Source: Microbacterium sp. SLBN-146
Lineage (GTDB): Bacteria; Actinomycetota; Actinomycetes; Actinomycetales; Microbacteriaceae
Direction of reading: 5' to 3'
Length of the DNA: 64,000 nt
Assembly (NCBI RefSeq): GCF_006715145.1
Contig: NZ_VFMR01000001.1
Location: forward strand, 806,001-870,000
Positions 1 through 64,000 of the stretch are shown here, in pieces. How positions within the stretch are numbered: the first letter of the stretch is position 1; every line of letters begins with the position of its first letter. The position numbers and the translations under genes are program-made. Under the pieces are notes generated by a model. It made no database searches, was not told the origin of the DNA, and was given only the letters and a program-made list of their open reading frames with translations.

Positions 1-219
1 CAGTACCAGGCCGCGCAGCAACAGGCCCAGATCGACGCCGCCGCGCAGGCCGCAGCCGCGCAGTATGCGCCCCCGGCTCCGGCCGCGCCCCCCGCCGCGC
101 CGGCGCCGACTGGCGGCGTGGACCTCGTCGCCGAACTTCAGAAGCTCGCCGCCCTCAAGGAGGCGGGCATCCTCGACGACGCCGAGTTCGCCGCTGCGAA
201 GGCCAAGCTCCTCGCCTGA
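1..219 (+). CDS. SHOCT-domain protein, C-terminal part (5' end outside window)
   Basis: The frame is open from base 1 and ends at TGA 217-219, so only the last 72 residues are present. They begin with a Gln/Ala-rich stretch, continue through a Pro/Ala linker, and end in a roughly 30-residue helical unit containing LQKLAALKEAGILDDAEFAA followed by AKAKLLA. That pattern is the short C-terminal oligomerisation domain called SHOCT (leucines, then G-[IL]-[LI]-[TD]-[DE]-x-E-F). SHOCT domains end many small actinobacterial proteins of unknown function; the N-terminal domain that would define the job is not in the window. A family A palindromic repeat starts 9 bp after the stop and separates it from the convergent ABC transporter. 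Confidence 0.75.
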   Translation, partial: QYQAAQQQAQIDAAAQAAAAQYAPPAPAAPPAAPAPTGGVDLVAELQKLAALKEAGILDDAEFAAAKAKLLA

Positions 220-227
220 GCGCTACC

Positions 228-283
228 GACAAGACCCGAACTGTCGTGTGTCGTGTCGCGCGACGACAGTTCGGGTCTTTTCG
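228..283. repeat. Family A palindromic intergenic repeat, copy 1 (56 bp)
   Basis: The arms AAGACCCGAACTGTCGT (231-247) and ACGACAGTTCGGGTCTT (263-279) are perfect inverted copies. The element is exactly 56 bp, like seven other copies in this window. It sits between two convergent genes. It could act as a bidirectional terminator, but there is no clear T-run. Confidence 0.75.
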
Positions 284-286
284 GCG

Positions 287-2329
287 TCAGGGGTGGGCGA
301 CCTCGGCGGGCGCGGAATCGGTCGACGCCTCTTCGGCGTCGAGGTCTTGTGCAGCCTGCTCGAACTGCGACTGGTAGAGCCGCCAGTAGGCACCGCGCGC
401 CGCGATGAGCTCGTCGTGCGAGCCCTTCTCGACGATGTCACCGTGCTCCATCACGAGGATGAGGTCGGCATCGCGGATCGTCGAGAGTCGGTGCGCGATG
501 ACGAACGACGTGCGCCCCTGACGCAGGAGGTTCATCGCCTGCTGCAGGAGCAGCTCCGTGCGCGTGTCGACCGAGGACGTCGCCTCGTCGAGAATCAGCG
601 CCGACGGCTGCGCGATGAAGGCGCGCGCGATCGTGATGAGCTGCTTCTCGCCGGCCGAGACATTCGAGGCGTCCTCGTCGAGCACGGTGTCGTACCCGTC
701 GGGCAGCGAGTGGACGAAGCGGTCCACTCGGGTCGCCGTCGCGGCGGCGATGATCTCGTCATCGGTCGCCGATTCGCGCCCATAGCGGATGTTGTCGCGG
801 ATCGTGCCGGCGAAGAGCCAGGGATCCTGCAACACCATGCCGGTGCGCGAGCGCACATCGTCGCGAGTGAGCTCGGCGATGTTCTGCCCGTCGAGCAGAA
901 TGCGTCCGCCGTCGAGTTCGTAGAACCGCATGATGAGGTTCACGAGCGTCGTCTTGCCCGCCCCCGTCGGCCCGACGATCGCGACCGTCTGGCCGGGCTC
1001 GACCCGGAACGACAGGTCGGTGATGAGCGGACGCTCCGGCGTGTACGAGAACTTGACGTGCTCGAACTCGATGACGCCGTCACCGTCGACGGGCTCGGGA
1101 GCATCCGGCGAGTCGGCCTCCTGCTCCTCCGCGTCGAGCAGCTCGAAGACGCGCTCGGCCGATGCGACTCCCGACTGCACGACAGCGGCCATCCCGCCCA
1201 GCTGCGACAGCGGCTGCGTGAACTGCTGGGAGTACTGGATGAACGCCTGCACATCGCCGAGTCGCAGTTGCCCTCCCGCGACCATGACCCCACCGAGCAC
1301 CGCGATGCCGACGTACGTGAGGTTTCCGATGAAGGTCATGCCCGGCATGATGACGTTCGAGAGGAATTGAGCCCGGAAGCTCGCCTGGAAGAGCTCCTCA
1401 TTCTCGGCCTCGAACTTCTCGCGCGAGTCCTTCTCACGTCCGTACACCTTGACCAGCGCATGCCCGGAGAAGGACTCCTCGACTCGCGCATTCAGCATGC
1501 CGACCTTGCGCCACTGGATGCCGAACGCCTTCTGCGACTTGGGCCCGATGACACCGAAGATGACCGCCATGAGCGGCAGCGACACGAGCGCGACGAGCGC
1601 CAGCTGCCACGAGATCGAGAACATCATGAACAGCACACCGATCACCGTCAGCACGGAGGTCAGCGCCGACGAGAGCGACTGCTGCATCGTCTGGGTGATG
1701 TTGTCGATGTCGTTCGTGACGCGCGAGATGAGGTCGCCGCGCTGCACCCTGTCGAAGTACGACAGCGGCAGACGGTTGATCTTCACCTCGACGTCTTGGC
1801 GGAGGCGCCACATCGTGCGCACCATGATGACGTTGATGACGTAGCCCTGGATCCAGCTGAGAAGCGAAGATCCCACGTAGATCGCCAGGACGGCGACGAT
1901 CACCATGCGGAGGGCATCGAAGTCGACTCCCGCTCCGACGGTGAAGTCGTTCATCGCGCCGACGACGTTGGCGAAGTCGGTCTGCCCCGCGGCTTCGAGC
2001 GCCGCCACGACGTCGGCCTGCGACGTGCCCGCGGGGAACTGCTGGCCGAGGCCGGCCGAGACGGCGCCCTCGAAGATGAGGTTGGTCGCCTCGCCGAGGA
2101 TCTTCGGGGCGATGACCGCCAGGACGACACCGATCGCCCCGAGGACGGACACGATCGTGAAGGCGACGGCGTGGGGCTTGAGCAGGCCGATGAGGCGCCC
2201 GAAGCTCTTGCCGAAGTCGGTCGCCTTGCCCGGCTTGACGCTGTCCCAGTCGCCGGAACTCTGGCGCGCCTGCTCTGCCAGCTCGAGTTCGAGCTGCTCT
2301 TGTTCGGTGAGGGTGTCGGGAGTGCTCAT
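287..2329 (-). CDS. ABC exporter half-transporter, catalytic-site subunit (680 aa)
   Basis: This is a fused membrane domain (about residues 45-390) plus ATPase domain (about 420-680) of the multidrug/lipid exporter type. Visible motifs are Walker A GPTGAGKT (453-460), Q-loop Q501, Walker B ending in LILDEATSS with the catalytic Glu582, and switch His613. The signature is VSAGEKQ instead of the canonical LSGGQ. Together with its partner at 2326-4053 it fits an asymmetric heterodimeric exporter (the LmrCD/BmrCD/TM287-288 type), in which only one of two ATP sites is fully competent. The start is set at ATG 2329, which overlaps the partner's TGA by 4 bp (ATGA), indicating translational coupling. 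The N-terminus is extended and acidic. The substrate cannot be told from sequence. Confidence 0.9.
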   Translation of the reverse strand: MSTPDTLTEQEQLELELAEQARQSSGDWDSVKPGKATDFGKSFGRLIGLLKPHAVAFTIVSVLGAIGVVLAVIAPKILGEATNLIFEGAVSAGLGQQFPAGTSQADVVAALEAAGQTDFANVVGAMNDFTVGAGVDFDALRMVIVAVLAIYVGSSLLSWIQGYVINVIMVRTMWRLRQDVEVKINRLPLSYFDRVQRGDLISRVTNDIDNITQTMQQSLSSALTSVLTVIGVLFMMFSISWQLALVALVSLPLMAVIFGVIGPKSQKAFGIQWRKVGMLNARVEESFSGHALVKVYGREKDSREKFEAENEELFQASFRAQFLSNVIMPGMTFIGNLTYVGIAVLGGVMVAGGQLRLGDVQAFIQYSQQFTQPLSQLGGMAAVVQSGVASAERVFELLDAEEQEADSPDAPEPVDGDGVIEFEHVKFSYTPERPLITDLSFRVEPGQTVAIVGPTGAGKTTLVNLIMRFYELDGGRILLDGQNIAELTRDDVRSRTGMVLQDPWLFAGTIRDNIRYGRESATDDEIIAAATATRVDRFVHSLPDGYDTVLDEDASNVSAGEKQLITIARAFIAQPSALILDEATSSVDTRTELLLQQAMNLLRQGRTSFVIAHRLSTIRDADLILVMEHGDIVEKGSHDELIAARGAYWRLYQSQFEQAAQDLDAEEASTDSAPAEVAHP

Positions 2330-4053
2330 GCCTGCACCGCCAGCTGCGAGTCGACGATCTCTCGATAGGTGGGACTCGACTCGATCAGCTCCTCGTGGGT
2401 GCCGAGTCCGACCATCCGGCCGTCTTCGAGCACGACGATGCGATCGGCCTCGGTGATCGTCGACACGCGTTGGGCGACGACGATCTTCGTCACGTGGGGC
2501 AGTTCGCGCCAGAGAGCCTGACGCAAGCGGGCATCCGTCGTGAGATCGAGGGCCGAGAAGGAGTCGTCGAACACGAGGACGTCGGGCTGATGCACGATCG
2601 CGCGGGCGATCGCGAGGCGCTGGCGTTGGCCGCCCGACACGTTCGTTCCACCCTGTGCGATGCGCGCCTCGAGCTGTCCCTCCATCTCTTCGACGAAGTC
2701 GCGGCCCTGGGCGATCTCGAGAGCGGCCCACAGCTCCTCGTCGGTTGCGTCCTCACGCCCGAAGCGCAGATTGGAGGCCACGGTTCCCGAGAAGAGGAAC
2801 GGGCGTTGCGGCACGAGACCGATCCCCTTCCACAGCAGATCGAGGTCGGCTTCTCGCACGTCGACCCCGCCGACGAGCACGGCTCCTGCCGTCACGTCGA
2901 AGAGGCGCGGGATGAGCGAGATGAGCGTCGTCTTGCCGGCGCCGGTCGAACCCACGACGGCGACGGTCTCACCGGGTGCGGCGTCGAACGTGATTCCCTG
3001 GAGCACGGGCGACTCCGCCCCCGGGTACGTGAACTCGGCGTCGCGGAACTGCACCGCACCGCGCGCGGGGAAATCGGTCACGGGATTCTCCGCGCGGACC
3101 AGCGTGGACTCGCTCGCGAGCACCTCGCCGATGCGCTCCGCCGACACGGCGGCCCGCGGGATCATGATGACCATGAAGCTCGCCATGAGGACACCCATGA
3201 GGATCTGGGCGATGTACTGCATGAAGGCGAAGAGCGTGCCGATCTCGATGCTCCCCTGATCGACCTCGATGCCGCCGAACCAGATGACTCCGACGACCGT
3301 GACGTTGAGCACGAGCATCGCGAGGGGGAAGAGCAGGACGAAGAGCGAGCCGACTTTGCGGCCGACGATCATGATGTCGGTGTTGGCGACACCGAACCGC
3401 TCCTCTTCGATGTCTTCGCGCACGAAGGCGCGCACGACACGGACGCCCGTGAGCTGCTCGCGCAGCACACGGTTGACGGCGTCGAGCTTCTTCTGGAACT
3501 GACGGAAGAGCGGCACCATGCGGCTCACGACGAGCAGCACCATGACGAGGAGCAGCGGCACCGCGACGGCGATCAACCAGCCGAGGCCGAGATCCTGACG
3601 CAGCGCCATGATGACTCCGCCGATCGCGAGGAGCGGCGCCGTGACGAGCATCGTCGAGCCCATCATCGCGAGCATCTGCACCTGCTGCACGTCGTTCGTG
3701 TTGCGCGTGATGAGCGAGCCGGGCCCGAAGGCCGACACCTCTCGCTCGGAGAAGGCGCTCACCTTTTCGTAGATGTCGCGGCGGATGTCACGGCCGGCCG
3801 CCATGGATGCGCGGGCCGCGAAGTAGGTCGCGATGATGGCCGCGACGATCTGGCCGAGCGAGATCACGAGCATGAGGGCGCCGGTCGACCAGATGTAGGG
3901 AATATCACCCCGCGAGACACCCTGATCGATGATGTCGGCGTTGAGCCGGGGGAGATACAGCGTTGCGACAGCCGAGGCGATCTGGAACACCAGAAGCGCG
4001 CCGAGCAGCCACCGATAGGGCTTGAGGTAGCGGAAGAGGAGTCTGCCGAGCAC
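2326..4053 (-). CDS. ABC exporter half-transporter, degenerate-site subunit (575 aa)
   Basis: This is the first gene of the two-gene exporter operon. The transmembrane domain spans about residues 10-310 and the ATPase domain about 335-575. Walker A is GSTGAGKT (368-375) and the signature NVSGGQRQ (471-478) is canonical. The residue after the Walker B Asp is Asp497 (VLVFDDS) instead of the catalytic Glu, and the switch residue is Gln528 (VAQRVST) instead of His. One composite ATP site is therefore predicted to hydrolyse poorly, complementing the partner, which has Glu and His but a non-canonical signature. This complementary degeneracy is the hallmark of heterodimeric exporters. No promoter or regulatory site is obvious in the 122 bp upstream, before the AI-2E-type gene. 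Confidence 0.9.
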   Translation of the reverse strand: MLGRLLFRYLKPYRWLLGALLVFQIASAVATLYLPRLNADIIDQGVSRGDIPYIWSTGALMLVISLGQIVAAIIATYFAARASMAAGRDIRRDIYEKVSAFSEREVSAFGPGSLITRNTNDVQQVQMLAMMGSTMLVTAPLLAIGGVIMALRQDLGLGWLIAVAVPLLLVMVLLVVSRMVPLFRQFQKKLDAVNRVLREQLTGVRVVRAFVREDIEEERFGVANTDIMIVGRKVGSLFVLLFPLAMLVLNVTVVGVIWFGGIEVDQGSIEIGTLFAFMQYIAQILMGVLMASFMVIMIPRAAVSAERIGEVLASESTLVRAENPVTDFPARGAVQFRDAEFTYPGAESPVLQGITFDAAPGETVAVVGSTGAGKTTLISLIPRLFDVTAGAVLVGGVDVREADLDLLWKGIGLVPQRPFLFSGTVASNLRFGREDATDEELWAALEIAQGRDFVEEMEGQLEARIAQGGTNVSGGQRQRLAIARAIVHQPDVLVFDDSFSALDLTTDARLRQALWRELPHVTKIVVAQRVSTITEADRIVVLEDGRMVGLGTHEELIESSPTYREIVDSQLAVQA

Positions 4054-4175
4054 GGGTTCTCCAAAGCGGATCGAACGATGTGGTGATGTGCCCCGGAAGC
4101 GGGGTCCGCGAGAGCGGTTGACGAAGAGCGCACTTCAGGCTACGACCACCCGCCGACACTCGGGTCGCCGGATCC

Positions 4176-5258
4176 CTACGCCGAGAGCGAATCCGGCGAC
4201 GCGCGCACGGCGGTATCGCCCGACAGCCACCGCAGCCAGCGGGCATCAGGGTCGCCTTCGAGCACGAGCGATCGCACGAGCAGCGTCAACGGGATCGAGA
4301 GGATCGCTCCGAGCGGCCCGATGATGAACGTCCAGAAGACGACCGAGAAGAAGCTCAGCGTGAGGCTCAGGCTGACGGCGTCACTGACGAACTTCGGCTG
4401 GATGAGCACCTGCAGCGTGACATTGACGACGCAGTAGATCGCGACCACGACGAGCATGAGCGGCCATCCGCCGACGACGAGGGCGAGGACGGCGGGTGGG
4501 ATGAGGCCGAGGACGAACCCGATGTTGGGGACGAAGTTCGTCACGAACGCCAGGATGGCCCACACGACGGGCGCCGGGACCCCGAGCGCCCAGAGAGCGA
4601 GCCCGTCGATGACCGCGACGACCGCACCGAACGCCGCGTTGACGACGTAGTAGCGGCGCACCCCCGTGTTGTACGCGCGGAACCGCTCGACGGTCGGGCG
4701 GATGGAACGCCCGAGCGACGCCTCCGCACGGGAGTACCGCGCGCCGTCCGCCGCCATGAAGATGACGTACGCCAGGACGAAGAAGAAGGCCGTCAGCACG
4801 CCGAGGGCCGTGCCGCCGAAGGATGCCACGAGCGACGCGATCGTCGACGGCTCGAGGATCGAGCCCGCGGCATCCGCTGCTTCCTGATCGAGTCCCACCG
4901 ACTGCAACCAGCCCACGATGCCCTCCGCCGTCGCCCGCAAATCGTCGGCGACGTCGGCGACGAGCCGCACGAACTGCGTGCCTGCGAACCACAGCAGCAG
5001 CACGAGCGCGGCGAGGATCAGGTAGGCCAGCACGATGACGGCCGTCGTGGCAGCCCAGCGTGGCCACCCTCGCTTCTCGAGAGGATGCCGGAGCGGATGG
5101 CAGATGATGACGATCACGGCGCCGAGCGCGAGCGGTCCGACGAGCTCGCGCGCCGCGGAGACGCCGGCCAGCACGACGACCGCAAGGGCGAGTCCGAGCA
5201 GCACGCGCAGCATCGGCGACAGCACGGGCGGCGCGGGGACCGGCTCCGGCCGTCTCAT
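4176..5258 (-). CDS. AI-2E family (PerM/YhhT-like) membrane permease (360 aa)
   Basis: This is a polytopic membrane protein with an N-terminal pair of hydrophobic helices, a middle soluble region, and four or five closely packed C-terminal helices. The C-terminal region has the family's typical pattern (VPAPVVWAILAFVTNFVPNI followed by G-x-x-L-G-L-I-P-P-A). The AI-2E (UPF0118) family includes quorum-signal exporters and Na+/H+ antiporters, so the substrate cannot be inferred. The start is ATG 5258, overlapping the TGA of the upstream K+ channel gene by 4 bp, so the two form an operon. Homologues are usually 340-400 aa, matching this length. Confidence 0.85.
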   Translation of the reverse strand: MRRPEPVPAPPVLSPMLRVLLGLALAVVVLAGVSAARELVGPLALGAVIVIICHPLRHPLEKRGWPRWAATTAVIVLAYLILAALVLLLWFAGTQFVRLVADVADDLRATAEGIVGWLQSVGLDQEAADAAGSILEPSTIASLVASFGGTALGVLTAFFFVLAYVIFMAADGARYSRAEASLGRSIRPTVERFRAYNTGVRRYYVVNAAFGAVVAVIDGLALWALGVPAPVVWAILAFVTNFVPNIGFVLGLIPPAVLALVVGGWPLMLVVVAIYCVVNVTLQVLIQPKFVSDAVSLSLTLSFFSVVFWTFIIGPLGAILSIPLTLLVRSLVLEGDPDARWLRWLSGDTAVRASPDSLSA

Positions 5259-6025
5259 GGGGCGTCCCCGGTCTCGACGTTCTCGGGCGCGGATCGGGAG
5301 GCTCCGCGGCGCGGCACCAGCGGGACCGGTACGGAAGGCGCCTGCGCCACCCGCTCGACGACAGACGAGGAGATGGTCGCGACGATGAGTCCCACCAGGA
5401 CTACACCGCCCGCCATGAGGACCACGGCAGCCGTCCGCCCCGGGATCGTGACGGGCACGAAGTCGCCGTAGCCCACCGTCGTGACGGTGCAGAACGCCCA
5501 CCACACGGCGTCGCCGAAGCTGTCGATCGAGGCGCCCGGTGCATCTCGCTCGAACTGGAGCACAACCAGCGAGATGTACCAGATGAGCAGAAGGGCCGAT
5601 CCGACACCGTAGATGAGGAGCCGCGCGCGGAGGGTCGACCCCGCTGAACGCCGGAATGCGGCGAGTCGTGTCGAGGCATCCAGGAGGCGGACGGGCCGGA
5701 GGGCGGGGACGAGCACCATCCCCAACGACACCAGATGTGCACGGAACCACGCCCCGCGCGGCCGCGACAACGCCAATCGCACGAGGTAGTCGACGACGAA
5801 CATGATCCACGTGAACGCGATGATCGCCGTGGTCAGCCCCGCGAACGGCCCGCGCACATTGCCGACGACGTGGATCGTATACGTGATGAGGAACAGCAGC
5901 GCGGCGATCGTGAGCGGCCAGTACATCGCCGACGACCACCGATGGGTCGCCGCCGTCTCGCCGGGCTTCATCGTCCGCTGCGGCTGGCTCTCGTCCCGCA
6001 CAGGCGCGGGTGTCTCATCCGTCAC
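5255..6025 (-). CDS. Potassium channel family protein (256 aa)
   Basis: The selectivity filter TVTTVGYGD in the C-terminal third is diagnostic for K+ channels. It is preceded by a pore helix (FGDAVWWAFC) and followed by the inner helix. Four hydrophobic segments lie upstream. One ends in an Arg-rich stretch (PALRPVRLLDASTRLAAFRR) that recalls a degenerate S4 voltage sensor, so this is a small voltage-gated-like channel. No RCK domain is present; the tail is short and Pro/Arg-rich. The GTG start at 6025 lies 6 nt after a TAGAGT -10 box, suggesting a leaderless transcript. It is translationally coupled to the downstream AI-2E permease gene. Confidence 0.88.
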   Translation of the reverse strand: MTDETPAPVRDESQPQRTMKPGETAATHRWSSAMYWPLTIAALLFLITYTIHVVGNVRGPFAGLTTAIIAFTWIMFVVDYLVRLALSRPRGAWFRAHLVSLGMVLVPALRPVRLLDASTRLAAFRRSAGSTLRARLLIYGVGSALLLIWYISLVVLQFERDAPGASIDSFGDAVWWAFCTVTTVGYGDFVPVTIPGRTAAVVLMAGGVVLVGLIVATISSSVVERVAQAPSVPVPLVPRRGASRSAPENVETGDAP

Positions 6026-6080
6026 GGTCGAACTCTAGAGCGACGGCGGCGTCGCGCCTCCGAGCCTCGCCGAGCGGGCG

Positions 6081-7112
6081 TCAGCCCTCGGTCTCCGTGT
6101 CGATCTGGAGCGCGGAGGCGTTGCGGATGAACACGATGATCCAGCTGAAGACGAGGATGCCGGCGACGAGCTCGACCGCCGTGAGGGTGTAGTACCCGAC
6201 GGCGAAGAAGATCGCCAGCACCAGGATCACGGCGATGAACACGCCGCCGAGCAGGAGGAAGACGCGCGGCATGCCCGGGATCCAGCGGTGTAGGCGGACC
6301 ACGAGGACGCCGAAGGCGACGACCATCCCCGAAGCGACCGCCGTGTGGATGGCGAAATACCTGTCGACGGGGAACACGCCGACGAGGCCGAGGAAGATCC
6401 CGACGACGATGAGGCATGTCCGCACGCGTCCGATTCCGACCGGATTGCTCGTCGGGATCCCGGTCGTCGCATAGCGGGACAGCGTCGTCACGATGATGCC
6501 GGCGACGATGAGCGTCAGGTTGAAGGCGAGGGAGGAGAGGTCGTCGTTCATCCCGAGGGCGCTGAGGTTGTCCTTCCACCACAGCGGGTCGCTGGCCGTG
6601 AGCATGCTCGCGACGATCCCCTCCACGAGGAAGACGGCGAGGACGACCGCGAGCAGCTGCAGGTCCATGTGGGAGGCCGAGTAGGACACGACGTACGCCG
6701 TCACGGCGCCGACCGTGCCCGCGATGAGGATCAGAGGAAGAGCGAAGACCTCGGCGCCGATGAAGCCGCGTTCGAGGATGTCGGCGAAGAGCGTCCAAGT
6801 GAGCAGCGCGATGATCCCGTGCGCGAGGGCGAGCGCAGCGATGTCGACGACGTCCAGCACGCGAAGTCGCCTGCCGCCCCACACGGCCCAGCGCCCGCCG
6901 ACGAAGGCGAGGATGCCGACGACGGCGGCGGCGATGGCCGCGAACTGACCGAGTGACCCCGGTCCCGCGATCGGTGCGTCCTGGAACCGGAACACGAGAA
7001 TCGCGGCGACGCCCACGAGGACGAAGGCGGCAGCGCCCACACCGAGGGCGAGCGACTCGCGTGAGCGTTCGCTCGTTTCGACGGAGGACGCGGGAGTGTC
7101 GAGGGTGCCCAC
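6081..7112 (-). CDS. DUF998-like polytopic membrane protein (343 aa)
   Basis: This is an integral membrane protein with about nine hydrophobic segments and short loops. The loop WWKDNLSALGMND and the later GVFPVD ... AIHTAV pattern resemble the DUF998 family, whose function is not established; it is not an enzyme I recognise. The chosen start is GTG 7112 (VGTLDTPASS), 7 nt after a TACCCT -10-like box, which also avoids overlap with the divergent DUF2252 gene starting at 7178. Longer readings into that gene lack hydrophobic sense. It is probably monocistronic. Confidence 0.6.
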   Translation of the reverse strand: MGTLDTPASSVETSERSRESLALGVGAAAFVLVGVAAILVFRFQDAPIAGPGSLGQFAAIAAAVVGILAFVGGRWAVWGGRRLRVLDVVDIAALALAHGIIALLTWTLFADILERGFIGAEVFALPLILIAGTVGAVTAYVVSYSASHMDLQLLAVVLAVFLVEGIVASMLTASDPLWWKDNLSALGMNDDLSSLAFNLTLIVAGIIVTTLSRYATTGIPTSNPVGIGRVRTCLIVVGIFLGLVGVFPVDRYFAIHTAVASGMVVAFGVLVVRLHRWIPGMPRVFLLLGGVFIAVILVLAIFFAVGYYTLTAVELVAGILVFSWIIVFIRNASALQIDTETEG

Positions 7113-7177
7113 AGCCCCGAGGGTACTGCGCGCCGCGGGGTGGAGACAGACGACGATCCGTGCGCCACAATGACGGC

Positions 7178-8548
7178 ATGTCGACACCTTCCGCCTTGAC
7201 CTTCGCGGAGTCCTGGTCTGCACCGCCAACGATGGCGGCGCGGACAGCCGAAGGGCGCCTCACCCGCCAGCGCGTCGCGCGGTCCACCCTCTCGTGGCTC
7301 ACGACGACGGACCGCGACCCCCTGAGCATCCTCGAACGACAGAACGCGACGCGCGTGCCCGAACTGATTCCGCTGCGCACCGAGCGGATGGCCGCGAGCC
7401 CGTTCGCGTTCTATCGCGGGACGGCTGCGCTCCAGGCCGCCGACCTCGCGCGCGACCCCCATTCGGGGATCCTCGTACCGTCCTGCGGTGACGCTCACGT
7501 CGCGAACTTCGGCTTCTACGCGTCGCCGCAGCGCACGCTCGTCTTCGACCTCAACGACTTCGACGAAGCGGCGTGGGCACCGTGGGAGTGGGATGTCAAG
7601 CGGCTCATCACGAGCATCGTGATCGGGGGACAGGCGACATCCCGGGACGAGGAGGTCGTGAGGGATGCCGCGCTCGCGGCCGTCCGAACCTACGCGCGCG
7701 CCATGGCCGCGCACGCCACGGCCAGTCCCCTGACGCGGTTCTTCGACCACTACGACGTCTCAGCCGCGGCCAGCTCGGCCGACAAGGAGACGCGCGCGGT
7801 GCTGCGCGAGGCGATGCGCGATGCGGAGAAGCGCACGGGCGACCGCGCGATGCGCAAGCTGACGGAGACGGAGCCCGGCGGACGTCACGTCTTCGTCGAG
7901 CATCCCCCCACGATGGTGCACGCGGATGACGCCGTCGAAGCGCGGCTCCGTCAGAACGTCGTGCAGTACGCGGCATCCGTCAACATCGACATCCGGATGC
8001 TCCTCACCCACTACACGGTCTCGGACATCGCCCGCCGTGTCGTCGGCGTCGGAAGCGTCGGGACGCTCTGCACTCTCGTCCTGATGCAGGACGGTGACGG
8101 GAACGCGATGGTCCTCCAGGGCAAACAGGCCAATCAGAGCGTCCTCGTGGAGTATGGCGGCATCGTTCAGCCCGAGGCCTTCACGACCTTCGTCGGCAAC
8201 CACGGCGAGGGTGGGCGCGTCGTGGCGATGCAGCGCATTCTGCAGGCGGTGTCCGATCCGTTCCTCGGGCACCTGCAGGCGTATGCGGGTGACTTCTACG
8301 TGCGTCAGTTCCACGACATGAAGGGTGGCATCGACCTCGAGCAGCTCGAGGATCGCCCGTTCCGCGTCTACGCCGAGTCGTGCGCCGCCGTCCTGGCGCG
8401 CGCCCATGCGCAGTCCCCCAACGCTGCGGTCGTGGCGGGCTACATCGGCAACGGTCGTGTCATCGGCGAAGCGCTGCTGGAATGGGCGAACGCCTACGCC
8501 GCGCTCTCCCGCCAGGACTACGAGGCTTTCGTCTCGGCATCCGCCTGA
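7178..8548 (+). CDS. DUF2252 domain-containing protein (456 aa)
   Basis: The protein matches DUF2252 over its whole length. Near residue 70 it has FYRGTAALQAADLA, followed by CGDAHVANFGFY and FDLNDFDEA. The later segment VGVGSVGTLCTLVLMQ precedes a Lys in QGKQAN. The order (RGxx, GDxHxxNFG, DxNDFDE) resembles aminoglycoside-phosphotransferase and kinase-like folds, so a kinase-like activity is plausible but unproven. ATG 7178 is preceded by CACAAT-N6, a possible leaderless promoter. Its stop directly abuts the stop of convergent hspR, with no intergenic base between them. Confidence 0.85.
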   Translation: MSTPSALTFAESWSAPPTMAARTAEGRLTRQRVARSTLSWLTTTDRDPLSILERQNATRVPELIPLRTERMAASPFAFYRGTAALQAADLARDPHSGILVPSCGDAHVANFGFYASPQRTLVFDLNDFDEAAWAPWEWDVKRLITSIVIGGQATSRDEEVVRDAALAAVRTYARAMAAHATASPLTRFFDHYDVSAAASSADKETRAVLREAMRDAEKRTGDRAMRKLTETEPGGRHVFVEHPPTMVHADDAVEARLRQNVVQYAASVNIDIRMLLTHYTVSDIARRVVGVGSVGTLCTLVLMQDGDGNAMVLQGKQANQSVLVEYGGIVQPEAFTTFVGNHGEGGRVVAMQRILQAVSDPFLGHLQAYAGDFYVRQFHDMKGGIDLEQLEDRPFRVYAESCAAVLARAHAQSPNAAVVAGYIGNGRVIGEALLEWANAYAALSRQDYEAFVSASA

Positions 8549-9019
8549 TCAGTCCTCGTCGACATCGTCCTGTGCGACATCGTCCTGTGCGACAGGATGC
8601 CGCGGCCGCCACACGACGATGTCGGTCGCGCGGCGGGCGCGCGCGCCGTGGCGCAGCGTGACGACGGCGCCTGTCGACCCGGCGGCGAAGACGCGGGCCC
8701 CGGGACGACGCTCGAGTTCGGCACGGACACGGTCCTCGAGGTCGCGGACGCGCAGGTGGAGATCGCGTACGCGCGCCTCGAGTTCGAGGATGCGCACGAT
8801 GGCGGGGAGTCCGATTCCCTCCGCCGACATGCGTGCCACCTCGCGTAACTGCTGGACGTGCCGGAGCGAGTATCGCCGCGACCCGCCCTGCGTCCGAGCG
8901 GGAACGACGAGACCCATCCGGTCGTACTGACGGAGCGTCTGCGGGTGCATGCCGGTCAGTTCAGCGGCGACGGCGATCGCGAAGATCGGGGCGTCCTCGT
9001 CCAGATCGTCGGTCGTCAT
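8549..9019 (-). CDS. hspR: HspR, MerR-type heat-shock repressor (156 aa)
   Basis: This is the last gene of dnaK-grpE-dnaJ-hspR. The N-terminal MerR-type winged helix-turn-helix reads IAVAAELTGMHPQTLRQYDR, then MGLVVPARTQGGSRRYS and a long amphipathic helix. HspR binds HAIR operators with DnaK as co-repressor and represses this operon. Two HAIR-like sites lie upstream of dnaK here. The start is ATG 9019, placed 7 nt after AGGAGGT; a GTG at 9028 sits inside that Shine-Dalgarno sequence and is rejected. The tail has a tandem 5-residue repeat (VAQDD twice) encoded by near-identical 15-bp repeats. Confidence 0.92.
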   Translation of the reverse strand: MTTDDLDEDAPIFAIAVAAELTGMHPQTLRQYDRMGLVVPARTQGGSRRYSLRHVQQLREVARMSAEGIGLPAIVRILELEARVRDLHLRVRDLEDRVRAELERRPGARVFAAGSTGAVVTLRHGARARRATDIVVWRPRHPVAQDDVAQDDVDED

Positions 9020-9035
9020 CGTTCTCACCTCCTCG

Positions 9036-10031
9036 TCAGCCGCGCGCCTTGGCCATGAGCTCCGCGCGCGGGTTCTCCTTCGGTTCGAGCGACTGGAACT
9101 TCTCGAGCGCTTCTCGCGCCGCGTCGTCGAGGTGCGCCGGCACCGCGACCTGGACTTCGGCGAGAAGGTCGCCCGTGCCCTTCTTCGTCTCGACGCCGCG
9201 GCCCTTCACACGGAGCACACGGCCCGACGGCGTTCCGGGTGCGACGCGGAGCTTGACGGGCTCGCCGCCGAGGGTCGGAACCTCGATCGTCGCGCCGAGC
9301 GCCGCCTCTGTGAACGTGACGGGAACTTTGACGCGTAGGTTGAGGCCCTCGCGCTCGAAGACGGGATGCGGCCGCACCGTGATCTGCACGACGATGTCGC
9401 CCTGCTCGCCGCCGTCGGGCGACGGGCGCCCGCGTCCGCGCAGGCGGATCTTCTGCCCATCGGACACCCCTGCGGGGATCTTGACCTTGAAGGGCCGACC
9501 GTCCTCGCCCTGAAGCGTGATCGTCTCGCCCTTGGTCGCCGTGAGGAAATCGATGGTCGTGCGTGCGGTCACATCCGCACCGCGCGTCGGTCCGCCGTAC
9601 CCGCGGAATCCGCCCGTCGTCTGCCCGAACCGCCCGGAGCCGAATCCACCGCCGCCGCTCTGCCCGAACATCGAGAAGATGTCGTCGAAGTCCTCGGCCG
9701 ACGCGTACCGTCCGCCCCCGCGACCCTGGCTGAACTGCGAGAAGACGTCCTCGAAACCGCCGGCGCTCTGGCCGCCCGCCGTGAAGCGCGCGCCCGAGCC
9801 CATCGCTCTGATCTGGTCGTACTCCGCCCGCTGCTCGGTGTCGCTCAGCACGGCGTACGCCTCGCTGATCTCCTTGAACTTGGCCTCCGCGGTGGCATCA
9901 CCCTGGTTGGAATCGGGGTGGTACTGCCGCGCGAGCTTGCGGTACGTCTTCTTGAGGTCGGCGTCCGAGACGTCTTTGGAAACTCCGAGGACCTTGTAGA
10001 AGTCCTTGTCGAACCAGTCCTGACTTGCCAT
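9036..10031 (-). CDS. dnaJ: DnaJ-type co-chaperone lacking the zinc-finger domain (331 aa)
   Basis: The J domain occupies residues 9-75 with the HPD motif at 38-40, which stimulates the DnaK ATPase. A Gly/Phe-rich linker follows to about residue 140, then the two C-terminal beta-sandwich substrate-binding domains. The four CxxCxGxG zinc-binding repeats of classical DnaJ are absent, so it is a CbpA/DnaJ2-like member, as is usual for the dnaJ inside actinobacterial dnaK operons. It lies 16 bp upstream of hspR and 17 bp downstream of grpE, in one heat-shock operon. Confidence 0.93.
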   Translation of the reverse strand: MASQDWFDKDFYKVLGVSKDVSDADLKKTYRKLARQYHPDSNQGDATAEAKFKEISEAYAVLSDTEQRAEYDQIRAMGSGARFTAGGQSAGGFEDVFSQFSQGRGGGRYASAEDFDDIFSMFGQSGGGGFGSGRFGQTTGGFRGYGGPTRGADVTARTTIDFLTATKGETITLQGEDGRPFKVKIPAGVSDGQKIRLRGRGRPSPDGGEQGDIVVQITVRPHPVFEREGLNLRVKVPVTFTEAALGATIEVPTLGGEPVKLRVAPGTPSGRVLRVKGRGVETKKGTGDLLAEVQVAVPAHLDDAAREALEKFQSLEPKENPRAELMAKARG

Positions 10032-10048
10032 GGATGCCTCCTCCTGCC

Positions 10049-10636
10049 CTACTCGGCCGGAACGGCGACGACGACCTTGGCCGGCCGCAGTTCGACATCG
10101 CCCAGGCGGTAGCCCACCTCGACGACTTCGAGCACGACCGTCTCGGTCTGGCCGGGGGTCGGCACCTGGAAGATGGCCTCGTGCTGCTGGGGGTCGAAGG
10201 CGTCTCCCGCGGTACCGTACGCGGTCACTCCGAGCTTCGCGGCGGATGCGCGGACCTTGCCTGCGATCGCTGCGAACGGCGTGCCCTCTTCGAGGTCGCC
10301 GTGCTTCTCGGCCCGGTCGAGGTCGTCGAGCACCGGCAGGAGGCTGCGTGCCGCTTCGCCCTTCGCGCGGGCGATCTCGATCTCGCGCTGCTCTTCCGTG
10401 CGGCGACGGTAGTTCGCGTATTCGGCGGTGAGCCGCTTCAGGTCGGCGAGGTAACCCGCCGCCTCGGGCGGAAGGTCGACCGCGTCGTCGCCCGTGAGAG
10501 CGTCGTCGGTCTGGTCCGCGCCGAGGATGTCGTCGACCGTCAGGTCGTCCTGGTGCGACGCGGGGTCGGAGACGTGCGCCTCCGACCCCTCGTCGTCCGG
10601 ACGGACCTCGTCGTTTCCGAAGTCCTTCTCGGTCAT
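10049..10636 (-). CDS. grpE: GrpE nucleotide exchange factor (195 aa)
   Basis: GrpE dimers release ADP from DnaK. The first 65 residues are acidic and disordered. A long helix follows (YLADLKRLTAEYANYRRRTE), and the C-terminal beta-domain carries the family signature around FDPQQHEAIFQVPTPG and the final VGYRLGDVELRPAKVVV. Only 3 bp separate its start from the dnaK stop. Length and order match actinobacterial operons. Confidence 0.95.
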   Translation of the reverse strand: MTEKDFGNDEVRPDDEGSEAHVSDPASHQDDLTVDDILGADQTDDALTGDDAVDLPPEAAGYLADLKRLTAEYANYRRRTEEQREIEIARAKGEAARSLLPVLDDLDRAEKHGDLEEGTPFAAIAGKVRASAAKLGVTAYGTAGDAFDPQQHEAIFQVPTPGQTETVVLEVVEVGYRLGDVELRPAKVVVAVPAE

Positions 10637-10639
10637 GTC

Positions 10640-12505
10640 CTACTTCTTCTCTTCCTCGTCGTCGACGACCTCGGCATCGATGACGTCCTCCTCGGGGTTC
10701 GGCACGTCGCCGTTGCCCGGGTCGGCCACCGTCGGGTCGCCCTGCTCGCCTGCCGACTGCTGCGACGCGTAGATCGCCTCGCCCAGCTGCTGCTGGCTCT
10801 GGCTCAGCTTGTCGTACGCGGTCTTGACCGCGTCGTCGTCGTCGCCGGCGAGCGCCGTCTTGAGAGCGTCGACATCACCCTGAACGGAGGCCTTGACCTC
10901 TTCGGGGAGCTTGTCGTCGTTGTCCTTGATGAGCTTCTCGATCGAGTACGCGAGCGTCTCGGCCTGGTTGCGCACTTCGGCGGCCTCGCGACGCTTCTTG
11001 TCTTCGGCGGCGTGCTCCTCGGCCTCGCGCACCATCCGCTCGATGTCGTCCTTCGCGAGCGACGAGCCGCCCGTGATGGTCATCGACTGCTCCTTGCCGG
11101 TGCCCTTGTCCTTCGCGGAGACGTGGACGATGCCGTTCGCGTCGATGTCGAAGGTGACCTCGACCTGCGGGATGCCGCGGGGCGCGGGTGCGATGCCCGT
11201 GAGCTCGAAGGTGCCCAGCGGCTTGTTGTCGCGCGTGAACTCGCGCTCGCCCTGGAAGACCTGGATCGCGACCGACGGCTGGTTGTCGTCGGCGGTCGTG
11301 AAGGTCTCGCTGCGCTTCGTGGGGATGGCGGTGTTGCGCTCGATGAGCTTCGTCATGATGCCGCCCTTGGTCTCGATGCCGAGGCTCAGGGGGGTGACGT
11401 CGATGAGGAGGACGTCCTTGCGCTCGCCCTTGAGGACGCCGGCCTGCAGGGCTGCGCCCACGGCCACGACCTCATCGGGGTTGACGCCCTTGTTGGCGTC
11501 CTTGCCGGTCTCGCGCTTGACGAGCTCCGCGACCGCCGGCATACGAGTGGAACCACCGACGAGCACGATGTGGTCGATGTCGGCGACCTTGATGCCCGCT
11601 TCTCGGATGACGTCCTCGAAGGGCTTCTTGGTGCGGTCGAGGAGGTCCTTCGTCAGGTCCTCGAACTTCGCGCGCGTGACCGTCTCGCTCAGCGACACGG
11701 GGCCGCTGTCCGTCAGCGACAGGTAAGGGAGGTTGACGCTCGTCGAAGTCGACGAGGACAGTTCCTTCTTCGCCTGCTCCGCGGCCTCCTTGAGGCGCTG
11801 CAGCGCGATCTTGTCACCCGACACGTCGACACCCGTCGTGTCCTTGAACTGCTTGATGAAGTAGTCGACGAGGCGCTGGTCCCAGTCGTCTCCACCGAGG
11901 CGGTTGTCACCGGCGGTCGAGCGCACCTGGATGGTCGAGAAGTCGTCGTCCTTGCCCACTTCGAGCAGGGAGACATCGAACGTTCCGCCACCGAGGTCGA
12001 ACACGAGGATGAGCTCGTCTTCCTTGCCCTTGTCGAGGCCGTACGCGAGGGCTGCGGCCGTCGGCTCGTTGATGATGCGCAGGACGTTGAGGCCTGCGAT
12101 CTCTCCGGCCTCCTTCGTGGCCTGACGCTCGGCGTCGTTGAAGTACGCCGGGACGGTGATGACGGCGTCGGTCACGGTGTCGCCCAGGTACTCCTCGGCG
12201 TCACGCTTGAGCTTCTGGAGGATGCGCGCGGAGATCTCCTGCGGCGTCCACTTCTTGCCGTCGACCTCGAAGGTCCAGTCGGTGCCCATGTGGCGCTTGA
12301 CGGACGCGACCGTGCGGTCGACGTTGGTGACGGCCTGGCGCTTCGCGGTCTCGCCGACCAGCACCTCGCCGTCCTTCGTGAACGCGACGACCGACGGGGT
12401 CGTGCGGAAGCCCTCGGCGTTGGCGATGACCTTCGGCTCGCCACCCTCGAGGACGCTCACGACGGAGTTCGTCGTCCCGAGGTCGATTCCCACAGCACGT
12501 GCCAT
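10640..12505 (-). CDS. dnaK: Hsp70 chaperone DnaK (621 aa)
   Basis: The N-terminal ATPase domain begins [17 protein letters not shown]. It also has [10 protein letters not shown], the phosphate-loop motif [15 protein letters not shown], and the adenosine motif [14 protein letters not shown]. The substrate-binding domain follows ([14 protein letters not shown]) with a helical lid and the acidic C-terminal tail ending EEEKK. The start is ATG 12505, preceded by AAGGAGAG; a longer in-frame extension upstream has no Shine-Dalgarno and is not conserved in the family. It is the first gene of the HspR-controlled operon. The promoter and HAIR sites lie about 90-170 bp upstream. Confidence 0.98.
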
Positions 12506-12596
12506 GTGTTTCTCTCCTTCTGTCTGGGCCGTGACGGATGCCGCGGCCCGAGGTGTCAGCGCAACGGGTTCGTTGCGAAAGTCGTGGCGGCTCGCA

Positions 12597-12617
12597 CTTG
12601 AGCCGTGATGACTCAAG
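12597..12617 (-). promoter_or_regulatory. HAIR operator (HspR binding site)
   Basis: The + strand reads CTTGAGC-N7-ACTCAAG, matching the HAIR consensus CTTGAGT-N7-ACTCAAG at 13 of 14 positions. It touches the proposed -10 box of the dnaK promoter, so HspR binding would block RNA polymerase. Confidence 0.9.
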
Positions 12618-12645
12618 GCTAACGCGGCATCCCGGATCCTGTCAA
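12616..12645 (-). promoter_or_regulatory. Predicted dnaK promoter
   Basis: On the minus strand, TTGACA (12645-12640), an 18-nt spacer and TAGCCT (12621-12616) form a sigma-70-like promoter. It lies between the two HAIR-like sites, in a patch unusually rich in A/T for this genome. Confidence 0.65.
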
Positions 12646-12651
12646 TTCAAA

Positions 12652-12672
12652 CTTGATATGAATTGGCTCAAC
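12652..12672 (-). promoter_or_regulatory. Second, weaker HAIR-like site
   Basis: The site CTTGATA-N7-GCTCAAC keeps 5 of 7 bases in each half-site and the exact 7-bp spacer. It lies just upstream of the predicted -35 box, 55 bp from the stronger HAIR site. It may also lie in the control region of the divergent MFS gene. Confidence 0.55.
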
Positions 12673-12790
12673 TTTCCATTCCGCGCACGATCCGCGACGT
12701 CGGAGTACCGTGAACGGAGCCGCAACGGCGCGGCCGCCCGGGCTGGGGCCCAGGGGCGCAGAAACCCGATGTTCATCGAAGGGTCGTACC

Positions 12791-14215
12791 GTGACGAACA
12801 TGTCGCATCCCGAACACCCGTCCGTGACGCCGCCCCCGGCCACCGCCGACAGCGGTGCCGTCCCGGTCATGGGACTCGATCTGCGTGACAACACCCCGGC
12901 ACCGCGCTCGACGATCTTCTCGTGGGCGCTCTGGGACTGGGCGACACAGCCGTTCAACACCGTGATCCTCACGTTCATCTTCACGGCGCTCTACCTCACG
13001 ACGGAGGCGTTCCTTCCCGCCGACGTCGCCTCGCTCGCTGAGAACGACCCCACGCGGCTCGCCGCCGAGGCAGGACTCGCATCGGGACTCGGCTGGGGCA
13101 CGACGATCGCGGGCGTGCTCATCCTGCTCATCGCGCCGGTCCTCGGTCAGCAGGCCGACGCGGCCGGCCGACAGAAGCTGTGGCTCGGGATCGGCACGGG
13201 AGCCCTCATCCTGTGCATGTTCGGACTCTGGTTCGTCGAGCCGACTCCCACGCTCTTCTGGCTCGGCGTGGCTCTCATCTCAGCGGGGACCGTCTTCAGC
13301 GAGATCGCCGGAGTCAACTACAACGCGATGCTCATCGGGATCGCGACGCCGAAGACGATCGGCCGCGTGTCAGGTCTCGGGTGGGGCTTCGGCTACCTCG
13401 GCGGCATCGTCGCCCTCGTCCTCGTCGTCGTGTTCTACATGTCGGACTGGTTCGGTCTGAGCGAAGAGGGCGGACTGCCGTTCCGCATCATCGCCGTCGG
13501 GTGCGCGCTCTGGGCGATCGTCTTCGCCCTACCGATCTTCTTCCGGGTCCCCGAGCCGTCTCTCGGTCGACCGGAGCGGCGCGCCGGGATCTTCCGCGCG
13601 TACGGTCTCCTCGTCCGGGACGTCGTGGGGCTCTACCGCAACCCGGGGTCGCGCCCGACGTTCTGGTTCCTCCTCGCGAGCGCCGTCTTCCGTGACGGAC
13701 TCAGCGGCGTCTTCACCTTCGGCGCCATTATCGCCGGCCAGGTGTTCGGGTTCAGCTTCATCGAGCTCGTCATCTTCGGCATCGCCGCGAACCTCATCGC
13801 GGGGATCTCCACGCTCCTCGCGGGTCGCCTTGACGATCGCCTCGGTCCGAAGACGATCATCATGTTCTCACTCGGCGCCATGATCGTCGCGGGCGTCGGC
13901 GTCTTCCTTCTCGTCGATGCCGGCACCGTCGTCTTCTGGGTCGGTGGGCTTCTGCTGTGCGCCTTCGTCGGTCCTGCGCAGGCGTCGTCGCGATCCTTCC
14001 TCGCGCGAGTGACCCCCGCCGGTCGCGAGGGTGAGATCTTCGGCCTGTACGCCACGACGGGGCGCGCCGCGAGTTGGATGGCCTCGCTCCTGTGGGCGGT
14101 GCTGATCACCCTCACGGCGACGACCGCATACGGCATCCTCGGGATCGTCCTCGTTCTCGCCCTCGGCCTCGCGCTCCTCATCCCCGTGAAGGCCCCCCCG
14201 CGTATCGCCGCCTAG
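12791..14215 (+). CDS. UMF1/Atg22-like MFS transporter (474 aa)
   Basis: The protein has twelve predicted membrane helices. The start of the first helix, WALWDWATQPFNTVILTFIF, is typical of the UMF1 (Atg22-like) branch of the major facilitator superfamily, as are NYNAMLIGIATPKTIGRVSG and GFGYLGGIVAL. Substrates of this branch are not established; amino acids or peptides have been proposed for the yeast protein. The start could be GTG 12791 (AAGGG 7 nt upstream) or ATG 12800; the former is chosen for its Shine-Dalgarno spacing. It is divergent from the dnaK operon, and three family A repeats follow its stop. Confidence 0.8.
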   Translation: MTNMSHPEHPSVTPPPATADSGAVPVMGLDLRDNTPAPRSTIFSWALWDWATQPFNTVILTFIFTALYLTTEAFLPADVASLAENDPTRLAAEAGLASGLGWGTTIAGVLILLIAPVLGQQADAAGRQKLWLGIGTGALILCMFGLWFVEPTPTLFWLGVALISAGTVFSEIAGVNYNAMLIGIATPKTIGRVSGLGWGFGYLGGIVALVLVVVFYMSDWFGLSEEGGLPFRIIAVGCALWAIVFALPIFFRVPEPSLGRPERRAGIFRAYGLLVRDVVGLYRNPGSRPTFWFLLASAVFRDGLSGVFTFGAIIAGQVFGFSFIELVIFGIAANLIAGISTLLAGRLDDRLGPKTIIMFSLGAMIVAGVGVFLLVDAGTVVFWVGGLLLCAFVGPAQASSRSFLARVTPAGREGEIFGLYATTGRAASWMASLLWAVLITLTATTAYGILGIVLVLALGLALLIPVKAPPRIAA

Positions 14216-14279
14216 GAACCCGCCCGCGCTGGGTCGCCGCCCCGGTGCCGCCCACCCGCGTGCCGCCCGCCCGTGTGCC

Positions 14280-14335
14280 GAGAAGACCCAGACTGCTGCG
14301 AACACGCCGAAATTGCAGCAGTTCAGGTCTTCTCG
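14280..14335. repeat. Family A palindromic intergenic repeat, copy 2 (56 bp)
   Basis: The outer arms are GAGAAGACC and GGTCTTCTC, with inner arms around CTGCTGC and GCAGCAG. It has the same length and orientation as the other copies. It lies in the 390-bp gene-free gap (14216-14605) between two convergent genes; outside the repeats I see nothing else in that gap. Confidence 0.8.
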
Positions 14336-14435
14336 CCCGGCCGGTGCCCGACTCCGCGTGCCAGCCCGCGCCGTGCCAGCCCGCGCCGTGCCGCCCCGCG
14401 CCCTGTCGGTCCGAGCCGGGTCGTCGCCGGCTACC

Positions 14436-14491
14436 GAGAAGACCCATACTGCTGCGAACGCGCCCGAATTGCAGCAGTTCGGGTCTTCTCG
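14436..14491. repeat. Family A palindromic intergenic repeat, copy 3 (56 bp)
   Basis: This copy is nearly identical to copy 2, sharing the inner arms CTGCTGCGAAC and GAATTGCAGCAG, and it begins 156 bp after copy 2. Confidence 0.8.
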
Positions 14492-14531
14492 CCCTGGGGT
14501 GGGGTCCGACGTCGCAGCGGCCTTCGGCGCC

Positions 14532-14587
14532 GAGAAGACGCCAAACGCTCGCGCGAGGCCCGATTTCGAGCGGTTCGGGTCTTCTCG
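14532..14587. repeat. Family A palindromic intergenic repeat, copy 4 (56 bp)
   Basis: The arms are GAGAAGACG and GGGTCTTCTCG. The interior (CGCTCG ... CGAGCG) differs from copies 2 and 3 but keeps its own inverted symmetry and the fixed 56-bp length. Confidence 0.78.
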
Positions 14588-14605
14588 GCGTGAGGGGGTC
14601 CGGCG

Positions 14606-15187
14606 TCAGCGGGGGCGGGGCCAGGAGGCCGCGAGCTTGGCGAGGAGGCGTGCCAGTTCGTCGGCCTCTACCGGCGTGAAGTCGGCGAGCGCCGCTCCCA
14701 CCGCCTCGACGCGGGCGCCGCGGGCCTGCGAGACGACGGCCCTGCCGGCATCCGTCAGCACGATGTCGGTGCGCCGCGCGTCCGCGGCATTCGCCTCACG
14801 ACGCACATGCCCCTCGGCCACGGCGGCCTGGACGAGACGGCTCGCGCGCGGCTGATCGACGCCGATCCGCTCCGCGAGCTCCGAGACCGAGAGTGGGGCG
14901 GATGCCGCGGCGAGAGCCTCGAGCAGACGAAAGCGCGCCGCGAATCGCGCCATCGGACCGTGCTCGCCCCACTTGCCGCCGAAGGGACCGCGTCCGCCGT
15001 GCGGGCCACCGTGCTCGCCATGACCGCCGGCACCCCAGGGCCCTCCGCGCCCGGGACTGCCCGGATGCGCCCAGGGTGGCGAGCCGGCACCCGGCGATGG
15101 GCGCGGGCCGCGCAGCTGCGCGAGGGCGGCGGCGATGCGCTCGGACGGAAGCGCGGCATCCTTTTCGGTCACTTCGTCAGGATACAT
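14606..15187 (-). CDS. MarR-like winged-helix regulator with Gly/His-rich linker (193 aa)
   Basis: Residues about 80-190 form a MarR-type winged helix: LSVSELAERIGVDQPRASRL is the recognition helix-turn-helix, followed by the wing (RREANAADARRTDIVLTDAG). Before it lies a low-complexity Gly/Pro/His-rich stretch (about residues 25-75). A similar Gly/Pro/His-rich tail occurs in the divergent gene at 15287. The start is taken as ATG 15187; an in-frame ATG at 15199 would add four residues. Two palindromes in the 99-bp divergent gap are probable operators, so autoregulation and control of the neighbour are likely. The inducer is unknown; the His-rich linker could bind metal. Confidence 0.8.
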   Translation of the reverse strand: MYPDEVTEKDAALPSERIAAALAQLRGPRPSPGAGSPPWAHPGSPGRGGPWGAGGHGEHGGPHGGRGPFGGKWGEHGPMARFAARFRLLEALAAASAPLSVSELAERIGVDQPRASRLVQAAVAEGHVRREANAADARRTDIVLTDAGRAVVSQARGARVEAVGAALADFTPVEADELARLLAKLAASWPRPR

Positions 15188-15193
15188 GCCACT

Positions 15194-15218
15194 TGACATG
15201 CTTCCCGATTGCATGTCA
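15194..15218. promoter_or_regulatory. Palindromic operator 1 between the divergent MarR-like genes
   Basis: TGACATGC-N9-GCATGTCA is a perfect 8-bp inverted repeat. It overlaps a TTGACA (15193-15198) that could be a rightward -35 box, and it reaches the start region of the leftward MarR gene. It is a likely MarR-family binding site. Confidence 0.7.
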
Positions 15219-15229
15219 CACTGCATGTG

Positions 15230-15245
15230 CATGTCAGGCGACATG
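15230..15245. promoter_or_regulatory. Palindromic operator 2 between the divergent MarR-like genes
   Basis: CATGTC-AGGC-GACATG repeats the same half-site as operator 1 with a shorter spacer. A TAAATA immediately downstream (15246-15251) may be the -10 box for the rightward gene. Confidence 0.6.
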
Positions 15246-15286
15246 TAAATACTCGGATCCCCCCGGATCCCACGAAAGGACTTCAC

Positions 15287-16021
15287 ATGACCACCGAGAA
15301 CGCACCACACACACCGCCCCAGCGGCCACTCGGCTCCTGGCTTCGCGTCGTCGACGGACTCATCTCCGCCGAGTTCGCTGAGGCCTTCGCCGCCGAGGGC
15401 ATCGACCGCCGCGACTGGATGCTGCTGAGCGTCATGGCCGGCGAGGCCGACGTCCCTCCCTTCGCGGCGAAGCTCGCTCGTCGCGGCAAGAGACTGCGCC
15501 GCCTCGAGGAACGAGGGTGGGCCTCCGAGCAGTCGGACGGCACCTGGACCCTCACCGATGAAGGCCGCCAGGCGAAGGAGCGCCTCGGCGCGATCCTCGA
15601 CGGCATCCGCCAGCGCGTCGCGGGAGCCGTGTCTCCCGAGGACTTCGCCACGACGATGGCCTCACTCGAGGCGATCGCCCGCGAACTCGGCGGCGACGAC
15701 CCCGACGCCCACGCATGGCGAGGCGGACGCGGCTTCGGCCGCCGCTTCGGTCACCGCGGCGCGCCCCGTTTCGAGCACGACGGACCCGGCCCGTTCGGAC
15801 CAGGCCCGTTCGGACCCGGCCCGTTCGGACCCCGCCACCGGCGTGGGCACGCACCGTTCGGGCACGACGATTTCGACGTTTCGGACGGTCGGCGGTTCCG
15901 CCCCGGCCCGCACGGTCGCCGCTGCCGCAGCGAGCATGCGCACGGCCGGCCCGAGCACGCGACCGAGCACGCCTACGAGCGCGGGTTCGAAGCAGGGCTC
16001 GCCCACGGACGCAGCGCGTAG
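15287..16021 (+). CDS. MarR/PadR-like winged-helix protein with His/Gly/Pro-rich tail (244 aa)
   Basis: The N-terminal 130 residues look like a winged-helix regulator: helices around RDWMLLSVMAGEA, a Lys/Arg-rich turn (RRGKRLRRLEERGW) and a wing ending WTLTDEGRQAKERL. The remaining 110 residues are low complexity, with four GPGPFGP-like repeats followed by a stretch with many His residues (HGRRCRSEHAHGRPEHATEH). Members of this kind often accompany a MarR gene in Microbacteriaceae, but I do not know a defined function. The start ATG 15287 follows AAAGGA with good spacing. It shares operators with the divergent MarR gene. Confidence 0.65.
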   Translation: MTTENAPHTPPQRPLGSWLRVVDGLISAEFAEAFAAEGIDRRDWMLLSVMAGEADVPPFAAKLARRGKRLRRLEERGWASEQSDGTWTLTDEGRQAKERLGAILDGIRQRVAGAVSPEDFATTMASLEAIARELGGDDPDAHAWRGGRGFGRRFGHRGAPRFEHDGPGPFGPGPFGPGPFGPRHRRGHAPFGHDDFDVSDGRRFRPGPHGRRCRSEHAHGRPEHATEHAYERGFEAGLAHGRSA

Positions 16022-16041
16022 CCGCGGCATCCACACATCCC

Positions 16042-16077
16042 GAGGAGGGGCGTCGCGTGACAGCGGCGTCCCTCCTC
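16042..16077. terminator. Bidirectional terminator hairpin
   Basis: GAGGAGGG (16042-16049) pairs with CCCTCCTC (16070-16077), with further partial pairing of GCGTCGC and GCGGCGT inside. It lies between the convergent ends of the winged-helix gene and the BCCT gene. Confidence 0.6.
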
Positions 16078-16094
16078 TGCGTCGTGCTCGCGAC

Positions 16095-17948
16095 TCAGCG
16101 CAGCGGGTCGCGCCCATCGTCGTCGGTCGACCGGTCCGGAACATCCGCGACGTCGCCGGTCGGCACACCACCGGGCTCGGCGTTCGCGGCATCCAGTGCG
16201 GCCCGTGTGGCCCGACGCGACGGCTGGTCGCCGACCACCGGCACAGCTGCTGTCGGGGGGTCGTTCCGCAGGCCGATGCTCCGGCCGAGGCGGCGCAGCC
16301 ACGACGGTTCGTGGATCACGCCCTCCTCGGCAGGCGCCTCCACTTCGAGTCCGTAGTACTCGCCGATCTGATCGACCAGCTGGGCGCGCGCCGCACGATC
16401 GTACGCCCGCCGCTCGCGACTGAACGCGACGACCGTCGACCAGCACATGAGCAGCATGATGACGCTGAAGGGCAGGGCGATGATGATCGCCGCGGTCTGG
16501 AGAGCCTGCAGCCCTCCCGTCAGCAGGAGCGCCACGGCGAGCACGGCCGTCGCGAGCGTGAAGAACACACGTACCCACTTGCGCGGATTGATCTGCCCGC
16601 CCGTCGCGATCATGCCCATCACGAGCGCACCCGAGTCCGACGACGTGATGAAGAAGATCGTGATGAGGAGGATGACGCCGATCGTGAGCACGGGTGTCCC
16701 CGGGATGTACTCGAGCAGCTGGAACAGCGACGTGTTGAGGTCGACAGTGCCCTCGGGCGTCGTCATCGACCCCGGCTGGGTCAGCTCGAGGTAGAGCGCC
16801 GAACCGCCCAGGACGGCGAACCACAGGATCGTGATGAGGGTCGGAACGATGATGACGCCCATCACGAACTGGCGGACGGTGCGTCCGCGCGAGATGCGGG
16901 CGATGAAGATCCCGACGAAGGGTGCCCACGAGATCCACCACCCCCAGTAGAACGACGTCCATGCGGCCTGCCACTCTTCGCCCGCGGCTCCCTGGAAGGC
17001 GCTCACGTTGAACGAGAGCCCGATGAATCCCTGGATGTAGTTGCCGATCGATTGCACCCACTCGCGCAGGAGGAACTCGGTCTGGCCGAAGATCAGGAGG
17101 TAGAGCACGAGGAGCCCTGCCAGGACCAGGTTGATCGAGGAGAGCCACTTCATGCCCTTCGTGACCCCCGACAGCACCGACATCAGCACGAAGACGGTGA
17201 TGACCGAGATGATGCCGATCTGCACCGGCTCGGAGGGTTCGAGGATGCCGGCCGAGTCGAGGCCCGCGCTGATCTGAAGGACACCGAGGCCGAGCGATGT
17301 CGCGACGCCGAACAGTGTGCCGACGAGCGCAACGACGTCGATCGCATTCCCCCACCCGCCGCGGACGCGCTTGCCGAGGAGAGGTTCCAAGGCCCAGCGG
17401 ATCGAGATCGGGCGTTTCCGCCGATGGATCGCGTAGGCGAGGCCGAGGCCGACGACGACGTAGATCGACCAGGCCTGAACGCCCCAGTGCAGGTAGGTCT
17501 GGCTGAGGGCCGCCTGCGCGAGCTGCTCGGGCGTACCTGTCAGTCCGGGGCGCGGGGTGACGAAGTGGCTGAGGGGTTCACTGACCCCATAGAAGACGAG
17601 TCCGATACCCATGCCCGCGGCGAACAGCAGCGAGAACCACGCGCCGAGCGAGAACTCGGGCTTGTCGTCGTCGGCACCGAGGCGGATGTCGCCGAAGCGG
17701 CTGAATCCGATCGCGAGCGCGAAGACGACGAAGAAGGCCGCGATGAGCACGTAGTACCAGTTGAACGCGTTGACGATCGAGGTCTGGATCGCATCGAACG
17801 CGGCCTCGGCGGCGCTGGGCGCGAGGAGCGCGAACGCGCTGAACGCCACGACGATCACCGCTGCGGGCCAGAAGACCCACCTCTTGATCGTGCTCTTCGG
17901 TTGCGGGCTTGTGGGTGTCGCGGAATCCGCGCTCGCCGTCGTAGCCAT
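16095..17948 (-). CDS. BCCT family (betaine/choline/carnitine) transporter (617 aa)
   Basis: The protein has twelve membrane helices with the BCCT signature in helix 8, WTSFYWGWWISWAPFVGIFI, followed by ARISRGRTVRQF. The early glycine-rich AAGMGIGLVFYGVSEPLSHF is also typical and, in Na+-coupled members, contributes to sodium binding. The C-terminal cytoplasmic tail (about 90 residues, Arg-rich) may sense osmotic stress as in BetP. The likely role is uptake of compatible solutes such as glycine betaine. The start is ATG 17948, with GAAAGG upstream. It is downstream of dcd on the same strand with a 48-bp gap. Confidence 0.92.
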   Translation of the reverse strand: MATTASADSATPTSPQPKSTIKRWVFWPAAVIVVAFSAFALLAPSAAEAAFDAIQTSIVNAFNWYYVLIAAFFVVFALAIGFSRFGDIRLGADDDKPEFSLGAWFSLLFAAGMGIGLVFYGVSEPLSHFVTPRPGLTGTPEQLAQAALSQTYLHWGVQAWSIYVVVGLGLAYAIHRRKRPISIRWALEPLLGKRVRGGWGNAIDVVALVGTLFGVATSLGLGVLQISAGLDSAGILEPSEPVQIGIISVITVFVLMSVLSGVTKGMKWLSSINLVLAGLLVLYLLIFGQTEFLLREWVQSIGNYIQGFIGLSFNVSAFQGAAGEEWQAAWTSFYWGWWISWAPFVGIFIARISRGRTVRQFVMGVIIVPTLITILWFAVLGGSALYLELTQPGSMTTPEGTVDLNTSLFQLLEYIPGTPVLTIGVILLITIFFITSSDSGALVMGMIATGGQINPRKWVRVFFTLATAVLAVALLLTGGLQALQTAAIIIALPFSVIMLLMCWSTVVAFSRERRAYDRAARAQLVDQIGEYYGLEVEAPAEEGVIHEPSWLRRLGRSIGLRNDPPTAAVPVVGDQPSRRATRAALDAANAEPGGVPTGDVADVPDRSTDDDGRDPLR

Positions 17949-17996
17949 GCCTTTCACCCTAGCGACGCCCACGACGGCGTCCCGGGTGGCGACGGA

Positions 17997-18602
17997 TCAG
18001 CCCCCGAGCGAGCCGGAGTCCGTCGCAGCGACATCCGTGCGATGGAAGTTCATGAACGAGCGGGATGCCGTCGGGCCCCGCTGCCCCTGATAGCGGTTGC
18101 TGTAGGGGCCGGTTCCGTAGGGGTTCTCGGTGGGCGAGGTGAGGCGGAAGAAGCACAGCTGGCCGATCTTCATCCCCGGCCACAGCTTGATCGGAAGGGT
18201 AGCCACGTTCGAGAGCTCGAGCGTCACGTGGCCTGAGAAGCCCGGATCGATGAAGCCGGCCGTCGAATGGGTGAGGAGGCCGAGACGTCCGAGCGAGGAC
18301 TTCCCTTCGAGGCGCGCGGCGACATCGTCGGGCAGCGTGACCTGCTCGTAGGTCGACCCAAGAACGAACTCCCCGGGGTGCAGGATGAACGGCTCGGCGG
18401 GTTCGACCTCGATGAGGTGCGTCAGCTCGGGCTGATCCTCGGCGGGGTCGATGAACGGGTACTTGTGGTTGTCGAACAGCCGGAAGTACCTGTCGAGGCG
18501 CACGTCGATGCTCGACGGTTGCACCATCGCCGGGTCGTAGGGTTCGAGGCCGATCCGTCCGGCGTCGAGTTCGAGTTTGATGTCGCGATCCGAGAGCAGC
18601 AC
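17997..18602 (-). CDS. dcd: dCTP deaminase (201 aa)
   Basis: It converts dCTP to dUTP (or directly to dUMP in the bifunctional actinobacterial type). The Dcd/DUT fold is recognisable from MLLSDRDI at the start, [34 protein letters not shown] (nucleotide binding, with the catalytic Glu of the family further on in GHVTLEL) and the C-terminal [11 protein letters not shown]. The GTG start at 18602 lies 6 nt after TAGTCT, so translation is probably leaderless. tRNA-Gly is divergent 62 bp away. Confidence 0.95.
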
Positions 18603-18664
18603 GAGTCCAGACTAGGGCGATCGGATGCCGCCGACACCGGCCTTTGTTATGCTGGCGTCACCGC

Positions 18665-18738
18665 GGGGATGTAGTTCAATGGCAGAACTTCAGCTTCCCA
18701 AGCTGATAGCGCGGGTTCGATTCCCGTCATCCCCTCCA
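18665..18738 (+). tRNA. tRNA-Gly(CCC)
   Basis: The acceptor GGGGATG (18665-18671) pairs perfectly with CATCCCC (18728-18734), followed by T and an encoded CCA. The D-loop contains AATGGCAGA, the anticodon arm TCAGC-TTCCCAA-GCTGA gives anticodon CCC, and the T-loop is GTTCGATTC. It immediately precedes an accessory two-gene cassette. Confidence 0.95.
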
Positions 18739-18809
18739 TCGCCCTCGTCATCGCGCCCGTCCAGTGGTATACCTGCTGTCGGGGGAGCTTCTTCAGGGGT
18801 GAGGCTCAC

Positions 18810-19868
18810 GTGTTCACGACAGTTCTTCACTACGACTTCGGGGCCCAGGCTGCAGCCATCGACGTGAGCGGCCGTAACGTCCACGGCGTTTCGACGGGTC
18901 TCTCCTTCGCGCCCGACGCTCAGGCGCCGGAGCGCGGAGCGGCCGTCTTCGGGCAGCCGGGAAGCAGGATCCGGACCATCACGCGCGAGCCCTTCCGCAG
19001 GCTCACCGCGCTGAAGATCGAGGCGACCGTCTTCCTCGAATCGACGGGCGCGCGCCAGAACCTCGTCGAGGGTTACCTCTCGTTCGCGTTCTACGTCAGC
19101 CCGTCAGGCGCGCTCGTCGGCACAGCTCGCGCACCGGAGAGCGCGGGAGGCGCCTGGCGCGGGATCGACAGCGTCGCGAACAGCCCCGATGGAGTCGCGC
19201 GCACCGTCCCCTTCGGCCGGTGGTGCACGCTGACGTACATCCACGACGGCTACACGAACCTGGTGCTTCTGATCGACGGTCAGCCGGTGGCGACGACCGA
19301 CTCGGCGCCGGCGCCGCTCCAGACGGTGGGATGGCGCGGCGTCCACATCGGCAATTGGCCGGATGCCGATCGATTCACGCTCCGGGGCAGCGTCGGGGCG
19401 GTTCGCCTGTGGAGGTGGGATCCCTCGAGCGTCGGCAAACAGTTCGCCACGCGTCCGCTCGCACCGTGCTGGGCCGACGTGGGAAAGGCCATCAACGTCG
19501 CCGGGGCCGATCGCAAGCGTCTCGCGGCGCTCTACCGGTGCGTCATCGAGAACCAGCAGCGGGTCATCGCGATGATCCGCCGTCGGCCCGACGGACGTGA
19601 GCTCGTACGCGGCTTCGCGGAGCGGTATCGCGAGCTGTGGGCAGCGGGGAACATCGGCGGCGCCGAAATGGGCGAGCTGCTCGAGCATCTCCTGGGTGAA
19701 CTGAGCCCCGACGAACGAGCAGCCTACGACCGCGCGATCAGCGCGATGTCCGACTGCCTGGCGGCTATCGAGTGGGATACCTCTCACGTCGATGCGATCG
19801 ACATCGGGACGTGCGACCCGGATTTCGTGGAGTACATCCGCACGTTCTCGAAGATGGTGGAGGCGTGA
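18810..19868 (+). CDS. LamG-like (concanavalin-fold) protein with helical tail (352 aa)
   Basis: Residues 1-215 resemble a laminin-G/concanavalin-like beta-sandwich: an early HYDFGAQ, FRRLTALKIEATVFLES, PFGRWCTLTYIHDGYTNLVL, LIDGQPVATTDS, and the closing GSVGAVRLWRWDP. This is the order of PF13385-type domains that bind carbohydrate or other ligands. The C-terminal 130 residues are predicted all-helical and match nothing I recognise. There is no signal peptide or membrane segment. The start GTG 18810 follows AGGGGTGAG. It is coupled (2-bp gap) to the next gene, so the two products probably act together. Confidence 0.6.
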   Translation: MFTTVLHYDFGAQAAAIDVSGRNVHGVSTGLSFAPDAQAPERGAAVFGQPGSRIRTITREPFRRLTALKIEATVFLESTGARQNLVEGYLSFAFYVSPSGALVGTARAPESAGGAWRGIDSVANSPDGVARTVPFGRWCTLTYIHDGYTNLVLLIDGQPVATTDSAPAPLQTVGWRGVHIGNWPDADRFTLRGSVGAVRLWRWDPSSVGKQFATRPLAPCWADVGKAINVAGADRKRLAALYRCVIENQQRVIAMIRRRPDGRELVRGFAERYRELWAAGNIGGAEMGELLEHLLGELSPDERAAYDRAISAMSDCLAAIEWDTSHVDAIDIGTCDPDFVEYIRTFSKMVEA

Positions 19869-19870
19869 TC

Positions 19871-21442
19871 ATGGCTCTCACGACCGAGCAGAAGCTCCAG
19901 TTGATCGAGGCGTACGCCCCGGTGCTGATCTTCCACCCCGACGAGACCTACGTTCCGATCAAGCCGCAGCTCTTCCTCGAGGGCAGCGCGCTGTGGAGAG
20001 TCTCGCCGACCGACGACGACAAGGCGCACTGGGGCAAGCCGGCCGTGCACGGCGAGACCTTTCCCAGGGTCGCGAACATCCCCCAGCGGGGCATCAGCCT
20101 CGACCCGGGCGCTGACGTGGAGGGCGCGTCCGACGTCGACGGCGACGGCGTGCCGGATTGGTACCTGGGGCACAAACAGGGGGACCAGATCCTGACTTAC
20201 CTCATCGGCACGGAAGGTACCGAGAACTTCCTCGAGCACGGCTCCTGGATGCACGCGACCGAGGTCACGAAGGACTCCGACAACCGTCTCGCCGACATCG
20301 ACGGTGCGGCAGCCCGGTGGAAAGAACTTCCGATGTCCTTCGAGCGCACGATGACCGATTGGTATCACGCCGACGTGAGCGAACCGTCGGACATCGAGCG
20401 CCTCCTACTGTCCTTCGGCGCCTCGGGAGGAGACGCGGTCGACACTTTGCGCAGGCTGCTGGGCGAGATCTGGGTGGTCTGGTACTACTTCTTCTACCCC
20501 GCGCACGAGGGCACTCTGCGGCGATGCGAGTTCTTCCTGGACGGCGGTCATGTCTCCAGCACAGAGGGTGACTGGCACGCGATCGCGGTCGTCGTGCCCC
20601 GGCCGTTGACGCTCCCCTGGGAGGCGCCGGGGAACCCCTTCCCGGATCCGAGCCACGTCGGATACAGCGCGCGCCTTCGAGGAGTGAGCAAGTACCTCAC
20701 TCCCGACCTCGCGACGACCGGGATGTTCATCCGCGAATGGAAGGATGCTTCTCGCCTCGGCCTGCACCCTCGCGCGTTCGTGGCGAAGGGGTACCACAAC
20801 AACCATCCGCAGCCGGGGTCGCAGCCGCCCGCCAACTTCGAGCTCCTCGGCGTTCCCGTCGAGGAGCTCGGATGCGGACTCCTCGAGTCGTTGCAGGACG
20901 TCAAGGAGGACGTCGAGGATTTCATCGACGACCTCGGAGACTTCGCGGAAGGAGCGGGTATCACGATCGCGAAAGCGGTCGCAGGCGCGAGCATCGGCGC
21001 CGGATTCCTGGGGATCGGGGCGGCTCTCGGTGCCGCAGCCGGGCTCGCCGCCGGTATCGCGGAAGCACTCGCCGGAAGCGACGACGACGATCGCCCGACT
21101 CCCGAGGAGATCGCCGCCGCCGAAGAGGAGCACGCACCGGATCGGGAAGCGGGCTACGGGACCGTCCTCGCACCGGAGGGGCTCGCGGACCCGCTGACGC
21201 AAATTCCTCGCGAGTCGGCGACCGAGATCCGACGCTGGCTCGGACCCCCCTCCGCGCGGCTCATCGACTACTCCACGCAACTGTGGTGGCCGAGCAACGA
21301 CGTCCGCCCGGGCTTCGAGGGGCGCTGGGGCGTCCGCGTGACGGACGACCCCCACGATCTGCGATCGGGGCGCAAGTTCCCCGCGTTCGGCCTGGCTCTC
21401 ATGAACGACCTCGCGATCGGCTTCGCGAAGCTCCACGGCTGA
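19871..21442 (+). CDS. Vps62-like domain protein with central glycine-rich hydrophobic segment (523 aa)
   Basis: The opening YAPVLIFHPDETYVP (15-29) and later EGDWHAIAVVV (232-242) match the Vps62/DUF946-type pattern (YAPxxxFHPxExxxP ... EGDWE). Between them lie a Ca2+-loop-like DVDGDGVPDW (88-97) and an aromatic WVVWYYFFYP (201-210). Residues about 361-402 form a glycine/alanine-rich hydrophobic stretch (AVAGASIGAGFLGIGAALGA and onward), flanked by acidic helices, that could insert in a membrane. Bacterial Vps62-like proteins have no settled function. The start is ATG 19871, with GGAGG 7 nt upstream. Its 3' end overlaps convergent terC by 44 bp. Confidence 0.55.
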   Translation: MALTTEQKLQLIEAYAPVLIFHPDETYVPIKPQLFLEGSALWRVSPTDDDKAHWGKPAVHGETFPRVANIPQRGISLDPGADVEGASDVDGDGVPDWYLGHKQGDQILTYLIGTEGTENFLEHGSWMHATEVTKDSDNRLADIDGAAARWKELPMSFERTMTDWYHADVSEPSDIERLLLSFGASGGDAVDTLRRLLGEIWVVWYYFFYPAHEGTLRRCEFFLDGGHVSSTEGDWHAIAVVVPRPLTLPWEAPGNPFPDPSHVGYSARLRGVSKYLTPDLATTGMFIREWKDASRLGLHPRAFVAKGYHNNHPQPGSQPPANFELLGVPVEELGCGLLESLQDVKEDVEDFIDDLGDFAEGAGITIAKAVAGASIGAGFLGIGAALGAAAGLAAGIAEALAGSDDDDRPTPEEIAAAEEEHAPDREAGYGTVLAPEGLADPLTQIPRESATEIRRWLGPPSARLIDYSTQLWWPSNDVRPGFEGRWGVRVTDDPHDLRSGRKFPAFGLALMNDLAIGFAKLHG

Positions 21443-22445
21443 CTGCGCGACGAAAGACGGGCTCGGCCGCGGCGATCTCTTCGTCCGTGGCGATCCGGAA
21501 CGCCCCGGCTGCTTCCGTCTGCACCTCGCGGCGCCCTTGACCGCGGGTGGCGACGAGGCTCGCGGCGACGGAGACCCCGATGATCGTCGCGACGACGGCC
21601 AAGCTGAGCGTCGTCGGGATGTAGAAGACGTCGAGGAGAAGCATCTTGACGCCCACCCAGATCAGGACGAATGCGAGACCGACCTTCAGGTAGACGAAGC
21701 GGTGGATGAGGTCGGCGAGGAGGAAGTACATCGCTCGGAGTCCCAGGATCGCGAAGGCGTTGGCGGTGAACACGAGGAACGGCTCGCTCGTCACGGCGAA
21801 GATCGCGGGGATCGAGTCGACGGCGAAGATGATGTCCGTGATCTCGACGAGCACGAGCACGGCGAGCAGCGGCGTGGCGACGACGATTCCGGCCTCCCGG
21901 ATGAGGAACTTCTGTCCGTGATACGCGTCGGTCATCGGGACGAAGCGGCGGAACGCCTTGAGGATCCGCGACTTCTCCGGGTGGACGTGGTCGTTGCGGG
22001 AGCGGAACATCCGCCAGCCCGTGTAGATGAGGAACGCCGCGAAGACGTACAGGATCCACGAGAAGTTCTCGATCAGCGTCGCACCGGCGGCGATGAAGAT
22101 GCCCCGGAACACGAGCGCCCCGAGGACGCCGAGGAACAGCACGCGGTGCTGGTACTCGCGGGGTACGGCGAACGCCGCGAAGATGATCGCCCACACGAAG
22201 ACGTTGTCGACGGCGAGCGACTTCTCGATCAGGTAGCCGGCGAAGTACTGCTGTCCGAACTCCGCACCCCAGAGCGACCAGACCAGGATGCCGAAGCCGA
22301 CGCCGAACGCGACCCACACGATCGACCAGACAGCGGCCTCACGGACACCGATGACATGCGCTTTACGATGCGCGATGAGGTCGACGGCGAGCATCAGGAG
22401 GATGACCCCGAGGACAGCGAACCACGCCCACAACGGAACGTTCAT
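21399..22445 (-). CDS. TerC/Alx family membrane protein (348 aa), Mn-riboswitch controlled
   Basis: This is a seven-to-nine-helix integral membrane protein of the TerC family. Diagnostic stretches are EKSLAVDNVFVWAIIFAAFA and VEITDIIFAVDSIPAIFAVT, each with the paired acidic residues thought to bind metal. Recent work links TerC/Alx proteins to Mn2+ export and metalation of exported enzymes, consistent with the yybP-ykoY riboswitch upstream. The start ATG 22445 is 8 nt after GGAGG, which lies inside a strong hairpin. The last 14 residues are encoded inside the convergent Vps62-like gene and form a low-complexity Arg/Ser tail (SRGASRSRSRGRS), possibly a non-native end. Confidence 0.92.
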   Translation of the reverse strand: MNVPLWAWFAVLGVILLMLAVDLIAHRKAHVIGVREAAVWSIVWVAFGVGFGILVWSLWGAEFGQQYFAGYLIEKSLAVDNVFVWAIIFAAFAVPREYQHRVLFLGVLGALVFRGIFIAAGATLIENFSWILYVFAAFLIYTGWRMFRSRNDHVHPEKSRILKAFRRFVPMTDAYHGQKFLIREAGIVVATPLLAVLVLVEITDIIFAVDSIPAIFAVTSEPFLVFTANAFAILGLRAMYFLLADLIHRFVYLKVGLAFVLIWVGVKMLLLDVFYIPTTLSLAVVATIIGVSVAASLVATRGQGRREVQTEAAGAFRIATDEEIAAAEPVFRRAVSRGASRSRSRGRS

Positions 22446-22451
22446 GACAAA

Positions 22452-22477
22452 GACCTCCACGAAGATTCGTGAAGGTC
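22452..22477 (-). promoter_or_regulatory. Hairpin sequestering the terC Shine-Dalgarno
   Basis: In the mRNA, GACCTTCACGAA pairs with TTCGTGGAGGTC over 12 positions (one G-U). The GGAGG ribosome-binding site lies in the 3' arm. This looks like the expression platform of the riboswitch, acting on translation. Confidence 0.65.
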
Positions 22478-22479
22478 TC

Positions 22480-22575
22480 ATCGGCTCCCGGTCTCAACGA
22501 CTCGAGTGCCCCGCGCACCGGGTCCCCCAGCGGGACCGTCCTGACGATGCGGAGCGAGGATTACTCCCCTTCGAA
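22480..22575 (-). ncRNA. yybP-ykoY manganese riboswitch aptamer upstream of terC
   Basis: Reading the minus strand, GGGGAGTA (22569-22562) is followed by the CATCGTCAGGACGG block, a central GGGGGACCCGGTGCGC segment, and GAGACC closing the P1 stem (22495-22490). This is the order of conserved blocks in RF00080. TerC-family genes are classic targets. Known riboswitches of this class sense Mn2+. Confidence 0.75.
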
Positions 22576-22588
22576 AGACATTAAACAT

Positions 22589-22604
22589 GTGAAGCATGCT
22601 TCAC
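22589..22604 (-). promoter_or_regulatory. GTGAA-N6-TTCAC operator in the terC promoter
   Basis: GTGAAGCATGCTTCAC is a perfect 16-bp palindrome. It lies in the 18-nt spacer between a leftward TTGACG (-35) and TTTAAT (-10), upstream of the riboswitch. The same half-sites recur twice upstream of the SbtA-type gene. Confidence 0.6.
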
Positions 22605-22632
22605 GTCAAGTCGACGTCCGCCCCGTGAAGAT

Positions 22633-22911
22633 CTAGTGGATGTCCAGCAGAGCGCGGATCAGGTCATCCACCGTGTGCGCCGCGTTCGAGGGGTGTCGGA
22701 GCGGCTTCTCCGGGTGCACGACGTAGTGATTGCGCCGTCCGCGCTTCTCGCGCTCGAGGTAACCGGCATCCTCCAGATCGTTGAGGATCGTGACGGCCGA
22801 GCGGGTCGAGATCTCGACCTTCTCGGCGATGTGCCGCACGGTGGCGTCGTTGTTCGCCGCGACGGCGAGGAGCACGTGCGCGTGATGGGTCAGGAACGTC
22901 CACTGGGCCAC
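22633..22911 (-). CDS. Small winged helix-turn-helix regulator (92 aa)
   Basis: The whole protein is one winged helix: HHAHVLLAVAANNDATVRHI, then AEKVEISTRSAVTILNDLED (recognition helix), AGYLEREKRGRRNHYVVHPE (wing), and a C-terminal helix. It resembles the MarR/ArsR-like regulators found downstream of SbtA-type permease genes in actinobacteria. The GTG start at 22911 has GGAAG about 9 nt upstream. It lies 19 bp after the SbtA-type gene and is probably co-transcribed. GTGAA-N6-TTCAY sites flank this operon on both sides and are good candidates for its operators. Confidence 0.75.
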   Translation of the reverse strand: MAQWTFLTHHAHVLLAVAANNDATVRHIAEKVEISTRSAVTILNDLEDAGYLEREKRGRRNHYVVHPEKPLRHPSNAAHTVDDLIRALLDIH

Positions 22912-22930
22912 TCGCCCATCTTCCCAGCCC

Positions 22931-23887
22931 TCAGAGGACGAGCGCGAGCCAGATGAAGAACGGTATGCCGACGGTCAGGTTGACGGGGAAGGTGACGCCG
23001 AGGCTCGCCGCGAGCGGGTACGCGAGGTTCGCCTCAGGAAGTGACATGCGAACCGCCGCGGGGGCTGCGATATAGGACGCGCTCGCGCAGAGGACTCCGA
23101 GGACGGCAGCTCCTCCCGTGTCGAGTCCCGCGAACGTGCCCGTGACGACCGCTGCGGATCCGACGACGAGCGGAAAGAGGATCGCGAACGTGACGAGACC
23201 GACCGCACCGGTGCGGAGAGCTCCGAACTGCCGGGCGGCATCGATGCCGAGCGCGAGGAGGAACAGCACGAGGGCACCCCGGAAGGCGTCACCGAAGAAC
23301 GGTTCGACGCCGGCGTACCCCGCCTCGCCGATCAGCGCGCCCATCACGAGGCCGCCGACGAGGAGGAGGATCGACTTGCCCGTGAGGATCTCGTGCACGG
23401 TGGCTCCCCACTTCGCATGGCGAGCGGTGTGACGACGGGCCAGCAGCAGGCCGATCAGGATGCCGGGAACCTCGAGCACCGTCAGTATGGTCGCGGCGTA
23501 TCCCGGCACGGCGATCTGAGCTGATTCGAGAGCGACGATCGCGGCGGTGAAGGTCACCAACGACGTCGACCCGTAGTGGGCGGCCACCGATCCGCGATCC
23601 ACGGGCCCCAGCGGCGTCAGCACGCGCAGGGCGAGGTAAGCGAGGACGGGAGTTCCGAGTCCGAACGCGATGGCGAGACCGAGAGGCACCGCGAGCGCGG
23701 CGGGATCGGTGCCCGCAAGCGCCACTCCGCCCTTCAGGCCGATCGCGAGAAGCAGGTAGATCGACAGCGCCTGCGTCATCGCGTCGGGCACCTTGAGGTC
23801 CGATCGCACGGCGACGGCCAGAACGCCCAACACGAAGGCGAGCACCGGCGCGCTCAGCAGGTTGGTCATCGCCGACGAAGCATCCAT
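22931..23887 (-). CDS. SbtA-type sodium-dependent bicarbonate permease (318 aa)
   Basis: The protein has ten membrane helices in the SbtA (PF05982) arrangement: LSIYLLLAIGLKGGVAL in the first half, AAHYGSTSLVTFTAAI, and the second inverted repeat with LVLFLLALGIDAARQFG and SASYIAAPAAVRMSLPEANL. The family imports HCO3- with Na+ in cyanobacteria; actinobacterial members are mostly untested, and substrates may differ. The start ATG 23887 follows GAGGAGAG. The wHTH gene is 19 bp downstream. Two operator-like repeats lie 17-62 bp upstream. Confidence 0.85.
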   Translation of the reverse strand: MDASSAMTNLLSAPVLAFVLGVLAVAVRSDLKVPDAMTQALSIYLLLAIGLKGGVALAGTDPAALAVPLGLAIAFGLGTPVLAYLALRVLTPLGPVDRGSVAAHYGSTSLVTFTAAIVALESAQIAVPGYAATILTVLEVPGILIGLLLARRHTARHAKWGATVHEILTGKSILLLVGGLVMGALIGEAGYAGVEPFFGDAFRGALVLFLLALGIDAARQFGALRTGAVGLVTFAILFPLVVGSAAVVTGTFAGLDTGGAAVLGVLCASASYIAAPAAVRMSLPEANLAYPLAASLGVTFPVNLTVGIPFFIWLALVL

Positions 23888-23903
23888 TCGCTCTCCTCAA
23901 TGC

Positions 23904-23919
23904 ATGAAGTCAAGTTCAC
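23904..23919 (-). promoter_or_regulatory. Operator-like repeat upstream of the SbtA-type gene, proximal
   Basis: The + strand reads ATGAA-N6-TTCAC (minus strand GTGAA-N6-TTCAT). It is one of a pair whose starts are exactly 30 bp apart, about three helical turns. Confidence 0.6.
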
Positions 23920-23933
23920 CCATCGAAGAATAC

Positions 23934-23949
23934 ATGAAACTTACTTCAC
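23934..23949 (-). promoter_or_regulatory. Operator-like repeat upstream of the SbtA-type gene, distal
   Basis: This is a second ATGAA-N6-TTCAC copy, 30 bp from the proximal one. A TATTCT -10-like box on the minus strand lies between the two copies. Confidence 0.6.
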
Positions 23950-24029
23950 CCAATGCGGAGCGCGACAGGCGCCCACTCCCGCCTCGCAGGCACGACGAAT
24001 ACCGCCCGGGTCGGGCACCTCGGGGTCGG

Positions 24030-24920
24030 TCAGCCGCCGATCCCGACCGAGCGCGACAGGCGCGCGATCTCGTCGGCGCTGAGCTCGAGCTCCACGGCTT
24101 TCGCGGAATCCTGGATGGACTCCGCGCGACGCGCACCGGGGATCGGGATGACGTGCGGATCGAGCGCCAGCTCCCACGCCAGCACGATCTGCTGCGGGCT
24201 CACGCCGTGGTCTTCACCGACCTCGCGGAAGTCCGAGAAGCGGTCGCCGACACTCCGCGCGCCGCCGCCTGTCCCGCCGAGCGGACTCCACGGCAGGAAC
24301 GCGATGTCGCGCTCCGCGCAGTACTGCAGCTCCCCGATGCTGCCCGGATGCCGCGGGGAGAACTCGTTCTGCACGCTCGCGAGATTGCCTGCGCCGAGAA
24401 CCTGTTCGGCGATCTCGATCTCCTCGACGCTCGCGTTCGAGATGCCGACGGAGCGGATGAGGCCCTCCTGCTGGAGGGCCGCGAGCGTCGCCATGACCTC
24501 GCCGTAGATCATCCACCGGTCCGGCCGGTGGTACTGGTACAGCTCGATGACGTCGACACCCAGGTTCTCCATCGATGCTTCGACGGCAGCGCGAAGGTAG
24601 ACGGCAGAGCCGTCGCGTCCCCAGATCTCACCCTCGCTGCGCGTGATGCCACCCTTCGTGGCGACGAGGATGCCGGAGCTGTCCCCGCTCCACGTGCGGA
24701 GCGCTTCTGCGACGATCCGCTCGTTGTGGCCCATCTGATTCCATGCGGGTGCGTAGCAGTCCGCCGTATCGATGAAGGTGACTCCCGCGTCGAGCGCGGC
24801 CTGCACGGTGGCGACGGCGTCCTCGTGCGACGGTGTCTCTTTGTCATTGTTCATCGACAGCGGCATGGCGCCGAGCCCGATCGCCGATACCTGCCGCCCC
24901 GCGAGTGTGCGCTGCTTCAT
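24030..24920 (-). CDS. Aldo/keto reductase (296 aa)
   Basis: This is an NADPH-dependent oxidoreductase with the (beta/alpha)8 AKR fold. The catalytic tetrad is visible: Asp and Tyr in FIDTADCYAP, Lys in LVATKGG, and His in LYQYHRPDRW. The C-terminal cofactor segment is IPIPGARRAESIQD. The start ATG 24920 has AAGGAGG at good spacing. The physiological substrate cannot be deduced. It stands alone, downstream of nothing obvious on its strand. Confidence 0.93.
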   Translation of the reverse strand: MKQRTLAGRQVSAIGLGAMPLSMNNDKETPSHEDAVATVQAALDAGVTFIDTADCYAPAWNQMGHNERIVAEALRTWSGDSSGILVATKGGITRSEGEIWGRDGSAVYLRAAVEASMENLGVDVIELYQYHRPDRWMIYGEVMATLAALQQEGLIRSVGISNASVEEIEIAEQVLGAGNLASVQNEFSPRHPGSIGELQYCAERDIAFLPWSPLGGTGGGARSVGDRFSDFREVGEDHGVSPQQIVLAWELALDPHVIPIPGARRAESIQDSAKAVELELSADEIARLSRSVGIGG

Positions 24921-25020
24921 GTGGCCTCCTTGCCGTCGAGTACTTCCAGCCTGCCAGGTCTGCGGGCGCGTGGGACGGGGGTGGACAGCGGCAGATGAAG
25001 GACCCGACCGCGGGGGCGCG

Positions 25021-26310
25021 TCACTCAGCCGGGGGCGTGCAGACCGCCTCGGCGGCGATCGAGTCGTGGAACTGCTGCGGCGTCCAGGGGAGACCAGCCT
25101 CGGGGGCGACCTGTCCGCTCGCGGCGGGCGCCTTCGAGGCGATGGCCGCCATCTCCCACGCGAGGTTGCCCGCGGGGGAGGCCCCGTTCGCGGAGTTGTT
25201 CAGCACGACGACAACCGTCAGACCGGATTCCGTATCGGAGAAGGCCGCGGTGGCGTATCCGGGGACCGTGCCGTAATTGCCGACGAGGGACCCGAAGAGC
25301 ACTGCGCCACCGGCCGCGTTCATCCATGAGGGGGCGTCCTGGAAGAACGGCTTCGGGTCGGAGAACCGATCGTCGGCGAAGGCGGACGGCGTCGTGATCC
25401 CCGCGGCGAGCGCCTGGGCGTATCTGCCCAGGTCGTGCACGGTCGACACGACCCCCGAGTCGGTGTATCCGATGCTCGCCGACATCGTGGTGACGTCGAG
25501 GGGTGCGGCGCAGTTCATCGTCCCGTCTTCTCCGGGAACGGACTTCTGACCGGTGAGTGTGCCGCCGGCACCTTCCGGCGCCGCCGCCTTACCGGACGGC
25601 AGCCGGGTGCCGGTCAGTCCGAGCGGTTCGGCGATGTACTCGCGGATCAGGACCGCCGCGCGGTCGCCCATCGCGCGCTCGAGCGCGAGCCCGAGGAGCA
25701 CGTAGCCGGTGTCGGTGGGGCGGTAGGCGACGCCGGGCTCCGAGACCCGCGGTTGCCCGAGGCCGTAGCTGGCGAGCTCGCGGGGGTTCCACGACCGGGC
25801 AGGATTGCTCGTCCACAGCGGGCTCAGCTGGGTCGCGTACGTGCCGATTCCCGACGTACCATCGCACAACTGCTGCAGCGTCACATCGTCGAGATCGGCG
25901 ACTCCCGAAACCCACTGCGAGACCGGATCGTCGAGCTCGACGAGCCCGTCGGCGGCTGCCCGGTAGAGCAGGTCGCAGGTCATCGGACGTGTGACCTGCG
26001 CGGCCCGGAACGCCATGTCGGCGGTGACAGCAGCACCGCCGGGAGTCTGCGTGCCGAGACCCGCGACCCACGAACCGCTCCAGGGTGCCCACACCCCGAC
26101 GATCGCGCCGGATGATCCCGTCGCGCCCATCGCGTGCGTGACGGCAGCCTCGAGCTGGGTCTGCGTCTCCTCGGGAAACGCTCCCTCGACCTGCGTGCGC
26201 TGGTCGATGTCGCCATCCGGCGAACCCGTGCACGCCGCGAGCGCCAACGCAGACGCGAGGGCGACAGCGATCGTCGCGGCGATCCGCCGCCGTGCGGTGC
26301 CTCGCCGCAT
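25021..26310 (-). CDS. Beta-lactamase/PBP-like lipoprotein with degenerate active site (429 aa)
   Basis: A lipoprotein signal peptide ends in LAAC (Cys27). The rest follows the serine beta-lactamase/D-peptidase fold, as seen in LLYRAAADGLVELDDPVSQW and TGYVLLGLALERAMG. The catalytic positions are altered. Where the family has F-R-x-A-S-x-x-K this protein has FRAAQVTR (Gln105, Arg108), and where Y-S-N precedes TGY it has PTD. A serine hydrolase activity is therefore unlikely; a binding or scaffold role outside the membrane is more plausible. The start ATG 26310 is preceded by GGGGGTG. Confidence 0.8.
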   Translation of the reverse strand: MRRGTARRRIAATIAVALASALALAACTGSPDGDIDQRTQVEGAFPEETQTQLEAAVTHAMGATGSSGAIVGVWAPWSGSWVAGLGTQTPGGAAVTADMAFRAAQVTRPMTCDLLYRAAADGLVELDDPVSQWVSGVADLDDVTLQQLCDGTSGIGTYATQLSPLWTSNPARSWNPRELASYGLGQPRVSEPGVAYRPTDTGYVLLGLALERAMGDRAAVLIREYIAEPLGLTGTRLPSGKAAAPEGAGGTLTGQKSVPGEDGTMNCAAPLDVTTMSASIGYTDSGVVSTVHDLGRYAQALAAGITTPSAFADDRFSDPKPFFQDAPSWMNAAGGAVLFGSLVGNYGTVPGYATAAFSDTESGLTVVVVLNNSANGASPAGNLAWEMAAIASKAPAASGQVAPEAGLPWTPQQFHDSIAAEAVCTPPAE

Positions 26311-26392
26311 GATCACCCCCCGATGATGGTCTGAACGATTCAAACACACACAGATCACGACAGTGTCACGGCCGACCGTACGCTGGACGATC

Positions 26393-26704
26393 ATGACGCA
26401 TATCTTCGACGACGCCGTCCGCTCCGCGGTCCTCGGTCACATGAACGACGACCACACCGACGACAACCTCCTCATCGCACGCGCCTTCGGTCAGGATGCC
26501 GCGGCTCGGAGCTCGACGATGACGGGCTTCGACGGCGACGGCGGCGACTGGTCCGTCGAGAGCGCCGAGGGTGTCGCGAGCGAGCTCCGCGTGCCGTGGC
26601 CCGGGGGCCCCATCAGCGAGCGGGCGGAGGTGCGTCGAGAGATCGTCGCCCTCTACGACGAGGCGTGCGCGCGGCTCGGGATCGAGCCACGCCCGCACGC
26701 GTGA
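26393..26704 (+). CDS. DUF2470 domain protein (103 aa)
   Basis: DUF2470 is the small domain found at the C-terminus of HugZ-like heme-utilisation proteins. The hallmark is LGHMNDDHTDDNLLIARAFG, followed by MTGFDGDGGDWSV and a final amphipathic helix. Here it is a stand-alone gene 68 bp upstream of heme oxygenase on the same strand, suggesting a role in heme iron handling. The intergenic gap contains a DtxR-type box, so the two genes may be transcribed separately. Confidence 0.8.
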   Translation: MTHIFDDAVRSAVLGHMNDDHTDDNLLIARAFGQDAAARSSTMTGFDGDGGDWSVESAEGVASELRVPWPGGPISERAEVRREIVALYDEACARLGIEPRPHA

Positions 26705-26734
26705 GGTCGCGGCATCCGCCGGCGAGAAGTCGGA

Positions 26735-26753
26735 GTAGGTTAGGGTTCCCTAA
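26735..26753 (+). promoter_or_regulatory. DtxR/IdeR iron box upstream of heme oxygenase
   Basis: The 19-bp GTAGGTTAGGGTTCCCTAA matches the consensus TTAGGTTAGGCTAACCTAA at 15 of 19 positions. It overlaps the -35 region and spacer of a promoter whose -10 is TATGCT (26760-26765). Fe2+-loaded DtxR should repress here. Confidence 0.75.
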
Positions 26754-26772
26754 GTCCTCTATGCTGTGAGCC

Positions 26773-27429
26773 ATGAGCGATCTCATCCCCTTCTCGACCG
26801 CCCTCCGCGAGCGCTCCTCGAACGCCCACGCGGGCAGCGAGCACGCCGGCTTCATGGCCGACCTCGTCAAGGGCGAGGGAACCCGCGAGGACTACATCGC
26901 GCTGGTCGCCCAGCACTGGTACATCTACGAGGCTCTCGAGCGCACGGCTGAGCTGATGCGCCGCGACCCCGTGGCATCCGTCTTCATCACCGACAAGCTC
27001 ACGCGGCTGCCCGCGCTCGAGGCCGACCTGGAGTTCCTCGTCGGACCCGACTGGCGCGACCGCATCGCGCCGCTGCCGACGACCCGCCGCTACGTCGACC
27101 GCATCAATGAGGTCGGGGCGACGTGGGCTGGCGGGTTCGTCGCACATCACTACACGCGGTACCTCGGCGACCTGTCGGGCGGCCTCTTCATCGGGCGCCT
27201 GATGGCCCGCCGGTTCGGCTTCGAGACGAACGGCATCGGCTTCTACGTCTTCGACGACATCGCCGACCCGAAGGCGTTCAAGGACGTGTACCGCGAGCAG
27301 CTCGATGCCGCCCCGTGGGATGCCGCGGAGCAAGACCGCATCATCGAGGAAGTCCTCCTGGCCTACCAGTTCAACACCGACCTCTTCGAGGACCTCTCCG
27401 CCGCCAAGTCGGCCTCCGCCGTCGCCTGA
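26773..27429 (+). CDS. Biliverdin-producing heme oxygenase (218 aa)
   Basis: It cleaves heme to biliverdin, CO and Fe2+. The proximal heme ligand is the His in ERSSNAHAGSEHAGFM, and the distal helix glycines are seen in YLGDLSGGLFIGRLMARRFG. The length equals HmuO-type bacterial enzymes. The start ATG 26773 lies 7 nt after the -10 box TATGCT, so translation may be (nearly) leaderless. With the DtxR box and upstream DUF2470 gene, it forms an iron-regulated heme degradation unit. Confidence 0.95.
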   Translation: MSDLIPFSTALRERSSNAHAGSEHAGFMADLVKGEGTREDYIALVAQHWYIYEALERTAELMRRDPVASVFITDKLTRLPALEADLEFLVGPDWRDRIAPLPTTRRYVDRINEVGATWAGGFVAHHYTRYLGDLSGGLFIGRLMARRFGFETNGIGFYVFDDIADPKAFKDVYREQLDAAPWDAAEQDRIIEEVLLAYQFNTDLFEDLSAAKSASAVA

Positions 27430-27565
27430 CGCCCCCACCGCCCGCTGCCGCGCCCGCGCCCGTGCCGCGGCTATCGGGCCCCTCCGCGATGCCGGGCCGC
27501 TCCGCGACTGCCGGGCCCTTCCGCGACTGCCGGGCCCCCGCTCGCGGCGGAGACGTCCGTTCGCC

Positions 27566-27621
27566 GAGAAGACCCAAACCGCTGGGTTTCGAGGCCTAAT
27601 CGAGCAGTTCGGGTCTTTTCG
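27566..27621. repeat. Family A palindromic intergenic repeat, copy 5 (56 bp)
   Basis: The arms are GAGAAGACCCAAAC and GTTCGGGTCTTTTCG. It lies in the 323-bp gap between the convergent heme oxygenase and helicase genes. Apart from copies 5 and 6, that gap holds only Pro/Arg-like low-complexity GC-rich sequence. Confidence 0.8.
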
Positions 27622-27662
27622 GCGGAGAGGGCCTGCCCCACCCCGGTGCTCGTCCCTCCCGC

Positions 27663-27718
27663 GAGAAGACCCAAACCGCCGGAATTCGACCCAGAGGCGA
27701 GCAGTTCGGGTCTTCTCG
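27663..27718. repeat. Family A palindromic intergenic repeat, copy 6 (56 bp)
   Basis: The left arm matches copy 5 (GAGAAGACCCAAACCGC) and the right arm is GAGCAGTTCGGGTCTTCTCG. It begins 97 bp after copy 5 in the same orientation. Confidence 0.8.
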
Positions 27719-27752
27719 GCAGACGGGGCCCGGGCGGCGGAGGGGGCCGGGG

Positions 27753-29141
27753 TCAGCGGGAGGGGGGGAGTTCGGGGGTAGAGGCACGGCTGCGGACCGC
27801 GGCCATGAAGCGGCGGACGTCGCCGTCGACGCGGATGTCGCTGGGGCGGAGCGGACGCGTCAGGTAGAGGCCATCAAGGGACGTGAGGCGCGACAGCGCG
27901 ACGTACGTCTGCCCGGGAGCGAAGGCGCCCGACCCGAGATCGACGATGGCGCGGTCGTACGTCTTGCCCTGCGACTTGTGGATCGTCACCGCCCACGCCA
28001 GCCGCAGGGGGAACTGCGTGAACTCCGCCACGATGTCGCGCGTGAGCGAACGGGAGCCGGGATCGTACGCGTAGCGGTACTTCTCCCACACCGCCGGCTC
28101 GACCTCGACCTCGTCGCCATCCACGTCGACACGGACGGTGCCGCCCGCGATGCGCGTCACGCGTCCGATCGTGCCGTTGACCCAGCGCGGTGGATCGGGG
28201 AAGCCGCCCCGGTCGTTGCGCAGGAACATCACCTGAGCGCCCACCTTGAGCTTCAGCTCCGGGTCGGCGGGGTACGCGGCATCCCCCCGCCCGAAGTCGC
28301 CGCTCACCTCCGCCATCGCCGTCTGCTCCCGGCCCTTGAGCGCCTCGAGGTGACGACGATTGATGCCGTTGACGATGTCGTTGCGCGTCGCGAGCGTGAT
28401 GATCGGAGTCTCATCGTCGTCCGAGGGGTCGGGGGGCGTCCGCGCACCGGCGTCGTTGAGCGCCTGGGCGATATCTGCGGTGACGATCCCGTGACGGACG
28501 GCGTTGAGCATCGCCTTGAAGTCGGTATCGGACTGCCGGTGGATGTCGACGAGCTCGCGGATGTGCAGGTCGGCACCGTGACGCCCCAGGTCGATGAGCC
28601 CGTCCGCGGCCGGCTCGGCCCCGGCCCACACGTGGGCGTCGAAGAACCAGAACGACCGGTAGTGGTCCTGGACGTACCGCAGCTCGTCGCCCTTCGGCGG
28701 AACCGGCGCGAGCTGATACGGGTCTCCGAACATGACGATCTGGACTCCCCCGAACGGCTCCGACCGACGGCCGCGCGCGATGCGCAAGGACCGGTCGATC
28801 GCATCCATGAGGTCGGCGTTGACCATCGAGATCTCGTCGATGACGAGCGTCTCGATCGCGTTGAGGATCTTTCGCGTGGCATCCGTCTGCTTCTCGTCGG
28901 TCGTGCCGATGAGACCGATCGGCAGCCGGAAGAGCGAGTGGATGGTCTGGCCCTCTACGTTGAGCGCCGCGACGCCCGTCGGCGCACACACGGCGATCTG
29001 CTTGGAGGTATGCCATGCCAGGTGCTGGAGCAGCGTCGACTTTCCCGTGCCCGCGCGGCCCGTGACGAAGACATGCTCGTTAGTGTCCTCGATGAGCCGG
29101 TACAGCGCCTCCTGCTCGGCGGAGAGAGAGGGCATGGTCAC
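27753..29141 (-). CDS. PIF1-like ATP-dependent DNA helicase (462 aa)
   Basis: This is a superfamily 1B helicase. Walker A is VTGRAGTGKSTLL, motif Ia region CAPTGVAALNVEGQTIHS, Walker B LVIDEISMVNADL, and motif III MFGDPYQLAPVPP. The C-terminal motifs are WAVTIHKSQGKTYDRAIVDL and QTYVALSRLTSLDGLYL. PIF1/RecD2-type enzymes unwind 5'-3' and resolve R-loops or G-quadruplexes. The GTG start at 29141 is 6 nt after TAGCAT (leaderless); the internal ATG at 29135 is an alternative. The family is widespread in actinobacteria as a single gene. Confidence 0.9.
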   Translation of the reverse strand: MTMPSLSAEQEALYRLIEDTNEHVFVTGRAGTGKSTLLQHLAWHTSKQIAVCAPTGVAALNVEGQTIHSLFRLPIGLIGTTDEKQTDATRKILNAIETLVIDEISMVNADLMDAIDRSLRIARGRRSEPFGGVQIVMFGDPYQLAPVPPKGDELRYVQDHYRSFWFFDAHVWAGAEPAADGLIDLGRHGADLHIRELVDIHRQSDTDFKAMLNAVRHGIVTADIAQALNDAGARTPPDPSDDDETPIITLATRNDIVNGINRRHLEALKGREQTAMAEVSGDFGRGDAAYPADPELKLKVGAQVMFLRNDRGGFPDPPRWVNGTIGRVTRIAGGTVRVDVDGDEVEVEPAVWEKYRYAYDPGSRSLTRDIVAEFTQFPLRLAWAVTIHKSQGKTYDRAIVDLGSGAFAPGQTYVALSRLTSLDGLYLTRPLRPSDIRVDGDVRRFMAAVRSRASTPELPPSR

Positions 29142-29260
29142 CGATTCATGCTAACGAGCGGATGCCGCGGCCCGGCCACCCGCGCGGAGTTCGGGCGACA
29201 CGATGTCGCCCGGCGTCGACGGGTTCTGAGCGGCACGGGGGAGATTCGTAGACTGGGACG

Positions 29261-30403
29261 GTGGACCAAGGGGCGGGGGACCAGGGCGCGGACGGCCGCA
29301 CGGCTCTGTCCGCACTGCCCTCGGCGGCTCCTCCCGTTTCGGCGCCGCGAGCGCTGACACCCCCGCCGCGACGCGCAGGGCTCGCCCTCGACATGACGAT
29401 GCTCGCGATCGTCGGTGTGCTGCTCATCGCTGCCGTGGCCGCGACGGTGGCGACGCTGTACCGCGAGGTGTACTCTCCGTCGGCCTTCGTCGAGCGCTAC
29501 CTGTCGATGCTCAGCGATGGCCGCGCCGCCGAAGCGCTCGCCCTTCCGGGGGTGACGGTCGACTCGGCCGACCTGGACGCCGCGGGACTCCCCGCGTACG
29601 CGTCGGATGCCTTGCTCCGCCGCGCAGCCCTCGCCTCGCTGACCGACATCGACACCGTCACCGAGGTGGTCCAAGACGCCGTCACGCTCGTCACGGTGAC
29701 TTATCGGGCGGGGAACGTCGAGGGCCAGACGACGTTCGAGGTCGCGCAGGACGGCATGATCGGTCTCGCCCCGACCTGGCGCTTCGCGACGTCGCCGCTC
29801 GCCGTCGTGGATCTCGTCGTCCGCGGGTCGATGAAGTTCGCCGTCAACGGGTTCGAGATCGACAAGAGACAGGTGTCTCCCGACGGCGCCGACGCCGATC
29901 CGCTCGCCCCGCTGGCTCTTCTCGTCTTCTCCCCCGGCCTCTACTCCGTTTCGGTCGACACGGCGATCTCGGCCAGCCCGGGCGTCGCGGTCCTGTCCGA
30001 CAGCCCCTTCGCGTCGGTGCCCGTCGACCTGCAGGCCGAGCCGACGCCCGAGTTCGTCGATGTCGTCCAGACTCGCGTCGACGAGTTCCTCGCGCAGTGT
30101 GCGACGCAGGAGGTTCTGCAGCCGACGGCCTGCCCGTTCGGGTTCCTCGTTCAGGATCGGCTCGCGTCGACGCCCCGCTGGTCGATCGTGGACCAGCCCG
30201 TCGTGACGGTCGTTCCGGACGGTTCGGGATGGGCCATCCCGGCGACCGAAGCGACGGCGCGGATCGATGTCGAGATCCGGTCCCTCTTCGACGGGTCCGT
30301 CAGTACCGTGAGCGAAGACGTGCCGTTCGTGCTGACCGGCAAGATCGCGATCCTTCCGGACGGTACGGCGACGATCACGGTCGGCGGTCCCGACGGCAGA
30401 TGA
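29261..30403 (+). CDS. Membrane-anchored hypothetical protein (380 aa)
   Basis: I recognise no family. A Pro/Ala-rich N-terminus of about 40 residues precedes one membrane helix (MLAIVGVLLIAAVAATVATL). The rest is predicted extracellular, mostly beta-strand, starting with SPSAFVERYLSMLSDGRAAE. It has two cysteines, in AQCATQEVLQPTACPFG, that could form a disulfide. The topology is that of a sortase-independent extracytoplasmic protein of Microbacteriaceae. GTG 29261 lies 6 nt after TAGACT, indicating leaderless translation. It is divergent from the PIF1-like helicase and convergent with the CopD-CtaG gene. Confidence 0.7.
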   Translation: MDQGAGDQGADGRTALSALPSAAPPVSAPRALTPPPRRAGLALDMTMLAIVGVLLIAAVAATVATLYREVYSPSAFVERYLSMLSDGRAAEALALPGVTVDSADLDAAGLPAYASDALLRRAALASLTDIDTVTEVVQDAVTLVTVTYRAGNVEGQTTFEVAQDGMIGLAPTWRFATSPLAVVDLVVRGSMKFAVNGFEIDKRQVSPDGADADPLAPLALLVFSPGLYSVSVDTAISASPGVAVLSDSPFASVPVDLQAEPTPEFVDVVQTRVDEFLAQCATQEVLQPTACPFGFLVQDRLASTPRWSIVDQPVVTVVPDGSGWAIPATEATARIDVEIRSLFDGSVSTVSEDVPFVLTGKIAILPDGTATITVGGPDGR

Positions 30404-30427
30404 CGGATGCCGCGGCATCCGCCCTGC

Positions 30428-32404
30428 TCAGCGAACCTGACGTGCGTCCTGCTCGGCGATCTCCGCGAGCCGGGCGTTGTACTCCTCGAGCTCGGCGTCG
30501 CCGGTGCGGTCCGCGTGGCGGTCACGTCGCTTCTGGATCCGCTCGTCGGAGCGACTCCACTGGACCGCGACGACGATCGCGAGGATCAGCGTCGGGATCT
30601 CGCCGACCGACCACGCGACGCCGCCGCCGACGTACTGGTCCTCGAGCGGTGTCGCGCCCCACGTGCGCCCCATCGAACCGAACCACTCGGCGACCATGAG
30701 CCCGGACTGCATCATGATCGCGATGCCGAAGAACGCGTGCATCGCCATGACGCCGATGAGAAGCAGGAGCCGGCCCGCGTAGGGCAGCCGCCACGCGACG
30801 GGATCGATGCCGATGAGCGTCAACACGAAGAGGTATCCCGTGAGCAGGAAGTGCGCGACCATCCACTCGTGGCCCAGGTGATCGTAGAGCGACCACCGGA
30901 AGAGGTCGGTGTAGTAGAAGACCCAGAGCGACCCGATGAAGAGCCCCGCTGCGATGAACGGGTTCGTGAGCACGCGCGCAACGGGTGAGTGGACGGCCCA
31001 GAGGATCCACTCGCGACCACCGCGCGTCCCGTCGTCCCGCTTGCGGATGGCGCGCGCGGCGAGCGTGACGGGCGCCCCGACGACGAGGAGCGCCGGGATC
31101 GCCATGCTCAGGAGCATGTGGCCGATCATGTGGATGCTGAAGAGGTAGTCCTGGTAGACGTTGACGGGTCCGGCGGTGACCCACAGCAGCAGGAGCAGTC
31201 CTGCCGTCCAGGAGATTCCGCGGAGCACGGGCCAGCGGTCTCCGCGCGTGCGGAGGCGCGCGAAGCCGACCCAGTAGAAGAACAGACCGAATCCGACGGC
31301 GAACGCCCAGATGAGGTCGACGTTCCACGACGTGAACCACCGTTCGAGCGTCAGTTCGGGTGGCAAGGGTGCGCCCGTGAGCACTTCGGCGGGAGTGGGG
31401 ACGGGCGGAAGCGTCCTCGCGACGGGCGGGGGCGTGCGGGCGAGTGCCGCGGCGGCGCCGCTCGCGATTCCCATCAGGGCGAGCTCGAAGGCGATGAGGC
31501 CCCAGAAGACGCGTGACTGCGCGTCTTGCCGCATCCGACCGATGAGGCGCCGCCGGTACATGGCCCCCAGGGCCCCGATCAGGACGAGCGCGACGACCTT
31601 CACGATGAGGATGACACCGTAGGGCGACGCGAGCGCCGAGAGGTTCAGAAGTCCGAGTGCCGCCCGCACGGTGCCGCTGATGGCGACGACGAGGAACGCG
31701 ACGAGCGCGATGCTCGAGTAGCGTTCGAGCATCGCGGCGACGGACCCGCGGTCGAGGAGCGGACGGACCAGCACGACGAGGATCAGTCCACCGAGCCAGA
31801 CGGCCGCCGCGATGATGTGGATGATGAGGGCGGTCATCGCCTCGTGGTGGAACGCCTCTTCGCCGGAGTGACCCTGCGTGCCCATCGGCACGAGCGAGGC
31901 GATGGCGAGCAGCGCGATGAGGAACGTCGGCGTCCAGCTCCGGACGGCGAAGGTCAGCACGGTCAGGATCGCCGCGGCGACGGTCGTGATGAGCCACACA
32001 CGCCCGACCTCGGTCTCGACGAGGAATCGACCGAGCTGCGCGCCGAACTCGGGGCCCGCGTCGAGTGCGGGGTTGAACGCGTCGACGAACGTGAGGAAGC
32101 CCGTCGTCGCCGCCGACACCGTGAAGACGGCAGCAGAGACGGATGCCGCATCGAGCGCCGTGTCGAACGATCGCTCTCCTGCCTTGAGGGTGAACAGCGC
32201 CGTCACGAGGACGCCGACGACACCCGCGGCGGAGATGTTGACGAAGAGCTTCGCGATGGGAAGACCCCACCGGGCGAAGGGCCCGGGGTCGGCGATCGCG
32301 AGCGGATCGGCACCCCCGCCGAAAAAGAGCCCCCAGACGATCGCCGCGAGCGCGGCCACGACAAGGATCGTCGGGCCGGCGGCCCGCAGGAGGCGGGGGT
32401 TCAC
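30428..32404 (-). CDS. Bifunctional CopD / CtaG-type copper and cytochrome oxidase assembly membrane protein (658 aa)
   Basis: The N-terminal half (about 1-320) carries eight to nine helices of the CopD family, with His-rich turns such as GTQGHSGEEAFHHEAMTALI. The C-terminal half (about 370-630) is a caa3-type CtaG domain: SIHMIGHMLLSMAIPALLVV, GHEWMVAHFLLTGYLFV and MAMHAFFGIAIMMQSGL supply conserved His residues. Fusions like this are typical of actinobacteria and are thought to supply copper to cytochrome oxidase. The start GTG 32404 lies 6 nt after TAAGGT. Confidence 0.92.
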   Translation of the reverse strand: MNPRLLRAAGPTILVVAALAAIVWGLFFGGGADPLAIADPGPFARWGLPIAKLFVNISAAGVVGVLVTALFTLKAGERSFDTALDAASVSAAVFTVSAATTGFLTFVDAFNPALDAGPEFGAQLGRFLVETEVGRVWLITTVAAAILTVLTFAVRSWTPTFLIALLAIASLVPMGTQGHSGEEAFHHEAMTALIIHIIAAAVWLGGLILVVLVRPLLDRGSVAAMLERYSSIALVAFLVVAISGTVRAALGLLNLSALASPYGVILIVKVVALVLIGALGAMYRRRLIGRMRQDAQSRVFWGLIAFELALMGIASGAAAALARTPPPVARTLPPVPTPAEVLTGAPLPPELTLERWFTSWNVDLIWAFAVGFGLFFYWVGFARLRTRGDRWPVLRGISWTAGLLLLLWVTAGPVNVYQDYLFSIHMIGHMLLSMAIPALLVVGAPVTLAARAIRKRDDGTRGGREWILWAVHSPVARVLTNPFIAAGLFIGSLWVFYYTDLFRWSLYDHLGHEWMVAHFLLTGYLFVLTLIGIDPVAWRLPYAGRLLLLIGVMAMHAFFGIAIMMQSGLMVAEWFGSMGRTWGATPLEDQYVGGGVAWSVGEIPTLILAIVVAVQWSRSDERIQKRRDRHADRTGDAELEEYNARLAEIAEQDARQVR

Positions 32405-32430
32405 TCCTCTACCTTATTGGGCAAGGAGAA

Positions 32431-32460
32431 GGGGGATGCCGCGCATTCGCGGCATCCCCC
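32431..32460 (-). terminator. Terminator hairpin after the HU gene
   Basis: GGGGGATGCCGCG and CGCGGCATCCCCC form a perfect 13-bp stem with a CATT loop. On the minus strand it is followed by TTCTCCTT. It lies 19 bp past the HU stop codon. Confidence 0.8.
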
Positions 32461-32478
32461 TGTCAGACCTGAGGGTCG

Positions 32479-32766
32479 TTACTTGACCGCTGCCTTGAGC
32501 TTCGAGCCGGCGGTGACCTTGACGCGCTTGCCCGCGGGGATCTTGATCTCTTCGCCCGTCTGCGGGTTGCGGCCCGTGCGAGCCGACGTCTCGACCTGCT
32601 CGAACGAGATCCAGCCGGGGATCGAGACCTTGCTGCCCTTGGCGACGGCCTCCGAGACGGTCGAGAAGAGCGAGTCGAGCACGCCCGAAACGGCGGCCTG
32701 GCTCTGGCCGGTTGCGCTGGCGATGCTCGCGACGAGCTCGGTCTTGGTGATGGACTTGTCAGCCAT
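32479..32766 (-). CDS. HU family DNA-binding protein (95 aa)
   Basis: This is a nucleoid protein that bends DNA as a dimer. The N-terminal helices read SITKTELVASIASATGQSQA. The conserved core is VSIPGWISFEQVETSARTGR, followed by the DNA-binding arm with NPQTGEEIKIPAGKRVKVTA and KLKAAVK. It is the short form, lacking the lysine-rich tail of mycobacterial HupB. The start is ATG 32766, 8 nt after GGAGG. It stands alone, with its own terminator. Confidence 0.96.
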   Translation of the reverse strand: MADKSITKTELVASIASATGQSQAAVSGVLDSLFSTVSEAVAKGSKVSIPGWISFEQVETSARTGRNPQTGEEIKIPAGKRVKVTAGSKLKAAVK

Positions 32767-33015
32767 TGGGTTGTCCTCCAAGGCGGCAGGTGCGCCGCCC
32801 CTATTGCTGGGACCGGTTGGCGAACGCCCCCCGGCTGGTCGGATCGACCGCCTCGACTATAGCCAGGATCCGCGGAATTCCGCGGATTTCCGACCACATT
32901 CGGCGTCATTGCACGGCGTGTCGGGGGCGGATGTGACAAAAGGGGCCCGTGTGAACCCTCCGCGCGGCATCCGACTCACGACCTGCTCGTCGCACCCGCG
33001 ACCCGACTGCCGCGT

Positions 33016-33084
33016 CGAGACCGGGCATCTCGCCGAGACACAGCAGCACGCAGCCCTGTTTCGGCGGGATCCTCGGTCTCGGCG
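33016..33084. repeat. Family C palindromic intergenic repeat, copy 1 (69 bp)
   Basis: It begins CGAGACCGGG and ends GGTCTCGGCG. It aligns without gaps to the element at 62175-62243 (about 53 of 69 identical by eye). GAGAC occurs at 2-6 and 20-24, and GTYTC at 43-47 and 61-65, giving nested symmetry. It lies in the 393-bp gap between HU and rpsN, which otherwise contains the HU leader and the rpsN terminator. Confidence 0.65.
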
Positions 33085-33108
33085 ATGGATGTGCCCGCAC
33101 GGGGATGC

Positions 33109-33146
33109 AGAACGGCCCGGGGTTCCGAAGAACCCCGGGCCGTTCC
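33109..33146 (-). terminator. Terminator of the rpmB-rpmG-rpsN operon
   Basis: GAACGGCCCGGGGTTC (33110-33125) pairs perfectly with GAACCCCGGGCCGTTC (33130-33145) around a CGAA loop. The 16-bp stem begins 14 bp after the rpsN stop codon. Confidence 0.85.
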
Positions 33147-33159
33147 TGTGCTGTGGTGC

Positions 33160-33465
33160 TTACCAGCTCGACTTGGTCACACCGGGGAGCTCCCCACGGT
33201 GGGCCATGTCACGGAAGCGGACACGCGAGATGCCGAACTTCGTCAGGACACCGCGCGGGCGGCCGTCGATGACGTCACGCGAACGCAGACGCACGGGCGA
33301 CGCGTTGCGGGGCAGCTTCTGGAGGCCGACGCGAGCGGCTTCGCGCTCTTCGTCGGTCGAGGTCGGCGAAACGAGCGCCTTCTTCAGCTCTGCACGCTTC
33401 GCGGCGTAGCGGTCGACGACCACCTGGCGCTGCTGGTTGCGCGCGATCTTGCTCTTCTTGGCCAT
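33160..33465 (-). CDS. rpsN: 30S ribosomal protein S14, cysteine-free long form (101 aa)
   Basis: It starts [20 protein letters not shown] and ends with the S14 core [40 protein letters not shown] and GVTKSSW. The zinc-binding CxxC pairs of the short (type Z) S14 are absent and the protein has no cysteine. It is the last gene of rpmB-rpmG-rpsN, 2 bp after rpmG. Zinc-independent forms like this let ribosomes function under zinc limitation, which fits the zinc-uptake genes nearby. Confidence 0.97.
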
Positions 33466-33467
33466 GC

Positions 33468-33638
33468 TTAGCGCTCCTCTCGGAAGTCGACGTGCTTGCG
33501 GATGACCGGGTCGTACTTCTTCAGCACGATGCGGTCGGGGTTGTTGCGGCGGTTCTTGCGCGTCACGTAGGTGTACCCCGTGCCGGCGGTCGAGCGCAGC
33601 TTGATGATCGGACGGACGTCCTGTGCTTTCTTCGCCAT
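33468..33638 (-). CDS. rpmG: 50S ribosomal protein L33, cysteine-free form (56 aa)
   Basis: The sequence begins [20 protein letters not shown] and continues with [20 protein letters not shown] and [16 protein letters not shown]. This is L33, but without the two CxxC zinc ligands. ATG 33638 overlaps the last base of the rpmB TAA (TAATG), so translation is coupled. It is too short for many gene callers but clearly real. Confidence 0.97.
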
Positions 33639-33874
33639 TAGAGCTTCACACCCTTCGCGAGGAGGTCCTTGACGACGGACTCGATGCCGCGAGCGTCGAT
33701 CACCTTGATGCCCTTGGCGGACACGTTGAGCGTGATCTTACGACCGAGCGACGGGACGAAGTACGTCTTCTTCTGCACGTTCGGGTCGAAGCGGCGCTTC
33801 GTCCGGCGGTGCGAGTGCGAGATGTTGTGACCGAAGCCGGGAACTGCTCCAGTCACCTGGCACACTGCTGCCAT
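33638..33874 (-). CDS. rpmB: 50S ribosomal protein L28 (78 aa)
   Basis: This is the first gene of the operon. The L28 signature is [20 protein letters not shown] followed by [10 protein letters not shown] and the C-terminal [20 protein letters not shown]. It has a single cysteine, so no intact zinc site. The start is ATG 33874, preceded by AAGGAGA. I looked for a Zur box in the 140 bp upstream and found none. Confidence 0.97.
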
Positions 33875-33950
33875 AGTGATGTCTCCTTAGTACCGTGGAG
33901 CCGGACGGCCCCACCCAAGATCCCTTGTCTGCACCCGCGTTTCATGCACC

Positions 33951-33967
33951 CATTTCAGGGTGAAATG
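33951..33967. other. Inverted repeat between the DNA glycosylase gene and rpmB
   Basis: CATTTCA-GGG-TGAAATG is a perfect 7-bp inverted repeat in an A/T-rich patch. It could be a weak terminator for the DNA glycosylase gene or an operator for rpmB. It does not match the Zur consensus. Confidence 0.35.
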
Positions 33968-34014
33968 AGGGGAGCGGATACGAACTGCGTGCTGGAGTGC
34001 GCGCAGACAAAGAG

Positions 34015-34689
34015 TCAGTCTAGCACGGCGGTGCTCGCGGCTTCGGCGCCGCGGCCCCAACGGAAGGGCGAGACGGTCGGGTCGCCCTCGATCCAGAAGC
34101 GCCAGGGGAAGACAGCGGTGCCGGCCGTCCCCGCGACACCCACGCGGGGCCCCGCCGCGATCGCCGCGTGGGGCTCGTCCCGCAGCCAGAGACGCGCGAC
34201 CGCGCCGTCCTGCGCGGACCCGTCGACGGCGTCGAGCCCGTCGTGGATCGGATGCCGCAAGCCGACCGCCGACCCGAGTCGCCCCGGGCCGCGCGCGAGC
34301 TCGCGCGGTGTGCGAGCGGTCGGACGGCGGCGGAACGCGGCATCCGTCCCTTCGACGATCTCGCCCGCCCGCAGGAGCACACCACCGGCCGTGCCGGCGG
34401 GACCGCACACGATGTTGACGCACGAGTGGATGCCGTGACTGAGGTACACGTACAGGTGTCCGGGGTCGCCCCACATCGTCGCGTTGCGCGGGGTCGGCCC
34501 CATGCGGGCGTGGGAGCCCGGATCCGCCACGGTGCCCGTGCCGCGTCCGTGGTAGGCCTCGACCTCGGTCAGCCGCACGGCGACCTCGTCGCCGTCGACG
34601 ATCGTGCGCAGGATGCCGCCGAGGAGGAGAGGTGCGACGTCGACGGGGAGCGCCGCCAGCTCGGGCCGGCGAGCGGGATGAAGGCTCAT
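34015..34689 (-). CDS. DNA-3-methyladenine glycosylase, AAG/MPG type (224 aa)
   Basis: It removes alkylated purines in base-excision repair. The family core is present: the catalytic Glu in LTEVEAYHG, then SHARMGPTPRNATMWGDPGH, LYVYLSHGIHSCVNIVCGP, LLRAGEIVEG and the substrate-pocket stretch ARGPGRLGSAVGL. The start ATG 34689 overlaps the preceding gene's TGA by 4 bp, so it is the last gene of the run that begins with zur. Confidence 0.93.
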   Translation of the reverse strand: MSLHPARRPELAALPVDVAPLLLGGILRTIVDGDEVAVRLTEVEAYHGRGTGTVADPGSHARMGPTPRNATMWGDPGHLYVYLSHGIHSCVNIVCGPAGTAGGVLLRAGEIVEGTDAAFRRRPTARTPRELARGPGRLGSAVGLRHPIHDGLDAVDGSAQDGAVARLWLRDEPHAAIAAGPRVGVAGTAGTAVFPWRFWIEGDPTVSPFRWGRGAEAASTAVLD

Positions 34690-36089
34690 CCCGGGGGGAC
34701 CCGGCACCACGAGATGTCGAAGCCCGCGAGCGCCGTCACCTGTTCACCCGTCGCGATGTCGACGACGCGCGTCTCGAGGCGTTCCGGCAAGGGCATCGTG
34801 TAGCCGTCGTAGGCGTTGTCGACGGCACCCGGTGCGACGAGGAGGGCCGCGTAGCGTCCGCTCGGCGCGACGCACGTCTGTACGAGCGCGTCGGCGGGGT
34901 CGATGTCGGCGACGACGGAGTCCGTGCCGTCGTCCGCCACGTACGCGACGGTGATGCCGAGCGCGCGGACGCCGCTCTCGTCGAGCTGCACGATCGTTCG
35001 GAGCGTCCCGCCGCCCGGGACGGGGACGACGTCGCTCGGGATGCCGATGTCGGCGGTGGGCTCCACGAGAGGAGACTCCGACCCGTCGGTCAGGTCGATC
35101 ACCGTGAGCGACTCGAGTCGCTCGACGATCGCCGAGGTGCCCGCGATCCCGTCGATCGCGAGCGCCGTCCCGAGGAGCGTCGCCGCGCCGCCGTCGGCGC
35201 CTGTCAGCAGGAGTGACCCGTCGAAGCCGAGCAACAGGATGCTGTTGGTGTCGGGCACGAAGCGCCAGTCGGCGATGCGGGGATCGGAGCCCTCGACCTC
35301 GATCGGCGTCGGTGTGGCATCCGGTTGCGATGCAGAGGCCGTGAAGAGCGCGCTCTCGAGGCCGCCGTCCTCGCCCAGGTCGGCATCCGTGAAGGTGTAG
35401 CCGATGGTCTCTCCCCGATCGGCGGCCTGGAGTCCCGTGATGGTCCCCTCGTCGCCCGGCAGCGGCAGCTCGCGCGCCCCGCCGCCCGCGAGGTCCGTCA
35501 CGATGAGCGCAGGACGATCGTCCTCTCTCACCGACACGACGAGATGGGATGCCGTCGCCCGGAAGTCCTCGATGTGGGGATGCGTGAAGACGGGGGTCGC
35601 CGACTCCCCCTCGAGGTCGGTGCGGAAGATCGTGTCGCCGTCGGCCGTCGCCCGCTGCAGCAGGTGGAGCTCGAGAGCGGGGGTCTCGAAGGTCTCGACG
35701 ACCGCGGTCTCCGGTCCTCCGCCGAGGCCCTGGAGACCCTCGATCGACACCGTGTACCGCGTCTCGTCCCAGAGCGGCAGCGCGAAGCGGATTCCGACGC
35801 TCCGCCCCGACGTGTCGACGGCGAACGGAACAGCGGGTTCGACCGTGACCTGCGACGCATCCACGGGCGCGAGAGACTGCGTCGTCGTCACGATGAGCCG
35901 TGAGCCGGATGCCGTGACGGCGGCCTCCGGATCGACCTGGACACCCGTGATGCGCGGACCCTGAATGACGCCGATCGCCGCAGCCCCGGCGCCGACGAGC
36001 GCGAGCGAGAGCGCCACGAGGCCGAGCGTCGTGAGGAACGCGCGACCGCGGCGGGCACGAGAACGCCCCCGACGAGTGTCAGTACTCAT
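34686..36089 (-). CDS. Membrane-anchored beta-propeller-like hypothetical protein (467 aa)
   Basis: A short Arg-rich N-terminus and one hydrophobic helix (FLTTLGLVALSLALVGAGAA) anchor a large extracytoplasmic region. That region starts with an Ig-like segment (ITGVQVDPEAAVTASGSRLI). It continues with repeated four-strand units such as SHLVVSVREDDRPALIVTDL and NSILLLGFDGSLLLTGADGG, suggesting a beta-propeller. I know no function. It is embedded in the zur run (11-bp overlap upstream, 4-bp overlap downstream). The alternative GTG start at 36098 would extend the overlap. Confidence 0.7.
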   Translation of the reverse strand: MSTDTRRGRSRARRGRAFLTTLGLVALSLALVGAGAAAIGVIQGPRITGVQVDPEAAVTASGSRLIVTTTQSLAPVDASQVTVEPAVPFAVDTSGRSVGIRFALPLWDETRYTVSIEGLQGLGGGPETAVVETFETPALELHLLQRATADGDTIFRTDLEGESATPVFTHPHIEDFRATASHLVVSVREDDRPALIVTDLAGGGARELPLPGDEGTITGLQAADRGETIGYTFTDADLGEDGGLESALFTASASQPDATPTPIEVEGSDPRIADWRFVPDTNSILLLGFDGSLLLTGADGGAATLLGTALAIDGIAGTSAIVERLESLTVIDLTDGSESPLVEPTADIGIPSDVVPVPGGGTLRTIVQLDESGVRALGITVAYVADDGTDSVVADIDPADALVQTCVAPSGRYAALLVAPGAVDNAYDGYTMPLPERLETRVVDIATGEQVTALAGFDISWCRVPPG

Positions 36090-36909
36090 AGGGGTCACCG
36101 GGCTCGTCGATCTCGGCGATCTCGTCCGCCGAGATCGACAGGCGTCCGTCCTGCGTCGCGCGGACCGTGCCGGTCACCGTCACCCACTGGCCCGTGTCGG
36201 CAGCGGCGGCGGTCCCCCCGTCGACGGACACCGGCACGCTGGCCGACTGCGCATCGATGACGCAGTGCGTGATGACGAGCCGCGTCAGGGCGAATCCGTC
36301 GTCGCCCGGAGTCACGAAGCCCGTGAGCGTGACGGGCGTGCCGTCGAACGCGTCGGGATTCGTCGCAGTCGCGAAGACGGCAGACCACTCCCCCACGCCG
36401 AATTCCGCCGTGTCACCGGTCGTCGCAAGGCTCACGACGTCCGCGCCGGCGAAGAGGGGCGGCGCCCCGACGTCGCGCGACATCGCGAGTTCCGCGCTGA
36501 GCGAAGCGGGCGGGAGGACGAGCGTGAGGACGGCGATCCCGGATGCCGCGACTCCGCCGACGACGGTCGCGGCAACGCCGAACGGACTGAGCCGGTGGTG
36601 GTCGTGGGGGGTGGCGTGGTCGTGGTGGGTGGCAGCCGCGTGGGGCGTCGCGGCCGCGGCATCCGGTGTCGCGACGGGCACGATGTCGTGACCGTGGTCG
36701 GCCTCGGCCCCGAGCGGCAGAGCGAAGGTCGCGATCGTCCCGATGAGGATCACGACGGACATGCCGACGGCGAACCACGCCGACGAGGGGTTGATGTAGA
36801 GGGCGAGTCGGTCGGTGACCGTCAGGACGATCGTCACGACCGCGATGATCGAGGCGAGCCCGACCCCGAGCCAGCGGGTGCCGAGAGAGCGAGTGCGCGA
36901 GTCAGCCAA
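36079..36909 (-). CDS. TIGR03943 / YcgQ-like membrane protein with His-rich loop (276 aa)
   Basis: Two N-terminal membrane helices are followed by a His-rich cytoplasmic or periplasmic loop (HHDHATPHDHHRLSP) and a third helix. The C-terminal soluble domain of about 120 residues contains the family's FDGTPVTLTGFVTPGDDGFA and THCVIDAQSASVPV. The family is always paired with the DUF318-type permease, as here, where the genes overlap by 8 bp. The start is the TTG at 36909. His clusters and linkage to zur suggest a role with zinc or another transition metal; this is inference. Confidence 0.85.
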   Translation of the reverse strand: MADSRTRSLGTRWLGVGLASIIAVVTIVLTVTDRLALYINPSSAWFAVGMSVVILIGTIATFALPLGAEADHGHDIVPVATPDAAAATPHAAATHHDHATPHDHHRLSPFGVAATVVGGVAASGIAVLTLVLPPASLSAELAMSRDVGAPPLFAGADVVSLATTGDTAEFGVGEWSAVFATATNPDAFDGTPVTLTGFVTPGDDGFALTRLVITHCVIDAQSASVPVSVDGGTAAAADTGQWVTVTGTVRATQDGRLSISADEIAEIDEPGDPYEY

Positions 36910-37996
36910 TGAGGTTCACCACCGCTCCGATCGCGAACGCCGACAGCACGACGATGACGACGATCCCCGCGAGGGCGCGCGTCGTGAAGGTCGTGCGCAG
37001 GAGGGCGAGCATCTTGACGTCGACGAGCGGGCCGACGAGGAGGAACGCGATGAGCGAGCCCGGCGTGAACGTCGACGCGAACGAGAGCGCGAAGAACGAG
37101 TCGACGTTCGAGCAGATCGAGACGATCATCGCCAGGGCGATCATCGCGACGATCGACAGGGCGGGGTTCGACCCGATCGCGACGAGCGCCTCACGCGGCA
37201 CGAGCACCTGCACGGCGCCGGCGAGGGCCGATCCGATGATGAGCGCCGGCATGACGGCGCGGAGTTCGACGACGAACTGCGCGAGGGTGCGACGCGTCTT
37301 GCCGTTCCTGCCGCCGCCCTGCTCCGCCTGTTCGAGCGAGAGGGCGCACGTGTCGCGGAAGCGGTCGGTGAGGAGGGCGTCGGGCGAGGGATGCCGCGAG
37401 TACAGCCATCCGATGAGGTTCGCGATCGCGTAGCCGCCGAGGAGGCGGGCCACGAGGATGCCGTCGTCGAAACCGAACGCCTGGTGCGTCGTGATGATGA
37501 CGATGGGGTTCACGATGGGAGCCGCGATGAGGAACGTCATCGTCTCGGACACGCTGAAGCCGCGCATGAGGAGGCCTCGTGCGAAGGGCACATTGCCGCA
37601 CTCGCAGACTGGGACGAGCATCCCGAGGAGCGACAGCACGGCGCGGCGCGCCCACGCGCGTCGGGGGAGCCACCGCTCGATGACGCCGGGCGGAATCCAC
37701 ACCTGCACGACGATCGACAGCACGACGCCGAGGGCGACGAAGGGAAGGGATTCGATCAGGACGCTGACCGCGAGCGTCAGTCCGTCCTGCGCGCGGGTGG
37801 GGAGGGATGCCGGGAAGAGCGTCGGCGCGAAGGCGTCGATGGCGAAAAGCGCCGCGACGATGGCCGCGCCCACGCCCATCCACAGCAGGGCGCGCGCCCG
37901 CGCGGATGGCCGGGGTTCGGCATCCGGTGCGGACGGACTCCGTCGGCGCGAGGCGCGCGGCGCCGACGCGAGGGTGTCAGTCCCCGGCACGCTCAC
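36902..37996 (-). CDS. DUF318-type (ArsP_1/YcgR-like) permease (364 aa)
   Basis: This is a membrane permease with eight to ten helices. Diagnostic motifs are LVPVCECGNVPFARGLLMRG and PIVNPIVIITTHQAFGFDDG in the first half, and ICSNVDSFFALSFASTF and VGPLVDVKMLALL in the second. The cysteine pair CEC is conserved in the family. Start GTG 37996 lies inside the end of zur (20-bp overlap). In other bacteria such permeases with TIGR03943 partners are associated with metal stress; the substrate is unproven. Confidence 0.88.
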   Translation of the reverse strand: MSVPGTDTLASAPRASRRRSPSAPDAEPRPSARARALLWMGVGAAIVAALFAIDAFAPTLFPASLPTRAQDGLTLAVSVLIESLPFVALGVVLSIVVQVWIPPGVIERWLPRRAWARRAVLSLLGMLVPVCECGNVPFARGLLMRGFSVSETMTFLIAAPIVNPIVIITTHQAFGFDDGILVARLLGGYAIANLIGWLYSRHPSPDALLTDRFRDTCALSLEQAEQGGGRNGKTRRTLAQFVVELRAVMPALIIGSALAGAVQVLVPREALVAIGSNPALSIVAMIALAMIVSICSNVDSFFALSFASTFTPGSLIAFLLVGPLVDVKMLALLRTTFTTRALAGIVVIVVLSAFAIGAVVNLIG

Positions 37997-38387
37997 GGTT
38001 CCGGGACGTGCAGGCGGCGCACAGTCCGAAGATGTCGACGACGTGCTCGGCCTCGGTGAAGCCGTTCCGCTCGGCGGTGCGGCGGGCCCAGGCCTCGACC
38101 TCGTCGGCCTCGATCTCGACCGTGAGGCCGCACGAGCGGCAGATGAGGTGGTGGTGGTGTCCGGTCGTGGAGCAGGCCCGGTAGAGCGCTTCACCCTCGG
38201 GGCTCTGCAATGAGTCGGCCTCACCGACCGTGGCGAGTCCCGCGAGGGCCCGATAGACGGTGGCGAGTCCGATGCCCGTGTTCTCGTCGCGAAGGGTGGC
38301 GTGCAGCGTCTGGGCGCTCACGAACCCGGACGCATCGGCCAGGGCCTCGCGCACGCGTTCGCGCTGCCACGTGTTTCGCTGGGCCAT
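37977..38387 (-). CDS. zur: Fur-family regulator, probably Zur (136 aa)
   Basis: The N-terminal winged helix includes the recognition helix GIGLATVYRALAGLATVGEA. Metal ligands are clear: HHHH (77-80), CRSC (83-86) and CAAC (123-126), the last two forming the structural zinc site of Fur proteins. The assignment as Zur rests on its position: upstream lie znuABC with a Zur-type box, downstream a metal-linked permease pair. It should repress uptake when zinc is plentiful. Two family A repeats lie in the 433-bp gap before it. Confidence 0.88.
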   Translation of the reverse strand: MAQRNTWQRERVREALADASGFVSAQTLHATLRDENTGIGLATVYRALAGLATVGEADSLQSPEGEALYRACSTTGHHHHLICRSCGLTVEIEADEVEAWARRTAERNGFTEAEHVVDIFGLCAACTSRNRERAGD

Positions 38388-38571
38388 GCCGGGGAGTCTA
38401 CCGGCGCGCGCTGGACGCCGCCCGGGAGCCGCCCCCGCGGCATCCGCCCCACCGCAGCCGCCGAGCCCGAGCCCCAGGTGCCGAGCCCGATGCCCCCGGC
38501 GCCGAACCCCAGGCGCCGCGCTGGGCCCGATGCCCCAGGCGCCGAACCCCAGGTGCCGAGGCCCAGGTGCC

Positions 38572-38627
38572 GAGAAGACCCGAACCGTCGAAAGTCGCGC
38601 CGGATCGCAGCAGTTTGGGTCTTCTCG
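38572..38627. repeat. Family A palindromic intergenic repeat, copy 7 (56 bp)
   Basis: The arms are GAGAAGACCCGAAC and GTTTGGGTCTTCTC. It lies in the 433-bp gap between zur and znuB, which are on the same strand, so this copy is not between convergent genes. The rest of the gap is GC-rich low-complexity sequence with short GCCGAACCCCAGG-like direct repeats (38457-38570). Confidence 0.8.
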
Positions 38628-38715
38628 GCGGAAGGGGGGCCGAGCGGACGCGGGCGGACGAGGGGCCGAGCAGACGCGGGCGGACGCTCCCTCGCCGCCG
38701 ACTCGCCCAGGTGCC

Positions 38716-38771
38716 GAGAAGACCCGAACGGTCGAGGATCGCGCCCGATCGCAGCAGTTTGGGTCTTCTCG
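38716..38771. repeat. Family A palindromic intergenic repeat, copy 8 (56 bp)
   Basis: This is the closest relative of copy 7, starting 144 bp after it; both share GATCGCAGCAGTTTGGGTCT. The unit is followed by GGCGGACGGGGGCCGAG, also seen after copy 7 in similar form, so flanking DNA was duplicated too. Confidence 0.8.
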
Positions 38772-38820
38772 GCGGACGGGGGCCGAGCAGACGGGGGCGG
38801 ACGCTCCCAGGAGCCGCGGG

Positions 38821-39681
38821 TCAGGGGGTGCGGGTGACGCGGCCCTGGCGGGAGCCGACGATGCGGCAGACGAGGTAGATCGCGAAGGAGATCGTCGTGA
38901 TGTAGGGGCTGACGGGGAGCGTCCCCATGATCGCCAGAAGGATGCCGCCGACGGCCGACACCAGACCGAAGGATGCCGCCAGGACCGGCACCGCGACGGG
39001 TCCCGACGCGATGCGCATCGCCGCGGCGGCCGGCGTGACGAGAAGCGCCATCACGAGGAGCGCGCCGATGATGTGGACGCTCACCGCGACCATGAGCCCG
39101 AGGAGCAGCATGAACCCGAGCGACACCGCCGTCGTCGGCACGCCGCGCGCCGCCGCCGACTGCGGGTCGAGCGAATCGAACCGCAACGGACGCCAGATGA
39201 CGAGGATGCCGATGAGGACGAACGCGCTGATGCCGATGAGCCACCCGAGCTGCGCCGTCTGCACCGACACGATCTGCCCCGTGAGAAGACTGAATCGGTT
39301 GGCACTTCGACCGTCGTAGAGCGACAGGAACAGGATGCCGAGACCCAGACCGAACGGCATCAGGACGCCGATGATCGAGTTGCGATCGCGGGCACGAGCT
39401 CCGAGCCAGCCGATGATCGCGGCGGCGATGAGCGAGCCGACGATCGAGCCCGTCACGACGTCGACGCCGATCAGGAGCGCCGCTGCAGCCCCCGCGAACG
39501 AGAGCTCGCTGATCCCGTGGACGGCGAAGGCCATGTCTCGCTGCATGACGAAGACGCCGATGAGCCCGCCGACGAGCCCGAGCACGGCCCCCGCGATGAC
39601 GGAGTTCATGACGAGCGCGAGGATGTCGGCGTAGTCGGGGAGGCTGCCGAACATCGCGTCGGCGATGTCCGCCCAGTTCAT
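38821..39681 (-). CDS. znuB: Zinc ABC transporter permease (286 aa)
   Basis: This is a metal-type ABC permease (ABC-3 family) with eight to nine helices. Typical stretches are GLIGVFVMQRDMAFAVHGIS, ISELSFAGAAAALL and VHIIGALLVMALLVTPAAAA. It is the third gene of znuA-znuC-znuB, overlapping znuC by 4 bp (ATGA). Confidence 0.93.
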   Translation of the reverse strand: MNWADIADAMFGSLPDYADILALVMNSVIAGAVLGLVGGLIGVFVMQRDMAFAVHGISELSFAGAAAALLIGVDVVTGSIVGSLIAAAIIGWLGARARDRNSIIGVLMPFGLGLGILFLSLYDGRSANRFSLLTGQIVSVQTAQLGWLIGISAFVLIGILVIWRPLRFDSLDPQSAAARGVPTTAVSLGFMLLLGLMVAVSVHIIGALLVMALLVTPAAAAMRIASGPVAVPVLAASFGLVSAVGGILLAIMGTLPVSPYITTISFAIYLVCRIVGSRQGRVTRTP

Positions 39682-40484
39682 GCGTGCTCCTCGTCGTGAT
39701 GGTGGTGCGAAGTCTCCGCGTCGGGAGCGCCGACGACGACGAGCCGATCTCCGGCCCGCAGCACGAAGACGTGTGCGCCGTACAGATCGGTGAGGACGTC
39801 CGAGCGCAGGACGTCGACGGGCTTGCCGAGCATGAAGCGGCCGTTGGCGATGTAGAGGATGCGGTCGACCTTGCCCAGCAGGGGGTTGATGTCGTGCGTG
39901 ACGAGGAGCACGGCGGCATCCGTCTCTTTGCGATGCCGTTCGAGAAGCCCGATGATCGCCTGCTGGTTCGCGAGGTCGAGACTCGTCAGTGGCTCGTCGC
40001 AGAGGAGGAGCCGCGGGTTGTCGGCGAGCGCCTGCCCGACCCGGAGCCGCTGCTGCTCGCCGCCCGACAGCACTCCGACCGGACGATCGGCGAACTCGCG
40101 CGCGCCGACCGCGTCGACGAGGGCGTCGATCCTCGCCCGGTCGCCCCGGCGCGGGAACGGGAACCCGAAGCGGTGACCGTCGACGCCGAGGGCGACGAGG
40201 TCGCGGCCGCGCAATGACGTCTCGCGGGCGAGCGGGCGCTGCTGGGGGATGTATCCGACGTGCCGGTTGCCGCGGTGGCGCACCTCGTCGCCGAGCACGC
40301 TGATCGAGCCGGCGCTTAGGTCTTCGAGACCGAGGATTGCCCGGAGGAGCGTCGTCTTGCCGGTTCCGCTGGGTCCGAGGATCGCGATGAGCTCACCGGG
40401 CTCCACCTCGAGATCGAGACCCGACCACAGTTCGCGCCCACCCCGGCGCAGCGCCGCGTCACGGATGACGAGCGGAGACGTCAC
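39678..40484 (-). CDS. znuC: Zinc ABC transporter ATP-binding protein (268 aa)
   Basis: This is the ATPase subunit of the zinc importer. It has Walker A LGPSGTGKTTLLRAI, Q-loop GYIPQQRP, signature LSGGEQQRLRVGQAL, Walker B LLLCDEPLTSLD and switch His in LLVTHDI. The C-terminus ends in a His-rich SHHHHDEEHA, which could bind metal. The start is GTG 40484, overlapping the znuA TGA (GTGA); a longer reading inside znuA is rejected. Confidence 0.93.
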   Translation of the reverse strand: MTSPLVIRDAALRRGGRELWSGLDLEVEPGELIAILGPSGTGKTTLLRAILGLEDLSAGSISVLGDEVRHRGNRHVGYIPQQRPLARETSLRGRDLVALGVDGHRFGFPFPRRGDRARIDALVDAVGAREFADRPVGVLSGGEQQRLRVGQALADNPRLLLCDEPLTSLDLANQQAIIGLLERHRKETDAAVLLVTHDINPLLGKVDRILYIANGRFMLGKPVDVLRSDVLTDLYGAHVFVLRAGDRLVVVGAPDAETSHHHHDEEHA

Positions 40485-41515
40485 CCCTCCAGGGCGCTCT
40501 CGAGCGCCTCGATGTTCGACTGCATCCACGAGAGGTAAGTCTGGCCCTCGGGGAGCGTCTCTGCGAACTCCACGACCGGAATCGACTGCGCCTCGGCGTC
40601 GTCCAGGATGGCGGTCGTCTCGGCGCCGCCCGTCTGCGAGTTCGTCACGACGACCTTCACGGTGCCACCGTTCAGGAGGTCGAGCGCTTCGAGGAGCGTC
40701 GCGGCGGGTACGTCCTGGCCCTCCTCGACGGCTTCCGTGAAGGCCCCGGGGGCGACGTTGACGAGGCCCGCGGCCGAGGTCAGGTAGAGCGGAACGGGCT
40801 CGGTCACGAAGATCTCGGTGCTGCCGTAGTCGGCGTCGAGGCTCGCGAGCGACGCCTCGAGTTCTTCGATGCCCGCCTCGAACTCCGCGAGGTTCGCCGT
40901 GAACGTCTCTGCGCTGTCGGGAGCGAGCTCCGTCAGCTCTTCGGCGATGGCCTCCGCGACGTGGACGACCGTGTGCGGGTCGTACCAGACGTGCTCGTTG
41001 AAGCCCTCGACGTGTCCGTGGTCGCCGTGATCGTGGTCGTGATCGTCACCCTCGTCGGCGTGGTCATCGTCGGCGGCCGGGGTCGCGGCATCCGCCTCGT
41101 CGTTACCCTCCTCTTCGTGGCCCTCGTTCTCGGGCCAATCGTGCGAGTATTCCGCCGCCGTGATGACGTGCGCCGTCGATCCGCTCGACTCGATGAGCGC
41201 ATCGACGAACGAGTCGTAGCCGCCGCCGTTCTCGACGATCAGGTCGGCGCGCGAGATGAGGAGCTGATCCTGCGCGCTCGGCTCGAACGAGTGCGGGTCC
41301 TGCGACGCCGACGCGACGATCGACGTCACATCGACAGCGTCGCCGCCGATCGCTTCGACGATCTGCCCGTACACATTGGTGGACGCAACAACCGTGACGC
41401 GGTCGTCTCCCGGCGCATCGGTCTCGCTGCTATCGGATGCGGACGCGCAGCCGGCGAGAGCAAGAACGGATGCCGCACCGAGAGCGGCAGGAAGGAGGAG
41501 ACGTCGGGATGCCAT
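40481..41515 (-). CDS. znuA: Zinc ABC transporter substrate-binding lipoprotein (344 aa)
   Basis: The lipobox LAGC (cleavage before Cys23) follows a typical signal peptide. The A-1 (ZnuA/AdcA) fold has metal ligands in QDPHSFEPSA, in NEHVWYDPHTV and in the C-terminal half. Between them is a flexible His/Asp/Glu-rich loop (DDDHADEGDDHDHDHGDHGH), the hallmark of zinc-specific members. ATG 41515 lies 6 nt after the -10 box TAGCCT (41527-41522). A Zur box overlaps the -35. It is the first gene of znuACB. Confidence 0.95.
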   Translation of the reverse strand: MASRRLLLPAALGAASVLALAGCASASDSSETDAPGDDRVTVVASTNVYGQIVEAIGGDAVDVTSIVASASQDPHSFEPSAQDQLLISRADLIVENGGGYDSFVDALIESSGSTAHVITAAEYSHDWPENEGHEEEGNDEADAATPAADDDHADEGDDHDHDHGDHGHVEGFNEHVWYDPHTVVHVAEAIAEELTELAPDSAETFTANLAEFEAGIEELEASLASLDADYGSTEIFVTEPVPLYLTSAAGLVNVAPGAFTEAVEEGQDVPAATLLEALDLLNGGTVKVVVTNSQTGGAETTAILDDAEAQSIPVVEFAETLPEGQTYLSWMQSNIEALESALEG

Positions 41516-41521
41516 AGGCCC

Positions 41522-41550
41522 AGGCTACCGCGAGTGATAATCGTTCTCAA
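41522..41550 (-). promoter_or_regulatory. Leaderless znuACB promoter
   Basis: TTGAGA (41550-41545), a 17-nt spacer and TAGCCT (41527-41522), followed by 6 nt and the znuA ATG, form a near-ideal promoter for a leaderless transcript. Confidence 0.75.
41535..41549 (-). promoter_or_regulatory. Zur box
   Basis: TGATAATCGTTCTCA is a near-perfect TGAnAAnnnTTnTCA palindrome, the form of actinobacterial Zur sites. It covers the -35 and spacer of the znuA promoter, so zinc-loaded Zur would repress. Confidence 0.8.
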
Positions 41551-41575
41551 ACCGGCGTGGCGGAGGCTCGAAGGC

Positions 41576-42364
41576 CTATCCGCCGAACTCGCCCATCGTG
41601 ATGAGCGGTGTCTGGTTCACGTTGCAAGTGCGGCTGATCTCGGCCATGATCTCGTACCCGGCCGCGGTGATCGCATGACCGACCTGCCGGCCGGGATCGC
41701 TGACGACGGACTCGAGCGCCCCGAACTGCTCACGGAGCTCGGACTCTGCGTCTTCGACCAGTGCGCGGAGCCGCGGCTCGGCGCCAGCAATACGCGCAGC
41801 CCACTCGTCGGCATCAATGGCCTCGTAGTAGGTGTAGCCCATGTCGGCATTGGACAACTCGCTAGATACGGAGGCGAAGGCTTCGCAGTCTGCCTCGATG
41901 GCCGCGTCGTAGGGAAACTCTTCGGCCGAGAACGTGGGCGTCGCTGTCCAGGCGACGTCGTCCGGAAGAGTAACGCCGAGCGTATGCCCCGTCCGGTCGG
42001 TGATCGGCCAGGCGAGTGTGGTCGCTCCTTCGCACGAGCCCTCGACTTGCGCTTGTCCGAGCGCCATCGAGTCTCCGACCTCGACGTAGAACGTCGCCCC
42101 ACCGGAGCATTCGAATTCGATAGCGATCGATCTCGCCCCTTCGGCGAGCGCAAAGTCGACGCCGGGATACGTGGTCGGTCCCACTCCCGACACGGTCTCG
42201 CCCTTCTCGAAGGACACCGTGCTCGGTGACTCCGTAGGCGTGCTCGAGGCCGCCGGGGCCGCATCGCCGTTCGACGTACAGGCGCTGAGAAGCAGGATGA
42301 GCGCTGTCGCACCGACGGCCAGGACCCCCTGCGGTGCGTAACCGACTCGTTCTCGTCTCCTCAT
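41576..42364 (-). CDS. Hypothetical lipoprotein (262 aa)
   Basis: A signal peptide ends in LLLSAC (Cys29), followed by a Ser/Thr/Pro linker. The mature part first resembles a small beta-sandwich (PGVDFALAEGARSIAIEFEC, GGATFYVEVGDSMALGQAQV) with a possible disulfide between Cys residues flanking it. A helical segment with several charged residues follows. I recognise no family. Base usage is visibly less GC-rich than neighbours, suggesting recent acquisition. The start is ATG 42364; ATG 42391 is an alternative that would give an unusually long n-region. Confidence 0.65.
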   Translation of the reverse strand: MRRRERVGYAPQGVLAVGATALILLLSACTSNGDAAPAASSTPTESPSTVSFEKGETVSGVGPTTYPGVDFALAEGARSIAIEFECSGGATFYVEVGDSMALGQAQVEGSCEGATTLAWPITDRTGHTLGVTLPDDVAWTATPTFSAEEFPYDAAIEADCEAFASVSSELSNADMGYTYYEAIDADEWAARIAGAEPRLRALVEDAESELREQFGALESVVSDPGRQVGHAITAAGYEIMAEISRTCNVNQTPLITMGEFGG

Positions 42365-42544
42365 GGCGGCAGCCCGGCCCTCTCGTCGCATCAGCGGGGA
42401 GTCGACGGGACACCCCGCCTACTATGTAGTCGTCTGGGGAGGGCGATTCCTTACAGGTGCGGCACGATCGTGACCTTCAACCCGTCGCAGGCCCCGAGCG
42501 ATCCGGGCCGCCAAGCGCGCCAGCCGGGATGCAAGCATGGGGTG

Positions 42545-43531
42545 ATGGACTCCACTGCACCGATGGACGAATGGCCGCAGATCGGGCGTGTCGAGGTCGA
42601 ACCGGGATCTCTCGACGGACCGGGCGTCGCGCTCACAGTGCTCGCGACGGAACTCGACATCGACATCGACGAGAGCACCAGAGGCGAAGTTCCGGCTGAC
42701 GGCTGGCGCGTCATTCGTCGACACCCCGAGGGTGGGGTCATGTTCGCCGCCCCTGTCTCCGCCGACCGAACGCGTTGGCACGTCGGGTCGGCGAGGCCAG
42801 GCACCTCCCAGACGTTTCACGTGAGCCCGGAACCAGAGCGACTGCGTCCCAGTCGCGCCGATCGCCGCGGTGGCCTCGTGCTGAAGTGGGCGCCGCACAT
42901 GGTCGACACCGGCATTCCCGACGATTTCGTCGTTGAAGTCGTCAATGAGGGGGATGCGACGTGGTGGCCGGACGGCGACAGCTTCCACGTCGTCGGCGTG
43001 TTCACCGAGCCGGGTCGGTCCGACTTCTCCTTCGGCTGGGCGGGCATGCACCGCGACGGCGGGGTGCCACTGCGTCCGGGTGAGTACGCGCGCATGCGCG
43101 TCGACGTCAACAGCGGCGTGTGGGAAAACATCGAGCCGGGTACGTACAACGTGCAGGCGGTCCTCGTCGACCTCGGCATTCGAGCCGACCCGCCACTGAC
43201 CGTCACCCTCACGAAAGACGCGATCGCGGCCCGGCGCCACCGGCATCCATCACGCCGCTCGGCGCGTGACGAGCGACGGATGATCGAGCACGACATCCAA
43301 CGGCTGCACGCGATCACCCTCGCGGCAGAGTCGCTCGACATCGTCCTCGCCGCCGTCCGGGATGCGGAATCGGCCGATGATGCGGCCACCGCTCTCGCGA
43401 CGGCCCTGGACTGCGACCAGGATGTGGCCCGCCTCATCGTCTCCTCGCCGCTCAGTAAGTTCAACGCGGTCAGCCGCGACAGGACCGCCCAGCGGATCGC
43501 CCAAGCCCAGCGCCGGATCGACGCTCTCTAG
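42545..43531 (+). CDS. Hypothetical protein: Ig/CARDB-like middle and GyrA-hinge-like C-terminus (328 aa)
   Basis: Residues about 110-222 look like an Ig/CARDB-type beta-sandwich: GIPDDFVVEVVNEGDATWWP, then RPGEYARMRVDVNSGVWENI and GTYNVQAVLVDLG. Residues 249-325 (HDIQRLHAITLAAESLDIVL onward) follow the pattern of the long coiled-coil hinge of GyrA/ParC (R-x-H-x-L-x-x-L-x-x-A-L-D-x-I-D ... EA ... L ... RI), although the catalytic part of a topoisomerase is absent. There is no signal peptide. The function is unknown. The start is ATG 42545 after GGGG; a GTG in frame further upstream is possible. Confidence 0.6.
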   Translation: MDSTAPMDEWPQIGRVEVEPGSLDGPGVALTVLATELDIDIDESTRGEVPADGWRVIRRHPEGGVMFAAPVSADRTRWHVGSARPGTSQTFHVSPEPERLRPSRADRRGGLVLKWAPHMVDTGIPDDFVVEVVNEGDATWWPDGDSFHVVGVFTEPGRSDFSFGWAGMHRDGGVPLRPGEYARMRVDVNSGVWENIEPGTYNVQAVLVDLGIRADPPLTVTLTKDAIAARRHRHPSRRSARDERRMIEHDIQRLHAITLAAESLDIVLAAVRDAESADDAATALATALDCDQDVARLIVSSPLSKFNAVSRDRTAQRIAQAQRRIDAL

Positions 43532-43553
43532 CGCGGCGACCCCGCGGCATCCC

Positions 43554-43691
43554 TCACACGGGTTCCGTCGTGCGGATGAGTCCGCAGTTCACGCACGACC
43601 ACGCCACGAGGAACCGCTCGTCATCGAGGATCTCGAACCGCAACGGGTCGCCGCACGTCGGGCAATGCAGCGGGTACTCCATCCGTGCCAT
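43554..43691 (-). CDS. Small zinc-ribbon protein (45 aa)
   Basis: This short frame encodes MARMEYPLHCPTCGDPLRFE and ends CVNCGLIRTTEPV. The two CxxC pairs, CPTC and CVNC, 20 residues apart form a rubredoxin-like zinc ribbon. Codon use is typical of the genome and GGGGTG precedes ATG 43691. Free zinc-ribbon micro-proteins are common in actinobacteria, with no assigned role. It is easily missed by length filters. Confidence 0.65.
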   Translation of the reverse strand: MARMEYPLHCPTCGDPLRFEILDDERFLVAWSCVNCGLIRTTEPV

Positions 43692-43751
43692 CACCCCGCC
43701 ACCCTACGTCCGCCGCGGCATCCCGTGGCGCTCCGGGGACAGCTCCTCGGC

Positions 43752-43820
43752 GCGAGACTGCACCTTCCGGCCGAGGCTGCACTCTGAGCCCCCACTCTCG
43801 GCCGGAGGATGCAGTCTCGC
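43752..43820. repeat. Family B palindromic intergenic repeat, copy 1 (69 bp)
   Basis: It begins GCGAGACTGCACCTTCCGGC and ends GGATGCAGTCTCGC. Like the other three full copies it is exactly 69 bp and holds nested GAGAC/GTCTC half-sites. Confidence 0.75.
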
Positions 43821-43920
43821 GGACGCCCGCCCCCTGAGCCCGCAGTCTCGGCCGCAAGGTGCAGTCTCGCGGACGCCCGCCCCCCGCGCCCGCACTCTCG
43901 GCCGGAGGATGCAGTCTCGC
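43821..43920. repeat. Two tandem 50-bp partial family B units
   Basis: 43821-43870 and 43871-43920 are direct repeats. Each begins GGACGCCCGCCCC and ends in the family B right half (CTCGGCCG ... TGCAGTCTCGC). They extend copy 1 by two right-hand halves. With copy 1 they fill most of the 291-bp gap between the zinc-ribbon gene and the E2 gene. Confidence 0.7.
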
Positions 43921-43982
43921 GGAGAAGTGCCAGACGGCGGACGCCGGGCCCCGCGCGGGCCCGGCGCGGCCCGGCGCCGGGG

Positions 43983-45329
43983 TCAGTCCAACAACAGCGC
44001 GGGTTCCTCGAGCACCGAGGCGATGTCCGCGATGAAGCGCGAGACGCCGTCGCCGTCGACGACGCGGTGGTCGAACGACCCCGACACCGTCGTGACCCAG
44101 CGGGGGCGCACTTCACCGTCGACGACCCACGGCTTCTGACGGATCGCGCCGAGTGCCACGATGCCGACCTCGCCCGGATTGATGATCGGCGTTCCGGCAT
44201 CCACGCCGAACACTCCGATGTTCGTGATCGTGATCGTGCCGCCCGACTGGTCCGCGGGCGTCGTCTTGCCCTCGCGCGCCGTGAGCGTGAGCTTCTCGAG
44301 CGCGCGGGCGAGTTCGCGGGTGTTGAGGGCCTGCGCGTCCTTGATGTTCGGCACGAGGAGGCCCCGCGGGGTCGCGGCGGCGATCCCGAGATTGACATAG
44401 TGGCGCACACGGATCTGCGCCCCCTCGTCGGAGTCGATCCAGGCCGCATTCACCATCGGCGTGCGCCGGACGGCCCAGATGACGGCGCGCGCCATGATCA
44501 GCAGCGGCGACACCTTGACGTCGGCGAAGTCGGGCGAGGACTTGAGGCGCTTGACGAGCTCCATCGTCCGCGACGCATCGACGTCGACCCACACCGACAC
44601 GTGCGGGGCCGTGTAGGCGCTCGACGTCATGGCGCTCGCGGTCGCCTTGCGCACACCCTTGACGGCGATCGTCTCCTCGCGGGCCTCGTCGACAGGCGCG
44701 GATGCCGCGGCGGGAGGCGCCGCGACGGGAATCGTCTCCTCGCGCACGTCGCTCCACTCCGGGGTCTCGATGTTCCGGAAGACGGACGCCTGCGAGGCGT
44801 GCTTCATGACGTCGTCGCGCGTCACCTCTCGCGAAGGGCCGCTGGGCACGACGTCGGCGAGGTCGACCCCGAGGTCGCGGGCGAGCTTGCGGATGGGAGG
44901 CTTCGCGACGACACCGACCGACGAGCCGACGCGCTCCTCCGCGACCCGCGCCGGGTCGACCTTCTTGCGCCGCGACGTCACCTGCCCGCCCGTCCCGTAG
45001 CCGACGAGGACGGCGCCGCCGTCGTCCGCGGCGTCGGCGCCGGGCGCACCGTGCTCGGACTGCCCGACGGTCGCGGGTGCGGCGGCCGCGGCATCCGCGA
45101 TCGTGATGATGGGTGCTCCGACGTTGACGGTGTCACCCTCGGCGACGAGGAGCGAGCCGACCGTGCCGCCGAAGGGCGACGGGAGTTCGACGAGCGACTT
45201 CGCCGTCTCGATCTCGACGAGCACGTCGTTGACGGCCACGGTGTCACCCGGAGCCACGCGCCAGGACACGATCTCAGCTTCGGTGAGGCCCTCGCCGACA
45301 TCGGGGAGGACGAACGTCTGGGTGCTCAT
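43983..45329 (-). CDS. Branched-chain 2-oxoacid dehydrogenase E2 (dihydrolipoyl acyltransferase, 448 aa)
   Basis: The domain order is lipoyl domain (residues 1-80, lipoyl-Lys in [14 protein letters not shown]), linker, E1/E3-binding domain ([14 protein letters not shown] and [12 protein letters not shown]), linker, and catalytic domain ending in [15 protein letters not shown] with the active-site HxxxDG. It transfers acyl groups to CoA within the multienzyme complex. A separate E3 is not in the window. It is the third gene after E1-alpha and E1-beta, 16 bp from E1-beta, with AAGGAG before ATG 45329. Confidence 0.93.
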
Positions 45330-45345
45330 GGGAGCTCCTTCGTGA

Positions 45346-46329
45346 TCAGTACGCCAGAGCGCGGTCGACCGCCTCGAGGATGCGATCGGCATCCGGGAGG
45401 TAGGTGCCCTCGAGCTTCGCGGGCGGGAAGGGCGTGTCGAGGCCCGACACGCGCAGCACGGGGGCCTCGAGGGCGTAGAAGGCCTTCTCCATGACGGTCG
45501 CCGCGACCTCGGAGCCGAGCGACGTGAAGCCCGGGGCCTCCTGTGCGTAGACCATGCGCCCCGTCCGACGGACGGAGTCGAGGATCGGGCCGTAGTCGAC
45601 GGGCGACAGCGAGCGGAGGTCGACGACCTCGCACGATGTCCCCTCCGACTCGGCGAGCGCCGCGGCCTGGAGGAGCGTCGTCACCATCGCGCCGTGTCCG
45701 ACGAGGGTGACGTCGGTGCCGCGGCGGACGAGGCGCGACGCGTGGAGCGGAACCGCACGCGCCTCGGTGTCGACCTCGCCCTTCTGCCAGTACTTCGCCT
45801 TGGGCTCGAGGAAGATGACGGGGTCTCGCGACTCGATCGCATCCTGGATCATCCAGTACGCGTCGTTGGGCGTCGAGGGCGACACGACCCGGAGGCCCGG
45901 CGTGTGGGTGAAGTACGCTTCGGGGCTCTCCTGGTGGTGCTCGACGGCGCCGATGTGACCGCCGTAGGGGATCCGGATGACGACGGGAAGCGACAGCGAC
46001 CCCTCGTGCCGGTTGGTGAGCTTCGCGAGCTGCGTCGTGATCTGGTCGAACGCGGGGAAGACGAACCCATCGAACTGGATCTCGATGACGGGACGGAAGC
46101 CCGCCATCGCGAGACCGATCGCCGTGCCGACGATGCCGGATTCGGCGAGCGGCGTGTCCAGCACGCGCTGGGGGCCGAAGTCGGCGAGGAGTCCTTCGGT
46201 GACACGGAAGACGCCGCCGAGACGGCCGATGTCCTCTCCCATCATGAGGACGCGGTCGCTGTTCGTCATCGCCGCGCGCAGACCGGCGTTGAGCGCCTTG
46301 CTGAACGGCATGGTGGTGATGTCGCTCAC
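45346..46329 (-). CDS. 2-oxoacid dehydrogenase E1 component, beta subunit (327 aa)
   Basis: This is the transketolase-like beta chain. [13 protein letters not shown] near the start, [55 protein letters not shown] and [20 protein letters not shown] are all characteristic of BCKDH/PDH E1-beta. The GTG start at 46329 overlaps the E1-alpha stop (GTGA). Confidence 0.95.
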
Positions 46330-47486
46330 GATGCGCCTCCCTCGAAGGATGCCTCGTAAGACGCGAGCCACGCGCGCTGCTCGTCGATGAGGGGATGCGG
46401 TTCGCTGTAGACGTGGTCGAAGATGAGGTCGGTCTCGATGCCGCCGAGCGCGGTCGTCCGGACCCGGACGTCCTCCGCGGTCGCGGCCGCTTCGGCGTCG
46501 ACGTCGGCGAAGAAGGCCGCGGACGCGCCGCGTCCCTCGAGGTAGACGCGCATCCGGGTGATCGGGTCGCGCTCCGCCCACGAGGTCTCCTGCGCGGAAG
46601 TGCGGTACTTGGTGGGATCGTCGCTCGTCGTGTGCGCGCCCATCCGGTACGTCAACGCCTCGATCGCGCGCGGTCCGAGACCGGAGCGCGCTTCGTCGAG
46701 CGCCGTCCGCGTGACGGCGTAGCTCGCGAGCACGTCGTTGCCGTCGATCTGGATGCTCGGCATGCCGTAGCCCTCCGCGCGACGAGCAAGCGGCACGGGT
46801 GACTGCGTCGACACGGGCACGGAGATCGCCCACTGGTTGTTCTGCAGGAAGAAGACCTCGGGCGTGCGGTAGCTCGCGGCGAAGACCATCGCCTCGTGGA
46901 CGTCTCCCTGGCTCGACGCTCCGTCGCCGTAGTAGACGATGACGGCTTCGTCGCGCTCGGGGTCGCCCGTGCCGCAGCGCTTGTCGAATACGAGTCCCAT
47001 GCCGAAGCCCGTCGCGTGCAGCGTCTGCGCGCCGAGCACCAGGGTGTACAGGTGGGTGTTCCCGTTCTTCGGATCGGACGGATTCCATCCGCCGTGCGTG
47101 AGCCCGCGCATGAGTCGGAGGATGTCGACGGGGTCCACTCCGCGGATCTTGGTCACGACGTGCTCGCGGTACGACGGGAAGATGTGGTCCTGGCTCCGAG
47201 CCGCGCGGGCCGAGCCGACCTGAGCGGCCTCCTGACCGTAGCTCGGTGGCCACAGCGCGAGCTGGCCCTGCCGCTGCAGGTTGGTCGCCTGACGGTCGAA
47301 CGCCCGGATCACCGCCATGTCGCGGTAGAGACCTTCGATCTCGCTGTCGGGGAGCGCCTCGATGAGCGGAAGGTACTGCTCGGCAGCGGGGCTCGGAGCG
47401 AAGGTGCCGTCGGCGGCGAGGACGCGCACGACACCCGGCTCCTCGGCGAGAGTCGGCTCGTCGGCCAGTTCTTCGAACGGGGTCAC
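46326..47486 (-). CDS. 2-oxoacid dehydrogenase E1 component, alpha subunit (386 aa)
   Basis: This is the thiamine-diphosphate-binding alpha chain. The TPP motif GDGASSQGDVHEAMVFAASY ends with FLQNNQWAIS, and the phosphorylation-loop region is RMGAHTTSDDPTKYR, typical of the branched-chain type. It acts with E1-beta and E2 in degradation of Val/Leu/Ile-derived 2-oxoacids. The GTG at 47486 lies 6 nt after TAGCGT, so the three-gene operon has its own leaderless promoter at the end of the aminotransferase gene. Confidence 0.95.
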   Translation of the reverse strand: MTPFEELADEPTLAEEPGVVRVLAADGTFAPSPAAEQYLPLIEALPDSEIEGLYRDMAVIRAFDRQATNLQRQGQLALWPPSYGQEAAQVGSARAARSQDHIFPSYREHVVTKIRGVDPVDILRLMRGLTHGGWNPSDPKNGNTHLYTLVLGAQTLHATGFGMGLVFDKRCGTGDPERDEAVIVYYGDGASSQGDVHEAMVFAASYRTPEVFFLQNNQWAISVPVSTQSPVPLARRAEGYGMPSIQIDGNDVLASYAVTRTALDEARSGLGPRAIEALTYRMGAHTTSDDPTKYRTSAQETSWAERDPITRMRVYLEGRGASAAFFADVDAEAAATAEDVRVRTTALGGIETDLIFDHVYSEPHPLIDEQRAWLASYEASFEGGAS

Positions 47487-47490
47487 CGTT

Positions 47491-48603
47491 CTACGCTAGC
47501 CGTCGGCCGGAATGGCCTTCTGGGAGGTCGTTCACAACGGATGCCGCGATCCGTAGGACCTTCTCGACAGACTCCTCTTCGCCGACCGAGATACGGATGC
47601 CGTCTCCCGCAAAGGGCCGCACGATGATCCCGGCCGCGTCGAACGCCTCGGCGAGCGCCATCGTCTCGTGTCCCGCGGGCAGCCAGACGAAGTTCCCCTG
47701 CGCCTGTGGGACGGCCCATCCGGCATCGCGGAGGCTCGCGGCGAGCCGGTCCCGCCGCTCGGCGATGACGCTCACGCGCTCGCGGAGCGCGTCTTCCACG
47801 TCGAGGCTCGCGAGCGCGGCTTCTTCGGCCTGGGCCGTGACCGAGAGCGGGATCGCGGTGCTGCGGGCAGCGTCGAGAAGGCGCGGGTGTCCGATCGCGT
47901 AGCCGACACGAAGTCCCGCGAGTCCGAACGCCTTCGAGAACGTCCGCAGCACGACGACGTTCGGGCGCCCGGCGTTGCCGAGGACGTACATTCCGTCGAC
48001 GGCGTCCGGGTCGGTCACGAACTCCGCGTACGCCTCGTCGAGGATCACGAGAACGTCGGCGGGCACGTCGGCGACGAACGCGTCGAACTCGGCCTGCGTG
48101 ACGATGGGCCCCGTCGGGTTGTTGGGGCTGCACACGATGATCGCGCGCGTGCGTTCCGTGATGGCGCGGGCCATCGCGGGAAGGTCGTGGCGCGCGTCCG
48201 GCGTGAGCGGCACGTGGACGGCCGTCGCGCCCGCAACGACCGCGAGCCACGGGTAGGCCTCGAAGGAGCGCCACGCGTAGATGACCTCGTCAGCCGGACC
48301 CGCCGTCGCCTGGACGAGTTGCGCGAGGATCGCGACACTCCCCGATCCGACGTGCACGGAGTCGGCCGTGACACCGAAGCGCTCCGCGAGGCGCGCGCGC
48401 AGGCGTCCCGCCGAGGCATCCGGATACCGGTTGAAGGATGCCGCGGCCGTGACCGCCTCGACGACGCCGGGCAGCGGATCGAAAGGGTTCTCGTTGCTCG
48501 ACAACTTGAAGGCGTCGGCCCCCGCCTGCTTTCCCTGCTTGTACGGGGGCAGCGCGGCGATCTCGGGCCGCACACGGATGGGGATGTCGGAGGCTTCGGT
48601 CAC
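47491..48603 (-). CDS. HisC-like histidinol-phosphate / aromatic aminotransferase (370 aa)
   Basis: This is a class I/II PLP enzyme. Substrate and cofactor motifs are [51 protein letters not shown] and the PLP-lysine in [20 protein letters not shown]. Its similarity is to the HisC/Pat subgroup. Since there are no his genes nearby, an aromatic amino acid aminotransferase is as likely as histidine biosynthesis. It lies 4 bp upstream of the 2-oxoacid dehydrogenase genes, which would suit transamination followed by oxidative decarboxylation. GTG 48603 follows TAGACT by 6 nt. Confidence 0.9.
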
Positions 48604-48660
48604 GACCCGAGTCTACGAGCGGGAACGGATGCCACGTCAGCGGGTTGCCGGCGATCGTCG

Positions 48661-48694
48661 ATACCGATCTGGTATCGCGGTACCATTCTGGTAT
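48661..48694 (+). promoter_or_regulatory. Twin palindromic operators of the toxin-antitoxin operon
   Basis: ATACC-N5-GGTAT (48661-48675) and GTACC-N5-GGTAT (48680-48694) are near-identical palindromes 19 bp apart. The second overlaps a TACCAT -10-like box and the antitoxin start codon. This is the layout expected for autorepression by a ribbon-helix-helix antitoxin. Confidence 0.75.
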
Positions 48695-48899
48695 GGCCAT
48701 GACCCTGCGGATTCCCGAAGAGCTCGACCGTCAGCTCGAAGAGATCGCCGCGGCCGAGCACGTCTCGAAGCACACGCTGTTGTTGCAGGCTGCGCAGCAG
48801 ATCGTCGATCGACGCGAACGTCGAGCGCAGATCGCCGGCGCCGTCGATTTCGTGCTCTCGCACGACGCGGTGCTCCTCGAGCGACTCGCCGACGCGTGA
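48693..48899 (+). CDS. Ribbon-helix-helix antitoxin (68 aa)
   Basis: The N-terminus MTLRIPEELDRQLEEIAAAE is a MetJ/Arc ribbon-helix-helix, followed by a helical C-terminus (VDFVLSHDAVLLERLADA) that should bind the toxin. ATG 48693 lies 6 nt after TACCAT (leaderless). It overlaps the Doc-type toxin gene by 4 bp. In the classic Phd-Doc system the antitoxin is Phd-type, so this is an RHH-Doc variant. Confidence 0.85.
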   Translation: MAMTLRIPEELDRQLEEIAAAEHVSKHTLLLQAAQQIVDRRERRAQIAGAVDFVLSHDAVLLERLADA

Positions 48900-49270
48900 C
48901 GCAGTATCTGACCCTCGACGACGCGCTCCATGTGACGAGCGTCTTCGGATTCCACGTTCGGGATGCGGGGCTCCTGTCATCCGCGCTGGCCCGCCCGGCG
49001 GCGTCGATGTTCGGAGACGAGGCCTATCCGACGATCGATGGCAAGGCCGCGGCCCTGCTGGAGTCGCTTCTGCGCAACCACGCTCTCGTCGATGGGAACA
49101 AGCGCACAGGCTGGACGCTCATGGTCGCCTTCCTCTGGATCAACGGGGGGGTTCACGAGTTCGACACCGACGGCGCTTTCGACCTGATCGTCGGCATCGC
49201 TGAGGGCCGCATCGATCTGGAGACGACAGCCGCCGCGATCGCGGCACACCGCGCGGCCCGTCTGAACTGA
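48896..49270 (+). CDS. Doc-type Fic-fold toxin (124 aa)
   Basis: Doc toxins use the Fic fold to phosphorylate elongation factor Tu and stop translation. The active-site motif here is HALVDGNKRTGW, with His62, Asp66, Asn68 and Arg70, matching HxFxDANKR of Doc with Leu64 and Gly67 substitutions. The C-terminal helices (TDGAFDLIVGIAEGRIDLET) are typical of the family. The GTG start overlaps the antitoxin's TGA (GTGA), so toxin synthesis depends on antitoxin translation. Confidence 0.88.
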   Translation: MTQYLTLDDALHVTSVFGFHVRDAGLLSSALARPAASMFGDEAYPTIDGKAAALLESLLRNHALVDGNKRTGWTLMVAFLWINGGVHEFDTDGAFDLIVGIAEGRIDLETTAAAIAAHRAARLN

Positions 49271-49339
49271 CGCACCGACCGCCGGCTTCGTCGCTGTCAA
49301 TCCGTTTCGTCGGCGAACTTCGCGTGGAAGACTCCCGGT

Positions 49340-49732
49340 ATGCGATTCATCGTCCGTGTCGTCGTCAACGCCTTCGCCATCTGGGTCGTGACCCTGATTC
49401 CCGCCCTGCAGGTGTCGGTCATCGCCTTCGCCCCCGGCGAGACGCTCCAGCTCGTGCTGACGCTCCTCCTCGTCGCGCTCATCTTCGCGCTCGTCAACAC
49501 GATCATCGGCACCGTCTTGAAGGTGCTCGCGTTCCCGCTCTACATCATCACTCTCGGTCTCATCGGGTTGATCATCAACGCCTTCCTCCTGTGGCTGACG
49601 GGCTGGATCACGTCGTTCTGGGACTGGGGTCTGCGCGTCGAGAGCTTCTGGTGGGGCGTTGTGGCGGCGCTCATCATCTCGCTCATCAACTGGGTGTTCG
49701 GGATCCTGCTCCGCCCGAAGACGAAAGACTGA
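49340..49732 (+). CDS. Phage-holin-family (Mycobact_4TM-like) membrane protein (130 aa)
   Basis: Four hydrophobic helices fill the protein: FIVRVVVNAFAIWVVTLIPA, LLVALIFALVNTIIGTVLKV, LAFPLYIITLGLIGLIINAF, and a last one ending WVFGILLRP. The pattern VNTIIG ... LKVLAFPLYIITLGLI ... NAFLLWLT is that of PF04020, annotated as phage holin family IV but found chromosomally in most actinobacteria. Phage context is absent, so a lysis role is not implied. Its end overlaps the convergent hydrolase gene by 47 bp. Confidence 0.85.
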   Translation: MRFIVRVVVNAFAIWVVTLIPALQVSVIAFAPGETLQLVLTLLLVALIFALVNTIIGTVLKVLAFPLYIITLGLIGLIINAFLLWLTGWITSFWDWGLRVESFWWGVVAALIISLINWVFGILLRPKTKD

Positions 49733-51101
49733 CACCCGGCACACGCTCGGCGCCGTACTCGGTGACCTCGACCCGGGTCGCCGAGGCGAGGTCGTCGAGA
49801 ACGGCGCGCACCGCATCGACCCGCGGATCGGTCGAGTCGTCGACGAGCGCGGCGGTCTCGATGTAGCTCTCGAGTGCGTGCGGACCCGGGCCCCCGGCAA
49901 CGCCGGTGGGATCGTAGGTCGACCGCTCGACGACGATGCTGCCGGGCGCTCCGACGCCCGCCGCGTGCCCTCCTCCCGCGAGCGCGGCGACGGCGTCGTC
50001 GGTGTGGCGCATCGAGACGGCCAGGGTCCCGTCGCCGACGTCGGCCTCGACGGGCGAGCCGAGCGAGACGAGGGTCTGGACGTCGAAGGGTCCGTCGAGC
50101 GCGAGGTGCGCCGTGATCATCGCGCCCTGCGAATGGCCGAAGGCATGGACGGTGTCGCCCGGACGCGCTCCCGCATCCTCGAGCGCCGCGACTGTCGCCT
50201 GGTACGACGCCGACTTGCGTCCGAGGACGAGATCGGAGTTCGATGCCATGTCCCACGCTTCGCGTCCACCGACGTCGGCGGACCTCGTTCCTGAGACGTA
50301 CACCGCGAACTGCGCGGTGCCGTCGCGCGAGACGTATTTCTCCACGCGGACACGACTGTCACCCGCCCCCGGCATCCGCGAGGCTGCCGACGCGAGGCTC
50401 GTCGGGGCGGACCCTGCACGCGTGGGAGCGACGGGATGCACGACGACCTCGTCGCGACCCGGCGCGAGCGTCGCGTTCTGCGGAAGCCGCCCCCACCCGC
50501 CGATGCCGACAGCCGTCGCGGCGACGATCGTGCCGAGCCCGCCGACCGCGCCGCCCACGACACCCCCGACATCGGCGATGGTCCGCCCCCACGGCCCGAC
50601 CTTCTCGAGGATCTCGAGGAGGCCTCCGGCGTCCATCCCCGTCTCGGTCGCGGACCGGACGAGGTCCGAGGGCCACATGATCGTCCGCTCGAGCTCGAGG
50701 ATGCGGGCCGCCTCCATCGCGTCGGGGAACTCGCGCATGAGCTCCGTACGGTGCCGCTGGATGCGGGCGGCCGAGACTCCATCGCCCGCATTCACGGCGG
50801 CGGCATGCTGCGCGTTGAGTTCGACGAGTTCGTAGACACCTGCGGCTTCGCGCAGACTTCCGGCGATCATCGTCGCGTCGGCCATCGACTCCGAAAGACG
50901 CGTCGACAGAACGGATGCCGCGCTCACGGCCCCCGCCGCGACATCGCGTTCCACGAAGAGCATGTTGTGCAGCGATCCGAGCCGATGCGCGATGGCTTCG
51001 AGACCGGCGGCGGCGGTCACGAAGCGCGCGGCGGTCATGCGCAGCGTGTCGGTGTCGACCGCGATCGCGCCGCCACCGCGGATTTCGAGATCGTCGCTCA
51101 C
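49686..51101 (-). CDS. Alpha/beta hydrolase with helical N-terminal domain (471 aa)
   Basis: The C-terminal 240 residues form an alpha/beta hydrolase with nucleophile elbow FGHSQG (Ser324) and nearby LVSLGSPVEADVGDG. The N-terminal 150 residues are long helices with small residues (LRMTAARFVTAAAGLEAIAH), resembling a WXG/LXG-like packing domain. A glycine-rich hydrophobic stretch (VVGGAVGGLGTIVAATAVGI) joins them. GTG 51101 overlaps the stop of the small upstream gene (GTGA). The layout hints at an ESX-like exported lipase or esterase. There is no signal peptide. The substrate is unknown. Confidence 0.75.
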   Translation of the reverse strand: MSDDLEIRGGGAIAVDTDTLRMTAARFVTAAAGLEAIAHRLGSLHNMLFVERDVAAGAVSAASVLSTRLSESMADATMIAGSLREAAGVYELVELNAQHAAAVNAGDGVSAARIQRHRTELMREFPDAMEAARILELERTIMWPSDLVRSATETGMDAGGLLEILEKVGPWGRTIADVGGVVGGAVGGLGTIVAATAVGIGGWGRLPQNATLAPGRDEVVVHPVAPTRAGSAPTSLASAASRMPGAGDSRVRVEKYVSRDGTAQFAVYVSGTRSADVGGREAWDMASNSDLVLGRKSASYQATVAALEDAGARPGDTVHAFGHSQGAMITAHLALDGPFDVQTLVSLGSPVEADVGDGTLAVSMRHTDDAVAALAGGGHAAGVGAPGSIVVERSTYDPTGVAGGPGPHALESYIETAALVDDSTDPRVDAVRAVLDDLASATRVEVTEYGAERVPGVSLSSSGGAGSRTPS

Positions 51102-51382
51102 GAGCAGCTCGTCTCGACACGCGAGTGAGCGACGGCTCGCGCCTGGACCGACTCGATGCGCGCGACCTCGGCAAGGTCGGCGAGCCGCGCGATCGACTGC
51201 GCCCACGCCTCAGCGCGCTCGTGGAAGACGGTCGCCGCCGGTGCCTGCCAGTCTGTGCCCGCCGCAATCCCGCGGGCTTCGTGCGCGGCGGCGACGAGGC
51301 GCTCCGTCAGCCCGCCGAGTTCGCGGATGACGACGTCGAGCTCCGGGGTGTAGCGGGGCGCACAGAGGGTGTCGAACGGCAT
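51098..51382 (-). CDS. Small helical WXG100-like protein (94 aa)
   Basis: This is an all-helical protein with a central Trp-x-x break, GTDWQAPAATVFHERAEAW, separating two amphipathic helices. The size and shape match WXG100-like proteins, although the exact WxG is WQA here. It is translationally coupled to the alpha/beta hydrolase gene downstream, which itself begins with helical packing domains, so the two probably form a complex. The start is ATG 51382; the Shine-Dalgarno is weak (AGGGG). Confidence 0.6.
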   Translation of the reverse strand: MPFDTLCAPRYTPELDVVIRELGGLTERLVAAAHEARGIAAGTDWQAPAATVFHERAEAWAQSIARLADLAEVARIESVQARAVAHSRVETSCS

Positions 51383-51410
51383 GCCCCTATCGTGGGCGCG
51401 CACATCGACG

Positions 51411-51451
51411 GCGCGGCATCCGTTCGTCACATCTGTGAACGGATGCCGCGC
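51411..51451 (-). terminator. Terminator hairpin after the nuclease gene
   Basis: GCGCGGCATCCGTTC (51411-51425) and GAACGGATGCCGCGC (51437-51451) form a perfect 15-bp stem with an 11-nt loop. It starts 28 bp after the stop of the secreted nuclease gene. The stem is built on the over-represented GGATGCC heptamer. Confidence 0.8.
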
Positions 51452-51478
51452 CGCGACGATCTGGGGAGGAATCCCCGA

Positions 51479-54400
51479 TCAGTTGAGCGTGAACGTGTAC
51501 GTCTGCGTGTTGCCCGCGACGTCGTAGACGACGAGCGTATTGACGCCGCGCACTCCACCGAAGACGCCCGGCTTGATGAAGTTGATGTCCGACCAGGTGT
51601 TGTTGGTCAGGTCCTTCAGCTTGCCGTTGAGCGTGACCTTGTCGATCTTGCCCGCGTCGTAGAGCTTGAAGCTCACGAGGTCGTAGGTCTCGCCCGTCTT
51701 GACCGTGAACGACGAGCCCGTCTTGACCGTCGCCGTCGGCTTGACCAGGTCGGGCGCCTTCAGGTTCAAGCCGACCACGATCGGATCGTGGTCGCTCGAC
51801 CGATACGCGTCCGGCGCATAGAGCGCGTCCTGCGCGGGGGCCTTGAACGACATGTCGTAGTCGATGAGGCTCGGCTCGTCGGCGTTCACGTTCCACACGG
51901 CGGCGCCGGCGACCTCACCCAGGATCGCGGAACCCGCGAGGGCGTGATCGAGCGACCCCAGCATCCCGTCGAAGATGTAGGTGTACGAGTCGTCGTCGGC
52001 CAGGTCGGTGTACCCGGCCGCGTAGAGCGCCTGCATGGGGTCCTCCTGCGCGTAGGCGTTGAGGTCGCCGAGGATGAGCTCGCGCCCCGCGCCCTGACCC
52101 GTCGGGTCGGTCGCGAGCCACGACGCGAGCGCTGTCGCGGCCTGCGTGCGCACGCCGTTGCAGTTGCCCTGCCCGTTCGGGTCGGTCGGGTCGCCGACCG
52201 CGTTGCAGTCGGATCCCTTCGACTTGAGGTGGTTGACGACGACCGTGAACGTCGCGCCGCGTGCGTCCTTGAAGCTCTGCGTGAGCCCGGGACGGTTGAA
52301 GGCGTCGAGCCAACGTGCATCCTTCGACTGATCCATCAGCTGGAAGGCGCCGACGGGCGTGACCGACGCGGGCTTGTAGAGGAGCGCCGTCGTGATGGCG
52401 TCACCCCCGATGACGCCCGTCTCGACGTAGTCGTAGACATCGCTGCCCAGCCGCGCGTTGAGCGCGTCGGTGAGGGTCGCGACCGCCGTGCCGTTGTTCT
52501 CGATCTCGATGAGCCCGAACACGTCGGCGTCGATCTCGGCGAGTGCCGTGACGATCTTCGCCTCCTGCCGTTCGAACTCGACGGCGTCGTTCGCTCCGCG
52601 CGCGTCGGGTCCCGTCAGGGTCGTGAAGTAGTTGAGCACGTTGAAGCTCGCGACCGTGAGGGCACCGGCGACCTGCGGGGCGGGCGCGCGCGGGTTGCCG
52701 ACCTCGACCTCCGCGCCCTGGGTCGGCTGGATCCCCCAGGTGTCGAAGCGGTAATCGAGGACGCCCGTCGTGTCCGTCACGAGGTCGCCGCTGCGGAACA
52801 GATTCGCGAGCGTGAACTCCTGGCCGTTCGGATGGATCGCAGGGTCGGGGTTCTGGTTGCTCCGGCCGTCGTCGACCGTGATCGATTCGACGAGGTTCTT
52901 CTCGGCGAGCGCGATCGCTTCAGCGGATCCCGCGTCGTAGAGCTGCGTCGGTTGGAACTGGCGACCGAGCGTCAGCGTGATCGTGCCGAAACGGCCGAAC
53001 TCGAAGGTCTCGCCGACCGCGAGCTGTTGCGGCAGCGTCACACGCATGCCCTCGAGGGCTTCGCGCTGCTCGGTCGTCGCGGGAAGCGTCAGCTCGGTGG
53101 CTGCGGGCAGCGCCGCCCCGGTGGTGCAGACCTCTACGTCGGCGAGGCGGACCTGCGTCATGCCGAACGCCTCTTCTGCCGTGCCCGCGACGCTGACCAC
53201 GTCTCCGAGGCTCACCTCGGCGCCGCCCGGCGCGTAGACGAAGACCGCGTCAGACGTCGCAGGGTTGCCGTCACCGGCATCCTGCACGTAGTAGCCGTCG
53301 AAACCACCCGACTGGAAGTCGCCGACGACGGTGCCCTCGATGAGAACCGTCGACCCGGCGACGGGAGTCGTGGCGCCGGAGCCCTGGACCGATCCGATCG
53401 TGACGGGCTGCGCGTTGCAATCGGCGGCGCCTTCGCCCGGGCCCTCGGGCTCGAGCGTGAGAGCGTTGGGCGCGCCGGGGGTGTTGACGGCCTCGCCCGT
53501 GGCGAGCGTGCCCGTGAAGCCGTCGATGCCCGCGAGGTCGAAGTCGTTCCGGGTCCAGTCGGACGTCGCGTCGGTGTCGACGCCGTCGGGGATGCGGGAC
53601 GCGCCCCCGGGCGCGAAGGACAGTCCGTCGTAGGCGACGCCGAGCGTCACGGTGCCGTAGGTGCGGTCGCCCGCGCCGCCGTCGTTGACGGCGACCGAGT
53701 CGACGATCTCGAAGCCGAGACCCTCGTCGATGACGCCGTCGTCGTTCGCGTCGATGTCGGAGCCCGCCGCGGGGATCGTCCCCGTGACGAGGAGGAGGCT
53801 CAGGGTGCCGTTCTCGAGAGTGTTGGCGGGGAGCTCGAGGAGCGAGCGGCCCGTGGCATCCGGTGCCGGGAAGGTGAGGACGTTGTCGACGACACCGAAG
53901 ACGGGCGCATCGCCCTCGATGCCGAGGAGGGCGTAGCCGGAGAGGTCGCTCACGCCCCGCGCGAGCAGCTCGACGTACTCGACGTCGGTACCCGCGGTGG
54001 AGGCCGAGAACTCGTTGATCACGACGGACGGCTCGACGTCACCGCAGTCGGCGGTGTGGGTTCCGATCCCGTCGAACGTGTCGGTTGCGAAGCCGTCCCA
54101 TTCGGATGCCGGGTCGAAGGCGTCCGAGCCGCTGGGGTCGCCCGCGCAGACGTCCGCCTGACGACGCAGCGTGTTGTCGGCCGTCGACACGAGGCCCGTG
54201 CCCCACTCCGTGCCCGGGTCGAACCCGATCTGCCCGAAGACGTCGATGAGGACGCCCCCCTTGACGAGCGCGATGGCGTCGTCGCCGTTGAACCAGCCGG
54301 CGCCGTTCGTCTGGTCGGCCGCCTCGAGGAGCACGGCGTTCGCGGAGGACTGGGCGACGACGTGGACGTCTCCGGAGGCGACGGTCCCCGTGAGGGTGAT

Positions 54401-54646
54401 CGTGAGCCCCGCGTTGACGCCGCCGTTGAAGAAGTACTGCAGCGCGTAGCCGCCCGCCGAGAGGTCGACCGGAGCGCCCGTGCCGTTGTAGATCTCGACG
54501 GCCTTGTTGTTGGACGAGCCCTCGACGACCTCGCTCAGGAACAAGTCGGACGGCGGTTCGGCCGAAGCGGCCGGCGCGACGCCGAGAAGAGCGACCGCCG
54601 TGACGGCTGCGACGGCGAGAGCGGACGATCGAAGCGGCAGGCGCAC
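51479..54646 (-). CDS. ExeM/NucH-family secreted endonuclease (1055 aa)
   Basis: The Sec signal peptide ends around APAASA. The order is a lamin-tail-like domain (about 35-160; LFLSEVVEGSSNNKAVEIYN), a second one (VVINEFSASTAGTDVEYVEL), and an OB-fold (YhcR-like; GSTVLIEGTVVGDFQSGGFD). The endonuclease/exonuclease/phosphatase domain then has TVASFNVLNYFTTLTGPDAR, VFGLIEIENNG, VVNHLKSKGSDC, LILGDLNAYAQEDPM and the catalytic His in SSDHDPIVVGL. A small beta-domain ends the protein. It degrades extracellular DNA. The start is GTG 54646, placed 4 nt after GGAGGT; ATG 54658 contains that site and is rejected. Confidence 0.93.
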   Translation of the reverse strand: MRLPLRSSALAVAAVTAVALLGVAPAASAEPPSDLFLSEVVEGSSNNKAVEIYNGTGAPVDLSAGGYALQYFFNGGVNAGLTITLTGTVASGDVHVVAQSSANAVLLEAADQTNGAGWFNGDDAIALVKGGVLIDVFGQIGFDPGTEWGTGLVSTADNTLRRQADVCAGDPSGSDAFDPASEWDGFATDTFDGIGTHTADCGDVEPSVVINEFSASTAGTDVEYVELLARGVSDLSGYALLGIEGDAPVFGVVDNVLTFPAPDATGRSLLELPANTLENGTLSLLLVTGTIPAAGSDIDANDDGVIDEGLGFEIVDSVAVNDGGAGDRTYGTVTLGVAYDGLSFAPGGASRIPDGVDTDATSDWTRNDFDLAGIDGFTGTLATGEAVNTPGAPNALTLEPEGPGEGAADCNAQPVTIGSVQGSGATTPVAGSTVLIEGTVVGDFQSGGFDGYYVQDAGDGNPATSDAVFVYAPGGAEVSLGDVVSVAGTAEEAFGMTQVRLADVEVCTTGAALPAATELTLPATTEQREALEGMRVTLPQQLAVGETFEFGRFGTITLTLGRQFQPTQLYDAGSAEAIALAEKNLVESITVDDGRSNQNPDPAIHPNGQEFTLANLFRSGDLVTDTTGVLDYRFDTWGIQPTQGAEVEVGNPRAPAPQVAGALTVASFNVLNYFTTLTGPDARGANDAVEFERQEAKIVTALAEIDADVFGLIEIENNGTAVATLTDALNARLGSDVYDYVETGVIGGDAITTALLYKPASVTPVGAFQLMDQSKDARWLDAFNRPGLTQSFKDARGATFTVVVNHLKSKGSDCNAVGDPTDPNGQGNCNGVRTQAATALASWLATDPTGQGAGRELILGDLNAYAQEDPMQALYAAGYTDLADDDSYTYIFDGMLGSLDHALAGSAILGEVAGAAVWNVNADEPSLIDYDMSFKAPAQDALYAPDAYRSSDHDPIVVGLNLKAPDLVKPTATVKTGSSFTVKTGETYDLVSFKLYDAGKIDKVTLNGKLKDLTNNTWSDINFIKPGVFGGVRGVNTLVVYDVAGNTQTYTFTLN

Positions 54647-54796
54647 GAGTACCTCCATCGGGACAGGCGAAGGCGGCCTTGCGGCCCCCGGGGTTCTCCA
54701 CGCTAGGCGAGGTCACCGACACGCGGAAGCCCTGTAAGCGACGAACGGGTTAACTCTCACTGGTCGCGACGGACGACGCGCGCCATGATGGAACCC

Positions 54797-55303
54797 ATGA
54801 CCGCGACCGCCGTGGATCCGTTCCGCGTCGTGTTCGTCTGCACCGGGAACATCTGTCGTTCGCCGATGGCCGAGGTCGTCTTCCGCTCCTTCGCGGATAC
54901 TGCGGGACTCGGCTCGCGCGTCGTATCCACGAGCGCCGGCACAGGCGACTGGCACGTGGGTGAGCAGGCCGACCGCCGCACCCTCGACGCGCTCGCGCGC
55001 CGGGGATACGACGGAGCCCGCCACCGCGCGCGCCAGTTCACGCTGACGGATTTCGCGACGAACGACCTGGTCGTGGCGCTCGATCGCAGCCACGAGCGGA
55101 TCCTGCGCGGCTGGGCACGCGACGAGGCCGACGCCGACCGGATCGCCCTCCTGATGCCGTTCGACACGAACGCCGGAGCCGTCGACGTCCCCGACCCGTA
55201 CTACGCCGGCGCCGGGATGTTCGACGAGGTGCTCGCTATGATCGAGAGCGCAAGCCGGGCGCTCTTCCGGCAACTCGAACCCGCGATCCGCCCGGTGGCA
55301 TAG
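54797..55303 (+). CDS. Low-molecular-weight protein-tyrosine-phosphatase (168 aa)
   Basis: The P-loop CTGNICRSPMAE holds the nucleophilic Cys and the phosphate-binding Arg; the general acid is the Asp in VPDPYYAGAGMFDEV. This class dephosphorylates protein tyrosines and regulates capsule or cell-wall enzymes. Starts at 54785, 54788 and 54797 are possible. ATG 54797 is chosen because a CATGAT -10-like box lies 7 nt before it. Confidence 0.93.
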   Translation: MTATAVDPFRVVFVCTGNICRSPMAEVVFRSFADTAGLGSRVVSTSAGTGDWHVGEQADRRTLDALARRGYDGARHRARQFTLTDFATNDLVVALDRSHERILRGWARDEADADRIALLMPFDTNAGAVDVPDPYYAGAGMFDEVLAMIESASRALFRQLEPAIRPVA

Positions 55304-55340
55304 ACGCCGGCATCCGGCTCGCGCTCCGAACGGGAGTTCC

Positions 55341-56723
55341 GTGACGTCTCTGCCTCCCCAGCCGCTCAGCCCTCTCGACGGCCGCTACCGCGCCGCCGTC
55401 TCGGGCCTCGCCGACTACCTCTCCGAGGCGGGCCTGAACCGCGCTCGCGTCGAGGTCGAGGTCGAGTGGCTCATCGCCCTCACCGACCGGTCGCTCTTCG
55501 GGACGACGCCCCTGTCCGACGGCGACAAGACGCGGCTGAGGGCTCTGTACGTCGACTTCGGTCAGGACGAGATCGACTGGCTCGCCGCGAAGGAAGCGGT
55601 CACACGCCACGACGTCAAGGCCATCGAGTACCTCGTCCGCGACCGGCTGACGACCCTGGGGCTCGACGGCATTGCCGAGCTCACGCACTTCGCCGCGACG
55701 AGCGAGGACATCAACTCCGCGTCCTATGGCCTGACGGTGAAGCGCGCCGTCGAGCGCGTGTGGCTGCCGAAGCTCCGCTCCGTCATCGAGAAGCTGCGCG
55801 GCCTCGCGATCGAACACCGGGATGCCGCGATGCTGTCGCGCACGCACGGTCAGCCGGCGACCCCCTCGACGATGGGCAAGGAGCTCGCCGTCTTCGCGTG
55901 GCGCCTCGAGCGCGTCGCCGCGCAGATCGAGGGCGGCGAGTATCTCGCGAAGTTCTCCGGCGCGACCGGCACGTGGTCGGCGCACCTCGCCGCGGAGCCG
56001 TCGGTCGACTGGCCCGAACTCTCGCGGGGGTTCATCGAGGGCCTCGGGATCGGGTTCAACGTCCTCACGACGCAGATCGAGTCGCACGACTGGCAGGTCG
56101 AGCTCTACGATCGGGCGCGGCATGCCGGTGGCATCCTGCACAATCTCGCGACGGATGTCTGGACGTACATCTCTCTCGGCTTCTTCTCGCAGATCCCCGT
56201 CGCCGGTGCGACCGGGTCGTCGACCATGCCGCACAAGATCAACCCGATCCGGTTCGAGAACGCGGAGGCGAACCTCGAGATCGCCGGGGGGCTGTTCGCG
56301 ACGCTCGCCTCGACCCTCGTGACATCGCGGATGCAGCGCGACCTCACCGACTCGACGACGCAGCGCAACATCGGCGTCGCGTTCGGTCATTCGCTCCTCG
56401 CGCTCGACAACCTCGAGCGTGGCCTCGGCGAGATCTCGCTCGCGCAGCCGGTTCTCGACGCCGACCTCGATGCCAACTGGGAAGTGCTCGCCGAGGCCAT
56501 CCAGACCGTCGTTCGCGCCGAGATCGCGGCGGGTCGGTCGCGGATCACCGACCCGTACGCGCTCCTGAAGGACCTCACGCGCGGCCGCCGCGTCGGCGGA
56601 CCCGAACTCGCCGAGTTCGTTCGCGGACTCGACATCGGGGATGCCGCGAAGGAGCGCCTCCTCGCTCTCACGCCCGCGACCTACACGGGCCTCGCTTCGC
56701 GTCTCGTCGACGAACTCGGCTGA
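55341..56723 (+). CDS. purB: Adenylosuccinate lyase (460 aa)
   Basis: It catalyses two fumarate-releasing steps of purine synthesis. The fumarase-superfamily signature is GSSTMPHKINPIRFEN, preceded by EDINSASYG and RTHGQPATPSTMGKELAVFA. The N-terminal LSPLDGRYRAAVSGLADYLS is typical of the long PurB type. GTG 55341 follows GGGAG. It ends before the 556-bp repeat-rich gap. Confidence 0.97.
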   Translation: MTSLPPQPLSPLDGRYRAAVSGLADYLSEAGLNRARVEVEVEWLIALTDRSLFGTTPLSDGDKTRLRALYVDFGQDEIDWLAAKEAVTRHDVKAIEYLVRDRLTTLGLDGIAELTHFAATSEDINSASYGLTVKRAVERVWLPKLRSVIEKLRGLAIEHRDAAMLSRTHGQPATPSTMGKELAVFAWRLERVAAQIEGGEYLAKFSGATGTWSAHLAAEPSVDWPELSRGFIEGLGIGFNVLTTQIESHDWQVELYDRARHAGGILHNLATDVWTYISLGFFSQIPVAGATGSSTMPHKINPIRFENAEANLEIAGGLFATLASTLVTSRMQRDLTDSTTQRNIGVAFGHSLLALDNLERGLGEISLAQPVLDADLDANWEVLAEAIQTVVRAEIAAGRSRITDPYALLKDLTRGRRVGGPELAEFVRGLDIGDAAKERLLALTPATYTGLASRLVDELG

Positions 56724-56811
56724 CCCGGCCCCGCGGCGGATCCGGTCCCCGGCGCGGCCCCTCGCTGCCGCGCCGCGCTGCGCGCAGGCCCGCGCCGGGC
56801 CGGTATAGGCC

Positions 56812-56880
56812 GCGAGACTGCACCGTCCGGCCGAGACCGCGGCCCCAGCGTGCAGTCTCGGCCGCAAGGTGCAGTCTCAC
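56812..56880. repeat. Family B palindromic intergenic repeat, copy 2 (69 bp)
   Basis: It begins GCGAGACTGCACCGTCCGGC and ends AAGGTGCAGTCTCAC. It is in the 556-bp gap (56724-57279) between purB and the convergent small membrane-protein gene; the gap holds only copies 2-4, their flanks and a short GGTCAGGCGG-like repeat run. Confidence 0.8.
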
Positions 56881-56985
56881 GGCCCCGCGGTCAGGCGGCT
56901 CACGGCTAGGCGGCTCGCAGGCCCAGACCGGATGCCACGCAGCCGCACACCGCACTGCCGGAGCCGTCGCCCGCGGCCGACGCCC

Positions 56986-57054
56986 GCGAGACTGCATCCT
57001 CCGGCCGAGACCGTGGCCCCGCAGCGCAGTCTCGGCCGCAAGGTGCAGTCTCAC
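56986..57054. repeat. Family B palindromic intergenic repeat, copy 3 (69 bp)
   Basis: It begins GCGAGACTGCATCCTCCGGC and ends AAGGTGCAGTCTCAC. It is carried in the first 152-bp tandem unit. Confidence 0.8.
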
Positions 57055-57137
57055 GGTCAGGCGGCTCGCCGCGACCGGACCGGATGCCACGCAGCCGCAC
57101 ACCGCACTGCCGGAGCCGTCGCCCGCGGCCGACGCCC

Positions 57138-57206
57138 GCGAGACTGCATCCTCCGGCCGAGACCGCGGCCCCGCAGTGCAGTCTCGGCCGCAAGGTGCAG
57201 TCTCAC
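57138..57206. repeat. Family B palindromic intergenic repeat, copy 4 (69 bp)
   Basis: This copy differs from copy 3 at two positions only (CCGTGG/CCGCGG and GCAGCG/GCAGTG). It is carried in the second 152-bp tandem unit. Confidence 0.8.
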
Positions 57207-57279
57207 GGTCAGACGGTCAGGCGCTCAGGCGGCGCACGGTCAGGCGGGCGCGCAGCCTCGCGGACCCGCGGGACCGCGG

Positions 57280-57609
57280 TCAGGTGCGGGGTGCGGCGGG
57301 GCCGGAGGCCGTGGCATCCGGGGTTTCGGGCTCGTCGTCAACGAGAACCGGGCGATCCACGGTCTTCGTGACCTGGGCGGGGTCGACCGCGAGCAGAAGC
57401 AGGGCGACGACGACGAGCACGACGATGAACGTCACGCCCGCCACGACGGCGGCGACGACGAGCGCGCGTTCGGACTGACCCTCGAACCGCTGCTGGAAGA
57501 AGCCCATCGAGATGAGCGTCACGATGCCTGCGAACAGGGCGGAGCCGAAGGCGAGCCCGAGCAGCTGCACGGGCTTCATGAGGTCGCGACGGGTGGGGCG
57601 GTCGGTCAC
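57280..57609 (-). CDS. Small two-helix membrane protein (109 aa)
   Basis: There is one hydrophobic segment near the N-terminus (LLGLAFGSALFAGIVTLISM) and one in the middle (ALVVAAVVAGVTFIVVLVVV), with an acidic, Pro-rich tail. I recognise no family; Microbacteriaceae genomes commonly have such a protein. The GTG start at 57609 overlaps the TGA of the upstream gene by 4 bp. Confidence 0.75.
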   Translation of the reverse strand: MTDRPTRRDLMKPVQLLGLAFGSALFAGIVTLISMGFFQQRFEGQSERALVVAAVVAGVTFIVVLVVVALLLLAVDPAQVTKTVDRPVLVDDEPETPDATASGPAAPRT

Positions 57610-58313
57610 GCGGATTCCTTCGTGGGGGCGTCGGCCTGCGACGCGGGAGCGGTCCGCGGAGAGAAGCCCGCGATGCCGAGGTAGACGGCGACGATCGCGG
57701 CGTAGGCTCCGAAGAGACCGACGGCGATCGTGATGCCCGTGAGCGTGTAGGTCGCGTCGGCCTCTTCGATCGTGTAGTCGAGCGCGTAGCCCGGCTGGAC
57801 GAGAAGAAGACCGAGGGCCAGGACGAGTCCGACGGCGCCGATGACGATCGCATCGCGCGCTTCACCGCGGGGCATGAGGGTGCGCGGCGTCCCGTCGCTC
57901 CAGGGGGCCACCTCGCCGGGTCGAACCGCCACCGTGCGCGGACGAGCGGAACGGATGCCGACGATCCCCGCGACGAGCTCGATCACGCCGGCGATGACCG
58001 CCCACGTGATGACGACCGCGAAGAACCCGATCGTCTCGCGCACGGGCCCGAGACCGCTCACCATGCCCGCGCCCACGGTCACGATCCCGAGCAGGACCGC
58101 GGGCCAGCGGACGCCTGCCGGGTACACGAGCCACACGGAGAGGAGGAGCACGAGACCCGTCGCGATCGCGAAGCCGCTGAACACCGCGAGACCGACCGCC
58201 GCCGAATGATCGGGTGAGAACGTGATCATGACCGCCGCGATCGCCGCGAACGCGGCACGCGCGAGCTGCACGTGGCGCACCTCGAAAGTGCGGGCGGAAG
58301 GAGCTGAGGTCAC
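57606..58313 (-). CDS. HdeD-like (DUF308) multi-pass membrane protein (235 aa)
   Basis: Six or seven hydrophobic segments are paired as in DUF308/HdeD proteins, for example VLLLSVWLVYPAGVRWPAVL and GFFAVVITWAVIAGVIELVA then GIVGIRSARPR. Members are linked to acid stress in enterobacteria; the role in actinobacteria is unknown. GTG 58313 is chosen because AGGA lies 6 nt upstream and longer forms begin with an Arg-rich non-conserved stretch. It is coupled to the small membrane protein at 57280. Confidence 0.72.
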   Translation of the reverse strand: MTSAPSARTFEVRHVQLARAAFAAIAAVMITFSPDHSAAVGLAVFSGFAIATGLVLLLSVWLVYPAGVRWPAVLLGIVTVGAGMVSGLGPVRETIGFFAVVITWAVIAGVIELVAGIVGIRSARPRTVAVRPGEVAPWSDGTPRTLMPRGEARDAIVIGAVGLVLALGLLLVQPGYALDYTIEEADATYTLTGITIAVGLFGAYAAIVAVYLGIAGFSPRTAPASQADAPTKESA

Positions 58314-58365
58314 GGAGATTCCTGCAGAAGCGGTTCGCGGGAAACGCGAAGAGGACGACCCCATT

Positions 58366-59370
58366 CTAGATCGCACGCCTGAACGGTCCCTCCGCTGCCG
58401 TTCCGCGGTCACGGATGAGGCGAGGAACGATCAGGACGAGCACCACCATCGCGACCAGCTCGACGAGGGTCTGCGTCACGACGACGAGCGGCGCGAGCGG
58501 TTCCGGAAGCGCGAGCGCGAGAGGAAGCACGACGAGAGAGTTGCGCGTCGTCCCGCTGAAGACGACCGCCCTCGTCGCGGGAACGTCGAGGCGTGCCGTG
58601 CGCGCAGCGAGCGCGGCGACCGACACCGCGACGAGCACGAAGGCGACGAAGACCAGCGCGACGGGCGCGAGTCGCGCGAGCTGACCGCCGACAGCGGAGA
58701 CCTGCGACGCGACGACGACGGCGAGCGTCGCCATCATGAGCGGCACCATGACGACGGATGCCACGGCGACGATCCGCCGCGCGAAGTCGACACGCCGCGC
58801 CCACGCCTGCGTCGCGGCGGCGAGCGCGAGGGGAAGGACGACGAGGAGGAGGAACGCCTCCACGAACGGGCGGGCGTCGAAGGAGGTCAGGACGTCGGGT
58901 CCTGCCATGAGCCAGAGGTAGCCCGGGAGCAGGGCGATCTGCAGCAGCATGAGGAGAGGCGTCGCGGCGAGCAGTCGTTCCCGGTCGCCCCCCGCGATCC
59001 CCGTGAAGACGACGACATAGTCGATGCACGGCGCCAGGAGGACGAGCAGGACGCCGATGAGGAGCGCGGCATCGTGGGCGACCACGCGCGAGAGCGCCCA
59101 GACGATGAGCGGCACGAGCACGAAGTTGACCACCAGGACGACGGTGATGAACCTCCCATCGCGCACGGCGCGGACGACGCGCGCGAACGGCACTCCGAGA
59201 AAGGTCGCATAAAGGAGGAGCGCCAGAATCGGGGTGATGGCGTGCTCGAGGGGCAGCGCGGCATCCGGAGCGGCGAAGCCGAACACGGCCGCGACGGCGA
59301 TCGCTCCCAGGTAGAGCGCGACCTGATGCCGCTCAGCCCCGTCCGCCCAACCCGGGCCGCGCCGCGTCAT
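58366..59370 (-). CDS. ACR3/BASS-type arsenic-resistance-like carrier (334 aa)
   Basis: This is a ten-helix carrier of the bile acid/arsenite transporter superfamily. LLAPCIDYVVVFTGIAGGDR has the helix-4 cysteine typical of ACR3 arsenite exporters, and FSGTTRNSLVVLPLALALPE is the conserved second-half crossover motif. No arsenate reductase or ArsR gene is adjacent, so the true substrate is uncertain. The ATG at 59370 overlaps the stop of the siderophore-interacting protein gene (ATGA), an unusual pairing. Confidence 0.83.
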   Translation of the reverse strand: MTRRGPGWADGAERHQVALYLGAIAVAAVFGFAAPDAALPLEHAITPILALLLYATFLGVPFARVVRAVRDGRFITVVLVVNFVLVPLIVWALSRVVAHDAALLIGVLLVLLAPCIDYVVVFTGIAGGDRERLLAATPLLMLLQIALLPGYLWLMAGPDVLTSFDARPFVEAFLLLVVLPLALAAATQAWARRVDFARRIVAVASVVMVPLMMATLAVVVASQVSAVGGQLARLAPVALVFVAFVLVAVSVAALAARTARLDVPATRAVVFSGTTRNSLVVLPLALALPEPLAPLVVVTQTLVELVAMVVLVLIVPRLIRDRGTAAEGPFRRAI

Positions 59371-60146
59371 GCCGCGGGGAAGATCTGGCCTATCGGCTCC
59401 CGCTTCTCGGCTTGGAAGCGGTCCTCCGTCCGGCCGCGGGCCCAATACCCCGAGATCGACACCTGGCCGCGATCGAGTCCGCGGTCGTCGAACAGTGCGC
59501 CGCGGAGAGCCTTCATCGACTCTCGCTCCCCGTGAGCGAAGACGTCGACGTGACCGTCACGCCACGCCAGTTCGCGGACGGCGGCGGCGAGGCGTCCGGG
59601 CTCGTGCGACGGATCGACGATCCAATGCACCTCGACCCCCTCGGGCCCGGCGAGTCGAAGGATCGCCTCGTCGGACTCGACCTCGATGAGCGCGGTGCCC
59701 ACGGCGTCGGCGGGCAAGGCATCAAGCGCCGCCGAGATGGCCGGGACGGCGGAGAGGTCGCCGATGAAGAGGTGCCACGCGGCATCCGGATTCGGCCGAT
59801 ACCCGCCACCCGGACCCATGAAGCCGATACGGGCGCCGGGCTGGACGGATGCCGCCCACGGCCCCGCGAGTCCGTCGTCGCCGTGCACGACGAAGTCGAT
59901 GTCGAGCGTCTGCGCCTGCCGGTCGACGTGACGGAGGGTGTAGGTGCGGGTCACGGGGTGGCCGTCGGGGTCCGTGAACTTGAGCTTGACGTACTTGTCG
60001 GTTTCGTCGCGGTCCTCGAACTGCGCGAAGCCCGCACCCCCGAGCCGGACGCGTACGAGCTCCGGGCTCAGTCGCTCGACGGAGATCACCTCGAGTTCGA
60101 CGACAGGACGGGGTGCGCGGGGAGCGGTACGAGAGGAAAGGGCCAC
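59367..60146 (-). CDS. Siderophore-interacting protein (NAD(P)H-flavin ferric reductase, 259 aa)
   Basis: The FAD-binding motif [20 protein letters not shown] follows the N-terminal beta-barrel. The C-terminal NAD-binding SIP domain shows [20 protein letters not shown] and the closing [12 protein letters not shown], as in ViuB/YqjH ferric-siderophore reductases. It would release iron from imported siderophores. GTG 60146 is 6 nt after TAGCGT (leaderless). No iron box is evident nearby. Confidence 0.92.
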
Positions 60147-60318
60147 GCATCAACGCTACTCGGCACGCCAGAGCCGGAGGCCGTCGCGAGACGCGTCGAG
60201 ACCGGGGGATCGGCGATCCCTGGGTGAGCGCTCCCTGAACGCGCGCGGCGGATCCGATGAGCATGGGATGCAGCAGCCACGACAACCGCCGGAGCCCCCG
60301 GCATCCGAGGAGGAGACC

Positions 60319-61257
60319 ATGCCGAAGAAGCCGATCGACATCGCCGTGCCCGACCTGACCGGAAAGCGCGCCCTTGTGACGGGTGCGAGTGACGGCGTCG
60401 GCGTGCACATCGCGATGCGCCTCGCACGCGCGGGCGCCGAGATCCTCATGCCCGTGCGCAATCCGGAGAAAGGGAAGGCGGCGGTCGAGCGCATTCGCGA
60501 CGCCGTCCCGACGGCCCAGCTCGAGCTGCGGTCGCTCGACCTGTCGTCGCTCGCCTCGGTCGCCGCTCTCGCCGACGAGCTCCTCGACGAGAGCCGACCG
60601 ATCCACGTGCAGATCAACAATGCCGGGCTCATGACGCCTCCCACGCGGCACGTCACCGCCGACGGCTTCGAGCTCCAGTTCGCCACCAACCACCTCGGCC
60701 ACTTCGCGCTGACGACACGGATCCTTCCGCTCCTTCGCGCGGGCAGCGCCCACGTCGTGAGCCAGGTGAGCATCGCCGCGAACTCGGGGGCCGTCAACTG
60801 GGATGACCTGTCGTGGGAGAACGGATACCGTGCGGGGAACGCCTACAGCTCGTCGAAGATCGCGCAGGGGCTCTTCGCGATGGAACTTCATCGCCGGAGC
60901 CTCGAGGGCGGGTGGGGCCTCCGCAGCAACCTGTCGCACCCCGGCATCACCCCCACGAACCTGCTCGCCGCGCAGCCGCAGGCGGGGAGGGATGCCCCGA
61001 CCCGCGCCTTCCGCGTCATCACGGCACTGTCGCGTCGTGGCATCCTGGTCGGCACGCCCGAATCGGCGGCGCTTCCCGCCGTCTACGCAGCGACGCACGC
61101 TGCCGCGAAGGGCGGACACCTCTATGGCCCCAACGGGTTCCAGCACCTCGGCGGTCCGCCCGCCGAGCAGAAGCTCTACTCGCGGCTGGAGAGCGCGTCG
61201 GAGGGGCAGCGAATCTGGGACATCTCCGAGGCGCTGACCGGCGTGCACGTCGCGTAG
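60319..61257 (+). CDS. Short-chain dehydrogenase/reductase (312 aa)
   Basis: The Rossmann motif TGASDGVG (21-28), NAG (101-103), catalytic Ser151 and YSSSK (Tyr176, Lys180) define an SDR; the length and [20 protein letters not shown] point to the retinol dehydrogenase/protochlorophyllide-reductase-like group. ATG 60319 follows GAGGAGGAGACC. The substrate is unknown. The XRE regulator gene starts 62 bp downstream and may control it. Confidence 0.92.
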
Positions 61258-61319
61258 TCACGACACCCAGGGATGGACGATCCCTTGCATCCACGGCGAA
61301 CGGATCGGAGACTCAGCGC

Positions 61320-62156
61320 ATGGACCGGACACAGCTCGCCGACTTCCTCCGCCGCCGGCGGGAGTCGCTGCAGCCCGAAGACGTCGGCCTCGCGCGAGGT
61401 CCCCGTCGCCGCACGGCGGGGCTCAGGCGCGAGGAGGTCGCCGCACTGTCGGACATGTCGGTCGACTACTACAGCCGTCTCGAGCAGCAGCGAGGGCCGC
61501 AGCCGTCGGAACAGATGCTGGCCGCGATCGCCCGCGGGCTCCGGCTGACGATCGAGGAGCGCGACCACCTCTTCCGTCTCGCCGGGCACACGGCTCCCGT
61601 GCGCGCCGATCGCGGCGACCACGTCTCGCCGGGCATGATGCGGATCCTCGACCGGCTCGCCGACACCCCCGCGCAGGTCATGACGGTCCTCGGTGAGACG
61701 CTCGTACAGACGCCGGCCGCGCGGGCGCTGTTCGGCGACGAGACCCGGTACCAGGGCATGATGCGAAGCATCGGATACCGGTGGTTCATGGATCCGAGCG
61801 TGCGAAGCGTGTACCCCGACGATGACCACGAGATCCACTCGCGCGGGTTCACGGCGGACATTCGTACGGTCTACGCGATGCAGGGAGCCCGATCCCGAGC
61901 CGGCGCGATCGTCCACCGGCTCCTCGAGGAGAGCCCGGAGTTCACGCGCATCTGGGAAGACCACGAAGTGCGCACGGGTCATGCGCGGGAGAAGCGGCTG
62001 CAGCATCCCGAAGTCGGCGTCATGCACCTGCAGTGCCAGGTCATGATCGACCCGGAGCAGGGGCAGTCGCTCCTCGTCCTCACGGCGACACCCGGCACGG
62101 AGGACGACGACAAGCTGCAGCTGCTGTCGGTGCTCGGCACCCAGCGGGTGACGTAG
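61320..62156 (+). CDS. XRE-family regulator with MmyB-like ligand-binding domain (278 aa)
   Basis: The N-terminal helix-turn-helix includes RTAGLRREEVAALSDMSVDY and YSRLEQQRGPQPSEQMLAAI, the signature of the actinobacterial MmyB-type XRE group. The C-terminal 180 residues (from TPAQVMTVLGETLVQTPAAR) form the PAS-like domain thought to bind small ligands such as fatty acids. These regulators usually sit next to an SDR gene that they control, exactly as here. Confidence 0.92.
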   Translation: MDRTQLADFLRRRRESLQPEDVGLARGPRRRTAGLRREEVAALSDMSVDYYSRLEQQRGPQPSEQMLAAIARGLRLTIEERDHLFRLAGHTAPVRADRGDHVSPGMMRILDRLADTPAQVMTVLGETLVQTPAARALFGDETRYQGMMRSIGYRWFMDPSVRSVYPDDDHEIHSRGFTADIRTVYAMQGARSRAGAIVHRLLEESPEFTRIWEDHEVRTGHAREKRLQHPEVGVMHLQCQVMIDPEQGQSLLVLTATPGTEDDDKLQLLSVLGTQRVT

Positions 62157-62174
62157 CGCGCTGTCACCGGTGCT

Positions 62175-62243
62175 CGAGACCGGCGGCTTCGCCGACGCCG
62201 AGCGGCACGCGGCCCGGTCTCGGCGGTATCCCCGGTTTCGGCG
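62175..62243. repeat. Family C palindromic intergenic repeat, copy 2 (69 bp)
   Basis: It begins CGAGACCGGCGG and ends CCCCGGTTTCGGCG, aligning gaplessly to 33016-33084. It lies between the convergent XRE gene and the membrane protein at 62260. Confidence 0.65.
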
Positions 62244-62259
62244 TCGTGCGATGCGGGCG

Positions 62260-62757
62260 TCAGTCCGGCGTGCGCAGGCGCAGCGGGACCCGCGGAAGCC
62301 AGCCGGCGACGCCGAGCAGCGCGAGCACGAGCACGAGCTGGGCCGTCCCGGTCGCGAAGTACAGATCCTGCAGGAAGGACGATCCGGCGATCATGGCCGT
62401 CTCGACGTAGATCCAGATCATGACGCCGAACCCGGCGACGGCCGTCCACAGGAGCGCCGACTCGCGCCTCGCCAGCAGGAGGACGGTCGCGAGGGTCTGC
62501 GTGCCGCCCAGGACGAGGAGCAGGATGAGCCCCGGGATCAGGAACGACGTGAAGACCCCCGAGTCGAGGAACGTCGTCGGCATGCCGAGCCCGTTGGTCG
62601 CGAGGAGGCCGATCCCGCCCGCGAGCGCAGACACGGCCTGAAACGCGGTGACGCCGACGAGCGACCAGTACGCCACCGATCGGATGCGTCGAATCCGGAT
62701 GCCGGGGACAGTCGAGGCCGTCGGCACGGGCGCTGCCGCCCTCGCGCTCGTGGTCAT
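62260..62757 (-). CDS. Four-helix membrane protein of unknown function (165 aa)
   Basis: Four hydrophobic helices are spaced like those of small DUF-type membrane proteins: YWSLVGVTAFQAVSALAGGI, FTSFLIPGLILLLVLGGTQT, LLWTAVAGFGVMIWIYVETA and a last one ending in LALLGVAGWLPR. I recognise no family. ATG 62757 follows AAGGAAG. Confidence 0.75.
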   Translation of the reverse strand: MTTSARAAAPVPTASTVPGIRIRRIRSVAYWSLVGVTAFQAVSALAGGIGLLATNGLGMPTTFLDSGVFTSFLIPGLILLLVLGGTQTLATVLLLARRESALLWTAVAGFGVMIWIYVETAMIAGSSFLQDLYFATGTAQLVLVLALLGVAGWLPRVPLRLRTPD

Positions 62758-62910
62758 GGCGCTTCCTTTCGTCCGATCCAGTACACGCCGGCGTCGCCTC
62801 CGCGAAGAGGGCGAAAGTCCCGCGGGTATCTGGCGGAGGATGCGGGAGCGCAGGACAATGGAGTCGTCATCGCGACGGGCGATGGCGCAGGACGTGAGCG
62901 AGGCCGACGA

Positions 62911-63330
62911 ATGCCCGAGACTCCAGCGATGCTGCCGTCCGACCTGCCGGTCGAGGTGGCTCTGGACCGCGCGACGGGACCCCGCCGCGCCGAGGCCGAG
63001 GAGCTCCTCACGCTCTACCGCGAGCTCACGGGCGAGGAGCCCGTCGTCTGGGCCGGTCGCATCATCGGTTTCGGCGAGCACGAGTACCAGTACGAGTCTG
63101 GCTGGAGTGGCCGGTCCCCCCTGCTGTCGTTCGCGCCCGGCGCGAAGCACCACACGATCTATCTCGCGCATGACTTCTCCGAACGGTGGCCCGAACTCAC
63201 CGCGCGGCTGGGGCCGCACCGGGCCAGCAAGGTCTGCCTCTACCTCACTCGACTCACGGCGGTCGATCGGGACGCCCTCCGGACGCTCCTCGAGAACACG
63301 CTCGCCGAGGCGAGGGCGCACGCGCGCTGA
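62911..63330 (+). CDS. DUF1801-like protein (139 aa)
   Basis: The order EAEELLTLYRELTGEEPVVW, IIGFGEHEYQYESGWSGRSP, LLSFAPGAKHHTIYL and ASKVCLYLTRLTAVD matches small DUF1801 (YdhG-like) proteins, which share a frataxin-like fold with iron-chaperone proposals. Function in actinobacteria is untested. ATG 62911 has GAGG 7-10 nt upstream. Confidence 0.8.
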   Translation: MPETPAMLPSDLPVEVALDRATGPRRAEAEELLTLYRELTGEEPVVWAGRIIGFGEHEYQYESGWSGRSPLLSFAPGAKHHTIYLAHDFSERWPELTARLGPHRASKVCLYLTRLTAVDRDALRTLLENTLAEARAHAR

Positions 63331-63448
63331 CGCATGTACCGCCACCGGACTGCGCACCGATCGGTCAGGATCGGAGAAGCGTCCGGTCGCTCGGTCGCCG
63401 TACCGTGGCATCCGTGCAGGATATGCCTGCCGACGGAAGGAGGACGGG

Positions 63449-63898
63449 ATGGCCGGCGGACTGTCCAAGGGGGAACGCGACGCCGTCAAGCAGCGCGCGA
63501 AGGAACTTCGAGCCCAGGAGAAGGCGGGGAAGAACCGCGAGGCCGGCACGAAGGCCGTCCTCGAAGCGATCGCGGCGCTGGGAGACGACGACAGGGCGCT
63601 CGCCGAGGGCCTCCACGACATCGTGTCGGACGTCGCACCGCACCTCGTCCCGAAGACCTATTACGGGATGCCGGGATACGCGAACTCCGACGGCAAGATC
63701 GTCGTCTTCCTGCAGCCCGCGGGCAAGTTCAAGACCCGCTACTCGACGGTGGGTTTCGAGGGGACGGCCCAGCTCGACGACGGCGACATGTGGCCGACCG
63801 CGTTCGCTCTGCTGAAGCTCACGCCGGCGACGAAGAAGCAGCTCACGGAGCTCGTACGTCGCGCCGCTCCCGCGGACGCGGATGCCGCGGCATCCTGA
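63449..63898 (+). CDS. DUF1801/YdhG-like protein with Lys-rich N-terminal helix (149 aa)
   Basis: A charged N-terminal helix (SKGERDAVKQRAKELRAQEK) precedes the YdhG-like core: VPKTYYGMPGYANSDGKIVV, FLQPAGKFKTRYSTVGFEGT and a C-terminal helix pair. Start ATG 63449 has a strong GGAAGGAGG. It is the second such gene in tandem, 118 bp after the first. Confidence 0.8.
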   Translation: MAGGLSKGERDAVKQRAKELRAQEKAGKNREAGTKAVLEAIAALGDDDRALAEGLHDIVSDVAPHLVPKTYYGMPGYANSDGKIVVFLQPAGKFKTRYSTVGFEGTAQLDDGDMWPTAFALLKLTPATKKQLTELVRRAAPADADAAAS

Positions 63899-64000
63899 CG
63901 GCAGTCCGGGTCACGGCGCGATTCCCCCTCGCGACGCAGCGCGTCGGGGGCACAGTGGCGACCTGAGTCCCTGGTCGGCGTGACTCGGAACCCCGAGTGT

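What the first reader, a model, noticed from the sequence alone, without database searches (positions are those of the whole stretch)
22589..23949. Three GTGAA-N6-TTCAY sites tie a small wHTH regulator to an SbtA-type permease and to terC
One perfect site lies in the terC promoter (22589-22604) and two copies exactly 30 bp apart lie upstream of the SbtA-type gene (23904, 23934). The wHTH gene sits between them. A single regulator would then coordinate a putative bicarbonate (or other anion) importer with a metal exporter, a link I have not seen described. Mn2+ and bicarbonate are connected chemically and in cyanobacterial physiology, but the meaning here is open.
Basis: partly seen in the sequence, partly recalled or inferred. 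Interest (0 to 1): 0.6.

Follow-up and report, generated by a model that had tools for sequence, protein, structure and literature searches.

The report
Shared repressor for bicarbonate and manganese
In this Microbacterium-like bacterium and many relatives, one tiny DNA-binding protein appears to control both a bicarbonate importer and a manganese exporter, two jobs I have not found described as wired together, and the exporter's message also carries what looks like a manganese-sensing RNA.

Summary
The three GTGAA-N6-TTCAY palindromes are the only exact copies in the 3.61 Mb genome: two before sbtA, 30 bp apart, one before terC. Over 14 high-GC loci (window included) TGAA-N6-TTCA occurs 22 times in 4.25 kb of sbtA/terC promoters, twice in 112 kb elsewhere; seven terC promoters outside the regulator's clade have none.

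All 25 tree rows of the regulator's clade lie within 1.3 kb of sbtA and/or terC, in several gene orders. Its wider family adjoins the unrelated carbon pump DabBA at 9 of 9 DabA loci in 150 Microbacteriaceae genomes.

The sbtA operators abut a -10-like hexamer, suggesting repression. terC also has a covarying leader resembling the yybP-ykoY Mn2+ riboswitch, below Rfam's threshold.

Best reading: an autoregulated MarR/ArsR-like repressor of inorganic-carbon uptake also controls a TerC/Alx Mn exporter, whose translation a Mn-sensing leader may gate. Binding, ligand and sign of control are untested. Ten paper searches listed nothing on this link. The 11 low-GC loci of the clade keep the linkage but have no exact site in these promoters.

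The parts
22931..23887 (-). sbtA-type permease gene (318 aa)
   Evidence: PF05982 E 3.3e-98; aligns with both halves of Synechocystis SbtA, PDB 7cye, E 2e-27
22633..22911 (-). small winged-helix regulator (92 aa), 19 bp downstream of sbtA, probably co-transcribed
   Evidence: MarR_2 39.6 bits (cut-off 27), MarR 26.8 bits (cut-off 24.6); model with mean pLDDT 84.8; 25-row clade with 99/98 support
21399..22445 (-). terC, Alx subfamily (348 aa)
   Evidence: PF03741 E 9.2e-56; TIGR03718 R_switched_Alx 412 bits, cut-off 246.4
23934..23949 (-). operator of sbtA, GTGAAGTAAGTTTCAT, directly upstream of the -10-like hexamer
   Evidence: found at this place in relatives, exact or degenerate
23927..23932 (-). 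-10-like hexamer TATTCT of the proposed sbtA promoter, preceded by TG
   Evidence: TTCNTGTA follows the operator-like element in 15 of 16 sbtA-first leaders examined, 14 of them TANNNT (read); no transcript data
23904..23919 (-). second operator of sbtA, GTGAACTTGACTTCAT, near the expected transcription start
   Evidence: second site 30-34 bp downstream also in L057, L056, L120, L100, L121
22589..22604 (.). operator of terC, perfect palindrome GTGAAGCATGCTTCAC
   Evidence: exact site about 130-160 bp before terC in L100, L056, L110, L111, L060; one mismatch in L049, L054, L052, L053
22604..22609 (-). -35-like TTGACG of terC
   Evidence: my reading of the sequence; the strict promoter scan reported none
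22580..22585 (-). -10-like TTTAAT of terC, 18 bp from the -35-like element, operator in between
   Evidence: my reading; equivalent TTTGAT in L049/L054; not evident in all relatives
22470..22575 (-). structured leader RNA of terC (yybP-ykoY-like)
   Evidence: covariance model R1 89.4 bits (it is a training sequence); 9 of 25 pairs with changes on both sides; not called by Rfam
22449..22480 (-). hairpin that pairs GGAGGU (ribosome-binding site) with the 3' strand of the leader's closing helix
   Evidence: 13 bp, -20.2 kcal/mol, z -5.40

Best explanation
The 92-aa winged-helix protein is a dedicated, autoregulated transcriptional repressor that binds GTGAA-N6-TTCAY. Shown by sequence: unique sites in the two promoters, conservation of sites and gene linkage in high-GC relatives, absence of the site from terC promoters outside the clade. 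Inferred: as a dimer it covers the promoter of the sbtA-wHTH operon (two sites) and of terC (one site) and blocks RNA polymerase; when the cell is short of inorganic carbon (low CO2 or alkaline pH) it lets go, so the SbtA-type Na+/HCO3- importer is made and terC is transcribed. The terC transcript then passes a second gate: a yybP-ykoY-like leader whose closing helix (GAAGG/CCUUC) competes with a hairpin over the ribosome-binding site, so that TerC, a probable Mn2+ exporter or metallation factor, is translated when Mn2+ is high. The whole would be a carbon-AND-manganese control of TerC.
For: Only three exact sites in 3.61 Mb, all here. Operators in sbtA/terC promoters: 22 (3 of them the window's own) in 4,250 bp against 2 in 112,452 bp over 14 high-GC loci (related sequences, so its Fisher value is not a strict probability). 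15 of 16 sbtA-first leaders have an operator-like element abutting TTCNTGTA: 8 exact, 6 with one mismatch, 1 with more. All 25 rows of the clade adjoin SbtA and/or TerC (11 both, 6 SbtA, 8 TerC); 18 of the 25 were found through the wHTH or are the window, 7 through SbtA. 21 of 26 SbtA-bearing genomes have the wHTH beside it. Wider family beside DabB-DabA at 9 of 9 DabA loci, DabB confirmed between them in all 9. terC of G174 and G176 keeps the RNA leader but has neither operator nor wHTH in the fetched 4 kb. Leader RNA: observed covariation above all 500 shuffles on four of five measures; R1 also finds the genome's second terC (48.9 bits), TerC leaders outside the family and a P-type ATPase leader; C. 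glutamicum terC has an RNA-seq-confirmed yybP-ykoY leader (PMC3890552, passage).
Against: No binding or expression data. In the 11 low-GC loci of the clade there is no exact site in 4,139 bp of sbtA/terC promoter, only degenerate forms or none; none of the five wHTH-first leaders has TTCNTGTA. L049, L052, L053 and L054 have a one-mismatch site. RF00080 reaches its cut-off in 0 of 18 genomes and none of its weak hits lies at a terC leader as far as contig numbers tell. R1 finds no leader at terC in L055, L058, L059, L101, L103, L104, L105 or L193, so the RNA gate is not general. The covariation counts lean towards a structure derived from the same alignment. 39 of 107 family members in the tree have none of the probed neighbours. 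Inducer and sign of control are inference.
Confidence: 0.7

Rival explanations
1. Metal-first: the protein is an ArsR/SmtB-like metal sensor (Mn2+ or Zn2+) whose prime target is terC, and the SbtA-type permease moves an anion needed for metal homeostasis rather than bicarbonate for carboxylases.
For: Operator TGAA-N6-TTCA has the layout of ArsR/SmtB operators (recalled); SmtB is among the weak profile matches (E 1.3e-4); eight clade rows have TerC without SbtA nearby; conserved His10 and His73, further His in the clade; some family members adjoin P-type cation ATPases (best but below-cut-off match PMR1-type) or a CorC-type protein.
Against: The commonest probed partner in the wider family is DabBA, mostly without TerC; NF033788 ArsR metalloregulator score is below its cut-off (27.7 vs 55); in the window terC already has a Mn-type leader RNA, making a second Mn sensor redundant.
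Confidence: 0.2
2. Alkaline-pH response: the regulator senses pH (or a proxy), and both outputs are alkaline-stress functions (bicarbonate supply when CO2 is scarce; Alx-type Mn export).
For: E. coli Alx is reported to tune Mn at alkaline pH (title seen in the reference list of PMC10550928; the paper itself is not held). Explains why two unrelated transporters share a switch.
Against: No direct sequence evidence for a pH sensor; by that title Alx in E. coli is riboswitch-controlled.
Confidence: 0.25
3. The palindromes are sites of an unrelated regulator, and the wHTH gene is a bystander.
For: Binding by the wHTH is not shown; the low-GC loci keep the wHTH without the exact site.
Against: Seven terC promoters outside the clade lack the site; the wHTH stays with sbtA/terC through rearrangements; in G137 all 3 sites of the genome lie in the cluster.
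Confidence: 0.06
4. The 22589 palindrome is the intrinsic terminator of the wHTH gene.
For: Flagged terminator-like by a simple scan.
Against: 6-bp stem without a U run; the same motif stands before terC where the wHTH lies downstream of terC (L055, L058, L059) and before sbtA.
Confidence: 0.03

Closest known systems
Cyanobacterial low-CO2 regulons (SbtA under LysR-type CcmR/NdhR, recalled)
   Same: A repressor controlling an SbtA-type bicarbonate importer
   Different: Regulator is an unrelated 92-aa winged-helix protein in an actinobacterium, and it also appears to control terC
DabA-DabB / MpsAB inorganic carbon pump (PMC6689103, passages)
   Same: Relatives of this wHTH stand beside dabBA
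   Different: No DabA match in this genome; it has SbtA instead; the MpsAB passages I saw name no such regulator
yybP-ykoY Mn2+ riboswitch (RF00080) before terC/alx
   Same: GGGGAGUA and AGACC ends (consensus recalled), closing helix over CCUUC, ribosome-binding-site hairpin, TerC target
   Different: Not called by Rfam; combined with an upstream protein operator
ArsR/SmtB and MarR repressors (MarR_2 PF12802)
   Same: Winged helix, palindromic operator over the promoter, MarR_2 score above cut-off
   Different: Only 92 aa; N-terminal WTFL..H and C-terminal GR-N-Y..RH signature; closest folds AspA, MarR-type and AF1382 at E 1e-4 to 1e-3

Membership tests
SbtA (PF05982) | Whole-length match to the family | tested here: met
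   329.2 bits, profile 3-307 of 308; both halves align to 7cye
SbtA (PF05982) | Na+-dependent bicarbonate transport | not testable with these tools
   needs uptake assay
TerC/Alx (TIGR03718) | Score above curated cut-off | tested here: met
   412 vs 246.4 bits
TerC/Alx (TIGR03718) | Mn2+ export or metallation activity | not testable with these tools
   reported for other TerC proteins (PMC10550928, passages)
yybP-ykoY riboswitch (RF00080) | Rfam gathering score | tested here: not met
   no hit in the window's terC leader; none in nine relatives' loci at E up to 1
yybP-ykoY riboswitch (RF00080) | Conserved covarying fold with GGGGAGUA / AGACC ends before a Mn exporter gene (consensus recalled) | tested here: met
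   L099, before a VIT1-type gene, is matched weakly by both RF00080 (24.5 bits) and R1 (21.9 bits)
yybP-ykoY riboswitch (RF00080) | Mn2+ binding | not testable with these tools
   needs in-line probing
MarR superfamily (MarR_2, PF12802) | Score above curated cut-off | tested here: met
   39.6 vs 27 bits
ArsR/SmtB metalloregulators (NF033788) | Score above curated cut-off | tested here: not met
   27.7 vs 55 bits
ArsR/SmtB metalloregulators (NF033788) | Conserved metal-binding site | tested here: inconclusive
   H10 and H73 invariant in 22 aligned members, further His only in subgroups

The most novel reading that the evidence does not exclude
Inorganic-carbon uptake and manganese export are functionally coupled in Actinomycetota. 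A small winged-helix repressor family controls whichever carbon importer a species has (SbtA or DabBA, perhaps SulP) and, in one clade, also a TerC/Alx Mn exporter that in some species a Mn-sensing RNA gates a second time, giving a carbon-AND-manganese gate. This implies that raising cytoplasmic bicarbonate (or living at alkaline pH) creates a need to move Mn2+ out.
Probability: 0.4. Interest if true: 0.78.

Novelty: new variant of a known kind. Interest (0 to 1): 0.62.

Why it matters
It offers a specific, testable candidate for how non-photosynthetic bacteria regulate bicarbonate supply; the listings of my ten searches of the held library named no such regulator. It also ties this to manganese export, a link with possible chemical (Mn-bicarbonate complexes, carbonate) or pH reasons. 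If confirmed it would give a ready reporter for cellular inorganic carbon status in Actinomycetota and a function for an unnamed small regulator family found across the phylum.

Tried and rejected
Considered and rejected: palindrome as terminator; genome-wide regulon (none visible); member of RF00080 by Rfam's own threshold (not met, so I call it yybP-ykoY-like only); ArsR metalloregulator by NCBIfam (below cut-off). The strict promoter scan found no sigma-70 promoter in the region; the -35/-10 assignments are my reading.

Left open: extra RTGAA-N6-TTCAY sites in relatives' genomes were followed only for the loci fetched there (L075-L098), which hold no SbtA/TerC/wHTH apart from L090 and L092. 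The nine small low-GC genomes with SbtA-linked wHTH have 5-20 such sites against 1-4 for the reversed control; why is not explained, and the motif says little there. DAB-linked relatives seem to use another operator (AAYACG.. / CGTRTT); read by eye, not tested. The fourth R1 match in the own genome (E 0.79) was not followed.

Selection: the neighbour queries P-type ATPase, ICDH, carbonic anhydrase, CorC and carboxyltransferase were chosen after looking at the same loci, so those counts are descriptive. One search listed 61 matches besides the window; 60 were fetched (the partial one in G589 was not), and 37 of the 60 had none of the probed partners within 1.2 kb; some DabB calls there (L197, L208) may be complex I subunits. 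The tree used a chosen set of loci: rows shorter than 70 aa and near-copies or short duplicates of loci (for example L050, L051, L053, L060, L062, L072) were left out; two rows of the 25-row clade are identical. Nine tree loci were fetched through SbtA, seven of them in the clade (L120, L121, L123, L124, L129, L132, L136). Paper searches whose listings held nothing on the link; some searches gave background papers.

Full report
1. The observation. The window lies in a 3.61 Mb single-contig genome at C1:806001-870000. Genomes G260 and G226 are of the same genus and have contigs of the same lengths and match positions as records of Microbacterium dauci and M. aerolatum, so the genus is Microbacterium. 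The exact pattern GTGAA-N6-TTCAY occurs at three places in the whole genome, 22589, 23904 and 23934 of the window, and nowhere else. The reversed control occurs 4+4 times, so a handful of copies per genome is chance level; what is not chance-like is that all three stand in two promoters of one cluster. With one mismatch there is no excess over the control.

2. Anatomy. All three genes are on the - strand: sbtA 23887-22931, wHTH 22911-22633 (19 bp later) and terC 22445-21399. SbtA is PF05982 at E 3.3e-98 and aligns with both halves of the solved Synechocystis SbtA (7cye, E 2e-27). TerC is of the Alx subfamily (TIGR03718, 412 bits). The wHTH is above cut-off for MarR_2, MarR, TrmB and Penicillinase_R in Pfam, that is, a generic winged helix, and below it for ArsR metalloregulators. 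Its AlphaFold monomer model (mean pLDDT 84.8, 22 sequences) resembles AspA, MarR-type proteins and AF1382 at Foldseek E 1e-4 to 1e-3.

3. Operators in relatives. Of 16 leaders where sbtA is the first gene, 15 have an operator-like element (8 exact, 6 with one mismatch, 1 with more) followed directly by TTCNTGTA, in 14 of them a TANNNT hexamer; in the window this is TTCATG-TATTCT. L140 is the exception, and none of the five leaders that begin with the wHTH has it (some leaders are near-copies). A second site 30-34 bp downstream is present in window, L057, L056, L120, L100 and L121. terC has one site about 130-160 bp before its start where a long leader is present (window, L100, L056, L110, L111, L060; one mismatch in L049, L054, L052, L053) and two sites 30-32 bp apart where the leader is short (L055, L058, L059). 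Over 14 high-GC loci (window included, 3 of the sites are its own) exact TGAA-N6-TTCA is found 22 times in 4,250 bp of sbtA/terC upstream sequence and twice in 112,452 bp of other sequence; over 11 low-GC loci 0 times in 4,139 bp and twice in 62,244 bp. Controls: seven terC upstream regions outside the clade's own terC have none. Two of them, L239 and L240, belong to 86-89% identical terC genes of the same genus with no wHTH within the fetched 4 kb; of their genomes, G176 has only a 56% relative on another contig and G174 is not among the matches, whose sample by its handle numbers included it.

4. Linkage. In 299 Microbacteriaceae genomes SbtA occurs in 26; a wHTH of this family stands next to it in 21 of the 26 (20, plus G144 by L019), and a TerC within about 1.5 kb in 11 (the one in G141 is a distant TerC). 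Of the five misses two are partial hits at contig edges (G012, G416) and three (G030, G366, G458) are one genus. A tree of 107 rows puts the window's protein in a 25-row clade (support 99/98; two rows identical). All 25 rows lie within 1.3 kb of SbtA and/or TerC: 11 both, 6 SbtA, 8 TerC. Seven of the 25 were fetched through SbtA, so their SbtA neighbour is by selection; the other 18 (window included) show the same. Arrangements: sbtA-wHTH then terC (window); sbtA divergent from wHTH with terC convergent (L100, L056); terC-wHTH without sbtA nearby (L055, L058, L059); sbtA divergent from terC-wHTH (L101, L104); wHTH-terC-sbtA (L103); wHTH-sbtA (L107, L129); and two tandem wHTH genes beside dabBA with terC downstream (L049, L053, L054).

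5. The wider family. In 150 Microbacteriaceae genomes the wHTH occurs in 23 and DabA in 8. All 8 DabA genomes are among the 23, and at all 9 DabA loci DabB lies between DabA and the wHTH; a PII-like gene follows DabA at 8 of the 9, the ninth ending at the contig edge. Twelve more of the 23 have SbtA beside the wHTH, none of them with DabA; three (G028, G064, G068) have neither. DabA, DabB and PII-like were confirmed by Pfam among genes of L054 and L063, and L116 also has a SulP permease next to the wHTH. Across 396 genomes of the phylum 55 have the wHTH. Of 60 loci fetched, DabA/DabB-like genes are within 1.2 kb in up to 8, SbtA in 4, SulP in 1, TerC in 1, other probed genes in 9, and 37 have none of the probed partners. 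So the carbon theme is strong in Microbacteriaceae and partial outside. DabBA (MpsAB) is needed for growth at atmospheric CO2 in S. aureus (PMC6689103, abstract and passages).

6. The terC leader RNA. The long terC leaders share a fold: GAAGG/CCUUC closing helix, GGGGAGUA, an asymmetric UCA-UACG loop and two covarying helices. On ten sequences 9 of 25 pairs have changes on both sides and four of five measures exceed all 500 shuffles (further pair types: 9 of 500 as high); the structure was derived from the same alignment, which favours it. A model trained on them (R1) finds, outside its training set, the TerC leaders L215 and L068, second terC genes in L111 and L052, a P-type ATPase leader in L207 and weakly L099; it finds no leader at terC in L055, L058, L059, L101, L103, L104, L105 and L193. 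In the window's own genome it finds a second terC (G000:C1:2260210, 48.9 bits), an element before a gene without Pfam match (1993360, 39.5 bits) and one chance-level match. RF00080 itself does not call the terC leader; L099, before a VIT1-type gene, is hit by both models. In C. glutamicum terC has an RNA-seq-confirmed yybP-ykoY leader (PMC3890552, passage). After the aptamer a 13-bp hairpin (-20.2 kcal/mol) pairs the ribosome-binding site GGAGGU with CCUUC of the closing helix, so the two structures exclude each other; the lowest-energy fold of the whole leader has the hairpin. This is the layout of an ON switch for translation. The identity of the ligand as Mn2+ is inference.

7. Mechanism and logic. 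Repression is inferred from operator placement against the -10-like hexamer. Autoregulation follows from the probable sbtA-wHTH operon. Low inorganic carbon (or alkaline pH) as the releasing signal is inferred from the family's partners. For terC the protein gate and the RNA gate stand in series, which would make TerC a carbon-AND-manganese output. Why carbon uptake should go with Mn export is open: alkaline pH as a common cause, Mn-bicarbonate chemistry, or metallation of exported proteins by TerC (B. subtilis TerC proteins, PMC10550928, start of abstract and passages).

8. Novelty. The listings of ten searches of the held library held no paper linking SbtA or DabAB with TerC or with this regulator. 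The library lacks most subscription papers, so this is weak evidence of absence. Each part is of a known kind; the combination and the regulator family's role are, as far as I could see, new.

Noticed in passing
L049, L053, L054 (dabBA, two tandem wHTH genes, terC); L052 (wHTH2 and terC, no dabBA nearby): Very similar stretches in Microbacterium, Promicromonospora umidemergens and Tessaracoccus sp. SD287 contigs (wHTH2 identical in L049 and L052): horizontal transfer or contamination.
   Followed up: no
G000:C1:1993360-1993457 (L244): A third leader RNA of the R1 type in the own genome stands before a protein without Pfam match; a similar-looking protein lies at L049:8195-9112 near terC.
   Followed up: partly
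L110:4105-4518, L060:4284-4697, L049:7146-7607: Small proteins without Pfam match directly downstream of terC in several species; in the window a convergent gene follows terC instead.
   Followed up: partly
L206, L189, L190, L201, L066, L074: Family members next to isocitrate dehydrogenase genes in two phyla (Actinomycetota and Chloroflexota); one (L212) next to a carboxyltransferase and one (L195) next to a beta-carbonic anhydrase.
   Followed up: partly
L207:4796-4890: R1-type leader RNA before a P-type cation ATPase that also has a wHTH family gene upstream: the regulator-plus-Mn-type-leader pairing with an unrelated transporter.
   Followed up: partly
L180, L215, L181 intergenic regions: Other subfamilies have inverted repeats with ACGA/TCGT half-sites (N8 apart in L180 and L215, wider in L181) in the same places, suggesting a shifted operator.
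   Followed up: partly
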